Assembly (NCBI GenBank): GCA_031213475.1
Contig: JARUPZ010000029.1
Location: forward strand, 7,961,290-8,025,289
Reading direction: 5' to 3'
Length of the DNA stretch: 64,000 bases
Source of the DNA: Nereocystis luetkeana
Taxonomy: Eukaryota > Sar > Phaeophyceae > Laminariales > Laminariaceae
In this document: piece after piece, positions 1 through 64,000 of the stretch
How positions within the stretch are numbered: the stretch's first letter is position 1
How the letters are laid out: every line of letters begins with the position of its first letter
The notes under the pieces: generated by a model
Told to the model about the DNA's origin: nothing
Seen by the model: the letters and a program-made list of their open reading frames with translations, nothing else
The model's database searches: none
Program-made: the position numbers and the translations under genes

Positions 1-245
1 CCTCGAGAGGATTCCTCCGAAGGCGCTGCCGGAAGCGATACTTACGCTATTTGATGTTACATTGTACTACGCGCCGAGCCTAATTCCAAGTATTAGTCGT
101 AGTAGTGGCTGTCTCTCGTGACAAAACCGATTTACCTGGTATCATCTCCCGAAAAGTCTTGAAGCTGGTGGTGGTCGCAAAAAAAGTGGTTACCCCACCA
201 CTGCAGTACGTACGTAGCGGTCTGGGAAAAAAACTAATTATTAAT

Positions 246-355
246 ATTACGGGGGGGCCATAGTTAATAGGACCTGTCGTATACATAAAAAACCTATATA
301 TTTGACCATTTCTACTAACAATATTTGGTCCTATCAACTATGGTCCCCCGTAATA
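246..355. repeat. MITE family A, copy 1
   Basis: This ~110-bp element has long inverted ends, TATTACGGGGGACCATAGTT and its complement, around a short AT-rich centre (CCTATATATTT, ACAATATTTGG). No coding capacity. Confidence 0.85.
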
Positions 356-452
356 GTACCCTGGTATATATAATTGAGTCTGTTTTCACTTTAAGTATTT
401 TGCCCTCAAGCTAACGGGGGGTGCAGTTTTTTTGACGAAATGTTTACTCTAC

Positions 453-658
453 TATTACGGGGGACCATAGTTAACCCTTTATTGGGAACCGCAGTCCGCT
501 TTTGGGGACAAACTACTCAAATTTCAAGTCGTTTGCCCCCTAAACTGGACTGCGGTTCCAAAGGGGTTAATAGGGCCTATGGTATACATAAAAACCTATA
601 TATTTCGCTATTTTTACTAGCAATATTTGGTCCTATTAACTATGGTCCCCCGTAAAAT
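453..658. repeat. MITE A copy 2, split by a MITE B insertion
   Basis: The left arm (453-474) and right arm (567-658) of family A are separated by a family B element at TTAA. Confidence 0.88.
471..570. repeat. MITE family B, copy 1, with TTAA duplication
   Basis: Inverted ends TTAACCCTTT and AAAGGGGTTAA, with inner GAACCGCAGTCC and GGACTGCGGTTC. TTAA occurs at 471-474 and 567-570, where uninterrupted A copies have a single TTAA (CCATAGTTAATAGG). Confidence 0.88.
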
Positions 659-766
659 AGTACCCTCTGGTATAAAATTGAGTCTAATTTCACTTCAAGT
701 ATTTCGTCCTCAAACTAACCGGGGGTGCGGTTTTGACGAAATGTTTACTCTACTATTGCGGGGGAC

Positions 767-862
767 CAACCCTTTTAGAACCGCAGTCCCGTTTTGGGGA
801 CAAACCACTCAAATTTCAACTAGTTTGCCCCCAAAACGAGACTGCGGTCCTAAAAGGGTTAA
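767..862. repeat. MITE B copy 2, beside a family A left arm
   Basis: AACCCTTTTAGAACCGCAGT to ACTGCGGTCCTAAAAGGGTT. The 17 bases before it match the left end of family A. Confidence 0.85.
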
Positions 863-1245
863 AGGGGTTTCTACCCTCCCAGTGTACGGTATATGGCAAT
901 CATTGCCCTTTTCTAAATCTAAGTAGTTTGGGCAAATACTCCACACACCGGGCACCCGAAGAGGTAGGTGTGGTTTGGAGCATGAAGATCGCCTCCGCGA
1001 GGGTTTCGACCTAATGCATCAGGCATGGGCGTCGCCGTTTCTGTTCCTTGGTGACCATTGACACACCTGACGACCCTGATCGGACTGACAGACAAGTTTT
1101 CTTAGGCCTATTGAGAGACCACACGTTAGTTAGTGTACCACTTACTTGTGGAAACAGTGAGTGAGTGTGGTTCAACGTGGTGGATGGGTGAAGGAATTTC
1201 GCACCCAAAAAAGGAACCCTTAATGTTGCTGTAGTATTAATAGAC

Positions 1246-1354
1246 TATTATGGGGGAGCATAGATACTAGGACCAAATATTGTCAGTAGAAATGGTCTAA
1301 AATATAGTTTTTTATGTACACCACAGGTCCTGTTAACTATGGTCGCCCGTAATA
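1246..1354. repeat. MITE A copy 3
   Basis: Diverged copy with ends TATTATGGGGGAGCAT and ATGGTCGCCCGTAATA. Confidence 0.75.
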
Positions 1355-1360
1355 GTATCT

Positions 1361-4300
1361 CCTACATACTCCTTTGTGGCCTCTCTCAAGGGGCAGCGAC
1401 GAAGACAACAAGGTTAATTTAGGGGTTTCCCACAGTCTACAAGAGGCGTGTGAGCACCCAGCAGCAGTGGGGGCATGTAGAAGGATGCCACACCCTGTCG
1501 AGTGGGATTGCTTGCATTGTACCTACATACAGCAAGCAGTAGCTCGGACACCAATTAATTTGTATCACGCACCAACCAAGCAGTGTCGGTTCGTTGCTGC
1601 ATGTAACCGTCACCTTCGCTACAATGAAAATTTCTCCTCTCGAAATATTTTGCGTCCAGATACTCGTTGGTATATTCAACGAATGCACCGCTGCTGCTCA
1701 GCAAGCTGCAGCTAGCTATACAAATTATTATTTTTGTTAATAATAGCTGCTTGTTTGTGTATTATTTGCAGAATTCAAGCGCGCAATTCAACGGTATAGT
1801 ATTGACTATGATATGCGGCCATGTCAGTAGTATATAAAAAAAACGACTGCGATAACACAGAATTAGCCCAGATCCCAGGTGCGGGCCAGCACTCCTTTCT
1901 TTTTCGCTTCAAGCGTATCCGGGGAGTGAATGCATGCCCGTGTGTCCCTCAGACACAAAAATGACTCACTCCCGCCTTGGTTCACGGACGGGTGCGCATA
2001 CAAAATACATACCGCAATAATTGACACCAGGTAGGTATCGAACATCATCGAGGAAGAAAGAACCCATCACTTCGAAAAATATCAATCACCATTTTTGTTC
2101 CGATGAACACCACCGTCGACCACCATAATGCTGCTCCTTCATCAGCCAGCTGGAGTGAAACGGATCTCCCTTGCCCGGCATTTGTTTCGCGCTCTCTTTA
2201 AAGCGAAAAACACCGTACGAGTAAACCACAACAATTGCCATGTCCGTACCATACCACGGACCCATCGTACACATTATGCCTCTCGCGGTTTTCCCACCAT
2301 ACCCATAAATCCAGCTTTAGCGGTACGTGTCCCCTCCTATTTATCGATGACACGTCTACAACAAGAAGTCCAAAGCCCAGGGCTTTACTTACTGTATGCA
2401 GTGTGCGAAAACGTGCACCATAAATGTAACTACCCATACGTCGCCATGCCGACGATGAAAGCCCAGTGCTGACTCCGAAAAAGTCTCCCTCAACGATAAA
2501 AATCCGGCCAGTCGTGGGGTAGGAAAACGCATGCATCACCATGAAACCTATAGTGCAATCACTAGAAAACGGCCTATACGCAGATGACAGCATCCAAGAG
2601 TATGAGTACGAAATCACCTAGCAGGCACCACGTACTTCGTATATACCGAACGACAGTACGAAGTAAGAATTTATTCGGTTGTTTCAAAAACCCGTGCTTT
2701 ATCAATATGCCCGCATGAACGTTGAACTCCAGTTTTTCTGGGATTTTTCCACCATAACTTTGACTATCCAGCCCGTATTATACTATTAATATTAGTGCAG
2801 GAGCTTTCACCCTCAGCGGCCTTCTGGGCAAAAGACCGCTTGTCACAGGTGCCTTCTCTTCCCCCCCCCCCCCAGTACAGTACAAGCCTTTATTTTATCT
2901 AGCAGAGGGTTCGGCAGTCTCGCTGCTTGTCGATTTTCGTCGATTTTATGCTAACTTATGCCGCTGCGTTTTTCACAACAAGAGAAAAAGGCACACACAG
3001 TAGTAGACAACCTTTTTGCTTTTTTGAACCAGTACTCAATCAAAATGTCCGCATGAGTTTCCAAGTCCAGCTCAACCAAAATGACCGCATGACCAATACA
3101 ACGCAAGCTCAGTGCTTGGACAAAAATGTCTTCACATTCACAACGATGTATAGATATCCAGTTCCGAATACGAAAACATAAAACCTGTCGATAAAAAAGT
3201 CCAGTTCTTAATACCAAAACGCCTTCTTAACGGTATGAAAACATCTACAGAACGATAAAGCGCAGATTATGTCGAATGAACCCATACGCAGACGTCTACA
3301 GAACGATAAAGTGAAGATTATGACAACGAATCAATCAACCAACCAAGGGCGAAAATGTCTACGTAACGATAAAAAAGTTCCAGTCCAGCTGTGGTAATAT
3401 AAAAAACAGCCCCGCCTTACGACACCGCTGGGGGGGAGGGGAGGGGAACTTTTCTCGCGCACAACTCATTCCCATGCAAATTACATACCGGAAAAACACC
3501 CGGGGGACGAGGTGCGCGCTATTACGCCTGCTGAATAAGAGTGAGGTCATGCCTCAAGTAAGCCAGCGATCATGGTTGGCAAACGTGTGTCCGTGATACA
3601 TTCTTAGCTTTCGCCATACGTGCTCTGGTCGTTTCAACGAACCGCTAGAGGACGGGCATCTATCTATCCAGCTAGCTCCCGAGCAACAGGGGCTGCCTTT
3701 CCCCAACTAAAAAAAGACGATGCCCCAGCTCGCATGCTGCGCTAATCAATGAAACGGCTGGGCGACGGGCGCACCTATCCAGCCGCCGAGCGTCAAGTCA
3801 CGGGGTGGCCTGACCCAGAAATAAATTAGCAAACTCTAACCCTTCTTCTAGCTCTCACGCTGCGCTTGTTTCTTCGCTCGACTTCTTCTGCGCACGGCAA
3901 AAAAAAAATCCTCCGCGAACCTCCTCCTCGCAGCAACTCTTGTCTATCCCGGAAAGCTCCTCCTCTTTGTACACGAAATACGTACTCTATGAACACCTCC
4001 ATCCATATGCCGCTCACCGTATCCCAAGCACTTCAAGCACTCAACCAACCAGCCAACCCTCGCACGGCTCCCGGCTCCCGGCTTACGCGGCGTGGCGCAC
4101 CGCATCACCGCCCCTCTCAAAATGTTTACACCCCTCAAGGCCAATCCATGTGAAAAAACGTAGAGCTGTGTACATCACACGATACAATACTAAGAAACAC
4201 GGACGCTGGCCCAACCTGGGGTTCTTATGCTAGCTTGGGCTGTATTTCTCACCACTCTGGGGAAAGGGTGTCTTCTACACAAATCCCAAGATAACCCTGT

Positions 4301-4890
4301 CGGGGTTTTCCTATATATCTCTTGTCGTCTCGAGCCCGCCTTCTGTGGCACTGGTCTTACTACTGTGGAATCCAGATGCGCCGTACTGTACGTACGAGTG
4401 TGTAGCCCGTGTCGCACCAAACGAGTGAAGCCCGGGCAGTACGGACACTGACAAAATCTCCAACCCCACTCTCTCTCTCTCTCTCTCTCTTTCTCACACC
4501 CAGCAGCGCTCACCACCTCTTATTCGGAGATAACCCATCCCTTCGTTGAAGGCTAGAGCATCGGCATTTCACCTCGGCCAACGCACACATACCAACAAAT
4601 GCCTTCGCGTGTCTTGCTCTCGATTGGCACACGGATCCGACCCGACGCGAACCTGAGTCCTACAAACTGACCCAACCCTAGGGAAGCTAACCAGCCGCCG
4701 GCAGGATCCACCAAGCTACCTTAATCCCACGCCGACCAAACTTGAGGCATCAAAATGGACAGTCGGTTCACAGGCCAACATAGCCAGTAAAAAAAAATCG
4801 TCAAACAAGTGGTAAATTACTCTCCTCTCTCTTCTCGCCCCCTCCACCCGCCCCCTGCCCCCGCGCCCCGATACCCGCCTCCCTCGGGGT
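1361..4890. other. Unassigned DNA downstream of the mTERF gene
   Basis: No exon on either strand could be supported. There is a short (C)12 tract near 2862, a tandem CTACAGAACGATAAAG motif around 3240-3370 and (CT)13 at 4467-4492. ORFs of 60-140 codons here show no family match. Confidence 0.5.
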
Positions 4891-7800
4891 TTAATTGCCC
4901 CTCCCATCGAGCCAGCGGTTGAACTGGGCATCGGTGTAGGTGGACACCACCCACTTGTGCGGGCCGAAGCGAGGCTCGATCTCCTTATCTCGCATCTGCT
5001 GGGCCCGTGGCATGATGCGCTTGTCCAAGCTACGGCTGAGGATGGAAGGACAGGACATCACCGCGGCCTTGATCTCTTCCAGCCCGCCGCTCATGTCTGC
5101 CGTGAAAAACGCCACCGTGGGCTCTAGGTTCTGCACAAGGTAGGGTGGGGTAGGGTAAAGTGAGGAAAGGTGGAGTAGGGTAAACGTAGCGCAGGGTAAG
5201 GGAAGGCAGGGTAGAGGGTAGGAAAGGTAGGGAAAAGGTAGGGTAGGGTAGGGGAAGGAAAATGAAGGTAAGTTACCGTAAAGTAAAGGAAAATGAAAAG
5301 TTAAAAGTATGGCAGGGTAGTGTAGGGGAAGGAAAGACGTGAAAACAAAATAGTGAAGGGGAAGGAAAGACGTAAAAACAAAAATAGGGTAGGGTGAGGC
5401 AGGGTAAGGCAATGCAACGTAAGCTGACGCAATGTAAGCCCAATGTAAGGCAAGGCAGAGTGTGGGAGGGTAAGGTAGCCGAGAGAGGTAGGGGAAGGTA
5501 AGGAGACGGAAGGTACTGAGGGATAGGATACGCTCGAGTACTCTTGTAGGACAAGTTACGGCCAGACAAGACCAGGCACGGCAAGTCAAGGCAAGGTCAT
5601 CCGACGAACTTCGCATAATCACGCAATCCAATGTTCGCGCCAGCAAGGCCTTGGACACACAGGAAGAGCACACCCACGCCTGGACAGCACTTTCACCTGG
5701 GAGGTGCTGTAGCCGAAGATGAGGGGGAAACGCTTGATGAGCACCTGCACCTCCTCCGGCGTCGCTCCGAGGCGCTCCTGCAAGAAAAGTAGACATGAAG
5801 TCAGTTAACCGTGAAGTAAAACATGTACGAAGTACGTACGAAAATTCTACAGTATGTCGACATCATCAACGCCTGCCCCAACCAGCCCAGCTAACCCACC
5901 GCTTAAAGAAACAAGAAGACAACAAAAGCAAGATTTACGTCGAAATTACCGCGATCAATGCAGACACCGACGCCAACAGTTCATTCAACCCACGTCGATT
6001 GCAAAACAAAAAGAGACAAAAAAGGGCAGGTCTACGACATCGGCATTGCAAACACCAACAGCATCGCGGATGCGTCAACATCCTGCTACCGCACGTTCAA
6101 ATGACCATCAAAAGCTCGTCGCAGGAATGGCGCCGGTCGCGTTGTGATCACTTGACCGATGCTGCAAAACCGAAGCCTGCCCGAAATTCGTATTTTCTGG
6201 GTGGGGTGTATGTACCACAAAGGCTATTTTAGCATTTGGGTCTGCTTGTGTTTTCCGTCTCTTGTATTTTTCTTTCAACTCCAGGGAAAACGGAGCCCGT
6301 GTTTGTGTCCACAGCTCAACAACAATATGGCGATGAGTTGATGCGAAAACGTCATTTATAACAATTACTACTGTGCACATACGACAACGAGCCGATGTCC
6401 CTCTTACAGCTGTACGGGACAACTCGCACAAGAACCTCCCGAACTCGCCTCCAACCATTTGAACTTGGGCTCCAAGTTTTCCTCAACGCTGCGGCTCAGC
6501 ACCGCAGGATAGGTAGTGATGAGCTGTAGTTTCGGGGAACAAGCATAAGAACCGCGGACAGACGAATCACTGAGTCAAGTACACCGTCTCCCTCCCCACA
6601 AGACAGAGAGGGGTGTTGCACTGTTATTTTAGGGGTGTCCCGCACGGGGCTAGGGTGAAAAGAAAAAACAGAAACAATCACGGCCCGAGAGATCGACGGT
6701 TGTTTCGAAACAACGAGACTATCCGAGCCGGGGATAGTTGCAGCACGCACAAGCGCACAGCGAGCACAATGCAGCTGCAAAGTGCTGCTGTGTAGTCATG
6801 TTGATACACCGTGGTTTTCGATCGCAACAATCCTGATGTACTATGTTGTATCGCCACACGTCACGAAGCGATCGCTGTGTCAACTACCTTTCGCAGCTGC
6901 GGCTGTCCCAGGCCCAAGCGCTCCCGGAGCCACTTCGTCTTCGGGGCTACGTGAGAGGTCACGCGATAAGCCATAAGCCGAGGGTGCCGCAGTACCAGCT
7001 TCGAAGGGATTAAATAAAGACAAGAGAGGCATTGACGATGCGGGGATAGGGGAGGGGTTGTGTCAAGTGTGCGAATCGGCTCGAGAAACGATCTAAACAT
7101 CATCTCGATGTCGTATACCGGTACGATAACTATACCTATGTGGTGCGTATGCCTGCAAAATACGAAGTGCATTATCTGTGTAAGAAAAGTCCGATGCCTT
7201 TTCCTAGCTTCCAACACTGACGGGTTCTGTAGCTACGACATGGGGACTCGTTGCACAAAAATGACTATACTGTGCCTACATCCTCGGAGTAAACCACACT
7301 TTAATGACGGCCACAGGCAGGCCCGACCAAGGTGGAAGAAACGAACCGGGTTCGAACCGGTACACGAAAACTTGATGAATAAGTGTGGACAGGGGTTTCC
7401 TCTCGCTCTCCGGGGCAGAAAAAAAAAAAAACTATACTGACTATTCCACCCTAAAACAACTTTAATTACAACTGTGGGCTCATCCCGATGAACAAGCTCA
7501 TCAGTCATGGCCTACCGTAGGTCCCATAACGAAAAATATTGCTGTGTGCAACAATAAGGCACATGCCCTAGAAGGCATGCCTTGTTGGGCAGTTCCTCAC
7601 TAGAGGAGGGCTCCGTCCGGCACAATTTTTGCCTCACACGGCAAAAAAAAGTGATACGAACCCCGATCGTAGCATGCGTAAAAACGGCGTTTGAACATCT
7701 GCCGTGTCTTATCGTGCAGAGAACGAAAAAGCCGTAAACGAAAGTAAAAGTCACTGCTTCTTTTCTCGCGGGCGGTCCGGCTGTCCCCAGACATGCGATC

Positions 7801-8254
7801 GGAATATGTATAGTGATGACTCAGGCGCGGAGAGCGTGTAGGGTCTGTACAGAGGTGTAGATAACCCGCAGTACGACGTGCCGTTTGGACGATATCATAC
7901 ACCGGTGCCCCCGATACTATTAATAGATACCAGGTACGAGATACGTACGACAACCAGTCGTAAAATACTCGACACAAAGTAGGTGGCCTGTATCAACAAT
8001 TTCACATGTTCACGATGAACCTGCCCCTTCCCGGCCATGCATGATAATGAATGAGTACACCCCCCTCCCCCCTCCCCTCCGCCGCGATGACTCCCCAGAC
8101 CCCGTTCCCACTAAAAACCCGCATGCCTCCTTACATTCCGCATGTCGCCCAGGCTCATGTCTAACTCCCGTGTGAGCCAACCAAGCAAGGGCATGGCGGT
8201 TTCGGCTCCGAGAGTGTTGAGGGTGGGGTAGCGCTTGCTCATTTTGTTGACCTC
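4891..8254 (-). CDS. mTERF-domain protein (mitochondrial transcription termination factor family), 5' end not found
   Basis: Minus-strand exons, 5' to 3': 8254-8135, 6998-6888, 6523-6449, 5777-5697 and 5130-4891 (TAA). They hold 40, 37, 25, 27 and 79 codons, and all introns are phase 0. The 208 residues are successive mTERF repeats, each a Leu/Pro helix pair: NKMSKRYPTLNTLG, LVLRHPRLMAYRV with PKTKWLRERLGL, LITTYPAVLSRSVEENLEP, ERLGATPEEVQVLIKRFP with IFGYS, and a last repeat containing CPSILSRSLDKRIMPR. mTERF proteins bind nucleic acid in mitochondria or plastids and affect transcription, RNA processing or ribosome assembly. Exon 8254-8135 begins after a good AG acceptor and has no Met, so at least one upstream exon, presumably with a targeting peptide, is missing; I searched up to about 13 kb without finding it. 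The intron 6448-5778 starts with GC (GCGAGT). Family assignment is firm; the exact subfamily and organelle are not. Confidence 0.86.
5131..5696 (-). repeat. GGGTA/GGAA-rich tract filling the last mTERF intron
   Basis: The whole 566-base intron is strand-asymmetric: on the plus strand it is an irregular run of GTAGGGTAGG, GGTAAGG and GGAAGG words. In the transcript it is therefore a very long C/U-rich tract leading to the 3' splice site at 5131-5133. It is too irregular to be a telomere array. Confidence 0.7.
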
Positions 8255-9164
8255 CTGCGATGATAGGTGGGCCACATTCATCCAGATCGAAAATAAATCA
8301 GGAACAATATCTCCTGCAATAGGTAGGTAACGGCGATTCACCAAACCACAACCTGCAACAGGTGGACCACGCATCACGAACAATACACTCAAAACTTCTA
8401 AGCCGGGAATCGGGGACAAAATAAGCCTACTCTAATACCTACATATTGATACTATATATTACAAAAAGAGGGGATGGCGAAAACAACGTCCAACCCCCCA
8501 CCATAAATACATACTTCGACGCGTCGTCATCCGGGGGGGCGGAGAAATTGCACGCACGTGCCAGGTTCTTCAGGTTCGTACGTGAACGATTTATTACACG
8601 GTTGTCTGTATAGCAGGAGGTGATATAGATATGTATGGCCGGCATGGTACCAAATGGGATCAGGGTGCCAGGTGGGCCTCCGGCGGTTCCTGCGGAGGGC
8701 TGAGTATATTTCTGCACCACTCAGTCTCAGGGGGACGGGTGGCAAGATGGGAATGGGAGCAGGGTGGCAAATGGGATGGGCCCACTGCGGGGGTCAAAGC
8801 ACCACACGAGAACAGGGTGCCAGGTACTGCTGTAGTACAAACCATGCCAGTCCCGAAATGGACACCGTACGTACGTGCAACTTCCACGCTCATGTTTAAT
8901 ACCGACTCGTAAAAGTACAAATTTAAAAGGCAAGACAATATGCTGTTTCGGCAATCAAAAAAAAAAAAAAAACAGAGTACACATGATACACACCATGGGC
9001 AAGCTGAATGTTATATGTACCAGCTAGGACGCTGGGACCCGTTGTGAACGAACGGGGCTTCGCATGGGTGCCTGCCGGCACCCATGCTCCGGATAGGGAA
9101 CTATACCTCAGGGCCAATTCGTGATTACTTTTTCTATGCAACTTAAATAAAAGGTTCGATCTTC

Positions 9165-9272
9165 ATCACGGGGGACCATAGTAAATAGGACCTAATATTG
9201 TCAGTAAAAAGAGCGGAATATATAGGTTTTTGTCTATACCGTAGGTCCTGTTTAATATGGTCCCCCGTAATA
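9165..9272. repeat. MITE A copy 4
   Basis: ACGGGGGACCATAGTAAATA to TATGGTCCCCCGTAATAG. Confidence 0.85.
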
Positions 9273-9883
9273 GTACGAACAGGATCAGGTCAATGCCAAG
9301 TGGTGCAGGGTAAAGGCAACGCCGAGTTTCAGTTTCTCAGTTTTTTTTGTACCTCTGTCTATGAAATACTCAAATCATGACTACAGGCAGTAATCGCAGT
9401 ACACGTATATAACCCGAGATTTTGCGAGTTTGAGAGGTATCGAACACCTGACACCTGACATCGATCGGCAATACAGAAGAACAGCCCGACAACCGCAAAG
9501 TACACTGCTAACGTGGGTAGATATTTCAATGCGGACCCCGAAACATTCAGGTTGGATATACGTGAAGCACACGCAGCACAATATCCACAGCAGCACAGAA
9601 CCCGGACATAATGCGAGTACTCGCAGAGGGAGCAAGCTGTCTCGAACCCTCGATTACCTCCAGCAGTAGTGGTCTCGCCGAAATAACTTGACGTGTTTTT
9701 CACCAGAAAATGGCGAGACCAACATCTTATATTTTTACATTATACCAGGGTCACCGTATATCTCCAATTTACTTATTAGATACCTGGTGAACCTGGCATT
9801 TATGTGGATATGTTTTTTTTCAAACTGAAGAAATCCCGTCTGTTGTGAGTACGACCGACTCATGTTGAGCGGTTGAAACTCAA

Positions 9884-10485
9884 CTTTGAGAGATGGATGT
9901 TGACACCAATTTGCCGTCGCATGTGCAAAAATATCCCGTTTGTGCCGACTCGGCTGGCGAGGCCCAGGATTCTGCATGGACCCAAACACGATTTTTTAGG
10001 TAGGAACGGAACGAATGACCACGAGCAGCCTCGTTCCGTTCCGTCGTTCCTATGCTCTTTGGCGGTGGACGAGCATTGATTGATTGGAACGAACCGAATG
10101 AAGTGTTACTTGCGGCATGAACTGGTGCTAATCTGTTGTGGGAAACGAATAGATTCAGTGCAGCCCGAGGAACACGGAAGGTACCTGGTATCTATCTAGG
10201 AAGAGGAAGAAGAAGTGTCGCATCCCTTCTTCTTGTCCGGGAGGACCGAACGGCCCGACCGAACCGGAACAAATAGAGGATTATTTGATGTAGGAGGACA
10301 CCACGGAAGATGGATGTGATCACCAATTTGCCGTGGTGCCATGTTATGTGCAAAATATACTACTGCTCTTCGTGCCGCGGTTCGGCTGGCGAGGCCCAGG
10401 ATTCTGCATGTGACCAAACACATTTTTTCAGATAGGAACAAAACGAATGACCGCGAGCAGCCTCATTCCGTTTCGATCGTTTCCA
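9884..10485. repeat. Pair of diverged direct repeats (~180 bp each)
   Basis: 9884-10060 and 10307-10485 share ACCAATTTGCCGT, CGGCTGGCGAGGCCCAGGAT, TTCTGCATG and GAATGACC(A/G)CGAGCAGCCT in order. Confidence 0.75.
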
Positions 10486-10555
10486 TGCTCCATCGAGGGA
10501 GTTAAGTTAAGGCACGCCCTGATACGTCAGACACGCTCATCGGGCGCGCTTTGTG

Positions 10556-11155
10556 CGTACATGTTCGAAGGTAGAACGCCTCTGAATTACTACTTCCTAC
10601 TGTACAGCTGTGCGTACATAATCGAAGTAGAACGCCTGTGAATTACTGCTTCCTACCAGGTACTGTACAGCTGCTGCTGCTGCTGCTGCTCTAGAAGTAG
10701 TACGCGTATTCCAATGTGCCTCCAGAGATCAGATTTTGCAGCAGCAGTAGACAGTCCGAGCATGTACGGCCACCTTGTATGGTATCCTCTGATATGATTG
10801 GTCGGTTTTTCTTACCGAATTCACAACCCTCGGCCGAATCCATACTCTCCAACAACCTCCATTCAATTCGACCGGCGAAAACAAAGCTTAGTACGTACAT
10901 ATTCGAAGTCGTAGGACGTCTCTGAACTACTTCTGTACAGCTGCTGCTGTATGTATTAATAGCAGTACTCGTATTGCAAGGCACCTCTAGAGATCAGACC
11001 TTCCTTGCAGCAGCAGTAGACAGCCCGAGCATGCGCGACCACCTTGTATTATATCCTCCGATGCGATTGGTCGGTTTTTCTTATTGAACTCACAACACTC
11101 GGCCGAATTCGTTCGTGCTCTCCAACAACCTTCGTAATATTCCACCGGCGAAAAA
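10556..11155. repeat. Tandem duplication of a ~270-bp unit with CTG triplets
   Basis: The two units share CGTACAT.TTCGAAG, TGTACAGCTGCTGCTG, GCAGCAGCAGTAGACAG, GATTGGTCGGTTTTTCTTA and CACTCGGCCGAAT. The first carries (CTG)7. Confidence 0.78.
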
Positions 11156-11769
11156 AATGACGTGACGAAACTACCAGTATAAAACACCAAATCACCGGGA
11201 TATCCAACGATCTGGTACCAAGAACTGCGCGATACCCCGAGAAGGCGCGTGTAGTCGACCCGCCAAGAGAGAGGGGCAAGGGAACGCACCCACCGAGTGA
11301 GGCAAGACCGAGAGGTTCGAAGAGGCCTATGGCGGCCCGCGAAGTAAAAAGTCGGTAGAAAACGGTAGCTTCAGCAAGGCCGGGAGATCGAACCTCGGAC
11401 AGAAAAAAAAAAGAAGCTAAGACGGAGCCTGTCACAAGAAGCTCTTCGCGGAGCAACAACAACCGAAACAAACCTCCAGGACCGAAGAAAATAGAACCTC
11501 CGTGTCTCCTCGCCTCAGCAAATATCCTTCGAGTTCGGGTTCGCCGCGCTCGTCGGTGGCGCGAGACTCCCAGACGCGCGCACGGGGCACCAGTCGGAGC
11601 ACGGCGAGCGCGGCCCCCGAGAGGAAAGCGGTCAAAAAAGCAAGCACGAAGGCAGGGAAGCGAAGACCTCTGGAGTCCCAGGCAAAAATTCAAGACGGAA
11701 TCGGAAGCGAAGGCTCGCTCTCAGGCGCCGAGCAGGATAATGTACACATATTTATATATTTGTTTTAAC

Positions 11770-11827
11770 TACTCTACTATTTGATAGTAACAATATTCGG
11801 TCCTATTTACTACGGTCCCCGGTAATA
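11770..11827. repeat. MITE A half copy 5
   Basis: Right half only: ACAATATTCGGTCCTATTTA then CTACGGTCCCCGGTAAT. Confidence 0.7.
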
Positions 11828-12016
11828 ACATAATAAGTCGTCTGTAGCTTTCGTACCTCGGATGTACTTTCGGCGACGGACGCTACTGACTGACTGCTGG
11901 GTCTACTCAGAAAAATGAAAAATGTGCCGTGTACAAAGTATTATACTAAAAACATGAAAATATTGTACTTCGCATACTGGTGGTACGTTTTGTCGACGGG
12001 TAGAAAGAACGGTTCC

Positions 12017-12124
12017 ACCCCTTTAGAGCCGCCTTTAAAACCGCAGTCCCGTTTTGCGGGCACACTACTAGAAATTTGAGTGGTTTGTCCCCAAAACGGG
12101 ACTGCGGTTCTAAAATGGCTTTAA
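12017..12124. repeat. MITE B copy 3
   Basis: CCCCTTTAGAGCCG on the left, with an internal duplication of the Leu-like CGCC/CCGC segment; ACTGCGGTTCTAAAATGG and TTAA on the right. Confidence 0.75.
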
Positions 12125-12367
12125 CGTGTGCGTAGCCTGGGCTCCAAACAAAGCCTAGCCGCAAGCAGAGAGGAGGGGAGATGTGACAGCGTGACAGGAC
12201 ACAGCAGACCATGGTGAAGTTTGCACGAGTCAACAAATTCAACAGCAGTCTATCAATACCAACTTACATCGTACCCATTACATTTGCTGCAAGTCTTTCG
12301 GAACTTGGTATCTGGTGTTAGTACACACCACCCGTATCAATGTATCTCACAGTGATTATCATGACTA

Positions 12368-12484
12368 TTCTACGGGGGACCATCTTAAGTAGAACCTACG
12401 GTAAACACTAAAATCTACCTGGAATATATTAAGCTATTTTTAGTTACAATATTTGGTCCTATTAAATATCGTCCCCCGGAATAA
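12368..12484. repeat. MITE A copy 6
   Basis: TCTACGGGGGACCATC to ATCGTCCCCCGGAATAATAG. Confidence 0.8.
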
Positions 12485-12525
12485 TAGAAAGGTAGAACCT
12501 GTTGATTGCTTCGCTGACCCTCCTC

Positions 12526-12622
12526 TTAACCCCTTTAGTACCGCGGTCCCGATTTGGGGACAAACCAGTCTAATTCCAAGTGAGTTGTCCCTAAAACGGG
12601 ACTGGGGTCCTAAAAGGGTTGA
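12526..12622. repeat. MITE B copy 4
   Basis: TTAACCCCTTTAGTACCGCG to GGGTCCTAAAAGGGTTGA. Confidence 0.82.
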
Positions 12623-12638
12623 GGCATAGCAATGCCAC

Positions 12639-12990
12639 CATCGCCCCTGTGGTTCAAGTGGTTAACCTCGAATTCTACTTGTGTTTGAGTCCTTGGTTCG
12701 AGCCCCAGGTGGGTCGGACATTTGACTTTATTTGCACAAATAAAAATAAAAAGCATTCAATTGTTGGGAGCGCCTTGCAGCGTGGGTAGGCACAATTCGA
12801 TGCGAGTCGACGAGGGAAGAAAATGCTGAAAATCTTCTCGCGATAAAAATGAAGGCACGTACCGTAGCGGGAAGGGGGGAGAAGAGCCTGCTATGTGACC
12901 CCGGATCTGAGTTACGAGTTGGAAGGAGAGAGAGAGGAACATGTGCGAAGACAATAAATGGGAAGAGCAAAAAAAAAAAACAAAAAAAAA
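12639..12990 (+). mobile_element. SINE family 1, full copy
   Basis: tRNA-like head with an A-box-like GTGGTTCAAGTGG and a B box GGTTCGAGCCC (near 12695). A ~250-bp body (AAATGAAGGCACGTACCG, TGTGACCCCGGATCTGAG) follows, then an A-rich tail at 12970-12990. The polymerase III type is inferred from the boxes. Confidence 0.82.
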
Positions 12991-13304
12991 ACCATACGAA
13001 GTATACTCCTACTGCTGTAGTATTAATAGTAGGTATCTCTTGTGTCATACCTGGTACCTGGTAGTTTTGTGACCACAGGGTTTGGAATGCAGAATCGACA
13101 CGGGACACTGGTTGTGCTGGATGTCGACGGGCAGAAAGAACGGTCTAATATATGTGAAGAACACACACAGAAACTGCTGTATATACTCGTGCCACATAAA
13201 CTGCTGCGGCTGCCTGGAGGGTCCCTTGTGCTCTTGCTTTTTGTTGTGCTCCGGTTTGCCTGTTTCGTCCTTTGGTTCTCTCGTAGTCTTTTCCCCCGTG
13301 TGTA

Positions 13305-13413
13305 CTATTTCGAGGGACCCTAGTGAATAGAACCAAATATTGTAGTTAAAATAGGTAAGTCTATAGTTTTTTGTATGTATCGTAGGTCTTATTTAGTATA
13401 GTTCCCCGTAATA
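13305..13413. repeat. MITE A copy 7
   Basis: TATTTCGAGGGACCCTAGT to AGTTCCCCGTAATATT; diverged. Confidence 0.7.
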
Positions 13414-13479
13414 TTAACACAGCAGTCTGTATATCTGTGAAAGGATGATATTGTTTATTTCGGTTGTTTGTACCTGGTA

Positions 13480-14313
13480 AGACCTATGCCAATGGAAACG
13501 CGAAGTTCAAAAGTTTATTTTTCAAAGATATTTTTCTTGAAAAAAACAGCCGAAAAAAATCTCGTACCGCCGCTGTGGGGAAAAAAAGAGAAGCATGTTT
13601 TATTCTTTATTTGTTTCCCCCCAACGGCTGCAGGCGGCGCAATTCATGTTTTTCTGGTTGCAAATTGTCAACACGGTGATAGAAACCAGCTCGCGCGACG
13701 ATCGACGCTCGATCTCGACATTGACTCAGCCCACGGCCAACCCACTCGGTATCTGGCAAGGCCAACGAATATAGATGACGGCCTCGAAGATATCAGGTGG
13801 ATCCATGGTCTAGGGGGCGAGAGCTTGTCGGCGGCGTCCTACGGTATCCTCCCACACCTGAAAAAAAGTGTATTTTTTGCCATTCGAGACGGATGGAGAA
13901 GTTTTGTCTTTTTTGTGCAAACCAGCGGCCTAATGTTTTTTTATCATACGCCTCGTCAGCTCCCGCCACATGACACCGGCCATGGTGTGAAGACGGTGAC
14001 CCTAGGGTGGGTCGGAGCCGCTAACAAGCGCACTCCGTTCTGAATTCATGACGCAGTCGTTGGTTTTGTCGATCGATGTCTGTCAAGAACTCGGAATCTC
14101 GCCGCTTCGAACCAAAAATCGGCCTGAGTTTTTCTCAAGCCGATGTTGGGCCAACATCGGCCCCAGATTTGCTTTTTTTGGGCTTTTCCAAAAATTGGGA
14201 ACTTCTTTTCTTCTTTACGTGGCCCATAGGAAGCGTGTTCTGTTTTTTTTTGGCGGGTATCTTTGGAATTCAAACTTTTTATTGAAATTTCGCTGTCCCA
14301 TTGGCATAGGTCT
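13480..14313. mobile_element. Non-autonomous TIR element, family T copy 1 (834 bp)
   Basis: Begins AGACCTATGCCAATGG and ends CCATTGGCATAGGTCT; the imperfect inverted repeat extends about 40 bases. Open frames inside (around 13468-14043) are shared with the other copies but are broken differently in each, and show no transposase motif. Confidence 0.85.
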
Positions 14314-15729
14314 AAACAGGTACTGCCTGGCACACCTTTTTTGGGGGTCGTGAATTTCTTCTTTTCACGTACCAGGTACCAGGTATTCTTTAAATTTGTC
14401 CTTTCAAATTTATCCCTTCCATAGAAACAGAGTTCGTGTGCGTGTTATTAATATTTAATGGTCACCAAAAACCGCCCCCTTTCTACAGAGCTTGTATCTC
14501 TCCGGTTTTGAAGAATCGTCACGGACACTCTGGTTGTGCTGGGTGTCAACGGGTACATGAAATAAGAATACTCGTACACACATACCAAGTACCAGGTACA
14601 CAGGTACACATTTTTTAACGAAAAATACAAAAATACAGCTTGATTATTATGATAGCCTTGGATGAGGCCACTTCTCATGCAGTCGGAAACTAGGATTGAA
14701 AGAACCTGGTTTCCGATCGGGCACAAAAATTGGCATTGAGGATAGATATTGAGTTTTGGGCCGAAAATCATCTCATCAAGTTGCGTTGTACATCAAGTTG
14801 CGTTGTACCAGGTACGATCAATTTGAAACGTGCACCTGGTGCGAAGCCAGTACGTACGTGATGTACACCGTACAAGATGCAGTTTGCACTTTTTTGCCGG
14901 TACGCATAAAGTACAGGACTACAGGACACGACTTTAGTTGAACCAACAATTGCTGCTGACGTGTGTGGTCTGAGGCAATGTATCATACCACTCTGAACCT
15001 AAATCTAAGAGATCATTCATATTCGTGTTATTATACAGGCAGTCCTAATATTTTCGTCCAAATCACTACAATATTATTATACCAGGTACCTCGTATTTAT
15101 AGTCATACGTATTGGTCTTGTCGTATAAGATCACAACAGACGAACGAAACGTACGCAACAAGCCAACAAGTACGCAAGTACAAATGACTCAATCCTTCCT
15201 GTCCTATTCATACGTACGAGGCGGGCAAAACAATACTACCTGGCGTATCGCTGGGGTTGCGGTTGGCGGGGGGTTGTCCCTGTTCACTTTTCGTACCATT
15301 ATCACTATTACTCCTTGAACGAAACATTCGAACATTACACGTACCACCAGATACCCAGTTATCAAAACTATTAATATTAATAATACTTAATGGTGATACG
15401 CTGGTATACAGGGGTGATGTCATCAAAACCAAGTTGTTCGATCGGCGACCAAGAGTATGAGCTCACGAGTACATGCCACTATTAATAGCATACCACGACC
15501 CGCCGCGGGTGCCCAGAAATGTGGCCGTGGCTACAGCGTGCTGCTGCTGGGTTTTTTATTAACAAAAATAGCTGGTATTAATAGTCGATATCCCTATACT
15601 CGTAGGGCGGCACCATACTGCGTTCGTACGCGTTACCAGGTACGAGTACTGCCGGGTGCCATGTGTGTTTTTACATTGACCCGTTCTTTCTACCCGTCGA
15701 CACCAGTTACTATTAATAGTCTATATGTA

Positions 15730-15949
15730 AGCGGAAATCGCGAGAGCGTGAGTTAGCTACATTCGATGAAAATCGACTAGCAGTGTGGGAATGCTGAACC
15801 CTATGCGCGACAAAAAATAAAGGCACCTACCGGGGGGGAGAAGAGTAGACACCTGTGACCACCGCTTGTCCAGAAGCTCGTTGAGGGTAAACTTCTCACG
15901 AGTCAGACTGGAAAGTAAAAGCGCAGTGATGATTAAAATGAATAAAATA
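15730..15949 (+). mobile_element. SINE family 2, 5'-truncated
   Basis: Begins at AGCGGAAATCGCGAGAGCG; the head is missing and the tail is AAAATGAATAAAAT. Confidence 0.82.
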
Positions 15950-16367
15950 TATATATGTACCTGGTATACCTCTACCCTCTACTCGCAGAATAGGCGGTAC
16001 TACGTACGCGTTAACTACTGATACCATTAATAGAGTGCTATTGTTGTATCAGGTCATCACGACAAGTTGCAGCGAATTATTATATATCAATACCTGGTAT
16101 ACAGCAGCTGTACGGTGTATGTACGTATATAGCTGGATGTCGACGGGTACAAAGAACGAACAACACACAAACACATACACCAGGTACATGATAACTATAC
16201 ACGGAAACAAAAATGAAAACGTAGCCTCATCTCATACTCATAGACAGACCGGGGTCAGTATAAGTGACCACAGAAGATGTCGACGGGTAGAAAGGACGGT
16301 TTAATGTGAAGAACACACACACCCCACAGAAGTTGTACCTCTCTACGTGCAGCAGTAATAATAGCTC

Positions 16368-16476
16368 TATTACGGGGGGCGATTGTAAATAGGACCAAAC
16401 ATCCTTCGCAAAAAACAGGGAAAGATATGGGGTTTTGTAAGTACCGTAGGTCCTATTTACTATGGCCCCCGTAGTA
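16368..16476. repeat. MITE A copy 8
   Basis: TATTACGGGGGGCGATTG to TACTATGGCCCCCGTAGTAG. Confidence 0.8.
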
Positions 16477-16536
16477 GGATTGAAGAATTGGCACGGCCAC
16501 TGGTTGTGCTGGACGTCTACGGGTAGAAAGAACGGT

Positions 16537-16624
16537 GTAACCCCTTTAGAACCGCAGTCCTGTGTTGGGCACAAACCACTCAAATTCTGAGTAGTTTTTC
16601 CCCAAAACGGGACTGCGGTCCTGT
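16537..16624. repeat. MITE B copy 5
   Basis: TAACCCCTTTAGAACCGCAG to ACTGCGGTCCTGTGA; the right terminus is lost. Confidence 0.75.
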
Positions 16625-17268
16625 GAAGAACAGACGAAACAGCTCCAAACTATAAAAAAGGTTGATCGTTCGGTTGAGACTCATCTTTGCAAGCTGCTTG
16701 TGACAATAGACAATACCCCCCCAGATACCCCGTCCCACTACGAGTACTGCTGTATGAATTCTCACATTTATCATAACCCTCCTGGCGGTGTCGTTGGCTT
16801 TCGAGTCTCGGTCGGTGTAATTATTGCGTTATTATTGATATAAATAGTACCAGGTACCAAGTATGAAGTGTTATACGTAGACACTTGAATACGTACGTAC
16901 CAGCAACCTGATACGCACACAAATCAGGTATCTCGCTGCGCCAGCTTCGCCCGTCGCAGAAGTGCAAGTACTAGACCACGAGTTTGCAACATATGATCAA
17001 AATTGACGAGCAGAGGGAATGCCGAACAAAGGAAGACCGAACCCTATCACCAGGTCTACCATGTTGTTGTTGTTGTTGTTGTTCTCACATTAACTCTCTG
17101 ACGAAGGAGTCCGTGGTCACACAAAGGTGCTGGAGCCCTAGGAAGATCCGAAAAACAAAAAAAAAAACGAAAATTCGGCTGCCTCAAAATACACGAGACG
17201 GAAAAAGCGCATATATATACCACGTGCCTGGTATCATACATCATACACCTATTAAATAGTACCTGGTA

Positions 17269-17614
17269 TTTTTTTTTTTTTTTTTTTTTTTCCATCCCAT
17301 TCATTATCTTCGCACATCTTCTTCTCTCTCTCCTTCCAACTCGTAACTCAGATCCGGGGTCACATAGCAGGCTCTTCTCCCCCCTTCCCGCTACGGTACG
17401 TGCCTTCATTTTTATCGCGAGAAGATTTCAGCCTTTTCTTCCCTCGTCGACTCGCATCGAATTGCGCCTACCCACGCTGCAAGGCGCTCTCAACAATTGA
17501 ATCCCTTTTTTTATTTTTGCAAATAAAGTCAATGTCCGACCCACCTAGGGCTCGAACCCAGGACTCAAACAAGTAGAATTCGAGGTTAACCACTTGAACC
17601 ACCGGGGCGACCGG
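17269..17614 (-). mobile_element. SINE family 1, full copy, minus orientation
   Basis: Poly-T start (17269-17290), the complementary body, and head GGGCTCGAACCC near 17550. It stands head to head with a family 2 SINE at 17629. Confidence 0.85.
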
Positions 17615-17628
17615 CAGTATCCTACAGG

Positions 17629-17970
17629 CCGGCGTCCCCGGTGGCTTGGTAGGTGGTCCGCGTGCCTATCAAGATCAATTGCGCGGGTTCAAGTCTCACC
17701 GAGTGCATGCTCGTAGGGACTTCTTCTTGCATAAAAAAATGATTAGCGGAAAGCGCGAGAGCGTGAGTTAGCCACATTCAATGAAAATCGACGAGCAGTG
17801 GGAATGCTGAACCCTATGCGCGACAAAAAATGAAGGCACGTACCGGGGGGGAGAAAGGACGACACCTGTGACCACGGCTTGTCCAGAAGATCGCCGGGGG
17901 GGAAACCTCCTGCTACGAGTTAGGCTTGAAAGTAAAAGTGATGATTAAAGAAAATAAAAAAATAAAAAAT
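17629..17970 (+). mobile_element. SINE family 2, full copy
   Basis: tRNA-like head with GGCTTGGTAGGTGG (A box) and GGGTTCAAGTCTC (B box). The body has CGCGAGAGCGTGAGTTAGC, GAATGCTGAACCCTATGCGC and GGCACGTACCGGGGGGGAG, and the tail is AAAATAAAAAA. Confidence 0.85.
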
Positions 17971-18041
17971 ACTGCTCGCTGGATATATATATATATATAT
18001 ACGCGCGACAAAAAACGAAGTACGCGTACTGAGGGGGAGAT

Positions 18042-18236
18042 AAGGCACAATTCGATGCGAATCGACGAGGGAAGAAAAGGCTGAAATCTTCTCGCGATAA
18101 AAATGAAGGCACGTACCGTAGCGGGAAGGGGGGAGAAGAGCCTGCTATGTGACCCCGGATCTGAGTTACGAGTTGGAAGGAGAGAGAGAAGAAGATGTGC
18201 GAAGATAATGAATGGGATGAGAAGAAAAAAGAAAGG
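18042..18236 (+). mobile_element. SINE family 1, 5'-truncated
   Basis: Starts within the body at GGCACAATTCGATGCG and runs to an A-rich end; nearly identical to the 17269-17614 copy over its length. Confidence 0.82.
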
Positions 18237-18320
18237 GACGATACTTACTCAACTACCTAATAGAAGGCGTCTGAGGATTGTAGGAAAGAGCCTCCGACGC
18301 CACGAGTTGAGGGGGGGGGC

Positions 18321-18418
18321 TCAGCCCTTTTAGGACCGCAGTCCCGTTTTGGAGACAACCTGCTTCAAATTTGAGTTGTTTGTCCCCAAAACGGGACTGC
18401 AGTACTAACTAGAGTTAA
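18321..18418. repeat. MITE B copy 6
   Basis: CAGCCCTTTTAGGACCGCAG to ACTGCAGTACTAACTAGAG with TTAA. Confidence 0.78.
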
Positions 18419-18429
18419 AAGTGCTTCGA

Positions 18430-20770
18430 CAATAAAAACGAACTCTGTTTCTTTTTTGTGCCGCCAGACAACTCACGCTTTTTTTGCTGAACATTCTGTA
18501 AAACATTATATATTCGGGGATACATACCTCTCTGTGTTCACAACTACCGTGCGTGGTTTCGTAAGGTGCAGGCAGCACTCCAGACAGCACCCGCTGTAGC
18601 CACGAGTGGGTTCGTTTCGGGAACGGGGGGTACTATTCCATGCTGTAGTTCTGTCCATGTTGGCTCGCTCAGTTTGCACATTGATTTATTTTCAGTAGTG
18701 TACGCCTTCTTTCTTCGTCTCATGTCTTATGTGTTCTTAGGAGTGAAGCGTCGTGCTTTTCAGCAGAATTTTGTTTTTGTTTTTTTTTCAACATAGTTTT
18801 TCGGATCTTCATAGGGCTCCAGCACATTGTGACCACGGATCTGAAAGAATAAGAGTAACAAATAGACCAGGTATCTGGTATGCTGGTGCATGCGCGACAA
18901 AAACTCAGCACCAGGTACCGAGGGGGGAGACAAGGGACGGCGCCTACTATTTCAGGTACTACTCTGCATCGTGACAACCGGTTTCGTCAAGTACTAGAAG
19001 GCGTTTGAGCGTAGTACGAGTTAAGAATCTCCGGCGCCACGAGAGATGAGGGGGGGGTGTACTCATTGAAAGCGCTTTGACAAAAAAAAAAAACTTTTGC
19101 GTCTTTTGTGCCGCCAACGAAGCTTTTGTTGAAACGTTCTGTAACAACATGATTCATTCCGCGTTACCTGCGTCCCACGTCCGCATATTCCACGTTCTCG
19201 TTCTGTGTCGACAAGCGTGTACACCAAAACACGCAAAATGCTTGTTGTTCTGTTCCTGACTGACCGCATATGCTTCAGCCACCACCCATCTCCCGAGCTA
19301 CAGACAGAAACCCATGTGCGCTCGTATCAGGCATGTTATGCGGGGCCGTACTCGAATTGATAATAATCAGAACCTATGATGGACCCATAAGCTGTACAGT
19401 GTAAGAGCCCATGTTTACATGTATACCTACTGTATGTACGATACTTGGTTCTACTACGAGTACTTGTATTAATAACTGTAAATATTATTATATGCCCCGC
19501 GTGACAGATAATAGTATATACCTGGTACCTGGTATACAGTCAGACATGCTATTAATACCAGCTACCAGGCACCTGGTGCACACGTATTGGCATAGTTAAA
19601 AAGCAACAGCTGTGGGAGGATTTGGTCGAATACCATCGTTGCAAGCTGTGTGCGATGCTTCGATCGCGCGTGCTACGGGTTGTATCACACCAATATGACT
19701 ATTCGAAGGAACGGGACATGGCCACCACTTGAATCGTCTTCTGCTCTCAAACCGTCTTTCATGAATAACCACATGGCCAAAGCCCGACAGCAACAAGAAG
19801 GGGGGGCAGGGGCAGGGCAGGTGCAGCAGCATCATGCATGCTGTGATTCGCATGTGTATCGCACCCGTCGTTTATATGTAGGGTATCAATAGAAATAGTA
19901 GGAATGACCATGAACTACGATGAGTGCCCGACCCGCGTAAAAACTGCCAGATCGATCGATCGGCGTGTTTTGATACCGTAGTTTCGAGTCTCCCCACTCC
20001 CCGACTCCATACAGCTGCTGCTTTTACATCATAACATGATGCTGTGCATGGCACCGGTATAATATCAGGTACGTTATTCGACACACATACACACGGCACT
20101 ATTTTTAATATTAATATTAATAGTAACCGGCACCAGTACGCACGTACATGCCAGTTATCCCTCCTGTCAGGAATAATGCAACGAGAAGTTTATACAACTC
20201 CGACAGGTGCGGAAGTATAAGGACCCTTGGGGGATAAAACTTTAAAACAGGAAGGTGCTTGTATTTCCGGACAGAGTGGTATGATAGCGGGAAGTATACC
20301 CTTTGCGCCGCCGGCGTCCTCACGCCTCATGCAACTTGACAGACCTCAGCGCACCAGTAAAGCAAGCTGTCTCATTCATAATACCTGATACACATGGTAT
20401 GTGCAGCAGAAAAGATACCAGGTGGTACCTGGTACACAATTCGGGCTCCAATATAGCAACGAGCAAGAAATCGTGAGAGCAGCAACGGCAAAAACAGCGA
20501 CCAACTCGTTCGTTAATTAATTTCTCGTCATACATTACGCGTACGTACGTACTCTGTATGCCCTCTGACACATGGCAGATGGCAGAGAGGGAAAATAGGT
20601 ACCTGGTACGTACGTAAGCGACATGAATCTTCGGGCCATACGTACATGTGGTATACAAACGTAAGAGCCCGTGAACTACAGCAGTACTTTACACCTTTTG
20701 GACAAGAAAAAAAAGAAAAAAGTACGTGTACTCGTACATGTACCAGGTATCATGCATGCGGCAGCACTAC
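18430..20770. other. Unassigned DNA
   Basis: No gene is recognised. There are scattered ACCAGGTACC, TACGTACG and TATTAATA words and a partial GGATCTTCAT/GGGCTCCAGCAC repeat near 18800 that also occurs inverted near 17140. Confidence 0.5.
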
Positions 20771-20772
20771 CG

Positions 20773-21138
20773 CTACGCGCCGCCGTCTGCGGTAGCGGCT
20801 ATGCTGTGGCGTTCGATAAATCTCACCGCGAAGGAGAATTTGAAGTCGCCCAGACACGACACTGGCAGCTCTTTCTCCTCCACAGTGATGGACGAGTCCA
20901 CCGCAAGCTCGGCATTCGCTGCTTTCGATGAAGGAGCAGACTCGTCATCACACACAGCACCTTCCAGCTCCTCAGGCTCCGCCGGCGGCTCCCCTTGGGG
21001 CGGCAGCGGTGCCTCGTCACCAAGCGTTTGACCGTCTGCGCTGGCATCGTCTCCAGGAGGGCAGACGCCGGTGCCATCGACCTGAGGAGGGGAGGGTAGT
21101 GCCTCCACTGCTGCCGACACTCCTGCTGCCGCTGCCGC

Positions 21139-21170
<32 letters not shown>

Positions 21171-21657
21171 TCTCTGCTGCTGCTGCTGCTGTTGCTGCCG
21201 CCGCCGCTGCTGCTGCTGCTGTTGCTGCTGCTGCGGCCGATCTCAGTCCGGGCGACTTTCTGCTTTGCGCCGCCTGAGGCGCATTCCTAACACGTTTCTC
21301 GCGAGATTCATCGACGCCGCCACGTGCACCCCATCCTCCTGTTGGCTGCTGCCGCTTGCGCCCAGCCGGAACAGGCGTGGCCATCGTCGGAGGGGATACT
21401 GTGCCCTCGCGGTGCTGCGGCTCCGGCAGGGGGACTGGTGTGGCGTGCAACCCACCTGTTGTCGGCCCGTTGATGATGCTCTTTGGTAGACCTGCGCCAG
21501 TTGACGTAAGACCACGCCCCAAGAACTCGCCGTGAATCATGGGTAACGTTCCGACTGATCGGTCTCTGGTGCTGACGCCGCCGATGCCGTGAGAGGCTGC
21601 GGGAAGACCGGTTGCTTTAATGGTGGAGCCGCTTACAGCTGCAGGTGCGGATGCCAT
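20773..21657 (-). CDS. Hypothetical Ala/Pro-rich protein, intronless ORF
   Basis: This is a 294-codon ORF from an ATG at 21655-21657 (MASAPAAV) to a stop at 20773. It holds basic Pro/Gly-rich segments (VPAGRKRQQPTGG, SREKRVRN), a long poly-Ala stretch encoded by GCN/CTG triplet repeats (about 21122-21238), an acidic Pro/Glu segment, and a less biased C-terminus ending in FKFSFAVRFIERHSIAA. I recognise no family. Against it: triplet repeats keep all frames open here, and the opposite strand is also open. For it: the non-repetitive parts stay open and look like a disordered regulatory protein with a nuclear-type basic patch. A GTAAGC just after the seventh codon could be a donor, so the real 5' structure may differ. 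Confidence 0.45.
21122..21238. repeat. CTG/GCC triplet repeat
   Basis: This is an impure (CTG)n run with GTTGCTGCCG interruptions. It encodes poly-Ala in the minus-strand ORF, and poly-Gln or poly-Leu in other frames. Confidence 0.9.
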
Positions 21658-23028
21658 CGTGTCGGCTGTCCTCCGCTGGAAGCAAAACAGCGGTCGAGGT
21701 CGCGTTGGGCAGAGCAGGTGCGGTCGTGGTCGTCGCGGAGCAGTCACTTTACTCAGCAACAGGAATCTGACCTACGTATGTACTTCAAAACTTCAACACC
21801 AGTCGCAGCAGCAGCGCGTGAGGTGCTGGGAGTGCCTACCTCGCGCTCAATGTCTGTGACGTGGGTGTTGCAGGACCTAGTTGGGATGCAAATGCACTGA
21901 CTGGGTGGCTTGTGTGGCTGGCGAGGTGTACGTATACACGAACCCTGTGTTTGCTGGGGGCTGGGGGGGCCAAGAAAAAAATTAAAATTAAAATGCACCG
22001 GGTTTCCATTACTGAATGCCGCGATCAAGCGGGGTTAGGGAACGATCGAAGGTAACAGTCCCTCGGCAGTCGGCAGGCACTGACTACTGCACAACCCAGA
22101 CAAACTGTAGAAGACGGAGACACACGACGGCTTGTTTTATAGATGCATATGAGGGGGGGGCTCAATAGCGCTCGTCGAGCGTGGGTAGCGAAACGCGCCT
22201 TTGGAGTGGCAAAGACGCCGCTGATATTTGCAAGTACGAGTTCGAGGACAGTTCATCATGAGTTGCCTCTCGTTGGGAATGTTTTGAGAGCGCCATTTGG
22301 CACCGGAAAGCGAGGCAGGGTTGCCAGTGCTGCTTCACCAGCAGCCGAGGAGGAGGAGGAAAAGGAGGTGCTCCCAGGGGCGTTCAAGTGAGAAGCTCGA
22401 GATGTTAGGCTGTCTGTTAGGATTTACCTTTAGAGAAAGTCCGTCTGTAACAACACAAGATCACTACTCGTTGAGGGATGATACACGAAACGGGAGGAGA
22501 GTGCGCATATCTTAAACAAGGAACAGCAGTAGTATTAATAGTGTCTGTGGTATGCTTGACCAGGACACAAGGCAGGTGATGCGGGCTGGGCTCCGCTTGG
22601 ATGATACCGCATTCTGGTCCTACTCGGGCTTTCCTTGACGTTCGGATGACGTACAGCTGTGGTACTGCTGTGCTAAATGCTGTCCTATTTGCTGCGCGAC
22701 GCTGTAGCGCACTCTCTGCTGTTCCGTAGTTGGTGGTGGGGCTAAACCATACTGGTACCAGGTACCAGGTGCCTGGTTCCGTAGACCAGATATCAGGCAC
22801 ACCAGGCACTTGGCACTGCTACTACTACTGTACGAGTTCTGCTGTCCTGCGGTACCACGTACCTGGTATATCTAGAGCTGAGTTTTCAAGTGTGTACGTA
22901 TCGAAAGTAAAAGTAAGCCCCGTTGGGATGCACCGCCGTCCGTGGAGCGTACAGAGACGAAGCCGATCATCGCACGGGATCCAGCTGTACGTACAGGAGT
23001 GAGTCTACTTTTACTCCGCGTATTAATG

Positions 23029-24663
23029 AGGGCCGTTCCTGACGAACCGAAAAAATAATCACACGATTCGTGACGTCTTGGCATATGACAAAATATCGCG
23101 ATCCGTGACATTTCAGTTCTGAATAAAGCCGAAAACCGTCACGTTTCGTGATATTTTCAAATTGTAAAAACTCGATATTTCCAGGGCTGTTCGCGGGTCA
23201 TGACCCGACCCTCGGGTCGGGTCATTTGATGTCACGGGTCGGGTCGGGTCGGGTCGGGTCAGGAAGAGTTCAAAATTTCACGGGTCGGGTCGGGTCGGGT
23301 CAAGAGGTTTTCAAATCTCATGGGCCGGGTCAGGTCGGGTCAAGAGTTTTTCAAATCTCACGGGTCGGGTCGGGTCGGGTCAAGAGGTGATGAAAAGCTC
23401 ACGGGTTGGGTCAGGTCATGACCCGCGAGAAGCGGGTCACTCGCGAGTCGGGCCAGCATGACCCGCGAGCTGTTTTCTGCTGACCCGCGGGTCGGACACG
23501 CGCTTTCGGCTCGCGGATCCGACACCTGAATCACTTCCCGCTCTCTTACCCAAAGGCTTCGCTCGTACCGAATCACGATCATAATCCTTTGACATCATAC
23601 TCGAACATTAAAACACCGCCAAATTCATATACGCATGCCCGCATCCATTCATACCAACTACATCCAGGTCATATATCGCTACGGGGCACTAAAATGAACG
23701 TTGAATTGTTTTTGAAGTGCCGACCAACGGGCCAGATCGGCGGCTTGAATCTTTGGGCCAAGTTAAATAGTCTCGTGGGTCAAGGTGACCCGACCCGAAT
23801 GAAAACCGTGTCTCACGGGGTCAATCGGAAGGTGGCGGGTCGGGTCGGGTCAGGAGATTTTGAAATCTCGCGGGTCGGGTCGGGTCGGGTCAGGAGATTT
23901 TGAAATCTCGCGGGTCGGGTGGTGTCGGGTCAAGAGGCTTTCAAAATCTCGCGGGTCGGGTCGGGTCGGGTCAAGTCAACATCCCTAAAAAACAAATCGC
24001 GGGTCGGTCGGGTCTGACCCGACCTGACCCGTAAGGTTTGACCTGACCCGCGAAAAGCCCTGGATATTTCAAACCCAACGATTTTTGCGGGTGGAGCCGA
24101 CTCTCGCCAGTGGGGCACGGCCATATCGTAGGCCGGGCCAGGCCGAACGCGCCTGGCCCGGCACGTGATATATTCGAATCACAGGCCGAAGCCTGACCAA
24201 GCTTGCGACATTCCAATTTCACCGACCGTCGTCCAAGCCTGACCAAGTTCGCGAGATTCCATCTCGCAGGGCGTCTGCCCGGCCTGGCCTGTGATCTACT
24301 TAGGTCATTTTCGCGTTTGTCTTCGAGCTGTGGCTGCTACTCCCCGAAATTTCGAGGCGACAACCTGCTCGTTAGCCGGCGCCCAGCGGTGTGTTTGGGT
24401 AGAGCCGCCCGTTGTCCACAACCGGCGTACGAATCAGAGTCTGCATGCCCCTACACCGACCTTCGGATACCGTTGGTGCGCGTGGGTTGCGTGGTGCCTT
24501 GACCAGGCGTATTTCGAGACTCAGTAAATGTCACGAATCGTGATTTTTGTTTTTTTTAAGGAAAGCTAAAAAATATGGCGTCATGAATCGTGATTTTTTT
24601 TGTCGTGATTCACGACAAAAATCGTACGAATCGTGTTTTTTTTTGTTCGTCAGGAACGGCCCT
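23029..24663. mobile_element. Outer TIR element with subterminal palindromes (1.6 kb)
   Basis: A perfect 19-bp inverted repeat, AGGGCCGTTCCTGACGAAC, lies at 23029 with its complement at 24645-24663. TGA on each side may be a 3-bp target duplication. Both ends carry several TCACGATTCGTGA-type palindromes (23060-23150 and 24525-24640). It hosts the inner element at 23181. Confidence 0.8.
23181..24063. mobile_element. Inner TIR element made of GGGTC pentamer arrays, nested
   Basis: CCAGGGCTGTTCGCGGGTCA at 23181 and its near-perfect complement at 24044-24063. ATATTT on both sides (23175-23180, 24064-24069) is a 6-bp target duplication. Inside are repeated ~41-bp units of (CGGGT)3-4 followed by CAAGAGGTTTTCAAATCTCA-like spacers. 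Confidence 0.82.
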
Positions 24664-24992
24664 GATACCAGGAATTGAACAGAAAACGAACAAAGTTAAG
24701 CTTGCGTATGATGCAGATGGCGCCCGCTCGGTAAGAAATTGAGGCACGTTTTTTTTTGCCCGAAGAAGCGGTTGGTGTTCAGGGTCGGCTTCCACCCTAA
24801 ATCCCATACAAAAAGCATAAGAGTACGAGCTGGATCAGCCAAGCCTCTGCCGCTACTATTTATTGGCCATGCCGCGCGCACTTTGACCAATTTTGACATG
24901 ATTTTTTGACACGGCGTTCTTTACGCAATAAAATACACGTTCTATCCCATACTTTTGTGTGTTTCTGTGCGAGAAATATGGAGGGCTGCTTT

Positions 24993-25750
24993 GACCTATG
25001 CCAATGGAAACGCGAAGTTCAAAAGTTTTTTTTCAAAGATATTGCTTTCAAAGAACAGCCGAAAATTTCCTCGTACCGCCGCTGTGGGAAAAAAAGAGAA
25101 AACGTGTTTGATTTTTTGTTCCCCCCCAACGGCTGCAGGCGTTGCAAATTGTCAACACGCGGATAGAAACGAACTCGTGCGACGATCAACCCTCGATCTC
25201 GACATAGACTCAGCCCACGGCCAACCCGCTCGGGGTCCGGCGGATAGACGGGACGGCCTCGAAGATATCAGGTGGATCCATGGCCTAGGGGGCGAGAGCT
25301 TGTCGGTGGCGTCCTACGGTATCCTCCCAAACCTGAAAAAATGTCTATTTTTTGCCATTCGAGACGGATGGAGAAGTTTTGTCTTCTGTTTTGTGCAAAC
25401 CAGCGGCCAACTGTTTTTCATCATACGCCTGGTCAGCTCCCACCACATGACACCGGCCATGGTGTGAAGACGGCGACCCTAGGGTGGGTCGGAGCCCCTA
25501 ACGAGTGCACTCCGTTCAGAATTCATGACGCAGTCGTTGTTTTTGTCGATCGATGTCTGTCAAGGACTCGGAATCTCGCCGCTTCGAACCAAAGATCGGC
25601 CCCAGATTTGCTTTCTTCGGGTTTTTCCAAAAGTGAGGAACTTTTTTTTTTCAAACGTGCCCATAGGAAGCGTGTTCTAAACTTTTCTGGAGGGTATCTT
25701 TGAAATTCAAACTTTTAATTGATACGTCGCTTTCCCATTGGCATAGGTCT
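24993..25750. mobile_element. TIR element family T copy 2 (758 bp)
   Basis: GACCTATGCCAATGG to CCATTGGCATAGGTC, internally colinear with copy 1 (GTGGATCCATGG, GGGGGCGAGAGCTTGTCGG and GATCGATGTCTGTCAAG words). Confidence 0.85.
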
Positions 25751-25756
25751 TGAGGC

Positions 25757-25995
25757 AGTTTTAACGACACTGTGAAAACTTGCCAAATTGACAAGTTTTT
25801 GGAAATTTTGGATTTTCAAAAGACTAAAATTTGCCAAATGAAAGGGCAAGTGATTTTTTTTCACAAACTTGACAACGAAGGGCTTGGGGAAAATCCATGA
25901 AAAAGCTTGGCAAAATACTTGCTAAATTGGCAAATCCAAATTTCCAAAAACATGCCAATTTTTGCCAAAGGCGTTTCGTTAAAAACGACCCTTGG
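25757..25995. repeat. Palindromic TTGCCAAATTGGCAA-type element
   Basis: GTTTTAACGACACTG at the left and GTTTCGTTAAAAACG at the right form inverted ends. The interior is repeated AACTTGCCAAATTGACAAG and ATTTGCCAA words in both orientations, able to fold on itself. Confidence 0.65.
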
Positions 25996-26034
25996 ACCAT
26001 TTACTGTATTATGGGAAATTTTTGAAGGGCTCTG

Positions 26035-26888
26035 AGACCTATCCTATGACTATATGAACGCGAAGCCAAAGAGGTTTATTTCAAAAATATTGCCTTCACA
26101 GAACACCCGAAGATAACCTCGTATCGCCGCTGTGGGGAAAAAAGGGGAAAAGTGTTTTGTTTTTGTGTTTGTTCGTTTTCTGTTTTTGTTTCCAACGGCT
26201 GCAGGCGGCGCAATTTCGTTTTTCTCGTTGCAAATTGTCAACACGCTGATAAAAATCAGCTCGTGCGACGATAGACCGTCGATCTCGACATAGACTCAGC
26301 CCACGGCCAACCTGCTTGATATCGGGCAGGGCCAACGAGTTTAGATGACGGCCCCGAAGATATCATGTGGATCCATGGTGTAGGGGTTTTCTTGAGCTTG
26401 CCGGCGGCGTCCTACGCTCTTCTCTCAGACCTGACAAAAAGAGTATTTTTTGCTATTCGAGACGGATCGAGAATTTTTGTCATCTGTTTAGTGCACACCA
26501 GCGGCCAATTGTTTTTGTATCATACGCCTGGCCAGCGCCCGCCACATGTCACCGGTTTGTGTCTGAACACGGTCGGAGCCCGTGACGAGCGCACTTTCTA
26601 CGTTCATATTTCATGACGCAATTGTTGGTTCTGTCGATCGATGTTTGTTGAGGACTCGGAATCTCGCCGCTTCGAACACAACTATACATCCGCCCTGAGC
26701 TTTTCCGAAGCCGATCTTGGCTCAACATCGGCCCCAGGATTTTTTTTTCGGGGTTCCCCAAAAGTCAAGAAGTTTCGGTTATAAGAATTGTGCTCATAGC
26801 AAGCAAGCTGTGCCTGAAAAAATCTGACGGGTATCTTTTGGAATTCAAGTTTTTTATGGAAACTTTGCGGCTCCATTGGCACAGGTCT
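26035..26888. mobile_element. TIR element family T copy 3 (854 bp), more diverged
   Basis: AGACCTAT on the left is eroded after eight bases; CCATTGGCACAGGTCT on the right. The interior is colinear with copies 1 and 2. It lies 284 bp after copy 2 in the same orientation, separated by a different palindromic element. Confidence 0.8.
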
Positions 26889-27272
26889 AAGAACTGTCTC
26901 ATCTACGACAAGGTATACCTGGTACTTTTACGGTGTCCCTTCTCAGAGTACTGGAACCACAGGGCCACACGACACACGACATCCCATGTTTTTTATACTG
27001 AATCTTCATGTATGGGAACTTGGGATTATCGTGAAGGCGGCTCCAGCAGCTGGATGGGCTCGGTACCAGCGGGGAGCTGAAAATAGTATGTACCACCTTG
27101 TTTCGAGTGTCGAAAATCGAATGCTGAGTTTCGAGCGTTGAATTTCGAATGCCGATCTTTCGAGCGGAAAATCTAGAGTAAATTTTGCGCGATACTTTTC
27201 TGTCGAGCTACAACGCCGTTACTGACACTGCATGTTTTCGCTCAAGTTCGCTTACTGCCCTTATTTGCGGTC

Positions 27273-30200
27273 ATGTTGCAGACCTTCAACCAGTTTTTCC
27301 GCGTATGCCCCATCTTCCCGCCCGCGCATCCGACTCCTCTGGCCTCTTGCTCCGGTGCCACCATCCTCCGTTGTCACAGGTCTCCTATCACGAAAGCTCT
27401 GTGGGAGATCCGCCGAGCTGAGATGAAGTTCCAGGTAGAAAAACGTCGCCTTGCAATTGAAACCCAGCGATTCTTGTTGGACGCTGTCTTGCCGCCGACC
27501 TAGGGAAGCGCTTGAGCGTTGCACTTGAGCTTCGTCCTTCTTCGTGCATAGCGCTTAATGCCTAGCTTTTGAGCGTCGCCTGTGTGCGCAGCGCTTGTAT
27601 ATACATGGGCACTTGTACGTGGCGCTTGTGCGTAGCGCTTGTGGGTAGCGCTTGTGCGTAGATAACGCTCATGCGTGGCGCTTGTGCGTAACCCTATGCG
27701 TATAATTTGAGCGCGGCACTCATGTGGGGGGAGCACTCGCACTTATACGGAGGGGACTCTTGCGCGTGCGTACCATGCAAGATGCGAGCCCGAAGGGCGT
27801 ATGGTCGCAGCGCTCGTGCGTAACGCTTGTGCGTAGCACATGTGGATAGCACATACGTCCTGCGCTTGTGCGTCGACCCTCTTAGGACTGCAGTCTCATG
27901 TTGGGGACTAACCAGTCAAGTCCTAAGTGATTTGCCTCCAAAAGGGGACTGCGGTCCTAAGTGGGCTTAATGTTAGGGTTAGTGTCGTGTGCATGCTGTG
28001 ATGGGGGTCCTCTCATTTTTGTTTTTGTACACACGAAAACCTATATATTTCCCTATTTTTACTAACAATGTTTGGTCCTATTTCACTATGGTCCCCCGTG
28101 ATAGGGTGATGAGACAACGCACCCAATGAGCAGTCAGTCCAGAGGCGACCAAGGTGCGTAACGAAGCAACATTGTATAGCAAACAAGCGATACAATGGTT
28201 GGGTAACAGTACACCGGCGTCCCCGATGGCTTGGTAGGTGGTCCGCGTGCCTATCAAGATCAATTTCGTGGGTTCAAGTCTCACCGAGTGCATGCGCGTG
28301 GCTTTTCCTTGCAAAAAAGGAAATTGATTAGCGGGAAGCGTGAGAGCGTGAGTTAGCTACATTCGATGAAAATCGACGAGCAATGGGAACGCTGAACCCT
28401 ATGCGCGAGAAAAAATAAAGGCACGTACCGGGGGGGAGAAGGGTGGACACCTGTGACCCCGGCTTGTCCAGAGGCTCGTTCAGGGTAAAAACCTCCAATG
28501 AGTAAGGCTGGAAAGTAAAAGTGATGATTAAAGAAAAGAAAAAGAAAAAGTACAGTAGCTGCATTATTACGGGGGACCATAGGGAAATAGGATCAAATAT
28601 TGCTAGTAAAAATAGCGAATCATATAGGTATTTGTGTGTACCGTAGGTCCCATTCAATAGTGCCCTTGAACAGCTGCCCCGTCAGCAAGAATTTTTGCCT
28701 CAGAAGGCAAACAAAAAAATAAAAATGCGCCACCCTTGTCGTAGCGGTTGTTCCTAACACGTACATGCATGTACCTGGCATGCGTACGAAGCACCTCGAC
28801 GGGAAGCGGTTGTTCCTAACATGTACGTGCATGCACCTGGCATGCGTACGAAGCACCTCGACGGGAAGCGGTTGTTCTTAACATGTACGTGCATGCACCT
28901 GGCATGCGGACGAAGCACCTCGACGGGAAGCGGTTGTTCTTAACACGTACATGCATGTACCTAGCTTGCGTACGAAGCACCTCGACGGGAGCACTTGAGG
29001 TACATTTATGGACAGGATGGGAGGCCTGAGGGCATGCTGCGATCGTGCACGCTCGCGAGAGCGACGCTGGCAACGGTACCGAACTGTATCGCTCATATGA
29101 ACATCTTGTATCGCGGCTGGTGAGCAGGTTGTCGGAGAAAAACACCGATTTTTCTCCTTTTTTGTTTTGTCGTTTTGTGGGTGAACCATACGTCTCTCCT
29201 TGCACCTCAGGAAACGCGCATAGAGGCAGGGGGGAAAAGTCCGTCGGAAGATCTCCGGCCCGTACCCCCGTCTCTCAGTCGCAGCGCCATCCACTACCCC
29301 TTTTCCACCGACTCGTTTCTTCGAGAAGATTACCGCAATCCTTCCGGCCTTGTACGGGTAAGGAGGCGTGTGCTCAGGGACCAGGCTAGGCGCGTTTTTT
29401 TGTTGGGGGGGGGGGGGGGATAGGCGTGTGCTCCGAGGGCCTGCAGGAGGCGTGGGATCTTGAGGGGAGAGGGGGGGGGTGGGGGTGTACTCATGTTGTA
29501 CAGAGCCGTAGTCGTATGACCATAGACTGTTCGCATCCCTACGATGCCGGAACGGAGCGGCGAGGGGTAACGCGTGGGAACTCCGTGGGCTCTCGGAGAT
29601 GTTTTTTTGTTCAGATTCGATGAGCTATGCGGTAGCCCTATCCCCCCCCCCCCCCCCCCCGTCCGTGGAAATGCCTACACCGGAAATTAAATCAACTCAT
29701 TGAAGCTGTCGTCCATATGCAAGTCCGCCTCTAAAGCGGTTCTTAGTAGGATGCAGCTCTCCCTTCATGCGACTCGCCAGACACCTCTCGGCGCTTCGCG
29801 ATTGGTGCAAGCAATGTCTGCCTGGTCGGTGAAAACCCGACACGCTCCGTCCCGGCATTGTAGGGATGCGAGGGTCTATGGTCATACGACTACGGCCATG
29901 CATGATATCGAGTACATCTCTCCTATCGAGTACACCCCCCCCCTCCGGTTGACCCTCTTAGCGCTCCGTCTCGAAAGAGATGCGTGGTCAGTGGTCAAAT
30001 GACTAAGGCAAGCAACAAATGAGTACCCCCCCCCGCCCCCTGATCTTGGTAGCTTTTTCTGCCGGAAAAAATACCCAACTCAAAGCCTCCAAGTGGTCTG
30101 TCGTCTCCACTGTTATGGCTGCATCTTCTCTATTCTCTTAGAAATCATAGAATGATCCTGCTCCACGTCTACAGAAAGTGTTTCGAGCCCGAAATGGGGG

Positions 30201-33200
30201 GGGAGTGGCATAGGAGTTGAGCGGTAGCAAGCCTCTCCAGAACATCGAGTCGGTTTTCATGGTGGAGTGACAAGCCACCCGTGCACCAGACGAGCCACCC
30301 GCCCACCAGGCGCGCGGTCGGGGACCTCAGACCCTTTATTACGGGGGACCATAGTTAACAGGACCTATGGTATACATAAAAACCTATATGTTTAACCATT
30401 TTTACTAACAATATTTGGCCCTGTTAACTATGGTTCCCCGTAATAGACCAAACCCTTCGGTGTGGAGTGCTCTTGCAAGTTTCTCCTTGCCAGAGTTTCT
30501 TTGTTGCCTACGTGATATTTTAATTCCGGGTGTATCATATATTGGAAATATCAAATATCGCTGTTTATTGATGTGCTGTCTGAAAGGAGTTCGTTGTTGG
30601 TAAACGGAGTTCGTTGTGGTGCAATGGCGTTCTTTTGTTGCGAAGTCTAGTTCGTTTGTTTTTCGTTCTTTTGTTGTGAAATGGCGTTCGTTGTTACCGG
30701 TCGACAAATCTCGCGACTCTTCAGATTGGGCGAATCCTGGAAGATCTGGACGCTTTGGCGGGAAACATCGCGTTCAAGCACTGCTCGGAGGACCCCTCCT
30801 TTCCCCTTTTGGTCACCGCTTCTGTGGACCGGCGAGTCAAAACCCAACGACAATTCAGCCCACCCGACCTCGATGCCGGCACCTTAATTTTGATGTGTCT
30901 TACCAGTGTTCCTTGGTACATGCGTCCTATCGACACGTACGTATGCTGTATGCTGCAGTAGCCATCCCACCTCGGAAACATTAGCACAGTAGAGTCACAG
31001 GGCCTGTACATACGTATTCTTCCGGAATCTGCTTTCGGGCCGGGCATGGGACATGTCGGGTTTAAAAAAGGTCAGGCTTTACGGTGGGGGGGGGGGGGGG
31101 GGGGGGGGTCGGGGGTTAGAGGTGGGCGACGATTCTATTTTTCTGATCCCGCCTTGTTCCGCCGGATTGCTTGAAGTCTGCTTGAAGCCTCGGTTCTCTT
31201 CCTTGGCATTGTGCCACACAAGGAGAGGCAAAACAAGCGAAGAGTGAGACCACGGCCTCAGAGGCACAACCGTGGGCACTCGCGAGCCCCCTGGAATAGC
31301 TTCTGAACGATGAACTGTCGCCGTGAACCATTCGCACCTCACACAGATCATCTGCAGATACAGTAGATCATCCTCGTACATAGATCCTGACCTGCTGTTT
31401 TGAGGTACTGCTGTGCAGCGCCTCTATAGCGCAGACCCAACCCAGGAAATAAATCCAAGATCACGCAGATTAGATGACTCACACCCGGCAACATGAGCTA
31501 GATCTTACAGATCATACAGATCATACAGATCATGATCTGTGTATCTGCCCTGAAATATCTAGATCATGATCTGTAGATGATCTGTACATGATCTGTACAT
31601 GATAGGTCCGAGGTGTGCTTATTAGTACCTGGTAGTGCTTAGTAGGTTATTTATTTAGTCTGCGGATAGACTCTATCGGGGTGCTGTCCAAAACAGTTTT
31701 TTCGTTTCCCTCCTTTTTTTCCCTTTTTTTTGTTTTCCTCTTTTTTTTTCTTCCCTGTTTTCCGTTTTTTTTTGTTCTATCTGTTCCTTAATCCAATGCT
31801 TTTCGATGTCGTTGCTTTTTTTTTTTTTTTTTTGCGTCCGTTTCAGGATCGTCCTCAAAAGGCACCCGCGCCTGGACTGCGACATGACCTTGATGGGGAG
31901 AGTGGTGTGGACGGGAAGGTCTTCGATGGTCATCAACATGAGGCAAGGCTTCGCCCCCCCCTCCCACGCCCTTCCACTCCGTTCGGGTGTGGGAGTGCTG
32001 CAAGCGCTATATTCCATACCTCCTCCCGGTGTACCTTGCTCGTATTACGGGGGACCATAGTTAATAGGACCAAATACTGTTAGTAAAAGGGTTAAATGTA
32101 TAGGTTTTTATGTGTACCATAGGTCCTATTAACTATGGTCCCCCGTAATAGTAGTGTCGTCTCGTTGGCGTGCACGGGCAAGAGAGGGGAGCATGTGGAT
32201 AGAGCGTTTTTTTTTTGTTTTGGTGCTATCGCCGTGGCCGTTATCTACCGGCGTGGTTTCGTTATCTTAGTGGTGCTCCGGTCCGATTTTTTTGTCGCTT
32301 TTCCAGACGAATAAGCCGCTGGAGTACTCTCCTCTAGCTGCACGTGAAAAACGTACCAGCAATATGGGTGCAGCTCTGAGTAGCTCCGCGAGAGTCGACT
32401 GGAAGTCTTGTCTCCATCGCTCGCTGAGGGTAAACGAAACTTGGAGGACGCTAATGGTGACAATTTTTGCGACCCTCCGCGCGTGCGTGATGGTAGTAAG
32501 CGTGAGCGCAGCAAAGGTGGAGCCTGCAGCCCTACACCTACGCTGGGAAACAGTAATCAAGACCAAACATGCTTATTCCGGGGGACCATAGTTAATAGGA
32601 CCTACGGTATACATAAAAAAAAAACTATATATTTAACCATTTTTACTATCAATATTTGGTCTTATTAACTATGGCCCCCCGTATTAGGAAAAATACTGGA
32701 ATACCAGAGTATATATTTTTCTTGTATGTAAGAGGGGTCCTGATCACTATTAGTGGTCCTCCGTAGTATTAGATACCTATATGCACCTAGTTATAATGAT
32801 CGTTGGCATTGCACATTAATACATCAAAGCATTGCTTGTTTTCCGGGACAGCGGGGTAAGGTGGTAGGTGCTATTGTGCAGGGTGGGGCATGGGAGTTGT
32901 GCTTTTCGGTTCTGTTGCGGCCCTCTCAGTATGAGCTGTTGCGCGAGCCTCGGACGGGAGCGTCTCCTCGGGGACCCCGCAGCACTCGTGCCAGCGAACC
33001 GTTTCGATCTCACGCTATTTTTCATGCCGACAAGAATTTTCCATTCTAGAGCATTGACCACCAATAGGAAACCCTAGGGCACTTGATGCCTTAGTTTTAT
33101 TAGGCCTACTCTATTTTCAACGGCAGCCACGTTTCGGACAAGAACAACTTGGTTTTTGGTGTTGGGGTGTGTGTTTGAGGTACGATGGTAAATGGGTTAA

Positions 33201-35798
33201 CCCTTTTAGGACCGCAGTCTCGTTTTGGGGACAATTTGGGACAAACTACTTGGGGATTTGACTGGTATGTCCCCAAACGGGACTGGAGTTCTGAAAGGGT
33301 CAACAGCGTTGATACTTTTGCTGCCCCCCCGCTGTTTTCTCGTGTTACCCCATCTTGGCAGGTGTTCATCGTCACCACCCGGGGTTTGCTATGTAGGAGG
33401 GGACCTTTGGGCGGACGACGACAGCTGCTGGTTAGACGCCAACTTCACCTTCGTTGCCCGAGACAGGTACAGCAAGTGGGAGCTTATATAAACGTAGGCT
33501 TGCCCTAGTCGCGCGCTCGGAGTGGGGGGGGGGGGGGCGGTTAGGTGCCGTGGTACCACCACAGGTAGTTTTTTTTCAATTCAGTTTTTTTTTGTTTAAT
33601 GCCCCATACTTTTCATGAACGTTCCTCTCGCTGGTTTGCCGGCGTTCGTTGATGTCAGCTGCTACCGTTGGTGGGATTCACCCTCTCACGTGTGCTGCAT
33701 GTCGACTGCAGACTCAGATGGTTGCCGTTGTGCGAAGGCCGTTTTGTGGAAGGGGACGCATCGGGGTCATCCCCTCGATCAACGGGGGTTCTAGAGCGCT
33801 CCCCCTGCCCCCCCCCCCCCCCTCGCATCCCCACCGTGCGGTAGAAACCCTTTCGTATGTGCTGTACATCTCCTTTTTGACGGACAAACTACTTAGAAGT
33901 AACGCTGGGTATGTTTACAGTAGCACATGGAGAAGTCTTCTTTTTTCCGAGCTTTCTTTTCGTGACGGTAGCGGTGCGATGCACTTCCACTTGTTGAATG
34001 TTGCATGAGTAGGGATTTCACGCGGTGTCCAACTCAAGGGCTCCGTCGTTGCTGTTTCTTTTGGGCGCCTGGCCTTGTCGTCTTTCGGGCTTGTGCGCTC
34101 GCTGTTCCTTTGGCCTCGCGTGCTGTCGCGAAGGTTGACCTTAACCCCTTTAGTACCGCAGTCCCGTTTTGCGGACAAACTACTTGGAATTTGAGTGGAT
34201 TGTCCCCAAAACGGGATTGCAGTCCTAAAAGGCTTAACGCTTCTACTACCCCAGGCGTAATGCTCTTTTCGGGTGCCATCACACTCGATCCCTGATGTAT
34301 TGCCGAATGTTTTTTTTCTAGATGGACGTATCGTTCTCACTAATTCAAGAACTCTACGTACCTCTGATTCCAAATAGTCGGACCCAAAATATCATCGAGG
34401 TACTTATAATCTAGGGTTGAAACACACTCTTTTTTTTCGGGTGTATGTTGTTGGTGCTGGCGCCCAAGAGAGACCGGTCGAAGCCGCGCCGTCAGCCCTC
34501 TCAATCTCAGGAGCAAACCTCCCCAACAAGCTTCAGGGGATGATCATGACACCAAAGAGACTGACCCGGAGGATGGCTGGAGGGCCATCTGGAGGGTGGT
34601 GCAGAAGCACAAGGACCGGCAGGCTCTCGAGAGAAAGGCTGCTAAGGAGGCAAGTATATTTCAAACCGTGGGCCGGTACAGTTTGGAGTGCCTGGACCGA
34701 TACAGGTTTTTCCTTGAATAGTTTGGAACACGCGGGGTCTGCGAACGAACGCCGTTCTGGTTGGTGGTGTTTTTTTTTTTTGTGGCTTTTGCGGCGTAGA
34801 TTTTTTTTCTGCACACGAGGGTTGGAAGGCTGGAAGTTCTCGAATGCCAGCTGAAGAGCTCCTGTAGTATTTGTAGTGTCTCCCCACCGTACGAAAAGTT
34901 AGCTTTTGCAACAGTTTGACTGCTCCTGACCGCGACAGCTTGCGCCGCCGCTGGCAACACCTCCTGTTTATACGAAGCACCAGCTATTGTACTGGTATAT
35001 GGCAAGGGTGGTGACACGAAACGTACTGGTTTTTCTTCACTGCCAGCATGGTAGCACGTGCTCGTTGTCGTACGTTCGTCGCGTGCATTCCGTAGACCGG
35101 AGGGCGCGGCCACAAACCTGAACTTCGTACGTATGCCATCCTATACCATCCGGTTTCGTTGACAATAGCGGCAGGCCTTGTTAAGGACATTGACAGCACA
35201 TGTTACTTGATGGCGGTAAATATCTAGATGTCGGTCGCCACGTACCGCGTGCAAGGTGTGTAATATGCGTAGCGACACGCTTATTTAACAAACCACGCAA
35301 ACACATAGCGGGAAGGGGGGGGGGGGGGGGAGGCTGTTGCCGCGGCTTGTGAAGGTGGACAAGTGTAAAAACGCATGCGAATTGAGATGCAAAATATAGA
35401 GTGACCTAAAACAGACGGCAAGATACAAATCAACCTGCCAAATATTCAACAGCCAACCAAGCGGCCGAAGACACGAGCCAACGAATGAAGACCCAATCAA
35501 AAAAACAAACATGGGAAGGAAAACAAAACAATTCAGGAGAAAACGAACACACGGGACTCTCTGTCCTATCTGTCTGTCTTTCGTGGGCAGGGTGCAGGGC
35601 ACGAAAAGTTCTCGGAGCTGGAGGCTGCGAGGGCGAAGAGGGAAGAAGAAGCGATCAAGCTTGTCGCGGCTGGCTTCCCGCTGCAGCACCTGCCAGCCCT
35701 TGCAGACCCGCATGCCGTGCTCGTGCGACAAACGGTAAGGCAAGAGCCGGTGGCTTGACACAAACTAAAAACCAGCTGTAGTTTGTTCTGCCAACGGA

Positions 35799-35834
<36 letters not shown>

Positions 35835-38800
35835 ACGGCGCTTCACGCTTGGTACAAGCGACGTCTGCCTGGTCGGTCAAAACTCGACGTGCTCCGTCCA
35901 GGCATTATAGAGATGCGAGGGTCTATGGTCATACGACTACGGTCATGCATGACATGAGTACCACCCTCCCCCGTTACACAGCTCGCCCGTGCGGCCGAGT
36001 ACTGTTAGCATCTTTACGTATTGATAGTAAAGTCGGCGATGTCCTGTGGCCTCGTTTTTCTTTGTTCTTATCCTGGCATCATCCTTTGCTTCCTTAGTGC
36101 CCAGGTGCTGGCGTGCAGTTTGTCTAAAACGCGGGATCCAGAAGGGTAGCGCGTCATCTCCACAGTTCTTCATCGGAAGTTGCAAGGCGACCCTCGCGCG
36201 CCCGAAAAATAACCGTCGCGATAAACGGCCGCGGGAACGAGCCGTGCATGAAGAAACTCGCGGTGCTTTGGGCGCGCTTATGCGTCGTAGGGCGATTTTT
36301 AAGACACCCGAAGAAGCCGCCCCATTGAAGTAAGCTTTATCCCGCGCACGGTGCTCATACCTAACCTCCCCCCCCCCCCCCCCGCGCCTTAAACTGAGCG
36401 TTGTCTTCTCCCGAACACGATGCCCCCCGCTTGTTGACGTGTCTTCAAAACCGTCCAGGCGGTGTCGTCAACGCTGATCTGCATGCCCCAGCACCGCAAT
36501 ACCGCTAACCGCATCTTCGGGGGGTTCCTGATGCACCGGGCCTACGAGGTCGCCTTTTGTGCCGCCTTCATGTTCGGAGGCTCGAGACCTAGATTTAGCG
36601 AGATCGACGAGGTGAAGGCGGAAAATACGAGCTATCAATACGTGCTTACAGGAATGGAGCACCAGGTAGTATTCGTTTCGCGCTAGAGCGCAAGGTTTCC
36701 CTTCGGGATGTGGTTGGCTTGAAATCCCGGGGGGGGGGGGGAGGGGGGTTGCGAGGTGAAAAGGGGGCCCAAGCGTAATCATAAGCAGGCGTCCCTTTTT
36801 TGCTGTACCGCTGTTGTGCAGTGTGCCTGGGGGTACTCCTGTGTGACAGAATGAGGTTCGACGACGCATGCTTGATTTTGAAGTTGTGGGTGGAAAGGTT
36901 AAGATGAGGTGTGTATCCTGGTGAACGCTGCATACACACCCGAGCACAAGACAAGGCACCGTGGCTGTCACAAAGGTCAGCGTGTGAATCGTTGGTGCTG
37001 CCGTGACGCTGTTGTACCGCTGCTGCTAGTTTTGTGATGCACCGCGGCGGCGCGGTTACTTTTGAGGTCCTGAGGAAGCGTGCAGTCGTATCGTCGTCCT
37101 GCCCGCCAGCTTGCAATTAATTGGACTTGAGAATTCGTGTGTTCGCACGGCACACACACGCACACACCGTCCGCGGCCGTCACAAGAAGAAGAGAGCTTG
37201 ATGTACGACTGCTGTTGTTCCGTCGCTGTCACGTAGTAGAGAGCTTTAGGGGCAGTGTGATCAGACATGGTACAGCAGCAGAGCCGAATGTCAAGTATTC
37301 AATTGTGGGGTTTCCGCTGTCCTGCTTGGCTGTGGGTGAGCGGAACGTCTCCCCGCATTTTACTTGGTAGATTTCGCGACTTTTAACGCCCAGCGCACGG
37401 CCACAGAGGCCGGCACTTGCGCCGTTGTGTACACGCGAGCCCTTTGCGTGCCCCGACCAGGCTACGCGCGTGCCCTGTGCGATATGGCCATGGCTAGGCT
37501 ACGAACGAACCCGGCCGCTAGTTGTGCTACATGCCTTCGTGCGAGGTGTACAGCAGAACTCGAAGGGATTTGTCGAATTTTGTGGGGTTTCCATGGACCT
37601 GCTTGGCTCTAGCTTGGCGGAAGACCTCCCCTTGGTTACTTGCCAGGTTTCGCGACTTTGGACGCCCAGAGCATGGGCCACGGAGCCCGGCCAAGACCCA
37701 CACCTCCGCCGTGATGTGCACGGGAGCCTCATCTCCCCCGTAGCCGAGATCGCCAGAAAACATCCTCGACCGAAGGAGGAAATAAAAAGTCAAATTGGTA
37801 CATACCTGGTATTACGGGGGGGCCATAGTAAATAGGACCTATGGTAAAGACAAAAACCTATATATTTCCGTGTTTGTACTCACAATAATTGGTCCTGTTT
37901 ACTATAGTCCCCCGTAAGAGTGGTCATACCGCAGTCAATTTTGAACAGAGCGCATTGTACTAGTTGCTAGCACTCTGGGCCTGAATATAAGGACCGTTGC
38001 ATCTTCTTATTGAGGCCTAAATGTTCCTTATGTCTCCGCCCAGAGTGGAATGTTCCCTATCACACGGGTGATATTATAACACACCCTCTAGGGGGAGGAA
38101 TTTTCGGGGCCGAGTTTCTACAAACCCACGGGGTCCCACGCGACGAAAATGGTGCTTTTTGGAAAATGCTCGACGGAATCTTCCCATGTAGTAGATGTAT
38201 CGCTTGCCGTTTGAACCATCGCGGTTGGCCTAGAAAATCCGTTTCGAACTTCGCACGAGGGGGTGCGTTGTCTTGCCATGCGCGCCATGCGCCTTATACG
38301 GTAGACCTACAGAAATATACTGCGAGATGGCCCTTGCGCGCTGCTTTTCGCGTTTTTTTTTGGCGGAAGGATTTTTGAAAATATCGTTTCAGCGAAGTCG
38401 ACGAGCAAGGCGAACTGCAGGGATGGAGTGGCGTTCTTTTTTTTTGCCCTCTTCGCTATTAATACGGTAGGCCTGCAAAATGCTACGAGGAAGGAAGCTC
38501 TTGCGCACCGTTTTTCGCGCTCTTTGGCAGAATGTTTTTGTTCAGTTATGGATTGCGCGCTTCTACTTTTAATTTAGAAGCGAGGTCTTTACTCGGTCCG
38601 TGCAGTCGACCATATATCATGGGGGTTGATGCCTTGGATGCCATGTGGGGTGCTGGTGTGTTTGCATGGTGTCGTTCAGTCCGAACAGTGGCCAGCAATC
38701 AAGCCCTCTACGTGCAGCTGCAGCCGATGTGGTGTCGCGCTTGTTTTGGCTCCGTTACCGTCTGTTGGTATGCATCTGTTGTACTGTTGTTGTGCTCTGA

Positions 38801-41800
38801 CCGCATTTACGGCCTCTGTGTACCCGCTGTGCCGTGTTGTGCTTGACCGCGTCCACTGTCCGCACGTACTTGCTCTGCTGTGCTTTGCTTGCCAGGTGGT
38901 GTTCTTACAGCCTGTGGACGTGGGAGACCTCGTGCACCTAGAGGCTTGCGTTCTCTACACCAAAGCAGGGTAAGCAGTGCTCCTGCGAACTTGCGCATCA
39001 GACCGGGTGTGTGCGGGGTCACCGCTGTGATTTTACCGTAGGCACTAAACCGGGGTAGGCAATGCGTCTGTAGAATTGTGCGTCAAGCCGGGGTAAGTAG
39101 TACTACTGCCTTCCGAAGCTGTGCGCGCTAAACCAGGGAGGGTAGCCTACCACTTATTCGAGATTGTTGGTTGGAAGACACTGCTGTGGACGACACCAGC
39201 ACAACTCAACCCCAGCCCTAACTGCAAGTCAATCAACCATCGTTTAGGGACGCGCGCAACGCTGGAGGTGTGGCACACTTCGTGTCAATGTTTTTTTTTT
39301 TTTTTTTTAATGACGCGGGTCCCTCAGCCCAAAATCGTCGGAAAGCTCTTCTTGTTATGAGATATTATTAATAGTATGTTTCCCCACCTATTAGCAAGAC
39401 ATGGGATTGTTTCGTCCGGTTGAAGTTTCGTTTTTTTTCCAAAGAGTTGGTTTTGGGTGAGGGTACGACGCTCCTAGATTATACTCGAGTGAGGAAACTC
39501 AGAAACAAGTTGGTGCACGTCTAACTTGGCGTGGTCGCACAGTGCATGTCAACCTTTCCCTCGAACAAGTGGGGAGCTCTACTGAAGCCCGGTGAAGCGG
39601 CTTCACTCGTGTTGGATATAGTATATCGATGTTCGAGAATCGAGGTTGACAGGATACCGATAAACAAAAAATGGATTCGATATGATTTCGATATTTGATA
39701 CATCGAAGATTTCGTTCAGTGGCAAGCGTAAAAGACACGGGGATGCCAGGGGATGGGGGGGTAACACACGTTCGATACGGTATGTCGAGATATCGATACT
39801 TTGGCATATCGAAACATTCGACACGATATTCAACACTAGGTAGGTGCCATACCGCATCACCGTGGGAGGCTTTGCTGGGACATATGGGGGGGTTCAAACG
39901 TCGGTTGCAGACGGATATCGTGAGATTGGACGGATGTGGGGCATCAGAGCCGGGTAGGCATTACCACTGTAGGCTTGCGCACCAAGCCGGGGTGATGTAC
40001 AGTAGTGCCCCTCCTGTGCACCTGTGGCTTTGGTGCGCAGATGAGGGGGGGCGGCGTTGATGCCACTGTAGGCTTGCGCACCAAGCCGGGGTGGTGTACA
40101 GTAGTGCCCCTCCTGTGCACTTGTGGCTTTGGTGCGCAGATGAGGGGGGGCGGCGTTGATGGCAGGAGAAGGTCATGCGACGGATAAACGCACGGTACCA
40201 GAAAATCAATCCCTGCGGAAGAGGTGGAGTTGCATCAGTATTTCCTCGCCTGGGATCTAGAAGTGCGGTAGGTGACATCAGTGATGTCTCTCATGGCATT
40301 ATCGTTTGACCGTCTTGCTATTTCGCTTTCGGCAAGTGCGTCAAGACGAGACGCCAATCTCCATGGTGATAACAAGCTTACTGCTGTTTGTTCGCACGTG
40401 ACTGGCAGACGAGATGACAGCTCCAGACCCAATAGCACGTGCGCAATCTGGTGTAGTTTGGATTGACAGGGCCCGTTCGCTTGCCCCAATGGGCTACACA
40501 GCTCCTGTTGTTTCCATCCATCTTGTTTTTTGTTTGTGTTACCTTTGGATGGTGTGTCATGTCCCGTCCGCTTCCCGCAGGAAGGATAGCAGTGCCCCTC
40601 CTGAGGCATGTGTCGAGGTCCTCGCATCCGTCGTTAGGCCGGAGGCGGTGGAGTCCAAGGTATTTCGTACGGCAGTGCTGGCATTTCGTAGGGTATTGCT
40701 GTTATTTCGATCGCGTACGTACGGTATTGCTGGAGATTTCCGTACAGTATCGCCGCACTACTGCAGTATCTCTTAGCAGCGAGCGCACGGCATATCATGG
40801 CCGAAACGGCCTCGATTTCCGCTATGGGGTGATATTTTCTACTACTACTACTACTACTACTACTCGGATGTGATTAGATTTCGTAAAATACCTTGGCGCG
40901 TTACGGGACTCTCCCAACATGCTTGAAATACCTACCGATCATAGTCGCTCGTAGGATACGTTGCGGGCGCAGAGGGTACCTCACTCGCATGTATAACACG
41001 TCGGCTGTGAGTTGATTGAGCGCGAATGGTTCAGAGCCAGCTTTTTAAGATGCATGATAGGTCCGCCGATGCGTGTTCTACACGCCATACTTTTTTTTTT
41101 TTTTTTTAATACTCGTATGCTCGCCCTTGTTTGTTTCTGCCCTTTTCCTTCATTTCACATTTACAATTTACCATCTTCCGATTGCTCGTGAGACTACCAA
41201 CCAAGGGTTCCACTATCTGCCGAACGGCACATCATCAATGAATCGTCTGCACGAACTTTCTTGTAAAAATGTCACCAGGAGATCATATACAACCAAACCG
41301 TAGCGCATGCTTTGGTCTTCGTTTAAGAACCACACGCAGCTTGCAAGTATCAGTCTCAACGAAATTATCGATCTCAAGCTGTTTCCTGTGCGGGTCGATC
41401 TCGACGTCTAGATTTGTATACTCAGTCCCGTAATGAAAGCATCTGCTTATTATGCAGTCCGAATATGCAAAATCCGACCGGATTTTTTTCGATTTTGGAG
41501 AATCCGATGGCCCAAGCCGTCAGATTTTGGCCCAAAATCCGACGACTTGGGCCATCGGTCGTCGGATGAGACAGTCTCTGCACGCACAACAAATCTGATT
41601 TTCTCGCGTAGGAAGAATGCATCGATTTTGCGAACTTCGCATCTGAAGATGCGATCGGGTCAAAACCTGACGCTCAAAATCTGAATCGCATAGGACGCAG
41701 CCTCACAGCTGATGAGAGGCGTCTTTTTTCTGTATGAAACGTGAAATCAGGTGTCTAATCGCTTCAACCTGACGTTTTCTTTCCCGGAGCTGGCGGCTGG

Positions 41801-41945
41801 GGAAAACGACTCCCCGGATGGGAGCAGCTCCGCAGTGGTGCTGCGCACGGTACTGCCAGCGGATGCCACCGAGGCTTCGAGGATCGTGATGGCGAAGCAC
41901 AAAGACCGCTTTCAGGATACTGCCGATGAAGCAGCGCGCAGCTGA
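27273..41945 (+). CDS. Acyl-CoA thioesterase, double-hotdog ACOT9 type, complete, 11 exons
   Basis: Exons: 27273-27434, 29211-29357, 30725-30831, 31847-31942, 33362-33466, 34469-34649, 35591-35734, 36459-36611, 38896-38969, 40581-40659 and 41751-41945 (TGA). All phases join to give 480 codons, a normal ACOT9-family length. Such enzymes hydrolyse acyl-CoA to free acid and CoA, usually in mitochondria. Residues 1-40 (MLQTFNQFFRVC, Arg/His and no acidic residues) look like a presequence. Hotdog 1: LREDYRN, GRILEDLDALAGNIAF, VVWTGRSSMVINM and LDANFTFVARD. A charged linker follows (exons 6-7). Hotdog 2: NTANRIFGGFLMHRAYE, PVDVGDLVHLEACVLYT and NRFNLTFSF, ending in VLPADATEASRIVMAKHK. Three introns (after exons 3, 4 and 6) start with GC. 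An out-of-frame ATG at 27232 opens a 64-codon ORF overlapping the start; the chosen ATG is the first in frame after a stop at 27174. The introns are packed with MITEs, a SINE and minisatellites. Confidence 0.93.
27585..27870. repeat. GCGCTTGTGCGTA minisatellite in ACOT intron 1
   Basis: Degenerate tandem GCGCTTGTGCGTAGC-like units, about 12-14 bases, roughly 20 copies. Confidence 0.75.
27875..27970. repeat. MITE B copy 7 in ACOT intron 1
   Basis: GACCCTCTTAGGACTGCAG to CTGCGGTCCTAAGTGGGC and TTAA. Confidence 0.78.
28000..28103. repeat. MITE A copy 9 in ACOT intron 1
   Basis: The right arm is intact (CACTATGGTCCCCCGTGATAG); the left arm is eroded. Confidence 0.7.
28214..28550 (+). mobile_element. 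SINE family 2, full copy in ACOT intron 1
   Basis: Same head and body as the 17629 copy, about 90% alike by eye, with an AAAGAAAAAGAAAAAG tail. Confidence 0.85.
28564..28665. repeat. MITE A copy 10 in ACOT intron 1
   Basis: TATTACGGGGGACCATAGGG on the left; the right end is degraded. It starts directly after the poly-A-like tail of a SINE. Confidence 0.75.
28743..28990. repeat. Four 62-bp tandem repeats in ACOT intron 1
   Basis: Units start at 28743, 28805, 28867 and 28929 (AGCGGTTGTTCCTAACA), each with the inner palindrome GTACATGCATGTAC or a variant, and ending CACCTCGACGGGA. There are no spacers, so it is not a CRISPR. Confidence 0.92.
29788..29912. repeat. Dispersed ~120-bp repeat, copy 1 (ACOT intron 2)
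   Basis: GTCTGCCTGGTCGGT, GATGCGAGGGTCTATGGTCA and TACGACTACGGCCATGCATG are shared with the copy at 35834. Confidence 0.8.
30337..30445. repeat. MITE A copy 11 in ACOT intron 2
   Basis: TATTACGGGGGACCATAGTT to ACTATGGTTCCCCGTAATA. Near-consensus. Confidence 0.87.
31425..31610. repeat. GATCTG-rich palindromic repeat, copy 1
   Basis: CAACATGAGCTAGATC, then CAGATCATACAGATCATAC and GATCTGTACATGATCTGTAC, with CTGCCCTGAAATATCTAGAT. Shares words with 55738-56285. Confidence 0.7.
32043..32150. repeat. MITE A copy 12 in ACOT intron 4
   Basis: Both 28-base arms are near-perfect complements, with TATTACGGGGGACCATAGTT at the outside; probably one of the youngest copies. Confidence 0.88.
32574..32686. 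repeat. MITE A copy 13 in ACOT intron 4
   Basis: TATTCCGGGGGACCATAGTT to ACTATGGCCCCCCGTATTA. Confidence 0.85.
33197..33303. repeat. MITE B copy 8 in ACOT intron 4
   Basis: TTAACCCTTTTAGGACCGCA to GGAGTTCTGAAAGGGTCAA, with an inner GGGACAA duplication. Confidence 0.82.
34141..34237. repeat. MITE B copy 9 in ACOT intron 5
   Basis: TTAACCCCTTTAGTACCGCA to GCAGTCCTAAAAGGCTTAA; TTAA at both ends. Confidence 0.85.
35803..35833. repeat. Longest homopolymer: ~31 C
   Basis: The longest of many G or C runs of 10 or more (others near 29404, 29642, 31085, 33525, 33810, 35318, 36365, 36730, 43032, 45902, 50687). Confidence 0.9.
35834..35965. repeat. Dispersed ~120-bp repeat, copy 2 (ACOT intron 7)
   Basis: Close match to 29788-29912; both follow a poly-C tract. 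Short partial copies occur near 29500 and, inverted, at 42990-43030. Confidence 0.8.
37305..37725. repeat. Diverged direct repeat pair in ACOT intron 8
   Basis: 37305-37450 and 37575-37725 share GGGGTTTCC, CCTGCTTGGCT, TTTCGCGACTTT, ACGCCCAG and GGCCACGGAG in order. Confidence 0.6.
37810..37918. repeat. MITE A copy 14 in ACOT intron 8
   Basis: TATTACGGGGGGGCCATAGT to ACTATAGTCCCCCGTAAGAG. Confidence 0.82.
39964..40161. repeat. Two 99-bp tandem repeats in ACOT intron 9
   Basis: Units start at 39964 and 40063 (CCACTGTAGGCTTGCGCACC) and differ at only a few positions, so the duplication is recent. Confidence 0.92.
41460..41570. repeat. Inverted repeat (hairpin) in ACOT intron 10
   Basis: CCGATGGCCCAAGCCGTC is followed after about 20 bases by GACGACTTGGGCCATCGG; the loop contains TTTTGGCCCAAAA. 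Confidence 0.6.
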
Positions 41946-42439
41946 TCTACGTGTAGACCACGCGCTTTGTTTCCGGCAGCGATTGCAGCAGGGCTTGAAC
42001 GTATCGAGCGAATATGGGGCTGGGTCGCGGCGATGATACTGTTCAGCACTCGTATTGGGTCACGCGAGAGCGAAGCGCGAGCGTTTATTTTCTAGGTTTT
42101 CCAAGAGGAAAAAACAAATAATATGTAGTACTAGGTATACTGTTGTATTACATCGTGTGTACCTTGTAGGAGTACTCGTAGACGTTTTATGCTTCTGAGC
42201 GCAGCTGGCATTATTCGTGATGATACGAAGCGTAAGCCTTTTTTTTTCCTTCGTATTCCACCGAGAAAAGCCCTCGTCATAGTACTATCATTATCATTTC
42301 AGCGGTCGGCGAAGGGCAAGATGCAAACGGTACCTCGGGGTGTGAGCGGTAGGCGGTTAAAATAGTCTACGCTGATGGCAATCTCCGGCCCCGAAGGCGA
42401 GGGTATCGAGATATGTGCTGCCTGGGTCCTCGAGACGAT

Positions 42440-42773
42440 CTTCATTTATTATTTTTTTCGTTCATCTCTCGCCCCTTATCATCTTGGTCCTGCTCCTTGG
42501 TCGTAACCCAGATCCGGGGTCTCGTAGAAGGCGCCCCCCCCCCCCGCCGGCTATGGTACGCGCCTTGCATTGTTAACACGAGGAGCCTACCGCCCTTTTC
42601 TCCCCTCGTTGATTCTCGGCGAATTGCGCCTACCCACTCTGCTACAGCAGTAGGCGCTCTCAGCAGTTGGTCCCTCCTTCTTTTGTTCCGTATTCACTAT
42701 CTCATCACGGCGGAATTCGAACTCGAGGATGAACGCTTTAGTAGCAGCAATAGTAGACCACCGGGGCGACCGG
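42440..42773 (-). mobile_element. SINE family 1, old diverged copy
   Basis: CCCAGATCCGGGGTC, CCCCTCGTTGATTC, GAATTGCGCCTACCCAC and the terminal CCACCGGGGCGACCGG match the minus-strand SINE 1 in order, with many substitutions and a C-tract. Confidence 0.75.
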
Positions 42774-43754
42774 TATGTGTCGACATACGTTAAAAAAAAC
42801 AATGTACGCTTTCTGGTACGTGCAGAGGCCGTCGCCCACGAGAGAGGAGTATCACACGGGGCACGCTCCTCCTTCAGCTTGTGGATAGTGGCCACCGTCG
42901 CCGGACGGCGTGCTTGCCTTCACCGGCAGGCAGTTTTGTCTTTTTTTCCATCTGTTATGGTACGGGGGGTGTACTCGATAGGCGAGATGTACTCGATCTC
43001 ATGCATGGCCGTAGTCGTATGGCCATAGACCCGGGGGGGGGGGGGGGGTACGTACTATTAACAATCAGTGCGCAACGATGGAGCCAAATGTATCCCTCTA
43101 TGTTACTACTTCAAAGTACACCGTGTTTTGTTCCATAGTTGAAGTGGTGTGTGTCTGTATGAAATACCTTGGGAATCGAACGGTGTTGTCGTGGTATCGC
43201 AAGCAGAAGCCACGATGGGCCCCCAGGCCATGCGTCCCCCTCTGTTTCTGTTCACACATCTTATTTTGTGCTGACTACTACCGCTCTAGATACAAACATA
43301 AGGAGCGTTCATACATTGATATGAAGACTCAGCGGTTCTTAGGTTTACGCCGGGCGTGGTGCATACGCACCCCCGTAGTAGCGGTGCAGTCTACCGGTTT
43401 GCCATGCTTTGAGGGGTGTCCCCTGATCGCTCACGTTACCTTGCAGGCGCTAAGTTATGGTTTATCTTGAAACAGGATTCGCTCGCCACCCCTTCGGTTA
43501 GAAGGCAGCCGTCCGGGCGATGCAAGCGGCTCTGCTAAATAATAGCCAGCAAGTGTCGACGGTGATTGATCCAGCGTCACAACAGGGGTCGGGCCCGGTG
43601 TATTGGTAGGTCCATACTGTCACGTCGAATCTAGCCCGTGGTGTATCGCCTGGCAGCTTACACACCTTGCTGGCTATCATGCAATGGGACTTTCAACAGT
43701 TACTGCTGTACCAGGTAGTGAATACCTGGTGAATCTACTGTAGTTAGTTTTTGA

Positions 43755-44525
43755 GTTTACTTCCATGGAAGTGTCCACGAACTTCCAAGAACCAAAATTT
43801 CACCTGCATGGAAGTGACTCCAACTTCCAGGGAAGTAGATTTCCTTGCTTGCATGGAAGTAAATTTGCTTGCTTGCATTGAAGTAAATTTACTTGCATGG
43901 AATTAAACTTACTTCCATGGAAGTTTGTGGAAGCTTCCTTCCATGGAAGTAGACGGAAGCTTTCATGGAAAATCATGGAAGCTTCCAGAAAGCTCCGACT
44001 GGATTTGATGCAAGCTTCCAGACAGCTTCCACCGAAGTTGATGGAAGGCTTCTTCCATTAGCTTCTACGGAAAATTCCACCAATCTCCATGAAAGCATTT
44101 TTTTTAATTATATTGAAGTTCGATCGAAGCCCATGGAATTTTTGTAAGCTTCCATGGAAGCTTCGACGAACTTCCATGGAAGCTTCGACCAATTTCCATG
44201 AACGTCTACTAAGGGTCATTCTTATCGGAGAGTTTTTTTTTCCAATTTTTCGACATTCTTTTCGCGGAAATTTTTCAATCTTCCATACTTTCCTGGTTTT
44301 TTTTCCAAATATTAGAATGTTGACGAACCTGATATTTTTGCTTCTGGACAATTTCACGAATAGTGACAGAACGCTTCGTATATTGATACATGGCTCCAAT
44401 TATTTCCAAACTTTGGAATTTTTGGAAAAAACGCTCTCCGATAAGAATTAGCCTAACCCCAATTTTACTTCCATGGAAGCTGTACTTTTTTTTAAGCGCA
44501 TGTGTACAGGGTATCTACTTCCATG
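43755..44525. repeat. Array of TTCCATGGAA palindromes
   Basis: More than 20 ACTTCCATGGAAGT-like words in both orientations. It contains an insertion at 44215-44455 with its own inverted ends (GTCATTCTTATCGGAGAG and its complement). Confidence 0.75.
44215..44455. repeat. Small TIR element inside the CCATGG array (~240 bp)
   Basis: CATTCTTATCGGAGAG at the left, CTCTCCGATAAGAATTAG at the right, AT-rich centre. Confidence 0.65.
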
Positions 44526-44526
44526 G

Positions 44527-44593
44527 AAACCAATATATTTAACCATTTCTACTAAACAAAATTGGCCCTATTAACTATGGTTCCCCGTAACAG
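44527..44593. repeat. MITE A half copy 15
   Basis: Right half: ATATATTTAACCATTTCTAC and ACTATGGTTCCCCGTAACAG, joined to the end of the CCATGG palindrome array. Confidence 0.7.
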
Positions 44594-44599
44594 TGTTCC

Positions 44600-45950
44600 C
44601 GACTGAAACATAGCCCCACAGTTACCCACGAAAACCAGGTACTGCTAGGTGCTAACCTAGGGTTTCTGCGGCGCACAGTCGAAGCGTGTCGACCTCGAAA
44701 AACGCCTTGAAACGGCACACGCCGGTGGAAGGTACAAGTTCCTCTTAGCTTCAGCTCAAAGGCGCAACAAACCTAGTTTGACAATGCACAGACTCGTATC
44801 TCCCAGGTATAACGTTACCTGCGCGGTATAAGGTTTTCTGCCAGAAGGCCCGCGACCGAAAAAAGGGACTTGGAGGAGAAATAAAGAGTGCAAACATTGA
44901 GACCTCTTACGTGACATAAATGAAAGCCTTGATGTTGATGCAGAGAATAAAAAAAGCTCAACTTTGAGGTATAAGAAGAGTCGACCGTGATAGCCGCGCA
45001 CGTACCCCAAATGAGGTGTTGTTTAGTTTACACTGCCAACTACTAGGTACAACAGTTACACTTCCGGTGGCAGTTTCTGTTCCAAAGCACGAACAACTTG
45101 TTTGATAATACTCGCCTAGGATAGACTGCATCGCTGCGCCTACCGTTGCCCCGGAATGCCCTCTCTAAACTTAATGAGAGAAGGCATGTAGAATGCATTT
45201 TTTTTAAAGAATGCCCCAAGTATCAAATAAACGCATCCTCGCGTTTTTTTTTTTTTGTCTTTGTTTTCATCCTCCGGCGGATGGGTAAAAACAAAGTTTA
45301 AGCTCACGACACTTCGACATATACCTATGTCGTGTGTCTATTTAACTGGTTTGTAGTTAACAATGGTGCTGATGTGGCATACAGCAGCGTGAGTACGTCG
45401 ACCCGCCCCGATCCTCCGGGTGGAGTATCTGGTGCGGTGGAGATAGCCACCATGAGAGGGAAAATCTCCGGGTAGTGTGGCTCACCCTCTACCAAAAACT
45501 CGTTGTACGCCGCCTACCTACCGTGCCCCCCACACGGCTAGCGTGAAGTCGCTACCGGAGTTCCCCCCACCAGGGCCACTCGGGACCCCCCAGAATGAGC
45601 ACTGTCGCACTGGTCTCCCAATGTATTCCGCGCAACAAATCTTCAGACGTCGAAAATGAAAACCCGGCGCTTTCTCGACGCTGCCACCGGAATCTCGCCC
45701 CAAAGCGAAAACAAGTCCGGCCACAAAAAGGCCCAGCTCTATCACCTCCGTATTTCTCGGTAGCGGCCCGGCCGACGCCTCCCCTCCCCTAGCACGGCCC
45801 AGTCCCCACCGCAGGGGGCGTCGCAGGGATGCCCGACCCGCCCCTGTTTTCCTGAAGACTAGCCGACAGGGCGGGAGAGCAAGACCACGGATGTCGTGGT
45901 GCCCCCCCCCCCCCCCCCTTACACCGATATTCGTGGGCTGGTGCGCGCGG
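44600..45950. other. Gene-poor DNA at the 3' side of kinase A
   Basis: No supported gene. The part from about 45480 to 45800 matches 58220-58500, the flank of the kinase B relic, so the duplicated block includes 3' flanking sequence. Confidence 0.5.
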
Positions 45951-45953
45951 GTC

Positions 45954-48900
45954 TCAGGAGGGCTCGGAAAGCCGGACGGGGGATGCCGCCGCCGGGGGCG
46001 TGGCGACGTCGTCAGCGGGTGTAGACGTGGCGAAGGCGAACGGTAAGTCGAGCCCGTCCACCGACGCGACGGGGGTGGTAGCGTTCTTCAACCTAAGCAA
46101 TCTTCTCAGAGAGCGCAAGTGGTCGGTAAACCGGGTGGCCAGCGCCCGGGCAGCCGATACAGACGGCGTTGGGGGCATAAGGGCCATCCACCCGTCGATG
46201 TCCCCGAGAGAAGGAAGAGCCGTCTCCGTGGACGACATGCGCTGGCCCTCTGCGTGCGGTGCCGAGTCGATCGGTGATGGGCCGTGCGGTGCCTCGGCGG
46301 CCTCAGCCGGACGCACAGCAGCAGCACCTGCACCTGCACCACCGATGTCCCCTTCTGCGTGCGGTGCCTCGACGCCCCCAGCCGGAGGCACAGTCGCAAA
46401 GCCCGCACCAACGTCCTCCCCACCCGCGTGCAGTCCCGCAGGATGGGGGCGCGCGAACTGGAACCTTTCCATTGGCGGCATGCGCTGCGCCTCCAGTTGC
46501 CCTTCTAAGGGGAGGTGGGAAGAGCGTGTCTCTTCCGCCAAGCGTCCCGGGATATTCCCGTTGTAACCTCCGTCATTCCCAACCGGTTCTACGGCGGGCA
46601 ATCCCGAAGCGTGGGCGATGGTGGAGTCCCCCCCACTGGTGCCGTCAGCCAGAGGGATCAAGCGCTCGTTGTTGAGTACGGGCGGGAGACCAAGGTCGCG
46701 AAGGAGGGCCCCCCCCGGCCGGAGACCGAACCCAGGCGGTGCAGCGGCGAGGGTTTTTTCGTAGGCCTGAGTCTCCCGTGCCAAGTCGCGCAGTAGGGTG
46801 GTCAGCTCCGGCATGCTGAGGCGTTCCAGGGGGTTTCGGGACACGGCCTTCCCCAGCGCCTCGCACGTCTTTAGATGCACCACGAGCAAACAGCATAGCA
46901 TACGGCAGGGGTGGGAGGAGGCAATCGGGAGGGCTGGGTCAATCACGCTGCGCGTGTCGGTTTTCGTAACACCCAATCTCGGTAACACGCTCCTACGAAA
47001 TCAGCGAGGTGGGAAAGGGGGCAGACATGTGTGTGTACTGCAGTTCCGTGGTGGGGCTCGGGGAGAACCAATTCCGTTCGATGTCCTTTGTGCTTTCGTA
47101 GGTGGTGGTGCTGAGCGCAGCGAACGTATCCGCTGCTGATGTGTCGAGGAGCAGCACTGCTTTTCGGTAGAGTTAGAGGTTTCGCCCTGTCAGAAATGTT
47201 GAGGCCGGGGTAGTCTGCATTGCTCGATGAGGCTATGACACGAGCCGTTCAATTTTTTTTTTGTGTCGTTGGAGCACCGGAATCGCTTGGTTGGGTATGA
47301 TCGCACGCCCTTCCCATTAAAGGTGAGGATTGATGTACGTTTAGGTATTTGTTCAGGGCGTGATAGACGTCTTTTGACACTAAAACTGACCCCCTGTCCG
47401 CTGGGAGGAAGAAGTGGAATATCAGGCTGGGCTCACGTCGGAATAAATTGTCCACCATAAACGAGGGGGGCAGAAACCCACCTTCGGTACTGCGTGCGGG
47501 GGCAGAGCCGAGTTCAAGTTGCCCCGCTGGAGGAAAATCCGGGGCAAACTTGCATCCGACATGGTGCGCATGGTGACCTCGGCCTGTATAGATATTTCCA
47601 AACGCCAGACGGCAAGAAGATCATGCCACAGGCGCGAGTCAGGACCGCGCAGTAGATCGGCGCATGACAACAGTCAGACGGGCATAGGCCCTAGACGAGG
47701 TTACTTGTTCTGGCAGAGCAAAAATCTCATGTTATACGTACGCAACACACGTAAGGAGCGTAGCGAACGTCAAAGTGCGCCTTCAGGGAAGACGGCACAC
47801 CTATACATGCCCGGTAGCCTTTATGGACGATTCATGAAGCAAGTGCGATCAACCCTGCCCATTCCGATCGATCGCGCGAGAACGATCGAGGCGCGCGAGA
47901 AGAACCGGCCTGATGAGGACTCACCCGGAACCGCTGCAGGTTGCCCCCCGTGGCTCGCAGAAGTCGGAGGTATGCACGCTCTTCCTCGGTCAACAGTTGC
48001 TGCAGTAGATCGAAAGAGCCGTTCGGGATGCCACAAGTGGACTATGAATGAGAGGCGGAGGGGGGAATGTGGGCTGGCTTGCTGGTGTTGCGATGGGAAG
48101 GGACGGGGATAAGTGCAAATATAGGGGGCGGCAGACGGTTTATCGCGACAGTTCACATCCAAGATTAGGCTGCATAGCACCGCCGTTCGTTGCAGTGCGC
48201 GACCGGATACCCGGTACTACAGCCCTACCGACACCCAGACTACCAAAGCGTCGCCCCTCACCGAGCAAGACCAAATGCTGACGTCTTCGCTCTTGATCGC
48301 AGGCTTGGCCAGGATGGAACACACGTCGACTCCGACAGAGAAGGCATCTTGGTCAGGTGCTGCTGTGACGTCGCCGCGCATGTTTTCCAGAGGGATCCAT
48401 CCCACGGTGCCTGTCGTCCTGCTTCTCGTTTCGCCAAGTCCTGCGGTATTCGCGACGAAGACGAGAGTGTGCATGGTTGGGTGCCAGGCTGTGTGTTTGA
48501 TTAGAGGGGTTGTCAGGTTGCGGAGGGTAACGAAAACCCGTATATCGTGCTGTTTGCGCCCTCGAAAGGTTATCCGTGTCGTGCCGTGGTGACGCAAGTG
48601 TGTAGCGAGGGGCGACCGCGTTTTCGCTGCTGCAGGTATCGAGAAAAGGTAAGGTAGCAATAAGGCCCCGGGGTAGCACGTGTATACAAGCAACACGTGT
48701 GCAAGTCGACTACCCTGGTATTGGAGAAGCGTCAAAACGTAACGGGTCCAAGCGAACGATGAACGATTAATGCTGTTGTCCGACAGTGTGCGCTTAAAAA
48801 AGCAATCTCATGCGTATGCAGGTCAGTGGCACCTCGGAAAAAAACGCAAACGGAACCCGTCACGAGCAGGGGGGATCAGCGGCAATCGTGCGTGCGTTAG

Positions 48901-51900
48901 TCGGAATTATCGCCCTCGAAGGTGGGTGGGTGTGTTCTGGTACATGTGCCCGTACTCCCTCCGTTTCGACTGTTTGATTTCTTCGTACACCGCTCTCTTA
49001 CACTCGTGGCTCAAGCTAACCGAAGTCGAATCTCATAAGGGTCGCTGTAGAAGACGTTATGATGTTGTGCAAGAACGCGCGATACTTATCCATGGGGAAC
49101 ACACGGTAAAACTTGATAAAAAACATCAACAAAGACAACAGAGTACACCGGTAGAACACAAGGCATCGGCAAAATAAAATCCACACGGAATAACCACTGA
49201 ACATATTGTTTAGTCACAAATTGTGGATACATTAATGCCAAATGGCAGCATCAATAATAATTCCGTAAGCTGGGGAAAATAACATGGAATTAGCCATGTT
49301 AGGCCTCCGATAGTACAAGCCCTGCTGCGCGCGCAAAAGGCGCCGCACAACAAGAAATGTCTGCCAACTCGAAGAAACCTGTGATTTTTGCGTGTAGGTT
49401 TCAGCGAGAGTGATCCTACTCTGGATTCAAGTACTAACAAAAAATGTGGGTGCAATACACGGTGCTAAGCAGCTTCAAGTCAAGGGGAAAATTTGCGCGT
49501 ATTTATTTTTCTTGCTTCCTGAAAGTCTGTATTCACTCCCGCACCCTGACTCACCACACCACAGGCCAGGGTCGGTCACTTTTCCGACGAAGCCGGTGGG
49601 GCCATCGGAGCGGCATATCAAGGTGTTCGCCAACTTGACGTCGCAGTGGATAAAGCCGGCACCATGCATAAAGTGAAGGCCTTGAGTGCCATCCGCCTGG
49701 AGGCTGGCCACAAACAACACAACGCCAAGAAAAACGAATCGTTGCAAAGAAGTGGGCATCCCGTATTGTTTTTTTTCAAGGGTACAGCTAGTCCAAACGC
49801 TGGCACGCGTGAACGGATGAGTGCCATGTTTCAAACTTTGAGGAGGCAGAATGTGCGCCCGGAACGTGTGCGTGCTGGGTAAGGATGGTGGCACTTTTGC
49901 AAGAGGGCACGCGAAATCGAGTAGTCTATGGGTTGACGCAACACTACCTACTCAAAGTATACAGCAATACAACAGGGGCTACCTCGAAGGTAATCGACAC
50001 GTTCGATTATATATACGCGCAGTAGATATCCCCTGTAATGTCTTCGTTCGTATTCTAGCGATATCGTGTGCACTTAAAAACGCCATCCACTGCAGTGTTG
50101 AAACACTTTCTATTCCGATCGCCGTAATCGGATGCCTATATGCAACTTAACCCTTTTTATACTGCAGTCTCATTTTCGGGACAAAGTACTACAGTCTCGT
50201 TTTCGGGACAAAGTACTGCAGTCCCGTTTCCGGGACAAAGTACTGCAGTTCCGTTTCCGGGACAAATTGCTTAGGATTTGACTGAAATGCCCCCAATACG
50301 GGACTGCAGTTCTAAAAGGGTTATAAATCTATCGTCAAGAACGCCGGCGCTTAACGTCGAAGCGTTGGAGAATAAACCCCGACCTGGCGAAACGCGTCGA
50401 TCGGCCTTCCTGTTCTCTTCAACACTATTCTATGAGTAGCGAATCGGGACGCATCTGTTGCAAACGAGAGACACCATATACACACGCGTATCGTGGGGCC
50501 TGGTCACCTCAGTTGCTGGGAAAGACTGAACTTTTTGACGCTTGTTCCGAAGCTTGCTTCCAACATGTCACAAACAGCGATTTCCATCACTATACCCTCG
50601 GACCCCGCAACATCGTTTAGGCACTCGATGTCAATAACGTTCGGATGCGGGCCCATCCTGAGATGTGAGGGCATACAGGAGGTGGCGGGGGGGGGGGGGG
50701 GGGGCGGGGGGGGGGTATGAGGCGAGAGTTTTCGGGCCACCCGAGCGTCTGAATTTCAAACCCCCGACGTTGCGAAGGACACACCAAAGCGCGGCAGTAG
50801 CAACTATAGTAAAGCTACCATCCATGTGCGGTTTTCGACACTATCGCCTTGGCATGGGTGGCTGCTCGCCGCCGACAAGCGTGCGCCTATCTATTAGCAA
50901 AGACAGTCGCGGTCAGTACGCTGATCTCTAGGCGAGACAAAAGAGGTGGGCACTCACACGGCGTAGGCGATAAGCTCCCGTTTCAGGCAGGCTCCCGAAT
51001 TACCCTGGTGCAATAATGGATGGGAAGGGGTCTGGTGACGTCGGCAAAGTTGAAACGATCGCGTGAGTAAGCGACGGCAAGCAAAATGTGTCGCGAGACG
51101 TGCACGGCCGCAGTAGCCGCAGCAGCGTTTTACGTGTTGTACTGCTCCTGAAGCAACAGGCTCACGGAAGAACAGTGCCGTTGAATGTCCGTGGTATTAT
51201 GTAGACGCACGGTGTGAATCTCAAGTTTACCGTGCACCACAAATATCAAGTATATGTTTCTTTTTTTTAATGTTTTCGTATTTGTTTATTTGTACTTGCC
51301 ATTTTTCGCTATTGCGCTAAAATATTATTGAATAAAACCATACATACATACAACGCGGCGATAATTCAATGCGTGACTCTTCTTGTGGTCATGGACCAGG
51401 TTATAGTTATTAGGAAGACTGTGCCAACATCCCTACCAACAACAAAACCATCAAAGACGACAAATGTATGCATTTTATTTCCACCTGCGTACAACATAAC
51501 GACCTTGGCACTTCACCGCATAATTTGGGTAGCGATACAAATATCTAGAAAACCTAAAAAACACTGCCAGACACTGAAGCGCCCTTCCTTCTAACAAGAG
51601 CCATCAGAACTCACCGGCACGACCGTCTTTATTGCGTATTCTTTACGAGTTTTGTTGCATAGGCCCTTGTACACGACGCCGAAGCCCCCTTGTCCTAGGA
51701 CGACGATGTTCTTGAATCGCAGGTGGGGTTTGGTTAGCGCGTTCGCTGCGAACTCGCGTCTACAAGCGCAATCTTGTGCCTTCCGTGTGCGAACTATATC
51801 GCGCAAAATGCCAGAGTAGCACAATTGTTGCATCCACGCTTGGCGCGGAGGTCCACCCGGATGTAAATAGCCCAAAGCTTGCCAGCCATCGGTCCGCTGT

Positions 51901-54142
51901 GACGGGCGGAAAGGGGGTGCGCGCGGGGAACACTCTGTTAACCTGGACGGCGTTCATGCCAAATTTTAGTTTTCGGCAAGGAAAAAAAATACCTCAGCAT
52001 GTTTCCCCTGGGGCTGAGCGTGGTTGTGCGCGCGTCGGTGTCGCCGTGATGTCAATAGCAGTGGTTAGGGGTGGGTTATAATTTCACGCCGATCGAGGAG
52101 GAAGTGGTTAAGCGCGTTACAAAGGCACCTACTTTCGTCTGATGTCAACCGAAAACATGCTGTGTCGCGACGGACTGATGCCGTCTGAGCGATCTACCAC
52201 GACACGGTACGGTAAGAAAGGTCTGAACGCGGCAAGCAGCAGAACGCACACCAAGCTGCAAGCTCAAAGAGGTGTCTACAGCCGTCTCGCGCACCTCGTT
52301 GACCCACGCTTCTGATTCAGCCTTCTCCTTTTGGAGTGTTTCCAGTGTTTTCTTCAGCGCCTTTGTGCGCCCCTACAGTAGCTCGCGGAGAAGGTAAAGT
52401 GGGACAGCGGTTAGCGATTGAGTTTACCGCGGGCACCCCAAAGGAATCACCATTAAAAAAGTGGTCTCGAATATCGAGCCTGCGGGAGAATTCTGGGTTG
52501 ACACGCTGTCGGTGTATGAATGAACAGCCCGCGCGAACGCCGGCAAGGCGTACGGATCTAACCCAGGGCATCTACACGTATTAACACACACTACTGATAA
52601 CCTATTGCAAGTTCAACTACTCCTGGTGACGCGTCCAAGTGGTGCTGATGTGTGGCAGCACAAACCAGTCATACCGATGTCGTCAAAAAATCACATATCA
52701 CGCACGGACTGCCCGCTGTAGCTTGCCGAGCAGGAAAACAAAACATCATACCTGTTCTTCGGCCAGCAAGTTGCCCAGCGCATCGGACGCCATTTTCTCG
52801 TGTGCGAGCTCATCCTGGGGGCGTAAGGGTTGTTTGGCGGAAGAACCGGAGCGAGAGCGAGCGAGTTCTTGAAAACACTACCAGATGTACAGTACTTTTA
52901 GTTCAGCAGACCGTCGCATGCGTACATACTTAGTAGAATGTTATATATTTATGTACCTGGTAAATGTTTTTGGCCGCCTTGTGAACCGCAGGTTTGGAAT
53001 ATAAAAAGACACCAATTTGAGGTAAGTTATCAGACATATCGCAGCAGCCGGGCTCCACACAACCGTCAGTTTGCATTCTTCCTCGCTACTGAAGCGAATC
53101 GATACGCACAGCAACACAACATGCAAACGTTATCGACGCCACCCAAAATCACATGTCACGCACGGACTGCCCGATGTGGCTTGCCGAGCAGGAAAATACA
53201 ACATCAAACCTGTTCTGCGGCCAGTAACTCGGTCTTCTCCTGCACGATAACAGCTAGCGCGTCTGACGCCATCTTCTCTTGTTCAAGCTCGCGCTGAGGC
53301 GAAATCGTTGTTTGACGGAAGCACCGGGGCATAGAAGAGTTCGAGTTCGTAACAACGCTTGGTTCGACGAGGCGTACAGCAGTGCTTACGTATGATATGT
53401 AGTAGGTACATGTTTTCTTCCGCCTCGTGAACCGCAGCATGAAAAACAAATCGCTCTTATAATAGCGCATGAGGTGAATCATTCAACTTCTACGTACTGT
53501 AGCCCTAAAACACATCGCAGCAACTGGGGAGGCAACCGAGAGTATGGAATATATACCAGGTACCAGGTATGCGCTAAGCGCGGTCGCACTAGCATGCAAG
53601 TTGACCAACCAACGTCTTTCAGCAGCAGCGGTAGCAGCAGCAATAGCAACAGCAAGAGTCCCGGAAAAATGCAAAAAAATGGGAAATATTCCGGCATTGA
53701 AACGGCGACTCACGCTAACAACCATGAGACGCTTCTCGGCTGCATCCGTGCGCTGGCGGCAAGCTAAAACCTCTGCGTTCATCTCTTCAATCAGCCTTAT
53801 CGCATGCGCGTGTTCGTTGCGAGCTTTGGCCCGCACATCCAGCAACTGCGCAGCTAGCGCAGCTTCTCTCGCACTAGCACGAAATCCACTATCATCAGCC
53901 GCCGCTGCGGTCGTCCTCGGGAACATCTGAGGGTTGGGGTGCCGCACTGCCCCTTGCTCGTGCAATACGGCAGGCTTCCAGGCTGGCGGGTTGGTGGTTG
54001 CTGACGCGTATCGATTGTTGGTAGGTCCTACTACCGGCGGTGGTCGGTAGATCGGACGTGACGCATGCCGCGCATCTCCCCGCACTGACATGCCGGCGTT
54101 CCTCTCTGGCGGTGGGCTGGCGACGATATTGTGCGGGCACGC
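45954..54142 (-). CDS. Protein kinase with coiled-coil N-terminus and Ala/Pro-rich tail (kinase A), 5' end not found
   Basis: Minus-strand exons: 54142-53714, 53293-53210, 52814-52752, 52372-52252, 51745-51615, 51004-50958, 50657-50508, 49703-49555, 48440-48262, 48041-47925, 47583-47482 and 46868-45954 (TGA). All phases join to give 828 residues. Residues 1-90 are Pro-rich and disordered, and about 95-230 are helical and coiled-coil. The kinase domain starts near 235: glycine loop LGQGGFGVVYKG, YAIK lysine (272), helix-C KRE (286), HPNVID, catalytic HCDVKLANTL (Asp363, Asn368), DPG in place of DFG (386-388), GTVGW with PLE in place of APE, DAFSVGV, and a last helix with NPLERLSMPELTTLL. A ~260-residue low-complexity tail with EAPH and AEG repeats follows. 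It is a Ser/Thr- or tyrosine-kinase-like protein whose substrate is unknown. Exon 48041-47925 (39 residues) is the weakest: it is in phase but sits as an insert between helices F and G. The initiating exon was not identified. Confidence 0.86.
50147..50326. repeat. MITE B copy 10 with expanded tandem arm, in a kinase A intron
   Basis: The left arm unit (TACTGCAGTCTCGTTTTCGG GACAAAG) is repeated four times in tandem at about 50158-50266; the right arm is single. Outer TTAACCC and GGGTTATAA are retained. Confidence 0.85.
52752..52814 (-). repeat. Duplicated coiled-coil exon of kinase A (copy 2)
   Basis: This 21-codon partner of exon 53293-53210 is shorter by one heptad and keeps both splice phases, so the coiled coil stays in frame. 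Confidence 0.8.
53210..53293 (-). repeat. Duplicated coiled-coil exon of kinase A (copy 1)
   Basis: This 28-codon exon contains EKMASDALAVIVQ and ends LLAAEQ. The next exon downstream (52814-52752) contains EKMASDALGNL and ends LLAEEQ. Both begin and end in phase 0 and both are followed by intron starts of the form GT(A/T)TGA. The flanking introns also resemble each other, for example the CACGCACGGACTGCCCG word near 52700 and 53157. This is a tandem exon-plus-intron duplication. Confidence 0.8.
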
Positions 54143-55737
54143 CTGGCAACAGGGGGTACGTAAAACACAACAAAAGACGGGCGTGACGTACGGTTGCGTC
54201 CAGCTAAGCTCTCGGTTCTGTTTTGTTTTTGTGCTCGTTCCTCGTAAGAATAGCACATGTACGTCTGAATTGAGAAAACTCCCGGTGGATTAACACACAT
54301 AGAGAGGGTGGGAGAGAGGGGCAGCCGTCGCGCCGGGGACACCGTGGTCAGGATGGCGTCACCCGCTATCGCTTCCTGGCGGGACCCGGCTTTGACAGGG
54401 TCACAACATCACGCTACGCGTTCCGTTGTCGGCGTACGCTATTTCGGATGTTGGCCTTGTTGGGTCGCTGGATTGCTGCGTTCGTACGACATTCCTGGGG
54501 TTGCGTTTCAATTTTCGATTTCGTACTATATTCGGTTAGGTTCAAAGTTTGGAAGAACGATCTTCGTTTTTGCTACTGTACTGTGATCTACAGTATGCCT
54601 GGTATATACTTCAGGATGGACGAGCAGCGATGTATCGAAGCTGAGGGGCGGAAGTCATGACCTATCTTCGCAAACAGGTCTAAACGTGGAGGACTTACGC
54701 ACGCGACGGTCTGGTCAGTGCCGTGTCGGCGCCCGAACTCTGTCTCTCTCGAAGATACCAAACAAGTAGCCGAAACCTGCTCCCGAGAAAGGGCTATGTC
54801 ATGCTCCTCTGAGCATCATACGCGTCTATTATACGGGTAGAGGTACTCATATGGCAACCGACCAGAAGAAAGTCCATTCTGGACGCGCGTTTCGGCAATC
54901 CCCCAACGCCTACGAGCTGAGTTCGGCCGCTATACCCAACCACGCCGGTCCGATAATCACCTGTCGACCCACACCCACACGTTGGATCGGCCATCCGGCG
55001 TTGGCCTCGATGGCGGGGTTCCTCGCCCGGCCAGCGGGTATCCTGGCCCCATGCATCAAATAGGTGTTGTGATATCTCGGAAGTTTCACACAGCGGTGCA
55101 ATGGTACTTGTTCCTGTTCCGCCCTCGAAAATCGCAACACGATCACAGCCGCCGTGCCACGCGGGTGCGACCGCCTATCGCAAAAGCCGCGGACAGAGCA
55201 ACGAAGATAACCAACCACCACGCCGCTGCCGCTGCCGCTGCCGCTGCCGCTGCCGCTGTCGCGGGTGCTCTCTCTTCGCCGCTCGCCGTCTCTCTGAACC
55301 TTGGTGCCCTTGGCTGCCTTGCCCGAGTACGGTCGTGTTGTGCAGATGTAGGATGCGCGAATAGCACATGCGGAAAACCTGAGGCATTCTTTATTCGGGG
55401 ATGTACGAGCTATATATCCCGTTTGAAAAAAACGGGCCAAAAAACGTATCCAGGTGTATCCAGCACAAAATATTAATAATCTACCGTTGCTGTAAGCGGT
55501 GTAAAACTTAACCAATTTATAATTCCGAGTAATTTGTCCCCAAATATCCTGGGTGCACTTTAAACGTCGTTTTTTCCTGCACGATCCCGCGGGGAACTTG
55601 GAATACGACTTTCTGTTGTCAGGAGGAGTATCCCATATTTTCTGCGAGAGCTTTCCATGCTGCTGGTACTGCTGTAGTATGAACATGGCCTGGGCTTAGA
55701 AGCTCTTACGACGGATCAAGATTGTGCTAAGTTCATA
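54143..55737. other. Probable 5' region of kinase A, exon(s) not resolved
   Basis: The first exon should lie here or beyond. A minus-strand stretch near 55230-55170 could encode WWLVIFVALSAAFAIGG, a typical membrane segment after poly-Ala, but no clean donor follows it. Confidence 0.3.
55218..55262. repeat. CCGCTG hexamer repeat
   Basis: About seven CCGCTG units; on the minus strand they encode poly-Ala, Gly-Ser or Arg-Gln in the three frames. Confidence 0.85.
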
Positions 55738-56285
55738 ATAGTCACAGCTCGGACAGATAATGATCTACAGTAAATCACCTATTAATACTGCAGTTCCTCA
55801 CCTGCCGCCGGGAGATTGTGCAGATCTGCACAACAAGAATAGTACAGATCCAACCCAAGAAGCATGTATATATGTGCTAGATCCTGCACAATTTAGCTGT
55901 ACCCAGCAACATGAGCTAGATCATACCAGGTACCATAAAAGATCGCGAATAGATCTGCCATGAAATATCTAGGTCATCAACTGGGAGTCGATGATTTGTC
56001 CGAGATGTAAAATAAATCAGGTCACGATCTATTGTAGATCCTAACCTGTCGTTTATTTAGGGGTGTTGTACTCGTATACAGGGTCCGTACACTGCTACGT
56101 ATTATTGTAGTAGTATCAATCGTGCAGATCTAGTCCAGGAAACATACCGTAGATCATGCACAGTATACAGATCCCGTCAGGAAGCATGAGCTATATCATA
56201 CAGATCGGGAATCTTTCTGCCCTGACTGATCTACCAGATACAGCTGCTACTAAATAGTAGATTGAAGTCAATGATCTGTCTTTGG
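55738..56285. repeat. GATCTG-rich palindromic repeat, copies 2 and 3
   Basis: CAACATGAGCTAGATCATAC, GATCTGCCATGAAATATCTA, and a second unit from about 56125 with GAAGCATGAGCTATATCATA. No coding potential. Confidence 0.65.
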
Positions 56286-56504
56286 ATGTGTGTGGGATTT
56301 TTCATTTTTCCTACAACCGTCCGCCCACTGGCATGTATTTCAATTTCGTCAAGAATTATCGGCAAATTTTCGGGGTCTTGTCGAAGTTGATCCACCGTAA
56401 AATAACCAAACCAACTTGGGGTGCGAAGCCTGCACTTGTACGAACTGCCAACTTGTTATGGAAATCTCTAACGCAAACGGCGATAAATTGCTTACTGACA
56501 ACAG

Positions 56505-56575
56505 GTTGAGGGTAAAAACCTCTCACGAGTCTCACGCTGGAAAGTCAAAATGACGATTTTTTATTTTTTATCAAG
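56505..56575 (+). mobile_element. SINE family 2, 3' tail fragment
   Basis: GAGGGTAAAAACCTCTCACG then GCTGGAAAGTCAAAATGACG and a T/A-rich end match the last 70 bases of family 2. Confidence 0.65.
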
Positions 56576-56667
56576 AGGAAGAAATTGTAGCTCCCGCGAG
56601 ATATGACACAGCTGCTGCTGCTGCAATGGTTAAAACAAATATGATTGTGGTACGTTGAGATGCTCCC

Positions 56668-56764
56668 TTAACCCTTTTAGAACCGCAGTGCCGTTTTGGG
56701 GACACTTCACTCAAATTTCAAGTAGTTTGTCCCCAAAACGGGACTGCGGTCCTAAAAGGGTTAA
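56668..56764. repeat. MITE B copy 11
   Basis: TTAACCCTTTTAGAACCGCA to TGCGGTCCTAAAAGGGTTAA. Near-consensus arms with TTAA on both sides. Confidence 0.88.
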
Positions 56765-57770
56765 GGCATAGGCTTGAAAAAACTAGTGTATGTATAGTTA
56801 CAGTGGTCATGTTTGTGAAATTTTCGTTTTTTTTTCCAACTTTTCTCCTCGTCCGAGCGCTTTTCGGCAGTATCACGTCCGTCAGAATATACTACTCTAA
56901 CATCACCTTCATGTCAGTGTGCATGTGTCTACACGTGCATTGCTATCAGTACCCACCTACCCGATGGTGATAATCAAAATACCCTCCTGGTATAGTTTTC
57001 AACACGAGGTACTCGCACTAAGACTACCCAGCGGTCGGGTATTATACCGCCAGGGGACGGTATCCTACTGCAGGTCCCACACAAATCCGTTGCTGGTATG
57101 TGTACGAGTACAGGAAAGGGTTTCACCCAGCCAGGTACTGCTGTAGGACGGTACATAGTAGAGTAAAACATCATTTATACAGATCCGGCGCAAAGCGTTG
57201 GCAGGTATTATTAATAGTAGGACTATCAATAGGACGTTAGAGTCACGAGTGAGACCTGAACACCATCAATAAATATAACTGATGGAACTTGATGGAACTG
57301 TTGTAAACTTCTGGTAAACTCACAATGAAAAAACGACACGCACGTGCCTTTCCCCGCTAGGTACGGTAGAGCTAGAGAGCCTGTAGGTCCTGTGGTACCG
57401 AAAAAGTACGTACTGGACCGATATGTCTAACTTGTATAAATGATTGTACTGCTGCACGGGTATCTCATACCAATACCTGGTGTTAATATTAATAGTATTT
57501 ATTTATTTTGCTCTAGATTAGGCTGCTCGTATCAATGCCGCAGTGGCCGGGTTCCGTACTGTGGGTTCTGCGCTGGCCGGATACCGTAGACAAAATTATG
57601 TTGGACACCGTGGTGGCAGCTATTAATAGTCGCCGGGAATACACCCCAAGACAAGATTAACTACGGAGGATTGTCCGGGAAAATTGAAGCAACCTTGAAA
57701 AAATGCATATTCGCATGAGGGGAGGTACGCGCGCGGAGTCATTTTTCCTTTCCCTCAATCCTCGGGGGCG
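56765..57770. other. Unassigned DNA
   Basis: Nothing coding was seen. Short words TATTAATAGT (57207, 57485, 57623) and TACTGCTGTAGG (57131) recur. Confidence 0.5.
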
Positions 57771-57772
57771 AA

Positions 57773-57780
57773 GGTATAAA
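57773..57780 (+). promoter_or_regulatory. TATA box of a small candidate gene
   Basis: TATAAAAA lies 65 bases upstream of the ATG at 57845, a spacing that would place transcription start near 57803. Confidence 0.45.
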
Positions 57781-57844
57781 AACCCGCATCTATGGTCTAC
57801 GCCCCCTTTCCTTTGGGCAAGCGGCGCAATGCCACCTACCAGGT

Positions 57845-58223
57845 ATGGAATTGCATGCTATAGCCTTCTCTTCGTTAGTCGTTGCCACGATGAATGCCAA
57901 ACAAAAAACCTCTCTGTACGATCGAGCACCAACTGCAGGCCCAGCCGCATTTCCCGTGCTGTCCATCGCTGACTCGGCATCGTCTGCCATCTATTCTTGT
58001 GGAAGGAACTACTTTAAGTATGAACCAAACTTCAAGTCTGAGCCTCTCTCTCTCTACACACGTAAGGAAATAACCTACTCTCCCCCCCTTCCCCCTCCCC
58101 TTACTTTCAGTCGACCATTCCCTTCTCTTCCGTTTGCAGCCCGGACAACTAAAAAATAAACAAAAGCGAAGCCTCTTTAGGCGGCCAAGCGTCAACCGCG
58201 GACCCAGTCGCACGCTACCGTGA
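57845..58223 (+). CDS. Hypothetical small protein, two exons (109 residues)
   Basis: Exon 1 is 57845-58061 (72 codons plus one base). A 49-base intron with donor GTAAGG and a pyrimidine-rich end CTTACTTTCAG is removed, and exon 2 is 58111-58223 (TGA). The phases agree (1 to 2). The protein opens MELHAIAFSSLVVATMNAK, has a middle with DRAPTAGPAAFPVLSIADS, and ends basic (LKNKQKRSLFRRPS). No family is recognised. A TATA box sits upstream. The intron is far shorter than those in the neighbouring genes, and the 3' part lies beside the DNA that resembles the downstream flank of kinase A, so this may be chance or a recent exon. Confidence 0.35.
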
Positions 58224-58735
58224 TTTAGTATTGGCTTTCCAAAACCCACCCTGTCTACCCCCCCCCCACGCGGCTAACGTACCGTTACTGCCGGAAACCC
58301 GCCGTCGGGGCCTCACAGGAACACTCGGATTGAGCACTGTCGTCGGATGGTTCCGCAGCATCTCGCATAACTACAGACGTTGTGAACGCCGGCGCTCCAG
58401 ACTCTTCTTCAAGAACCTCGCCTAGAAGAACAATCTGATACCGATCAGCTAAAGGCCCCGCTCGCTCTTTATCTCCGTGTTCCTTTCCTCGAGAGCGCAC
58501 CGCACCGTGCGACGCCCACGTACCACCGCCTTGCATCAGCCGCAAAAAATGTCGGAGGGAAGCCCGTCCCGGCCCACCCCCTTCCGCCTGCAGAATGGTC
58601 GACGGGGTGAGCAGGACTGCGAGTGGTGAGAGAGGGGTAACGTTTTCCAATCCGGAACTGCCTCCCAGGGAGCGGATGGTGTCGCCAAACCCGGGATACA
58701 TTGAAGTGAGGAAATACGTAGGGAGCGGGGGGGCG

Positions 58736-59014
58736 TCAAACTATGGCCCCCACGCCCGCTTCTCCCAGGGCCGCCTCTGGCGCGCCTAGGCGGTTGGCCA
58801 GCGCCTCGGCAGTCGGGCCGGGGAACGGGAGGGGAGTGGGGTCCACCCACCCGGCCATTTCCTCCTGGGAGGGCCTGACCACGCCCACGTTTTCCTCTTC
58901 CCCAGGAGGTTCCGCGGCCGACGGAGTCGCGTCGCGTCCAGCATGGACACCCTCGACCGATGACACAGGAACGCCTGCATCACCCCCGATCCACTCCACG
59001 TGAGGTGCCACCAC
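58736..59014 (-). pseudogene. Decayed copy of the kinase A tail (kinase B relic)
   Basis: The minus strand encodes EEMAGWVDPTPLPFPGP and TAEALANRL, matching GDIDGWMALMPPTPSV and SAARALATRF in the C-terminal tail of kinase A. It stops at 58736. The DNA below it (about 58265-58345) also matches the downstream flank of kinase A (about 45528-45610: CACRCGGCTARCG and AATGAGCACTGTCG words). No kinase C-lobe exon precedes it; a (GGAAGGAA)n run lies there instead. Confidence 0.6.
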
Positions 59015-59599
59015 GGGAGGGGGGGGGGGGGAGAAGGAAGGAAGGGAAGGAAGGGAAGGAAGGGAAGGAAGGGAAGCGGCAGGGCAGACAGCATCAAGTC
59101 AACGTTGCACCGGCGGCAGCGGCGGTGATGTCGTCCATTCTCCCCCTCGGCACAACCACGCAGGACAAGAAATTAGAACCAACAGAATCAATGCCAAAGG
59201 ATACTCAGCGCATCTAGAGACGAGGTCACTCTAACCTTGCGCCTCTAAAAACTGGGCGCAACTTGAGTAACAGCTGCCGTTGCTGGAGGGGGGGGTGTTA
59301 CGGCAGCAACCACAACGTTGCCGGGCAGAAAAACAAAAAAAACGTAACCATGCACAATCTGTAGTAAATCTAGACGAAGCTCTCCTCCCTTGATCTCAAA
59401 GCCTGCATGCCCAAGGGGCCACGAGGCGCGTCTCCGATAGTCGCCACTGCCAATTTCAAGGCACGAATGGCGCCTCACTCTTTCAGATTTCTCTTGCCGG
59501 CCGCCCGTCTATTAAAGGGGGGAGTCTAACACATACGAAGGTACTGCTGTAGTACAGGGGGAACACACAAAAACGTTCAGGGGTGTTGGTTCTGGGTGC

Positions 59600-59960
59600 T
59601 GTCGCAAGCCCAGAGGGTTCCCACCTGCTCCGGTTGAAACGCGGCTCTAGCCCTTTTGCCATTTACTACCGCAAAATAAGATCCTACTAATATCCTTATT
59701 CGAAGTTGTGTGTCCCCGAACTGCACTAGGCTGCAACGTTTGGACGGCTTACGCTTGACGGGCACCGCGACAGCGTCATTATCCTGAACCCGTCGCACCT
59801 TCCCGGCCGTACGACTACTTCTAGCCGACTTTGCCGCGGGCAATTCGCCCTCGCCAAAGCATTGACGTATCACAAATGGCATCGCAAAAACTGGTTGCAC
59901 CTCCCCTGTCCTCGAGTTGGGGTAGTAGATGACTATCGCACACGGAACATTAGACACATC
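59600..59960 (-). CDS. Orphan exon of unknown protein
   Basis: This minus-strand open stretch reads like real protein: NVPCAIVIYYPNSRTGEVQ, PVFAMPFVIRQCFGEGEL, a basic Ser/Arg/Lys patch (KRKPSKRC), LVQFGDTQLRIRILVGSYF and AAFQPEQ. A possible AG acceptor (CCCAGCAG) lies at its 5' side near 59961, and a GTGGGA donor follows PEQ near 59619. Composition is balanced and low-complexity is absent. I recognise no family, and I found no joined neighbours. It could belong to a mobile element or to a broken host gene between the kinase relics. Confidence 0.35.
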
Positions 59961-60944
59961 TGCTGGGGGTCGACAAACTGCCATGACCACGACCAAGGCA
60001 TGACCATGATAAAAACCATCAGTTTACCGGGCTGTTGAAGCTGCGTCGATACACAGAATCCTTCATTTTCACGCGTCAAGCGACGGTCGACGTCTAAATA
60101 TTTGCTAATAAAAAAGTCAGTACCATGCAAAGCAATCGCACCTCAGAAACAAAACACGAAACCGGGTGCCGGTGACGAACAGGCGAAAACAATGACGACA
60201 ATTCCTACTCAGCAAATTACGTGGCGTTCATGGTATTTTGGGACAACGGTCAAGTTTCTCGCCCGCAGGGACGGTGGGTATGTGCTGGTATTTTATTTCC
60301 TCCCTCCTGCTCTGAGATTTTACTTAAAATAGCATATTCTTCTTAAACACGTCTCTACAATCGTGGCTCGAGCAGACCGCAACCGAACCCTGTACATAAG
60401 GTACGCTGCTAGCGACAGCAGTCCCAATTTTGCTTGAAAACGCAAGCCATTTTTTCGTGCAAAAAAAGCAAATTTCGAAACCTCGCAAGAGACAAAACAA
60501 AATAACATATGTAGTCCTTTTTGAAAAAACAAGCGGAAAACATCGAAGCTACAAAATATGCATGAAAATGCTCCTGTTGAAATAAATGTATTTTTCGTCA
60601 CACAATATGGGAGCGTTTTCGCTCAATGTCAAAGAACCGTTTCAATAATCTCGAAAATAATAGTGGTGCTTGCGGTCCTAGCCCCCCGTTCAGACAAGCC
60701 CCGATACATGAATACTTCGATCGGGAAAAGGCACCGCTCAACAAGGAATGCTTTCCAACCCAGAGAAACCTGTGAAATGCCGCACGTCCTTAGCAAGAGT
60801 CATCCGCCTGTTGGAGTCAAACGCACAGTTCCCAAATCGTGGGTGCAGCACTATTAATAGTAGTAAAAAGGGCTGGAGTCACGGGGACTTGTAGCGGCTA
60901 TTGTTCTGTTCCCTCCTGCAAATCAAGCTTTTCCCCTTTGAAGC

Positions 60945-61045
60945 CCGACTCACCGCACCACAGCCCGGGGTCAGTCACTTTGCACACGAAGCCCTTAGAG
61001 GCCATTCGGATTGAATATCAACGTATTTTATGTCGAGCTTGTTAC
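60945..61045 (-). pseudogene. Kinase DFG-exon fragment, copy 2
   Basis: The minus strand reads KVTDPGLWCGESG followed by the same GTGAGTC donor as kinase A, but has a stop just upstream (NGL*GFVCK). It is a relic of the HRD/DFG exon. Confidence 0.75.
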
Positions 61046-61394
61046 GAACGCATGGTTGGAAGTAATTTCGTTTGGTCGTAGGTGTTGACTGGTTCGATGA
61101 CTGTCTAGTGACCGCTGTTGTTGCTGAAGGTGCAGTCAGGACACGTCACCTGCACAATTGGAAACACGGATGTGTACCTGCAGAAGGATCGGCTTGGCGC
61201 GCTCTTTTCCACAGTTTTATCCATGCACGCACACGTTCCGGGACTAAAGACTGCCTGCAAAGTTTGAAACATCACGCCAAACCGGGCACACGTTCCGGTG
61301 CTTGTACGTGGTGTACAATTAACACACACACGACGTCCTGCAGTATTCTCGTGAATTTTGTTTTTCACGCTGTGTTGTTGGTGGCAACCTCGAA

Positions 61395-61530
61395 GCGGAC
61401 GCCACAAAAAACGCCTGGATTACATGCACATCCTCGGGATCATACCTTGCGATCCCGAGCTCGACAACACGTTGATTTGCCGCTCCCGTGACCCTACGGG
61501 CTTTGTGGGCAAGGTCACTGACCCTGACTC
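61395..61530 (+). pseudogene. Kinase HRD/DFG-exon fragment, copy 3
   Basis: Plus strand: a catalytic-loop-like CDPELDNTLICRSRDPTG and GFVGKVTDP, preceded by the same intron-like GTTTTTCACG/GTGTTGTTGGTGG words as kinase A. It abuts copy 4 in the opposite orientation. Confidence 0.75.
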
Positions 61531-61544
61531 ACCCCACGCAATGG

Positions 61545-61735
61545 TGAGGTGAGTAGGGTTAGCCCCTCCTGCCACAAAACCCGCGGGGACAAGAATCTGG
61601 CTGATCGACGTGTTGTCGGCCTTGTACTCGCAGCGAATGATCCTGACGCTGTGCAATTGGCTCGGGCCTTCCGTCGCATCGGCTTTTGAAGCTGGCCAAG
61701 AATAACATAGAGTGAAGAAAAAAGGCAATCATGTT
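61545..61735 (-). pseudogene. Kinase HRD/DFG-exon fragment, copy 4
   Basis: Minus strand: DATEGPSQLHSVRIIRCE, KADNTSISQ, then AGFVAGGANP. The HRD region is degraded, and FVGKV has become FVAGG. It forms an inverted pair with copy 3. Confidence 0.7.
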
Positions 61736-62231
61736 GTAGGGCGTCATGTAGAGATAGGGCGCGCGAAACCGAGGTATCATAGACAAAAAAAAATGCTGGT
61801 TTCCAACTGCGCTGGTGGTATTGACTCACCACACCCACAACCAAAACAGTACCCACCGAACAGTGATCGAAACGGTCAACTCTACGTCAGGCAGTTATTG
61901 CCGCCAACAATGTTTTCCTTCTCATCCCTACAAAATTGTACGGGCAAGAACGCCGTTCACTGCAGAGATGGAAGTGTTGGCTTGTTAAATAACCGGAATT
62001 GACTGCTTCAGAACATAGTATATCTTCAGGAACGCCTGCGCTAAACGGCGAAGCCTATCGGTAGCCTTCCTGCGCGGGCCTGTCATGCCGATACAAATCT
62101 ATCACAAGCAAGATAACCCGCCTGTGAACGTTGTGCCATGGGGTCTGGTGACCTGGTCTGTTGAGCAAATGAGAATACGGGGACGCTCTTTCCTGTACAG
62201 GCCTTGAACACGTTGAGCTAGTTATGGCTCC

Positions 62232-62330
62232 GACTAGTAGAGTTGCGCGGGATGGAAAACCACAACAACGGCATTGGCGTCGATTGCTTGAGCTATGTCA
62301 TGGGATCAGAATTCTCGTCATGGAGATCGC
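62232..62330 (+). pseudogene. Kinase helix-C/beta-4 exon fragment
   Basis: NHNNGIGVDCLSYVMGSE corresponds to HPNVIDIECLNDVAGSE of kinase A (exon 50657-50508). A frameshift follows; another frame continues with VMEIAMYNM, matching VMEIAVCDM. Confidence 0.7.
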
Positions 62331-62499
62331 AATGTACAATATGCCGAGGAAATACACGGTAACGACTTGCGTATCGTTCAGCCTTGCCCGGCAAATTAGG
62401 TGAGCACACCCGAAGGGAAATTTTTCGCATGTACATGTACAAACGTGTCTTTGGTTTGCAGCATGGTATGCCTCTGTGTGTTCGTATGTAGCGTTGCGC

Positions 62500-62585
62500 G
62501 GGGTAAAAGAACACAATATTGTCATCAGCATAGAGTGTATGGGCGATGTCACGGGATCAGATTTCCATTACAAGTCTGACTGCAG
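62500..62585 (+). pseudogene. Kinase helix-C/beta-4 exon fragment, second copy
   Basis: KEHNIVISIECMGDVTGSD matches the HPNVIDIECLNDVAGSE segment. It lies about 270 bases after the previous copy and upstream of HRD copy 5, in the same order as in kinase A. Confidence 0.7.
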
Positions 62586-62784
62586 AACGGTCGGTTTCGC
62601 GCGCTCTTTTCCATGGTCCCATTCATGCAACATACTCGTTTCGGGACTGCATGTTGCCCACAAAGTTTGCAATATCACGCTCATTCGTGCACACATTCCG
62701 GTGCTTGTACGTGTCTTACTATTCGAAAATGATGTCCTACGGCATGATTTTTTTTTCTTGACGCCATGTTTGTGACTAACTTTG

Positions 62785-62905
62785 AGGCCGACGCAACAGA
62801 AAGCTTGCAGCACATGCACAGCATCGGGGTCATTAATTGCGATCGCAAGCTCGACAACACGTTGATCTACCGCTCCGATCGCCCTACAGCAAAGTGGTCA
62901 AGGTG
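62785..62905 (+). pseudogene. Kinase HRD/DFG-exon fragment, copy 5
   Basis: LQHMHSIGVINCDRKLDN, then TLIYRSDRPT. A frameshift separates it from KVTDH. The catalytic-loop Asp and Asn are still visible. Confidence 0.75.
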
Positions 62906-62924
62906 ACCGACCACACTCAGGTGT

Positions 62925-63085
62925 GCTGTGTTGCGTCAGTTACTTTGACCATGAAGCTTGTAGGGCAAATCCGAGCGGTAGGTGAAAGTGCTGTCGACGT
63001 TGTGTTCGCAATTAACGACCTCGATGCCGTGCATGTTACCCAGGCCTTCGGCCGCGTCGGCTTCTAAGCTCGCCAAAAACTACAT
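62925..63085 (-). pseudogene. Kinase HRD/DFG-exon fragment, copy 6
   Basis: Minus strand: EADAAEGLGNMHGIEVVN, then CEHNVDSTFTYRSDLP, followed by a frameshift and VKVTD. It is inverted relative to copy 5, meeting it at the DFG end. Confidence 0.7.
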
Positions 63086-63669
63086 AACGTCAAGAAAAAA
63101 ACACGGGTAGCCATGTCGTACGAGCAGGGTAGAAACGTTTCAAAGTGTACAACTGAACCGCTCGAAACCGATCATTCTGCAGGTAGACAAAAAAACACGC
63201 GGCATCCAACTGTGCAGGGGGGTTGCTTACGTAGGTTGCTTACCTACTGTACCTGCAATAGTAGTAGCAGTCATTGCGCGATGATCGAAACAGTCGACCA
63301 CACGACGCGGGAAAATGCCACCAACAACGTTTTTCGGTAGTATTCCTACGATACCGTATAGGCCAGAGCGCTGTTCACTACAGTGTTGAACTAACATACT
63401 TTACGCTCACCGGAATCGGCTCGTTTGTAACATTTTAAGTCGCCAGGAAAGCCGGCGCAAGTCGGCGAAACCCATCGATAGCCTTCCTACGCAACACTAC
63501 CACGCTTAGACATACCTATTGCAAACACGAGAAACCGCACGTACACTTGTGCCGTGGGGGCTGATTACCTGGTCTGTTTGGGCAGGCCCGAATACTGAGT
63601 ACGGCATCGCATATTCCCGTGCGTGCCTTGAACAAGTCTAGTTAGTCATGTCTCCGTCAAATATAAGTA

Positions 63670-64000
63670 GTAAAGCTGCACCGCACGAAGAACCACATTG
63701 AAATCATGGCCGCTGAGGCCTTGAGGATTGTGGTGGGATCAGAACGTCTCGGATTGCGGGTCGCTGCATGCGACATGTACACGGCGTGTACGAGAAACAA
63801 CGACCTGGTGCCACCCTCGGACAACTCATCGAGTGAGCATACCCCACAGCAGGTGTGTATACGTACATGCGTATCTTACGTTTGCAACATTTTGAAGTCT
63901 CCGTATTATACGCTGCAAGTGCTGTAAAGGATGGGAAACCACGAGCATATCATTGGTGTCGAGTGTCTAAGCGATGTCACGGTGTCAGGAGTTCTCGTCT
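63670..64000 (+). pseudogene. Kinase helix-C exon fragments, two copies running to the window end
   Basis: KNHIEIMAAEALRIVVGSE at about 63670-63740 and NHEHIIGVECLSDVTVSG at about 63930-64000 both match the beta-4 segment of kinase A. The array continues beyond the window. Confidence 0.6.

Follow-up and report, generated by a model that had tools for sequence, protein, structure and literature searches.

The window, as we call the whole 64,000-nucleotide stretch that was analysed (C29:7961290-8025289 of a 465-Mb eukaryotic assembly), carries a protein kinase gene, kinase A, on its minus strand at 49.5-52 kb. Taken alone, the catalytic-loop and P-loop exons of this gene each match Pkinase below the curated cut-off and the beta-4/beta-5 exon is without a Pfam match, whereas the three exons joined match solved kinases (best E 1.8e-6). 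The unit containing kinase A is repeated downstream as U2 (79.6-89.6 kb) and U3 (125.6-137.9 kb; window coordinates, continued here past the window end), and the kinase units are mostly 60-70% alike in aligned blocks. A fourth tandem unit, at 57.7-66 kb, is degenerate and encloses a zig-zag array of kinase exon pieces. At the position of the DFG segment named in the original prediction, DPG stands in eight and DLG in one of the nine kinase genes compared, so that a change in these letters in the array copies does not count as decay.

Table. Features of kinase A and of the zig-zag array (window coordinates; sense is given relative to kinase A, abbreviated A)
Feature	Position	Strand	Remarks
Kinase A catalytic-loop exon (HCDVKLANTL + DPG motif)	49555..49715	-	translation; approximate, splice-site consensus; array reference
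Kinase A beta-4/beta-5 exon	50507..50660	-	translation; limits approximate
Kinase A P-loop exon (GQGGFGVVYKG, AIK)	51615..51775	-	translation; limits approximate
c1, partial catalytic-loop exon end + flank	60741..61040	-	profile; same sense, = A 49350-49636
c2, catalytic-loop exon copy	61085..61558	+	opposite sense, = A 50006-49545; frameshift, Lys to Glu
c3, catalytic-loop exon copy	61521..61750	-	same sense, = A 49543-49765; catalytic Asp to Glu
Intron + partial beta-4 exon	61797..62213	-	profile; same sense, = A 49929-50568
Beta-4 exon copy	62246..62468	+	profile; opposite sense, = A 50662-50452
Second beta-4 exon copy, partial	62497..62561	+	opposite sense, = A 50662-50598; weak, E 0.00025
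c4, catalytic-loop exon copy	62598..62939	+	opposite sense, = A 49908-49546; loop Asp, Lys, Asn kept, broken after
c5, catalytic-loop exon copy	62935..63099	-	same sense, = A 49571-49734; Asp to Glu, Lys to Asn
Intron + partial beta-4 exon	63256..63638	-	profile; same sense, = A 49970-50569
Beta-4 exon copy	63685..63889	+	profile; opposite sense, = A 50656-50456
Beta-4 exon copy	63928..64034 (crosses window end 64000)	+	profile; opposite sense, = A 50659-50547
P-loop exon pieces, five	64002-64850	mixed	same, = A 51642-51733; opposite, 51669-51577; same, 51567-51694; opposite, 51703-51586; opposite, 51773-51360
Remainder of dead gene	64955-65518	same sense	profile; = A 51995-52548
Quasi-palindrome 1 (pal1), c2/c3 tail to tail	61328..61749		422 bp, self-inverted 65.6%, E about 1e-35; centre ~61539
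Quasi-palindrome 2 (pal2), c4/c5 tail to tail	62750..63101		352 bp, self-inverted 72.8%, E about 1e-56; centre ~62926
1.4-kb direct repeat	61178..63988		copies 61178-62560 / 62580-63988, 63%; each with one palindrome

Mapped with a profile built from three family genes (A, U2 and U3), the array is made up of 17 pieces of kinase origin, lying in either orientation, between 60741 and 65518. The original prediction had placed at least five copies of the catalytic-loop exon, in alternating orientation, and four of the beta-4 exon within 3 kb. The copy numbers were borne out: five catalytic-loop pieces are present, the first of them partial, and run same, opposite, same, opposite, same with respect to kinase A, while four opposite-sense beta-4 pieces are joined by two partial same-sense ones. 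The extent has to be corrected, as the array passes position 64000 and continues through P-loop pieces into a same-sense remainder of the gene. Both ends of the array lie in the orientation and order of a family gene, which indicates a single gene with its middle multiplied. That all pieces derive from a segment of kinase A, introns included, holds for the introns, which align with units 1-3, and fails for kinase A as the specific source, since the paralogue on C3 is nearer: in exon alignment c1-c5 are 79/70/65/67/65% identical to the C3 paralogue and 71/68/61/66/61% to kinase A, the former value being higher in five of five. Identity to any kinase exon compared is at best 70% for c2-c5 and 79% for c1.

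In line with the proposal, c2 and c3 meet tail to tail close to the splice donor, as do c4 and c5, and the pairs form two quasi-palindromes whose turning points lie near the 5’ splice site of the catalytic-loop exon. Self-comparison of both shows strong inverted similarity (Table). Their predicted RNA folds each beat 100/100 shuffles (z -11.0 for pal1, -16.4 for pal2), in agreement with the expectation that a transcript would form long imperfect hairpins.

The array has a second copy in the genome. Sequence 61171-63101 recurs in inverted orientation at C29:7769175-7771111 with 96% identity, within an inverted segmental duplication that pairs window positions 47485-66536 with C29:7765759-7784800 (97.7% over 19 kb) and takes in kinase A, duplicated as A’. 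An inverted partner exists for U2 as well (C29:7744593-7746669), so the duplication arms, ~220 kb apart, may reach about 38 kb.

Catalytic residues or reading frame are lost in all four near-full exon copies: the residues are gone in c2, c3 and c5, and c4 retains the loop residues and breaks afterwards. In several copies, splice donors can still be recognised and long stretches are still open. Divergence among c2-c5 is flat across codon positions (110/288, 88/288 and 106/285, or 0.38/0.31/0.37, over six pairs), compared with 348/1728, 238/1728 and 782/1728 (0.20/0.14/0.45; nine genes, 36 pairs) in the kinase genes; these counts leave aside the partial c1, a8298, the stop-containing k8178, and both kC23b and kC23c, which are nearly the same as kC23a. 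Comparison of the large duplicates gives substitution counts of 0/165 in the catalytic-loop exon of kinase A (49561-49725), 1/151 in its beta-4 exon, 1/232 in its P-loop exon, 14/741 and 8/870 in its introns, and 19/610 in four array exons (6, 1, 8 and 4). The duplicate does not diverge evenly along its length (0.1-7.4% per kb), and such rates are therefore no clean clock. The 1/144 found in c3 counts against free decay. The fourth unit nonetheless has the make-up of a duplicated, unprocessed pseudogene, with introns and flanks that align with units 1-3, lost residues and frames together with a scrambled exon order, and an absence of purifying selection since duplication, as seen in the flat divergence of c2-c5 and in the 19/610 against 0/165.

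Further fold-back structures occur in the same kinase cluster. Array 2, at 96661-102074 (window coordinates; C29 = +7961289), ~32 kb past the window end, multiplies the P-loop exon: orientation switches at 11 of the 13 steps from one of its 14 copies to the next, an insert separates two copies, and there is some overlap of the mapped pieces. A one-base gap relative to A, U2 and U3, read from the alignment, is common to all 12 scorable copies, two others being short of that column. Growth of array 2 by stepwise dimer duplication is unsupported, as copies in the same and in opposite orientation are equally identical (difference 0.0002, permutation p 0.49). FastTree recovers three same-orientation neighbour pairs (supports 0.85-0.87) together with pairs of opposite orientation (0.77 for array 2 and 0.93 for array 1, the zig-zag array).

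A 522-bp palindrome derived from the end of the catalytic-loop exon, with arms 89% alike, lies at C29:8203117-8203638 and is the first of three tandem copies spaced ~3.5 kb apart (C29:8203117-8210681), whose units agree at 99-100% across the 2.0-2.4 kb that align. Its predicted RNA fold has a z of -45.7. It shares an exact match of 38 nt with a C23 kinase, which spans a splice site (read as 9 nt of exon and 29 nt of intron), and one of 24 nt with k8286; within exons its best 21-mers carry one mismatch (kC23b, k8286). The arms differ evenly by codon position (6/35, 6/36, 6/36), which speaks against coding use. In one palindrome examined at this place (C29:8202001-8211500), the arms are 100% alike mid-arm and 66-77% alike close to the centre, as though conversion between the arms had homogenised them. 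A related degenerate copy with the beta-4 exon in several orientations is found at C29:8298482-8300580, and includes a fold-back kinase piece (C29:8300151-8300518, 69%).

We conclude that the array is very probably (about 0.82) the non-coding debris of a dead fourth tandem kinase, multiplied by recurrent local inverted duplication. Decay by inverted duplication was one of two possibilities raised beforehand, and it is favoured because divergence is flat, catalytic residues and frames are lost, and the process is repeated elsewhere in the cluster. A fourth member of the family would have died, and its central exons would then have been multiplied in place. A fold-back copy was probably born close to that end of the catalytic-loop exon which bears the 5’ splice site; the 1.4-kb unit holding it would subsequently have been duplicated directly, and smaller turns may have multiplied the beta-4 and P-loop exons. 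The physical process would most simply have been template switching or fold-back synthesis during replication or repair, followed by tandem duplication, given that such synthesis or switching can produce alternating orientation with short turns, and that tandem duplication of a palindromic unit would yield the 1.4-kb repeat. The ODIRA inverted triplications (PMC10766186; see also PMC4689423 and PMC10766183) likewise carry inverted repeats with palindromic junctions that arise from template switching at forks. Units in the array measure 0.1-1 kb, and their junctions, too old and decayed to show which process acted, yielded no diagnostic footprint of a mechanism. ODIRA units are much larger. Our literature search found no paper on an alternating exon array, and among the papers listed for brown algae or Ectocarpus only PMC12477816 bore on the question. 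Should the array be nothing but debris, it would clearly exemplify how a gene dies through repeated inverted duplication, with a 97.7% duplicate and still constrained kinase genes for comparison.

The other possibility raised was that the array is a source of hairpin RNA targeting an intact paralogue: its palindromic transcripts would be diced to 21-nt RNAs that silence the intact kinase genes. We consider this unlikely. The predicted folds far exceed shuffles and supply the long foldable inverted repeat of an hpRNA or endo-siRNA locus, and one Piwi-domain locus was found in the genome (C2:13350796-13356173, five exon matches). Ectocarpus is reported to have just one Argonaute, and small RNAs of 21 nt (PMC12477816). 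The genome analysed here, which may be that of a brown alga, has at least 68 light-harvesting matches, and the solved structures nearest to one of these proteins are of the LHC, ACP and FCP types. However, the perfect complementarity of siRNA length is missing from the family sequences compared. Across nine kinase targets (three genes in full and six fragments of 700-800 bp, each around a single exon) the array has no exact 21-mer, the longest match being 18 nt, to kinase A; over ten exon ends the best 21-mer carries one mismatch to kC3 and two to kinase A, where five mono-shuffled arrays give 4-6 mismatches against the kinase A exon. A scan of 56-64 kb found nothing in Rfam at the gathering score. 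Pairing is preserved in 7/8 window-paired substitutions of pal1, but in just 3/8 of pal2, and its upkeep between the duplicates is non-significant for either palindrome, with few substitutions to count (pal1: 13 kept, where simulation gives 8.3 ± 3.0 and 8% of 200 runs get as high; pal2: 7, where it gives 5.9 ± 3.4 and 38% of 200 get as high). Mean fold energy is better than 99% of simulations for pal2 and 65% for pal1, a comparison that leans toward the observed palindrome because the simulations mutate already decayed sequence. The array exons also diverge more between the duplicates than the introns of kinase A, and the palindrome arms are only 66-73% alike. Precedents for such loci exist. 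The inverted pseudogene pairs of rice (PMC2708354) are likewise adjacent paralogous pseudogene pieces in opposite orientation with a stem >100 bp, yet the two pairs are 83% and 96% alike, against 66-73% for the array arms, and yield mapped small RNAs. The D. simulans hp-tHMG cluster and other hpRNA loci (PMC10317233) likewise consist of tandem gene-family fragments in both orientations near their paralogues, but they are of recent origin, their arms are near-perfect and their siRNAs match the targets with full complementarity, and the array arms are old, decayed and without an exact 21-nt match in the family sequences tested. The inverted duplication model of miRNA gene birth (PMC3237417) likewise starts from an inverted fragment of the future target gene, also by way of inverted pseudogenes; the array stem is without significant sign of selection. 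A putative hairpin-RNA role would concern mainly the younger palindromes at 8.203 Mb, outside the window.

Three further readings fare worse than decay by inverted duplication. It is very unlikely that the array is a transposable palindromic element, a MITE or fold-back element with captured kinase exons. Palindromic multi-copy elements do exist in this genome, but in a search that skipped very common words and scored the best candidates alone, each of the 15 listed matches to the array sequence falls at a kinase-family place on C29 or C3, and dispersed copies with common ends were not seen among them. Moreover, the palindromes of the kinase cluster (those of both arrays and of the places at 8.20 and 8.30 Mb) have no sequence in common with the remaining loci sampled, their repeat fraction being 0.00. 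That the array stores alternative exons, or donors of gene conversion, for the active kinases, with orientation switched by recombination, is highly improbable: the surviving splice donors and open stretches would suit it, but catalytic residues are gone in c2, c3 and c5, the copies of array 2 have a one-base gap in common, codon-position divergence is flat, and identity to the kinase exons compared is as low as given above. Finally, palindromes are hard to sequence (PMC4057610), and the array could in principle be an assembly artefact of inverted repeats. We regard this as extremely improbable, because the same structure recurs at two places on one contig, which makes a one-off error unlikely, and because an arm divergence of 27-34% is too high for a chimaeric fold-back read.

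A palindrome or close inverted repeat (arms >= 90 bp, E<1e-6) was present in 6 of 12 random 10-kb windows (L025, L026, L030, L031, L032 and L034), and eight 3.5-kb pieces around other kinase exons had none with arms >= 90 bp. The 669-bp palindrome of L030 and one of six tested in L026 are high-copy elements, those of L031, L032 and L034 partially overlap repeated sequence (0.32-0.46), and one of two in L025 and a second L030 inverted repeat (8625-9409) are without repeat overlap. The L030 element (L030:3107-3775, C12:1193107-1193775) has arms of ~330 bp, 89% alike, and many dispersed copies in the genome. This genome-wide background was considered as an explanation of the kinase-cluster palindromes. 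The comparison at most suggests a raised rate of local inverted duplication in the kinase cluster, the sample of 12 windows being too small to claim one.

A broader proposal, which we hold only tentatively and think doubtful, is that the kinase cluster acts as a nursery of hairpin-RNA genes, in which frequent inverted duplication would turn dead paralogues into palindromes, those at C29:8203117-8210681 being live and the array in the window dead and older. If palindromes do form unusually often in the cluster and part of them are transcribed, the birth of hairpin-RNA genes out of a tandem kinase family could be watched outside animals and land plants.

Self-inverted stretches without a kinase-profile match were also noted at window coordinates 65955-66190 (beyond the end; 72%), C29:8294765-8295118 (68%) and C29:8207788-8208128 (68%). 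The window additionally holds two families of ~100-bp repeats in both orientations, apparently MITE-like, at 242-357, 470-570, 566-655, 768-862, 1244-1357, 9165-9275, 12034-12118, 16538-16622, 30337-30446, 34141-34237 and 56668-56764, among others, and one of the two families is also present inside the kinase A intron (50239-50323).
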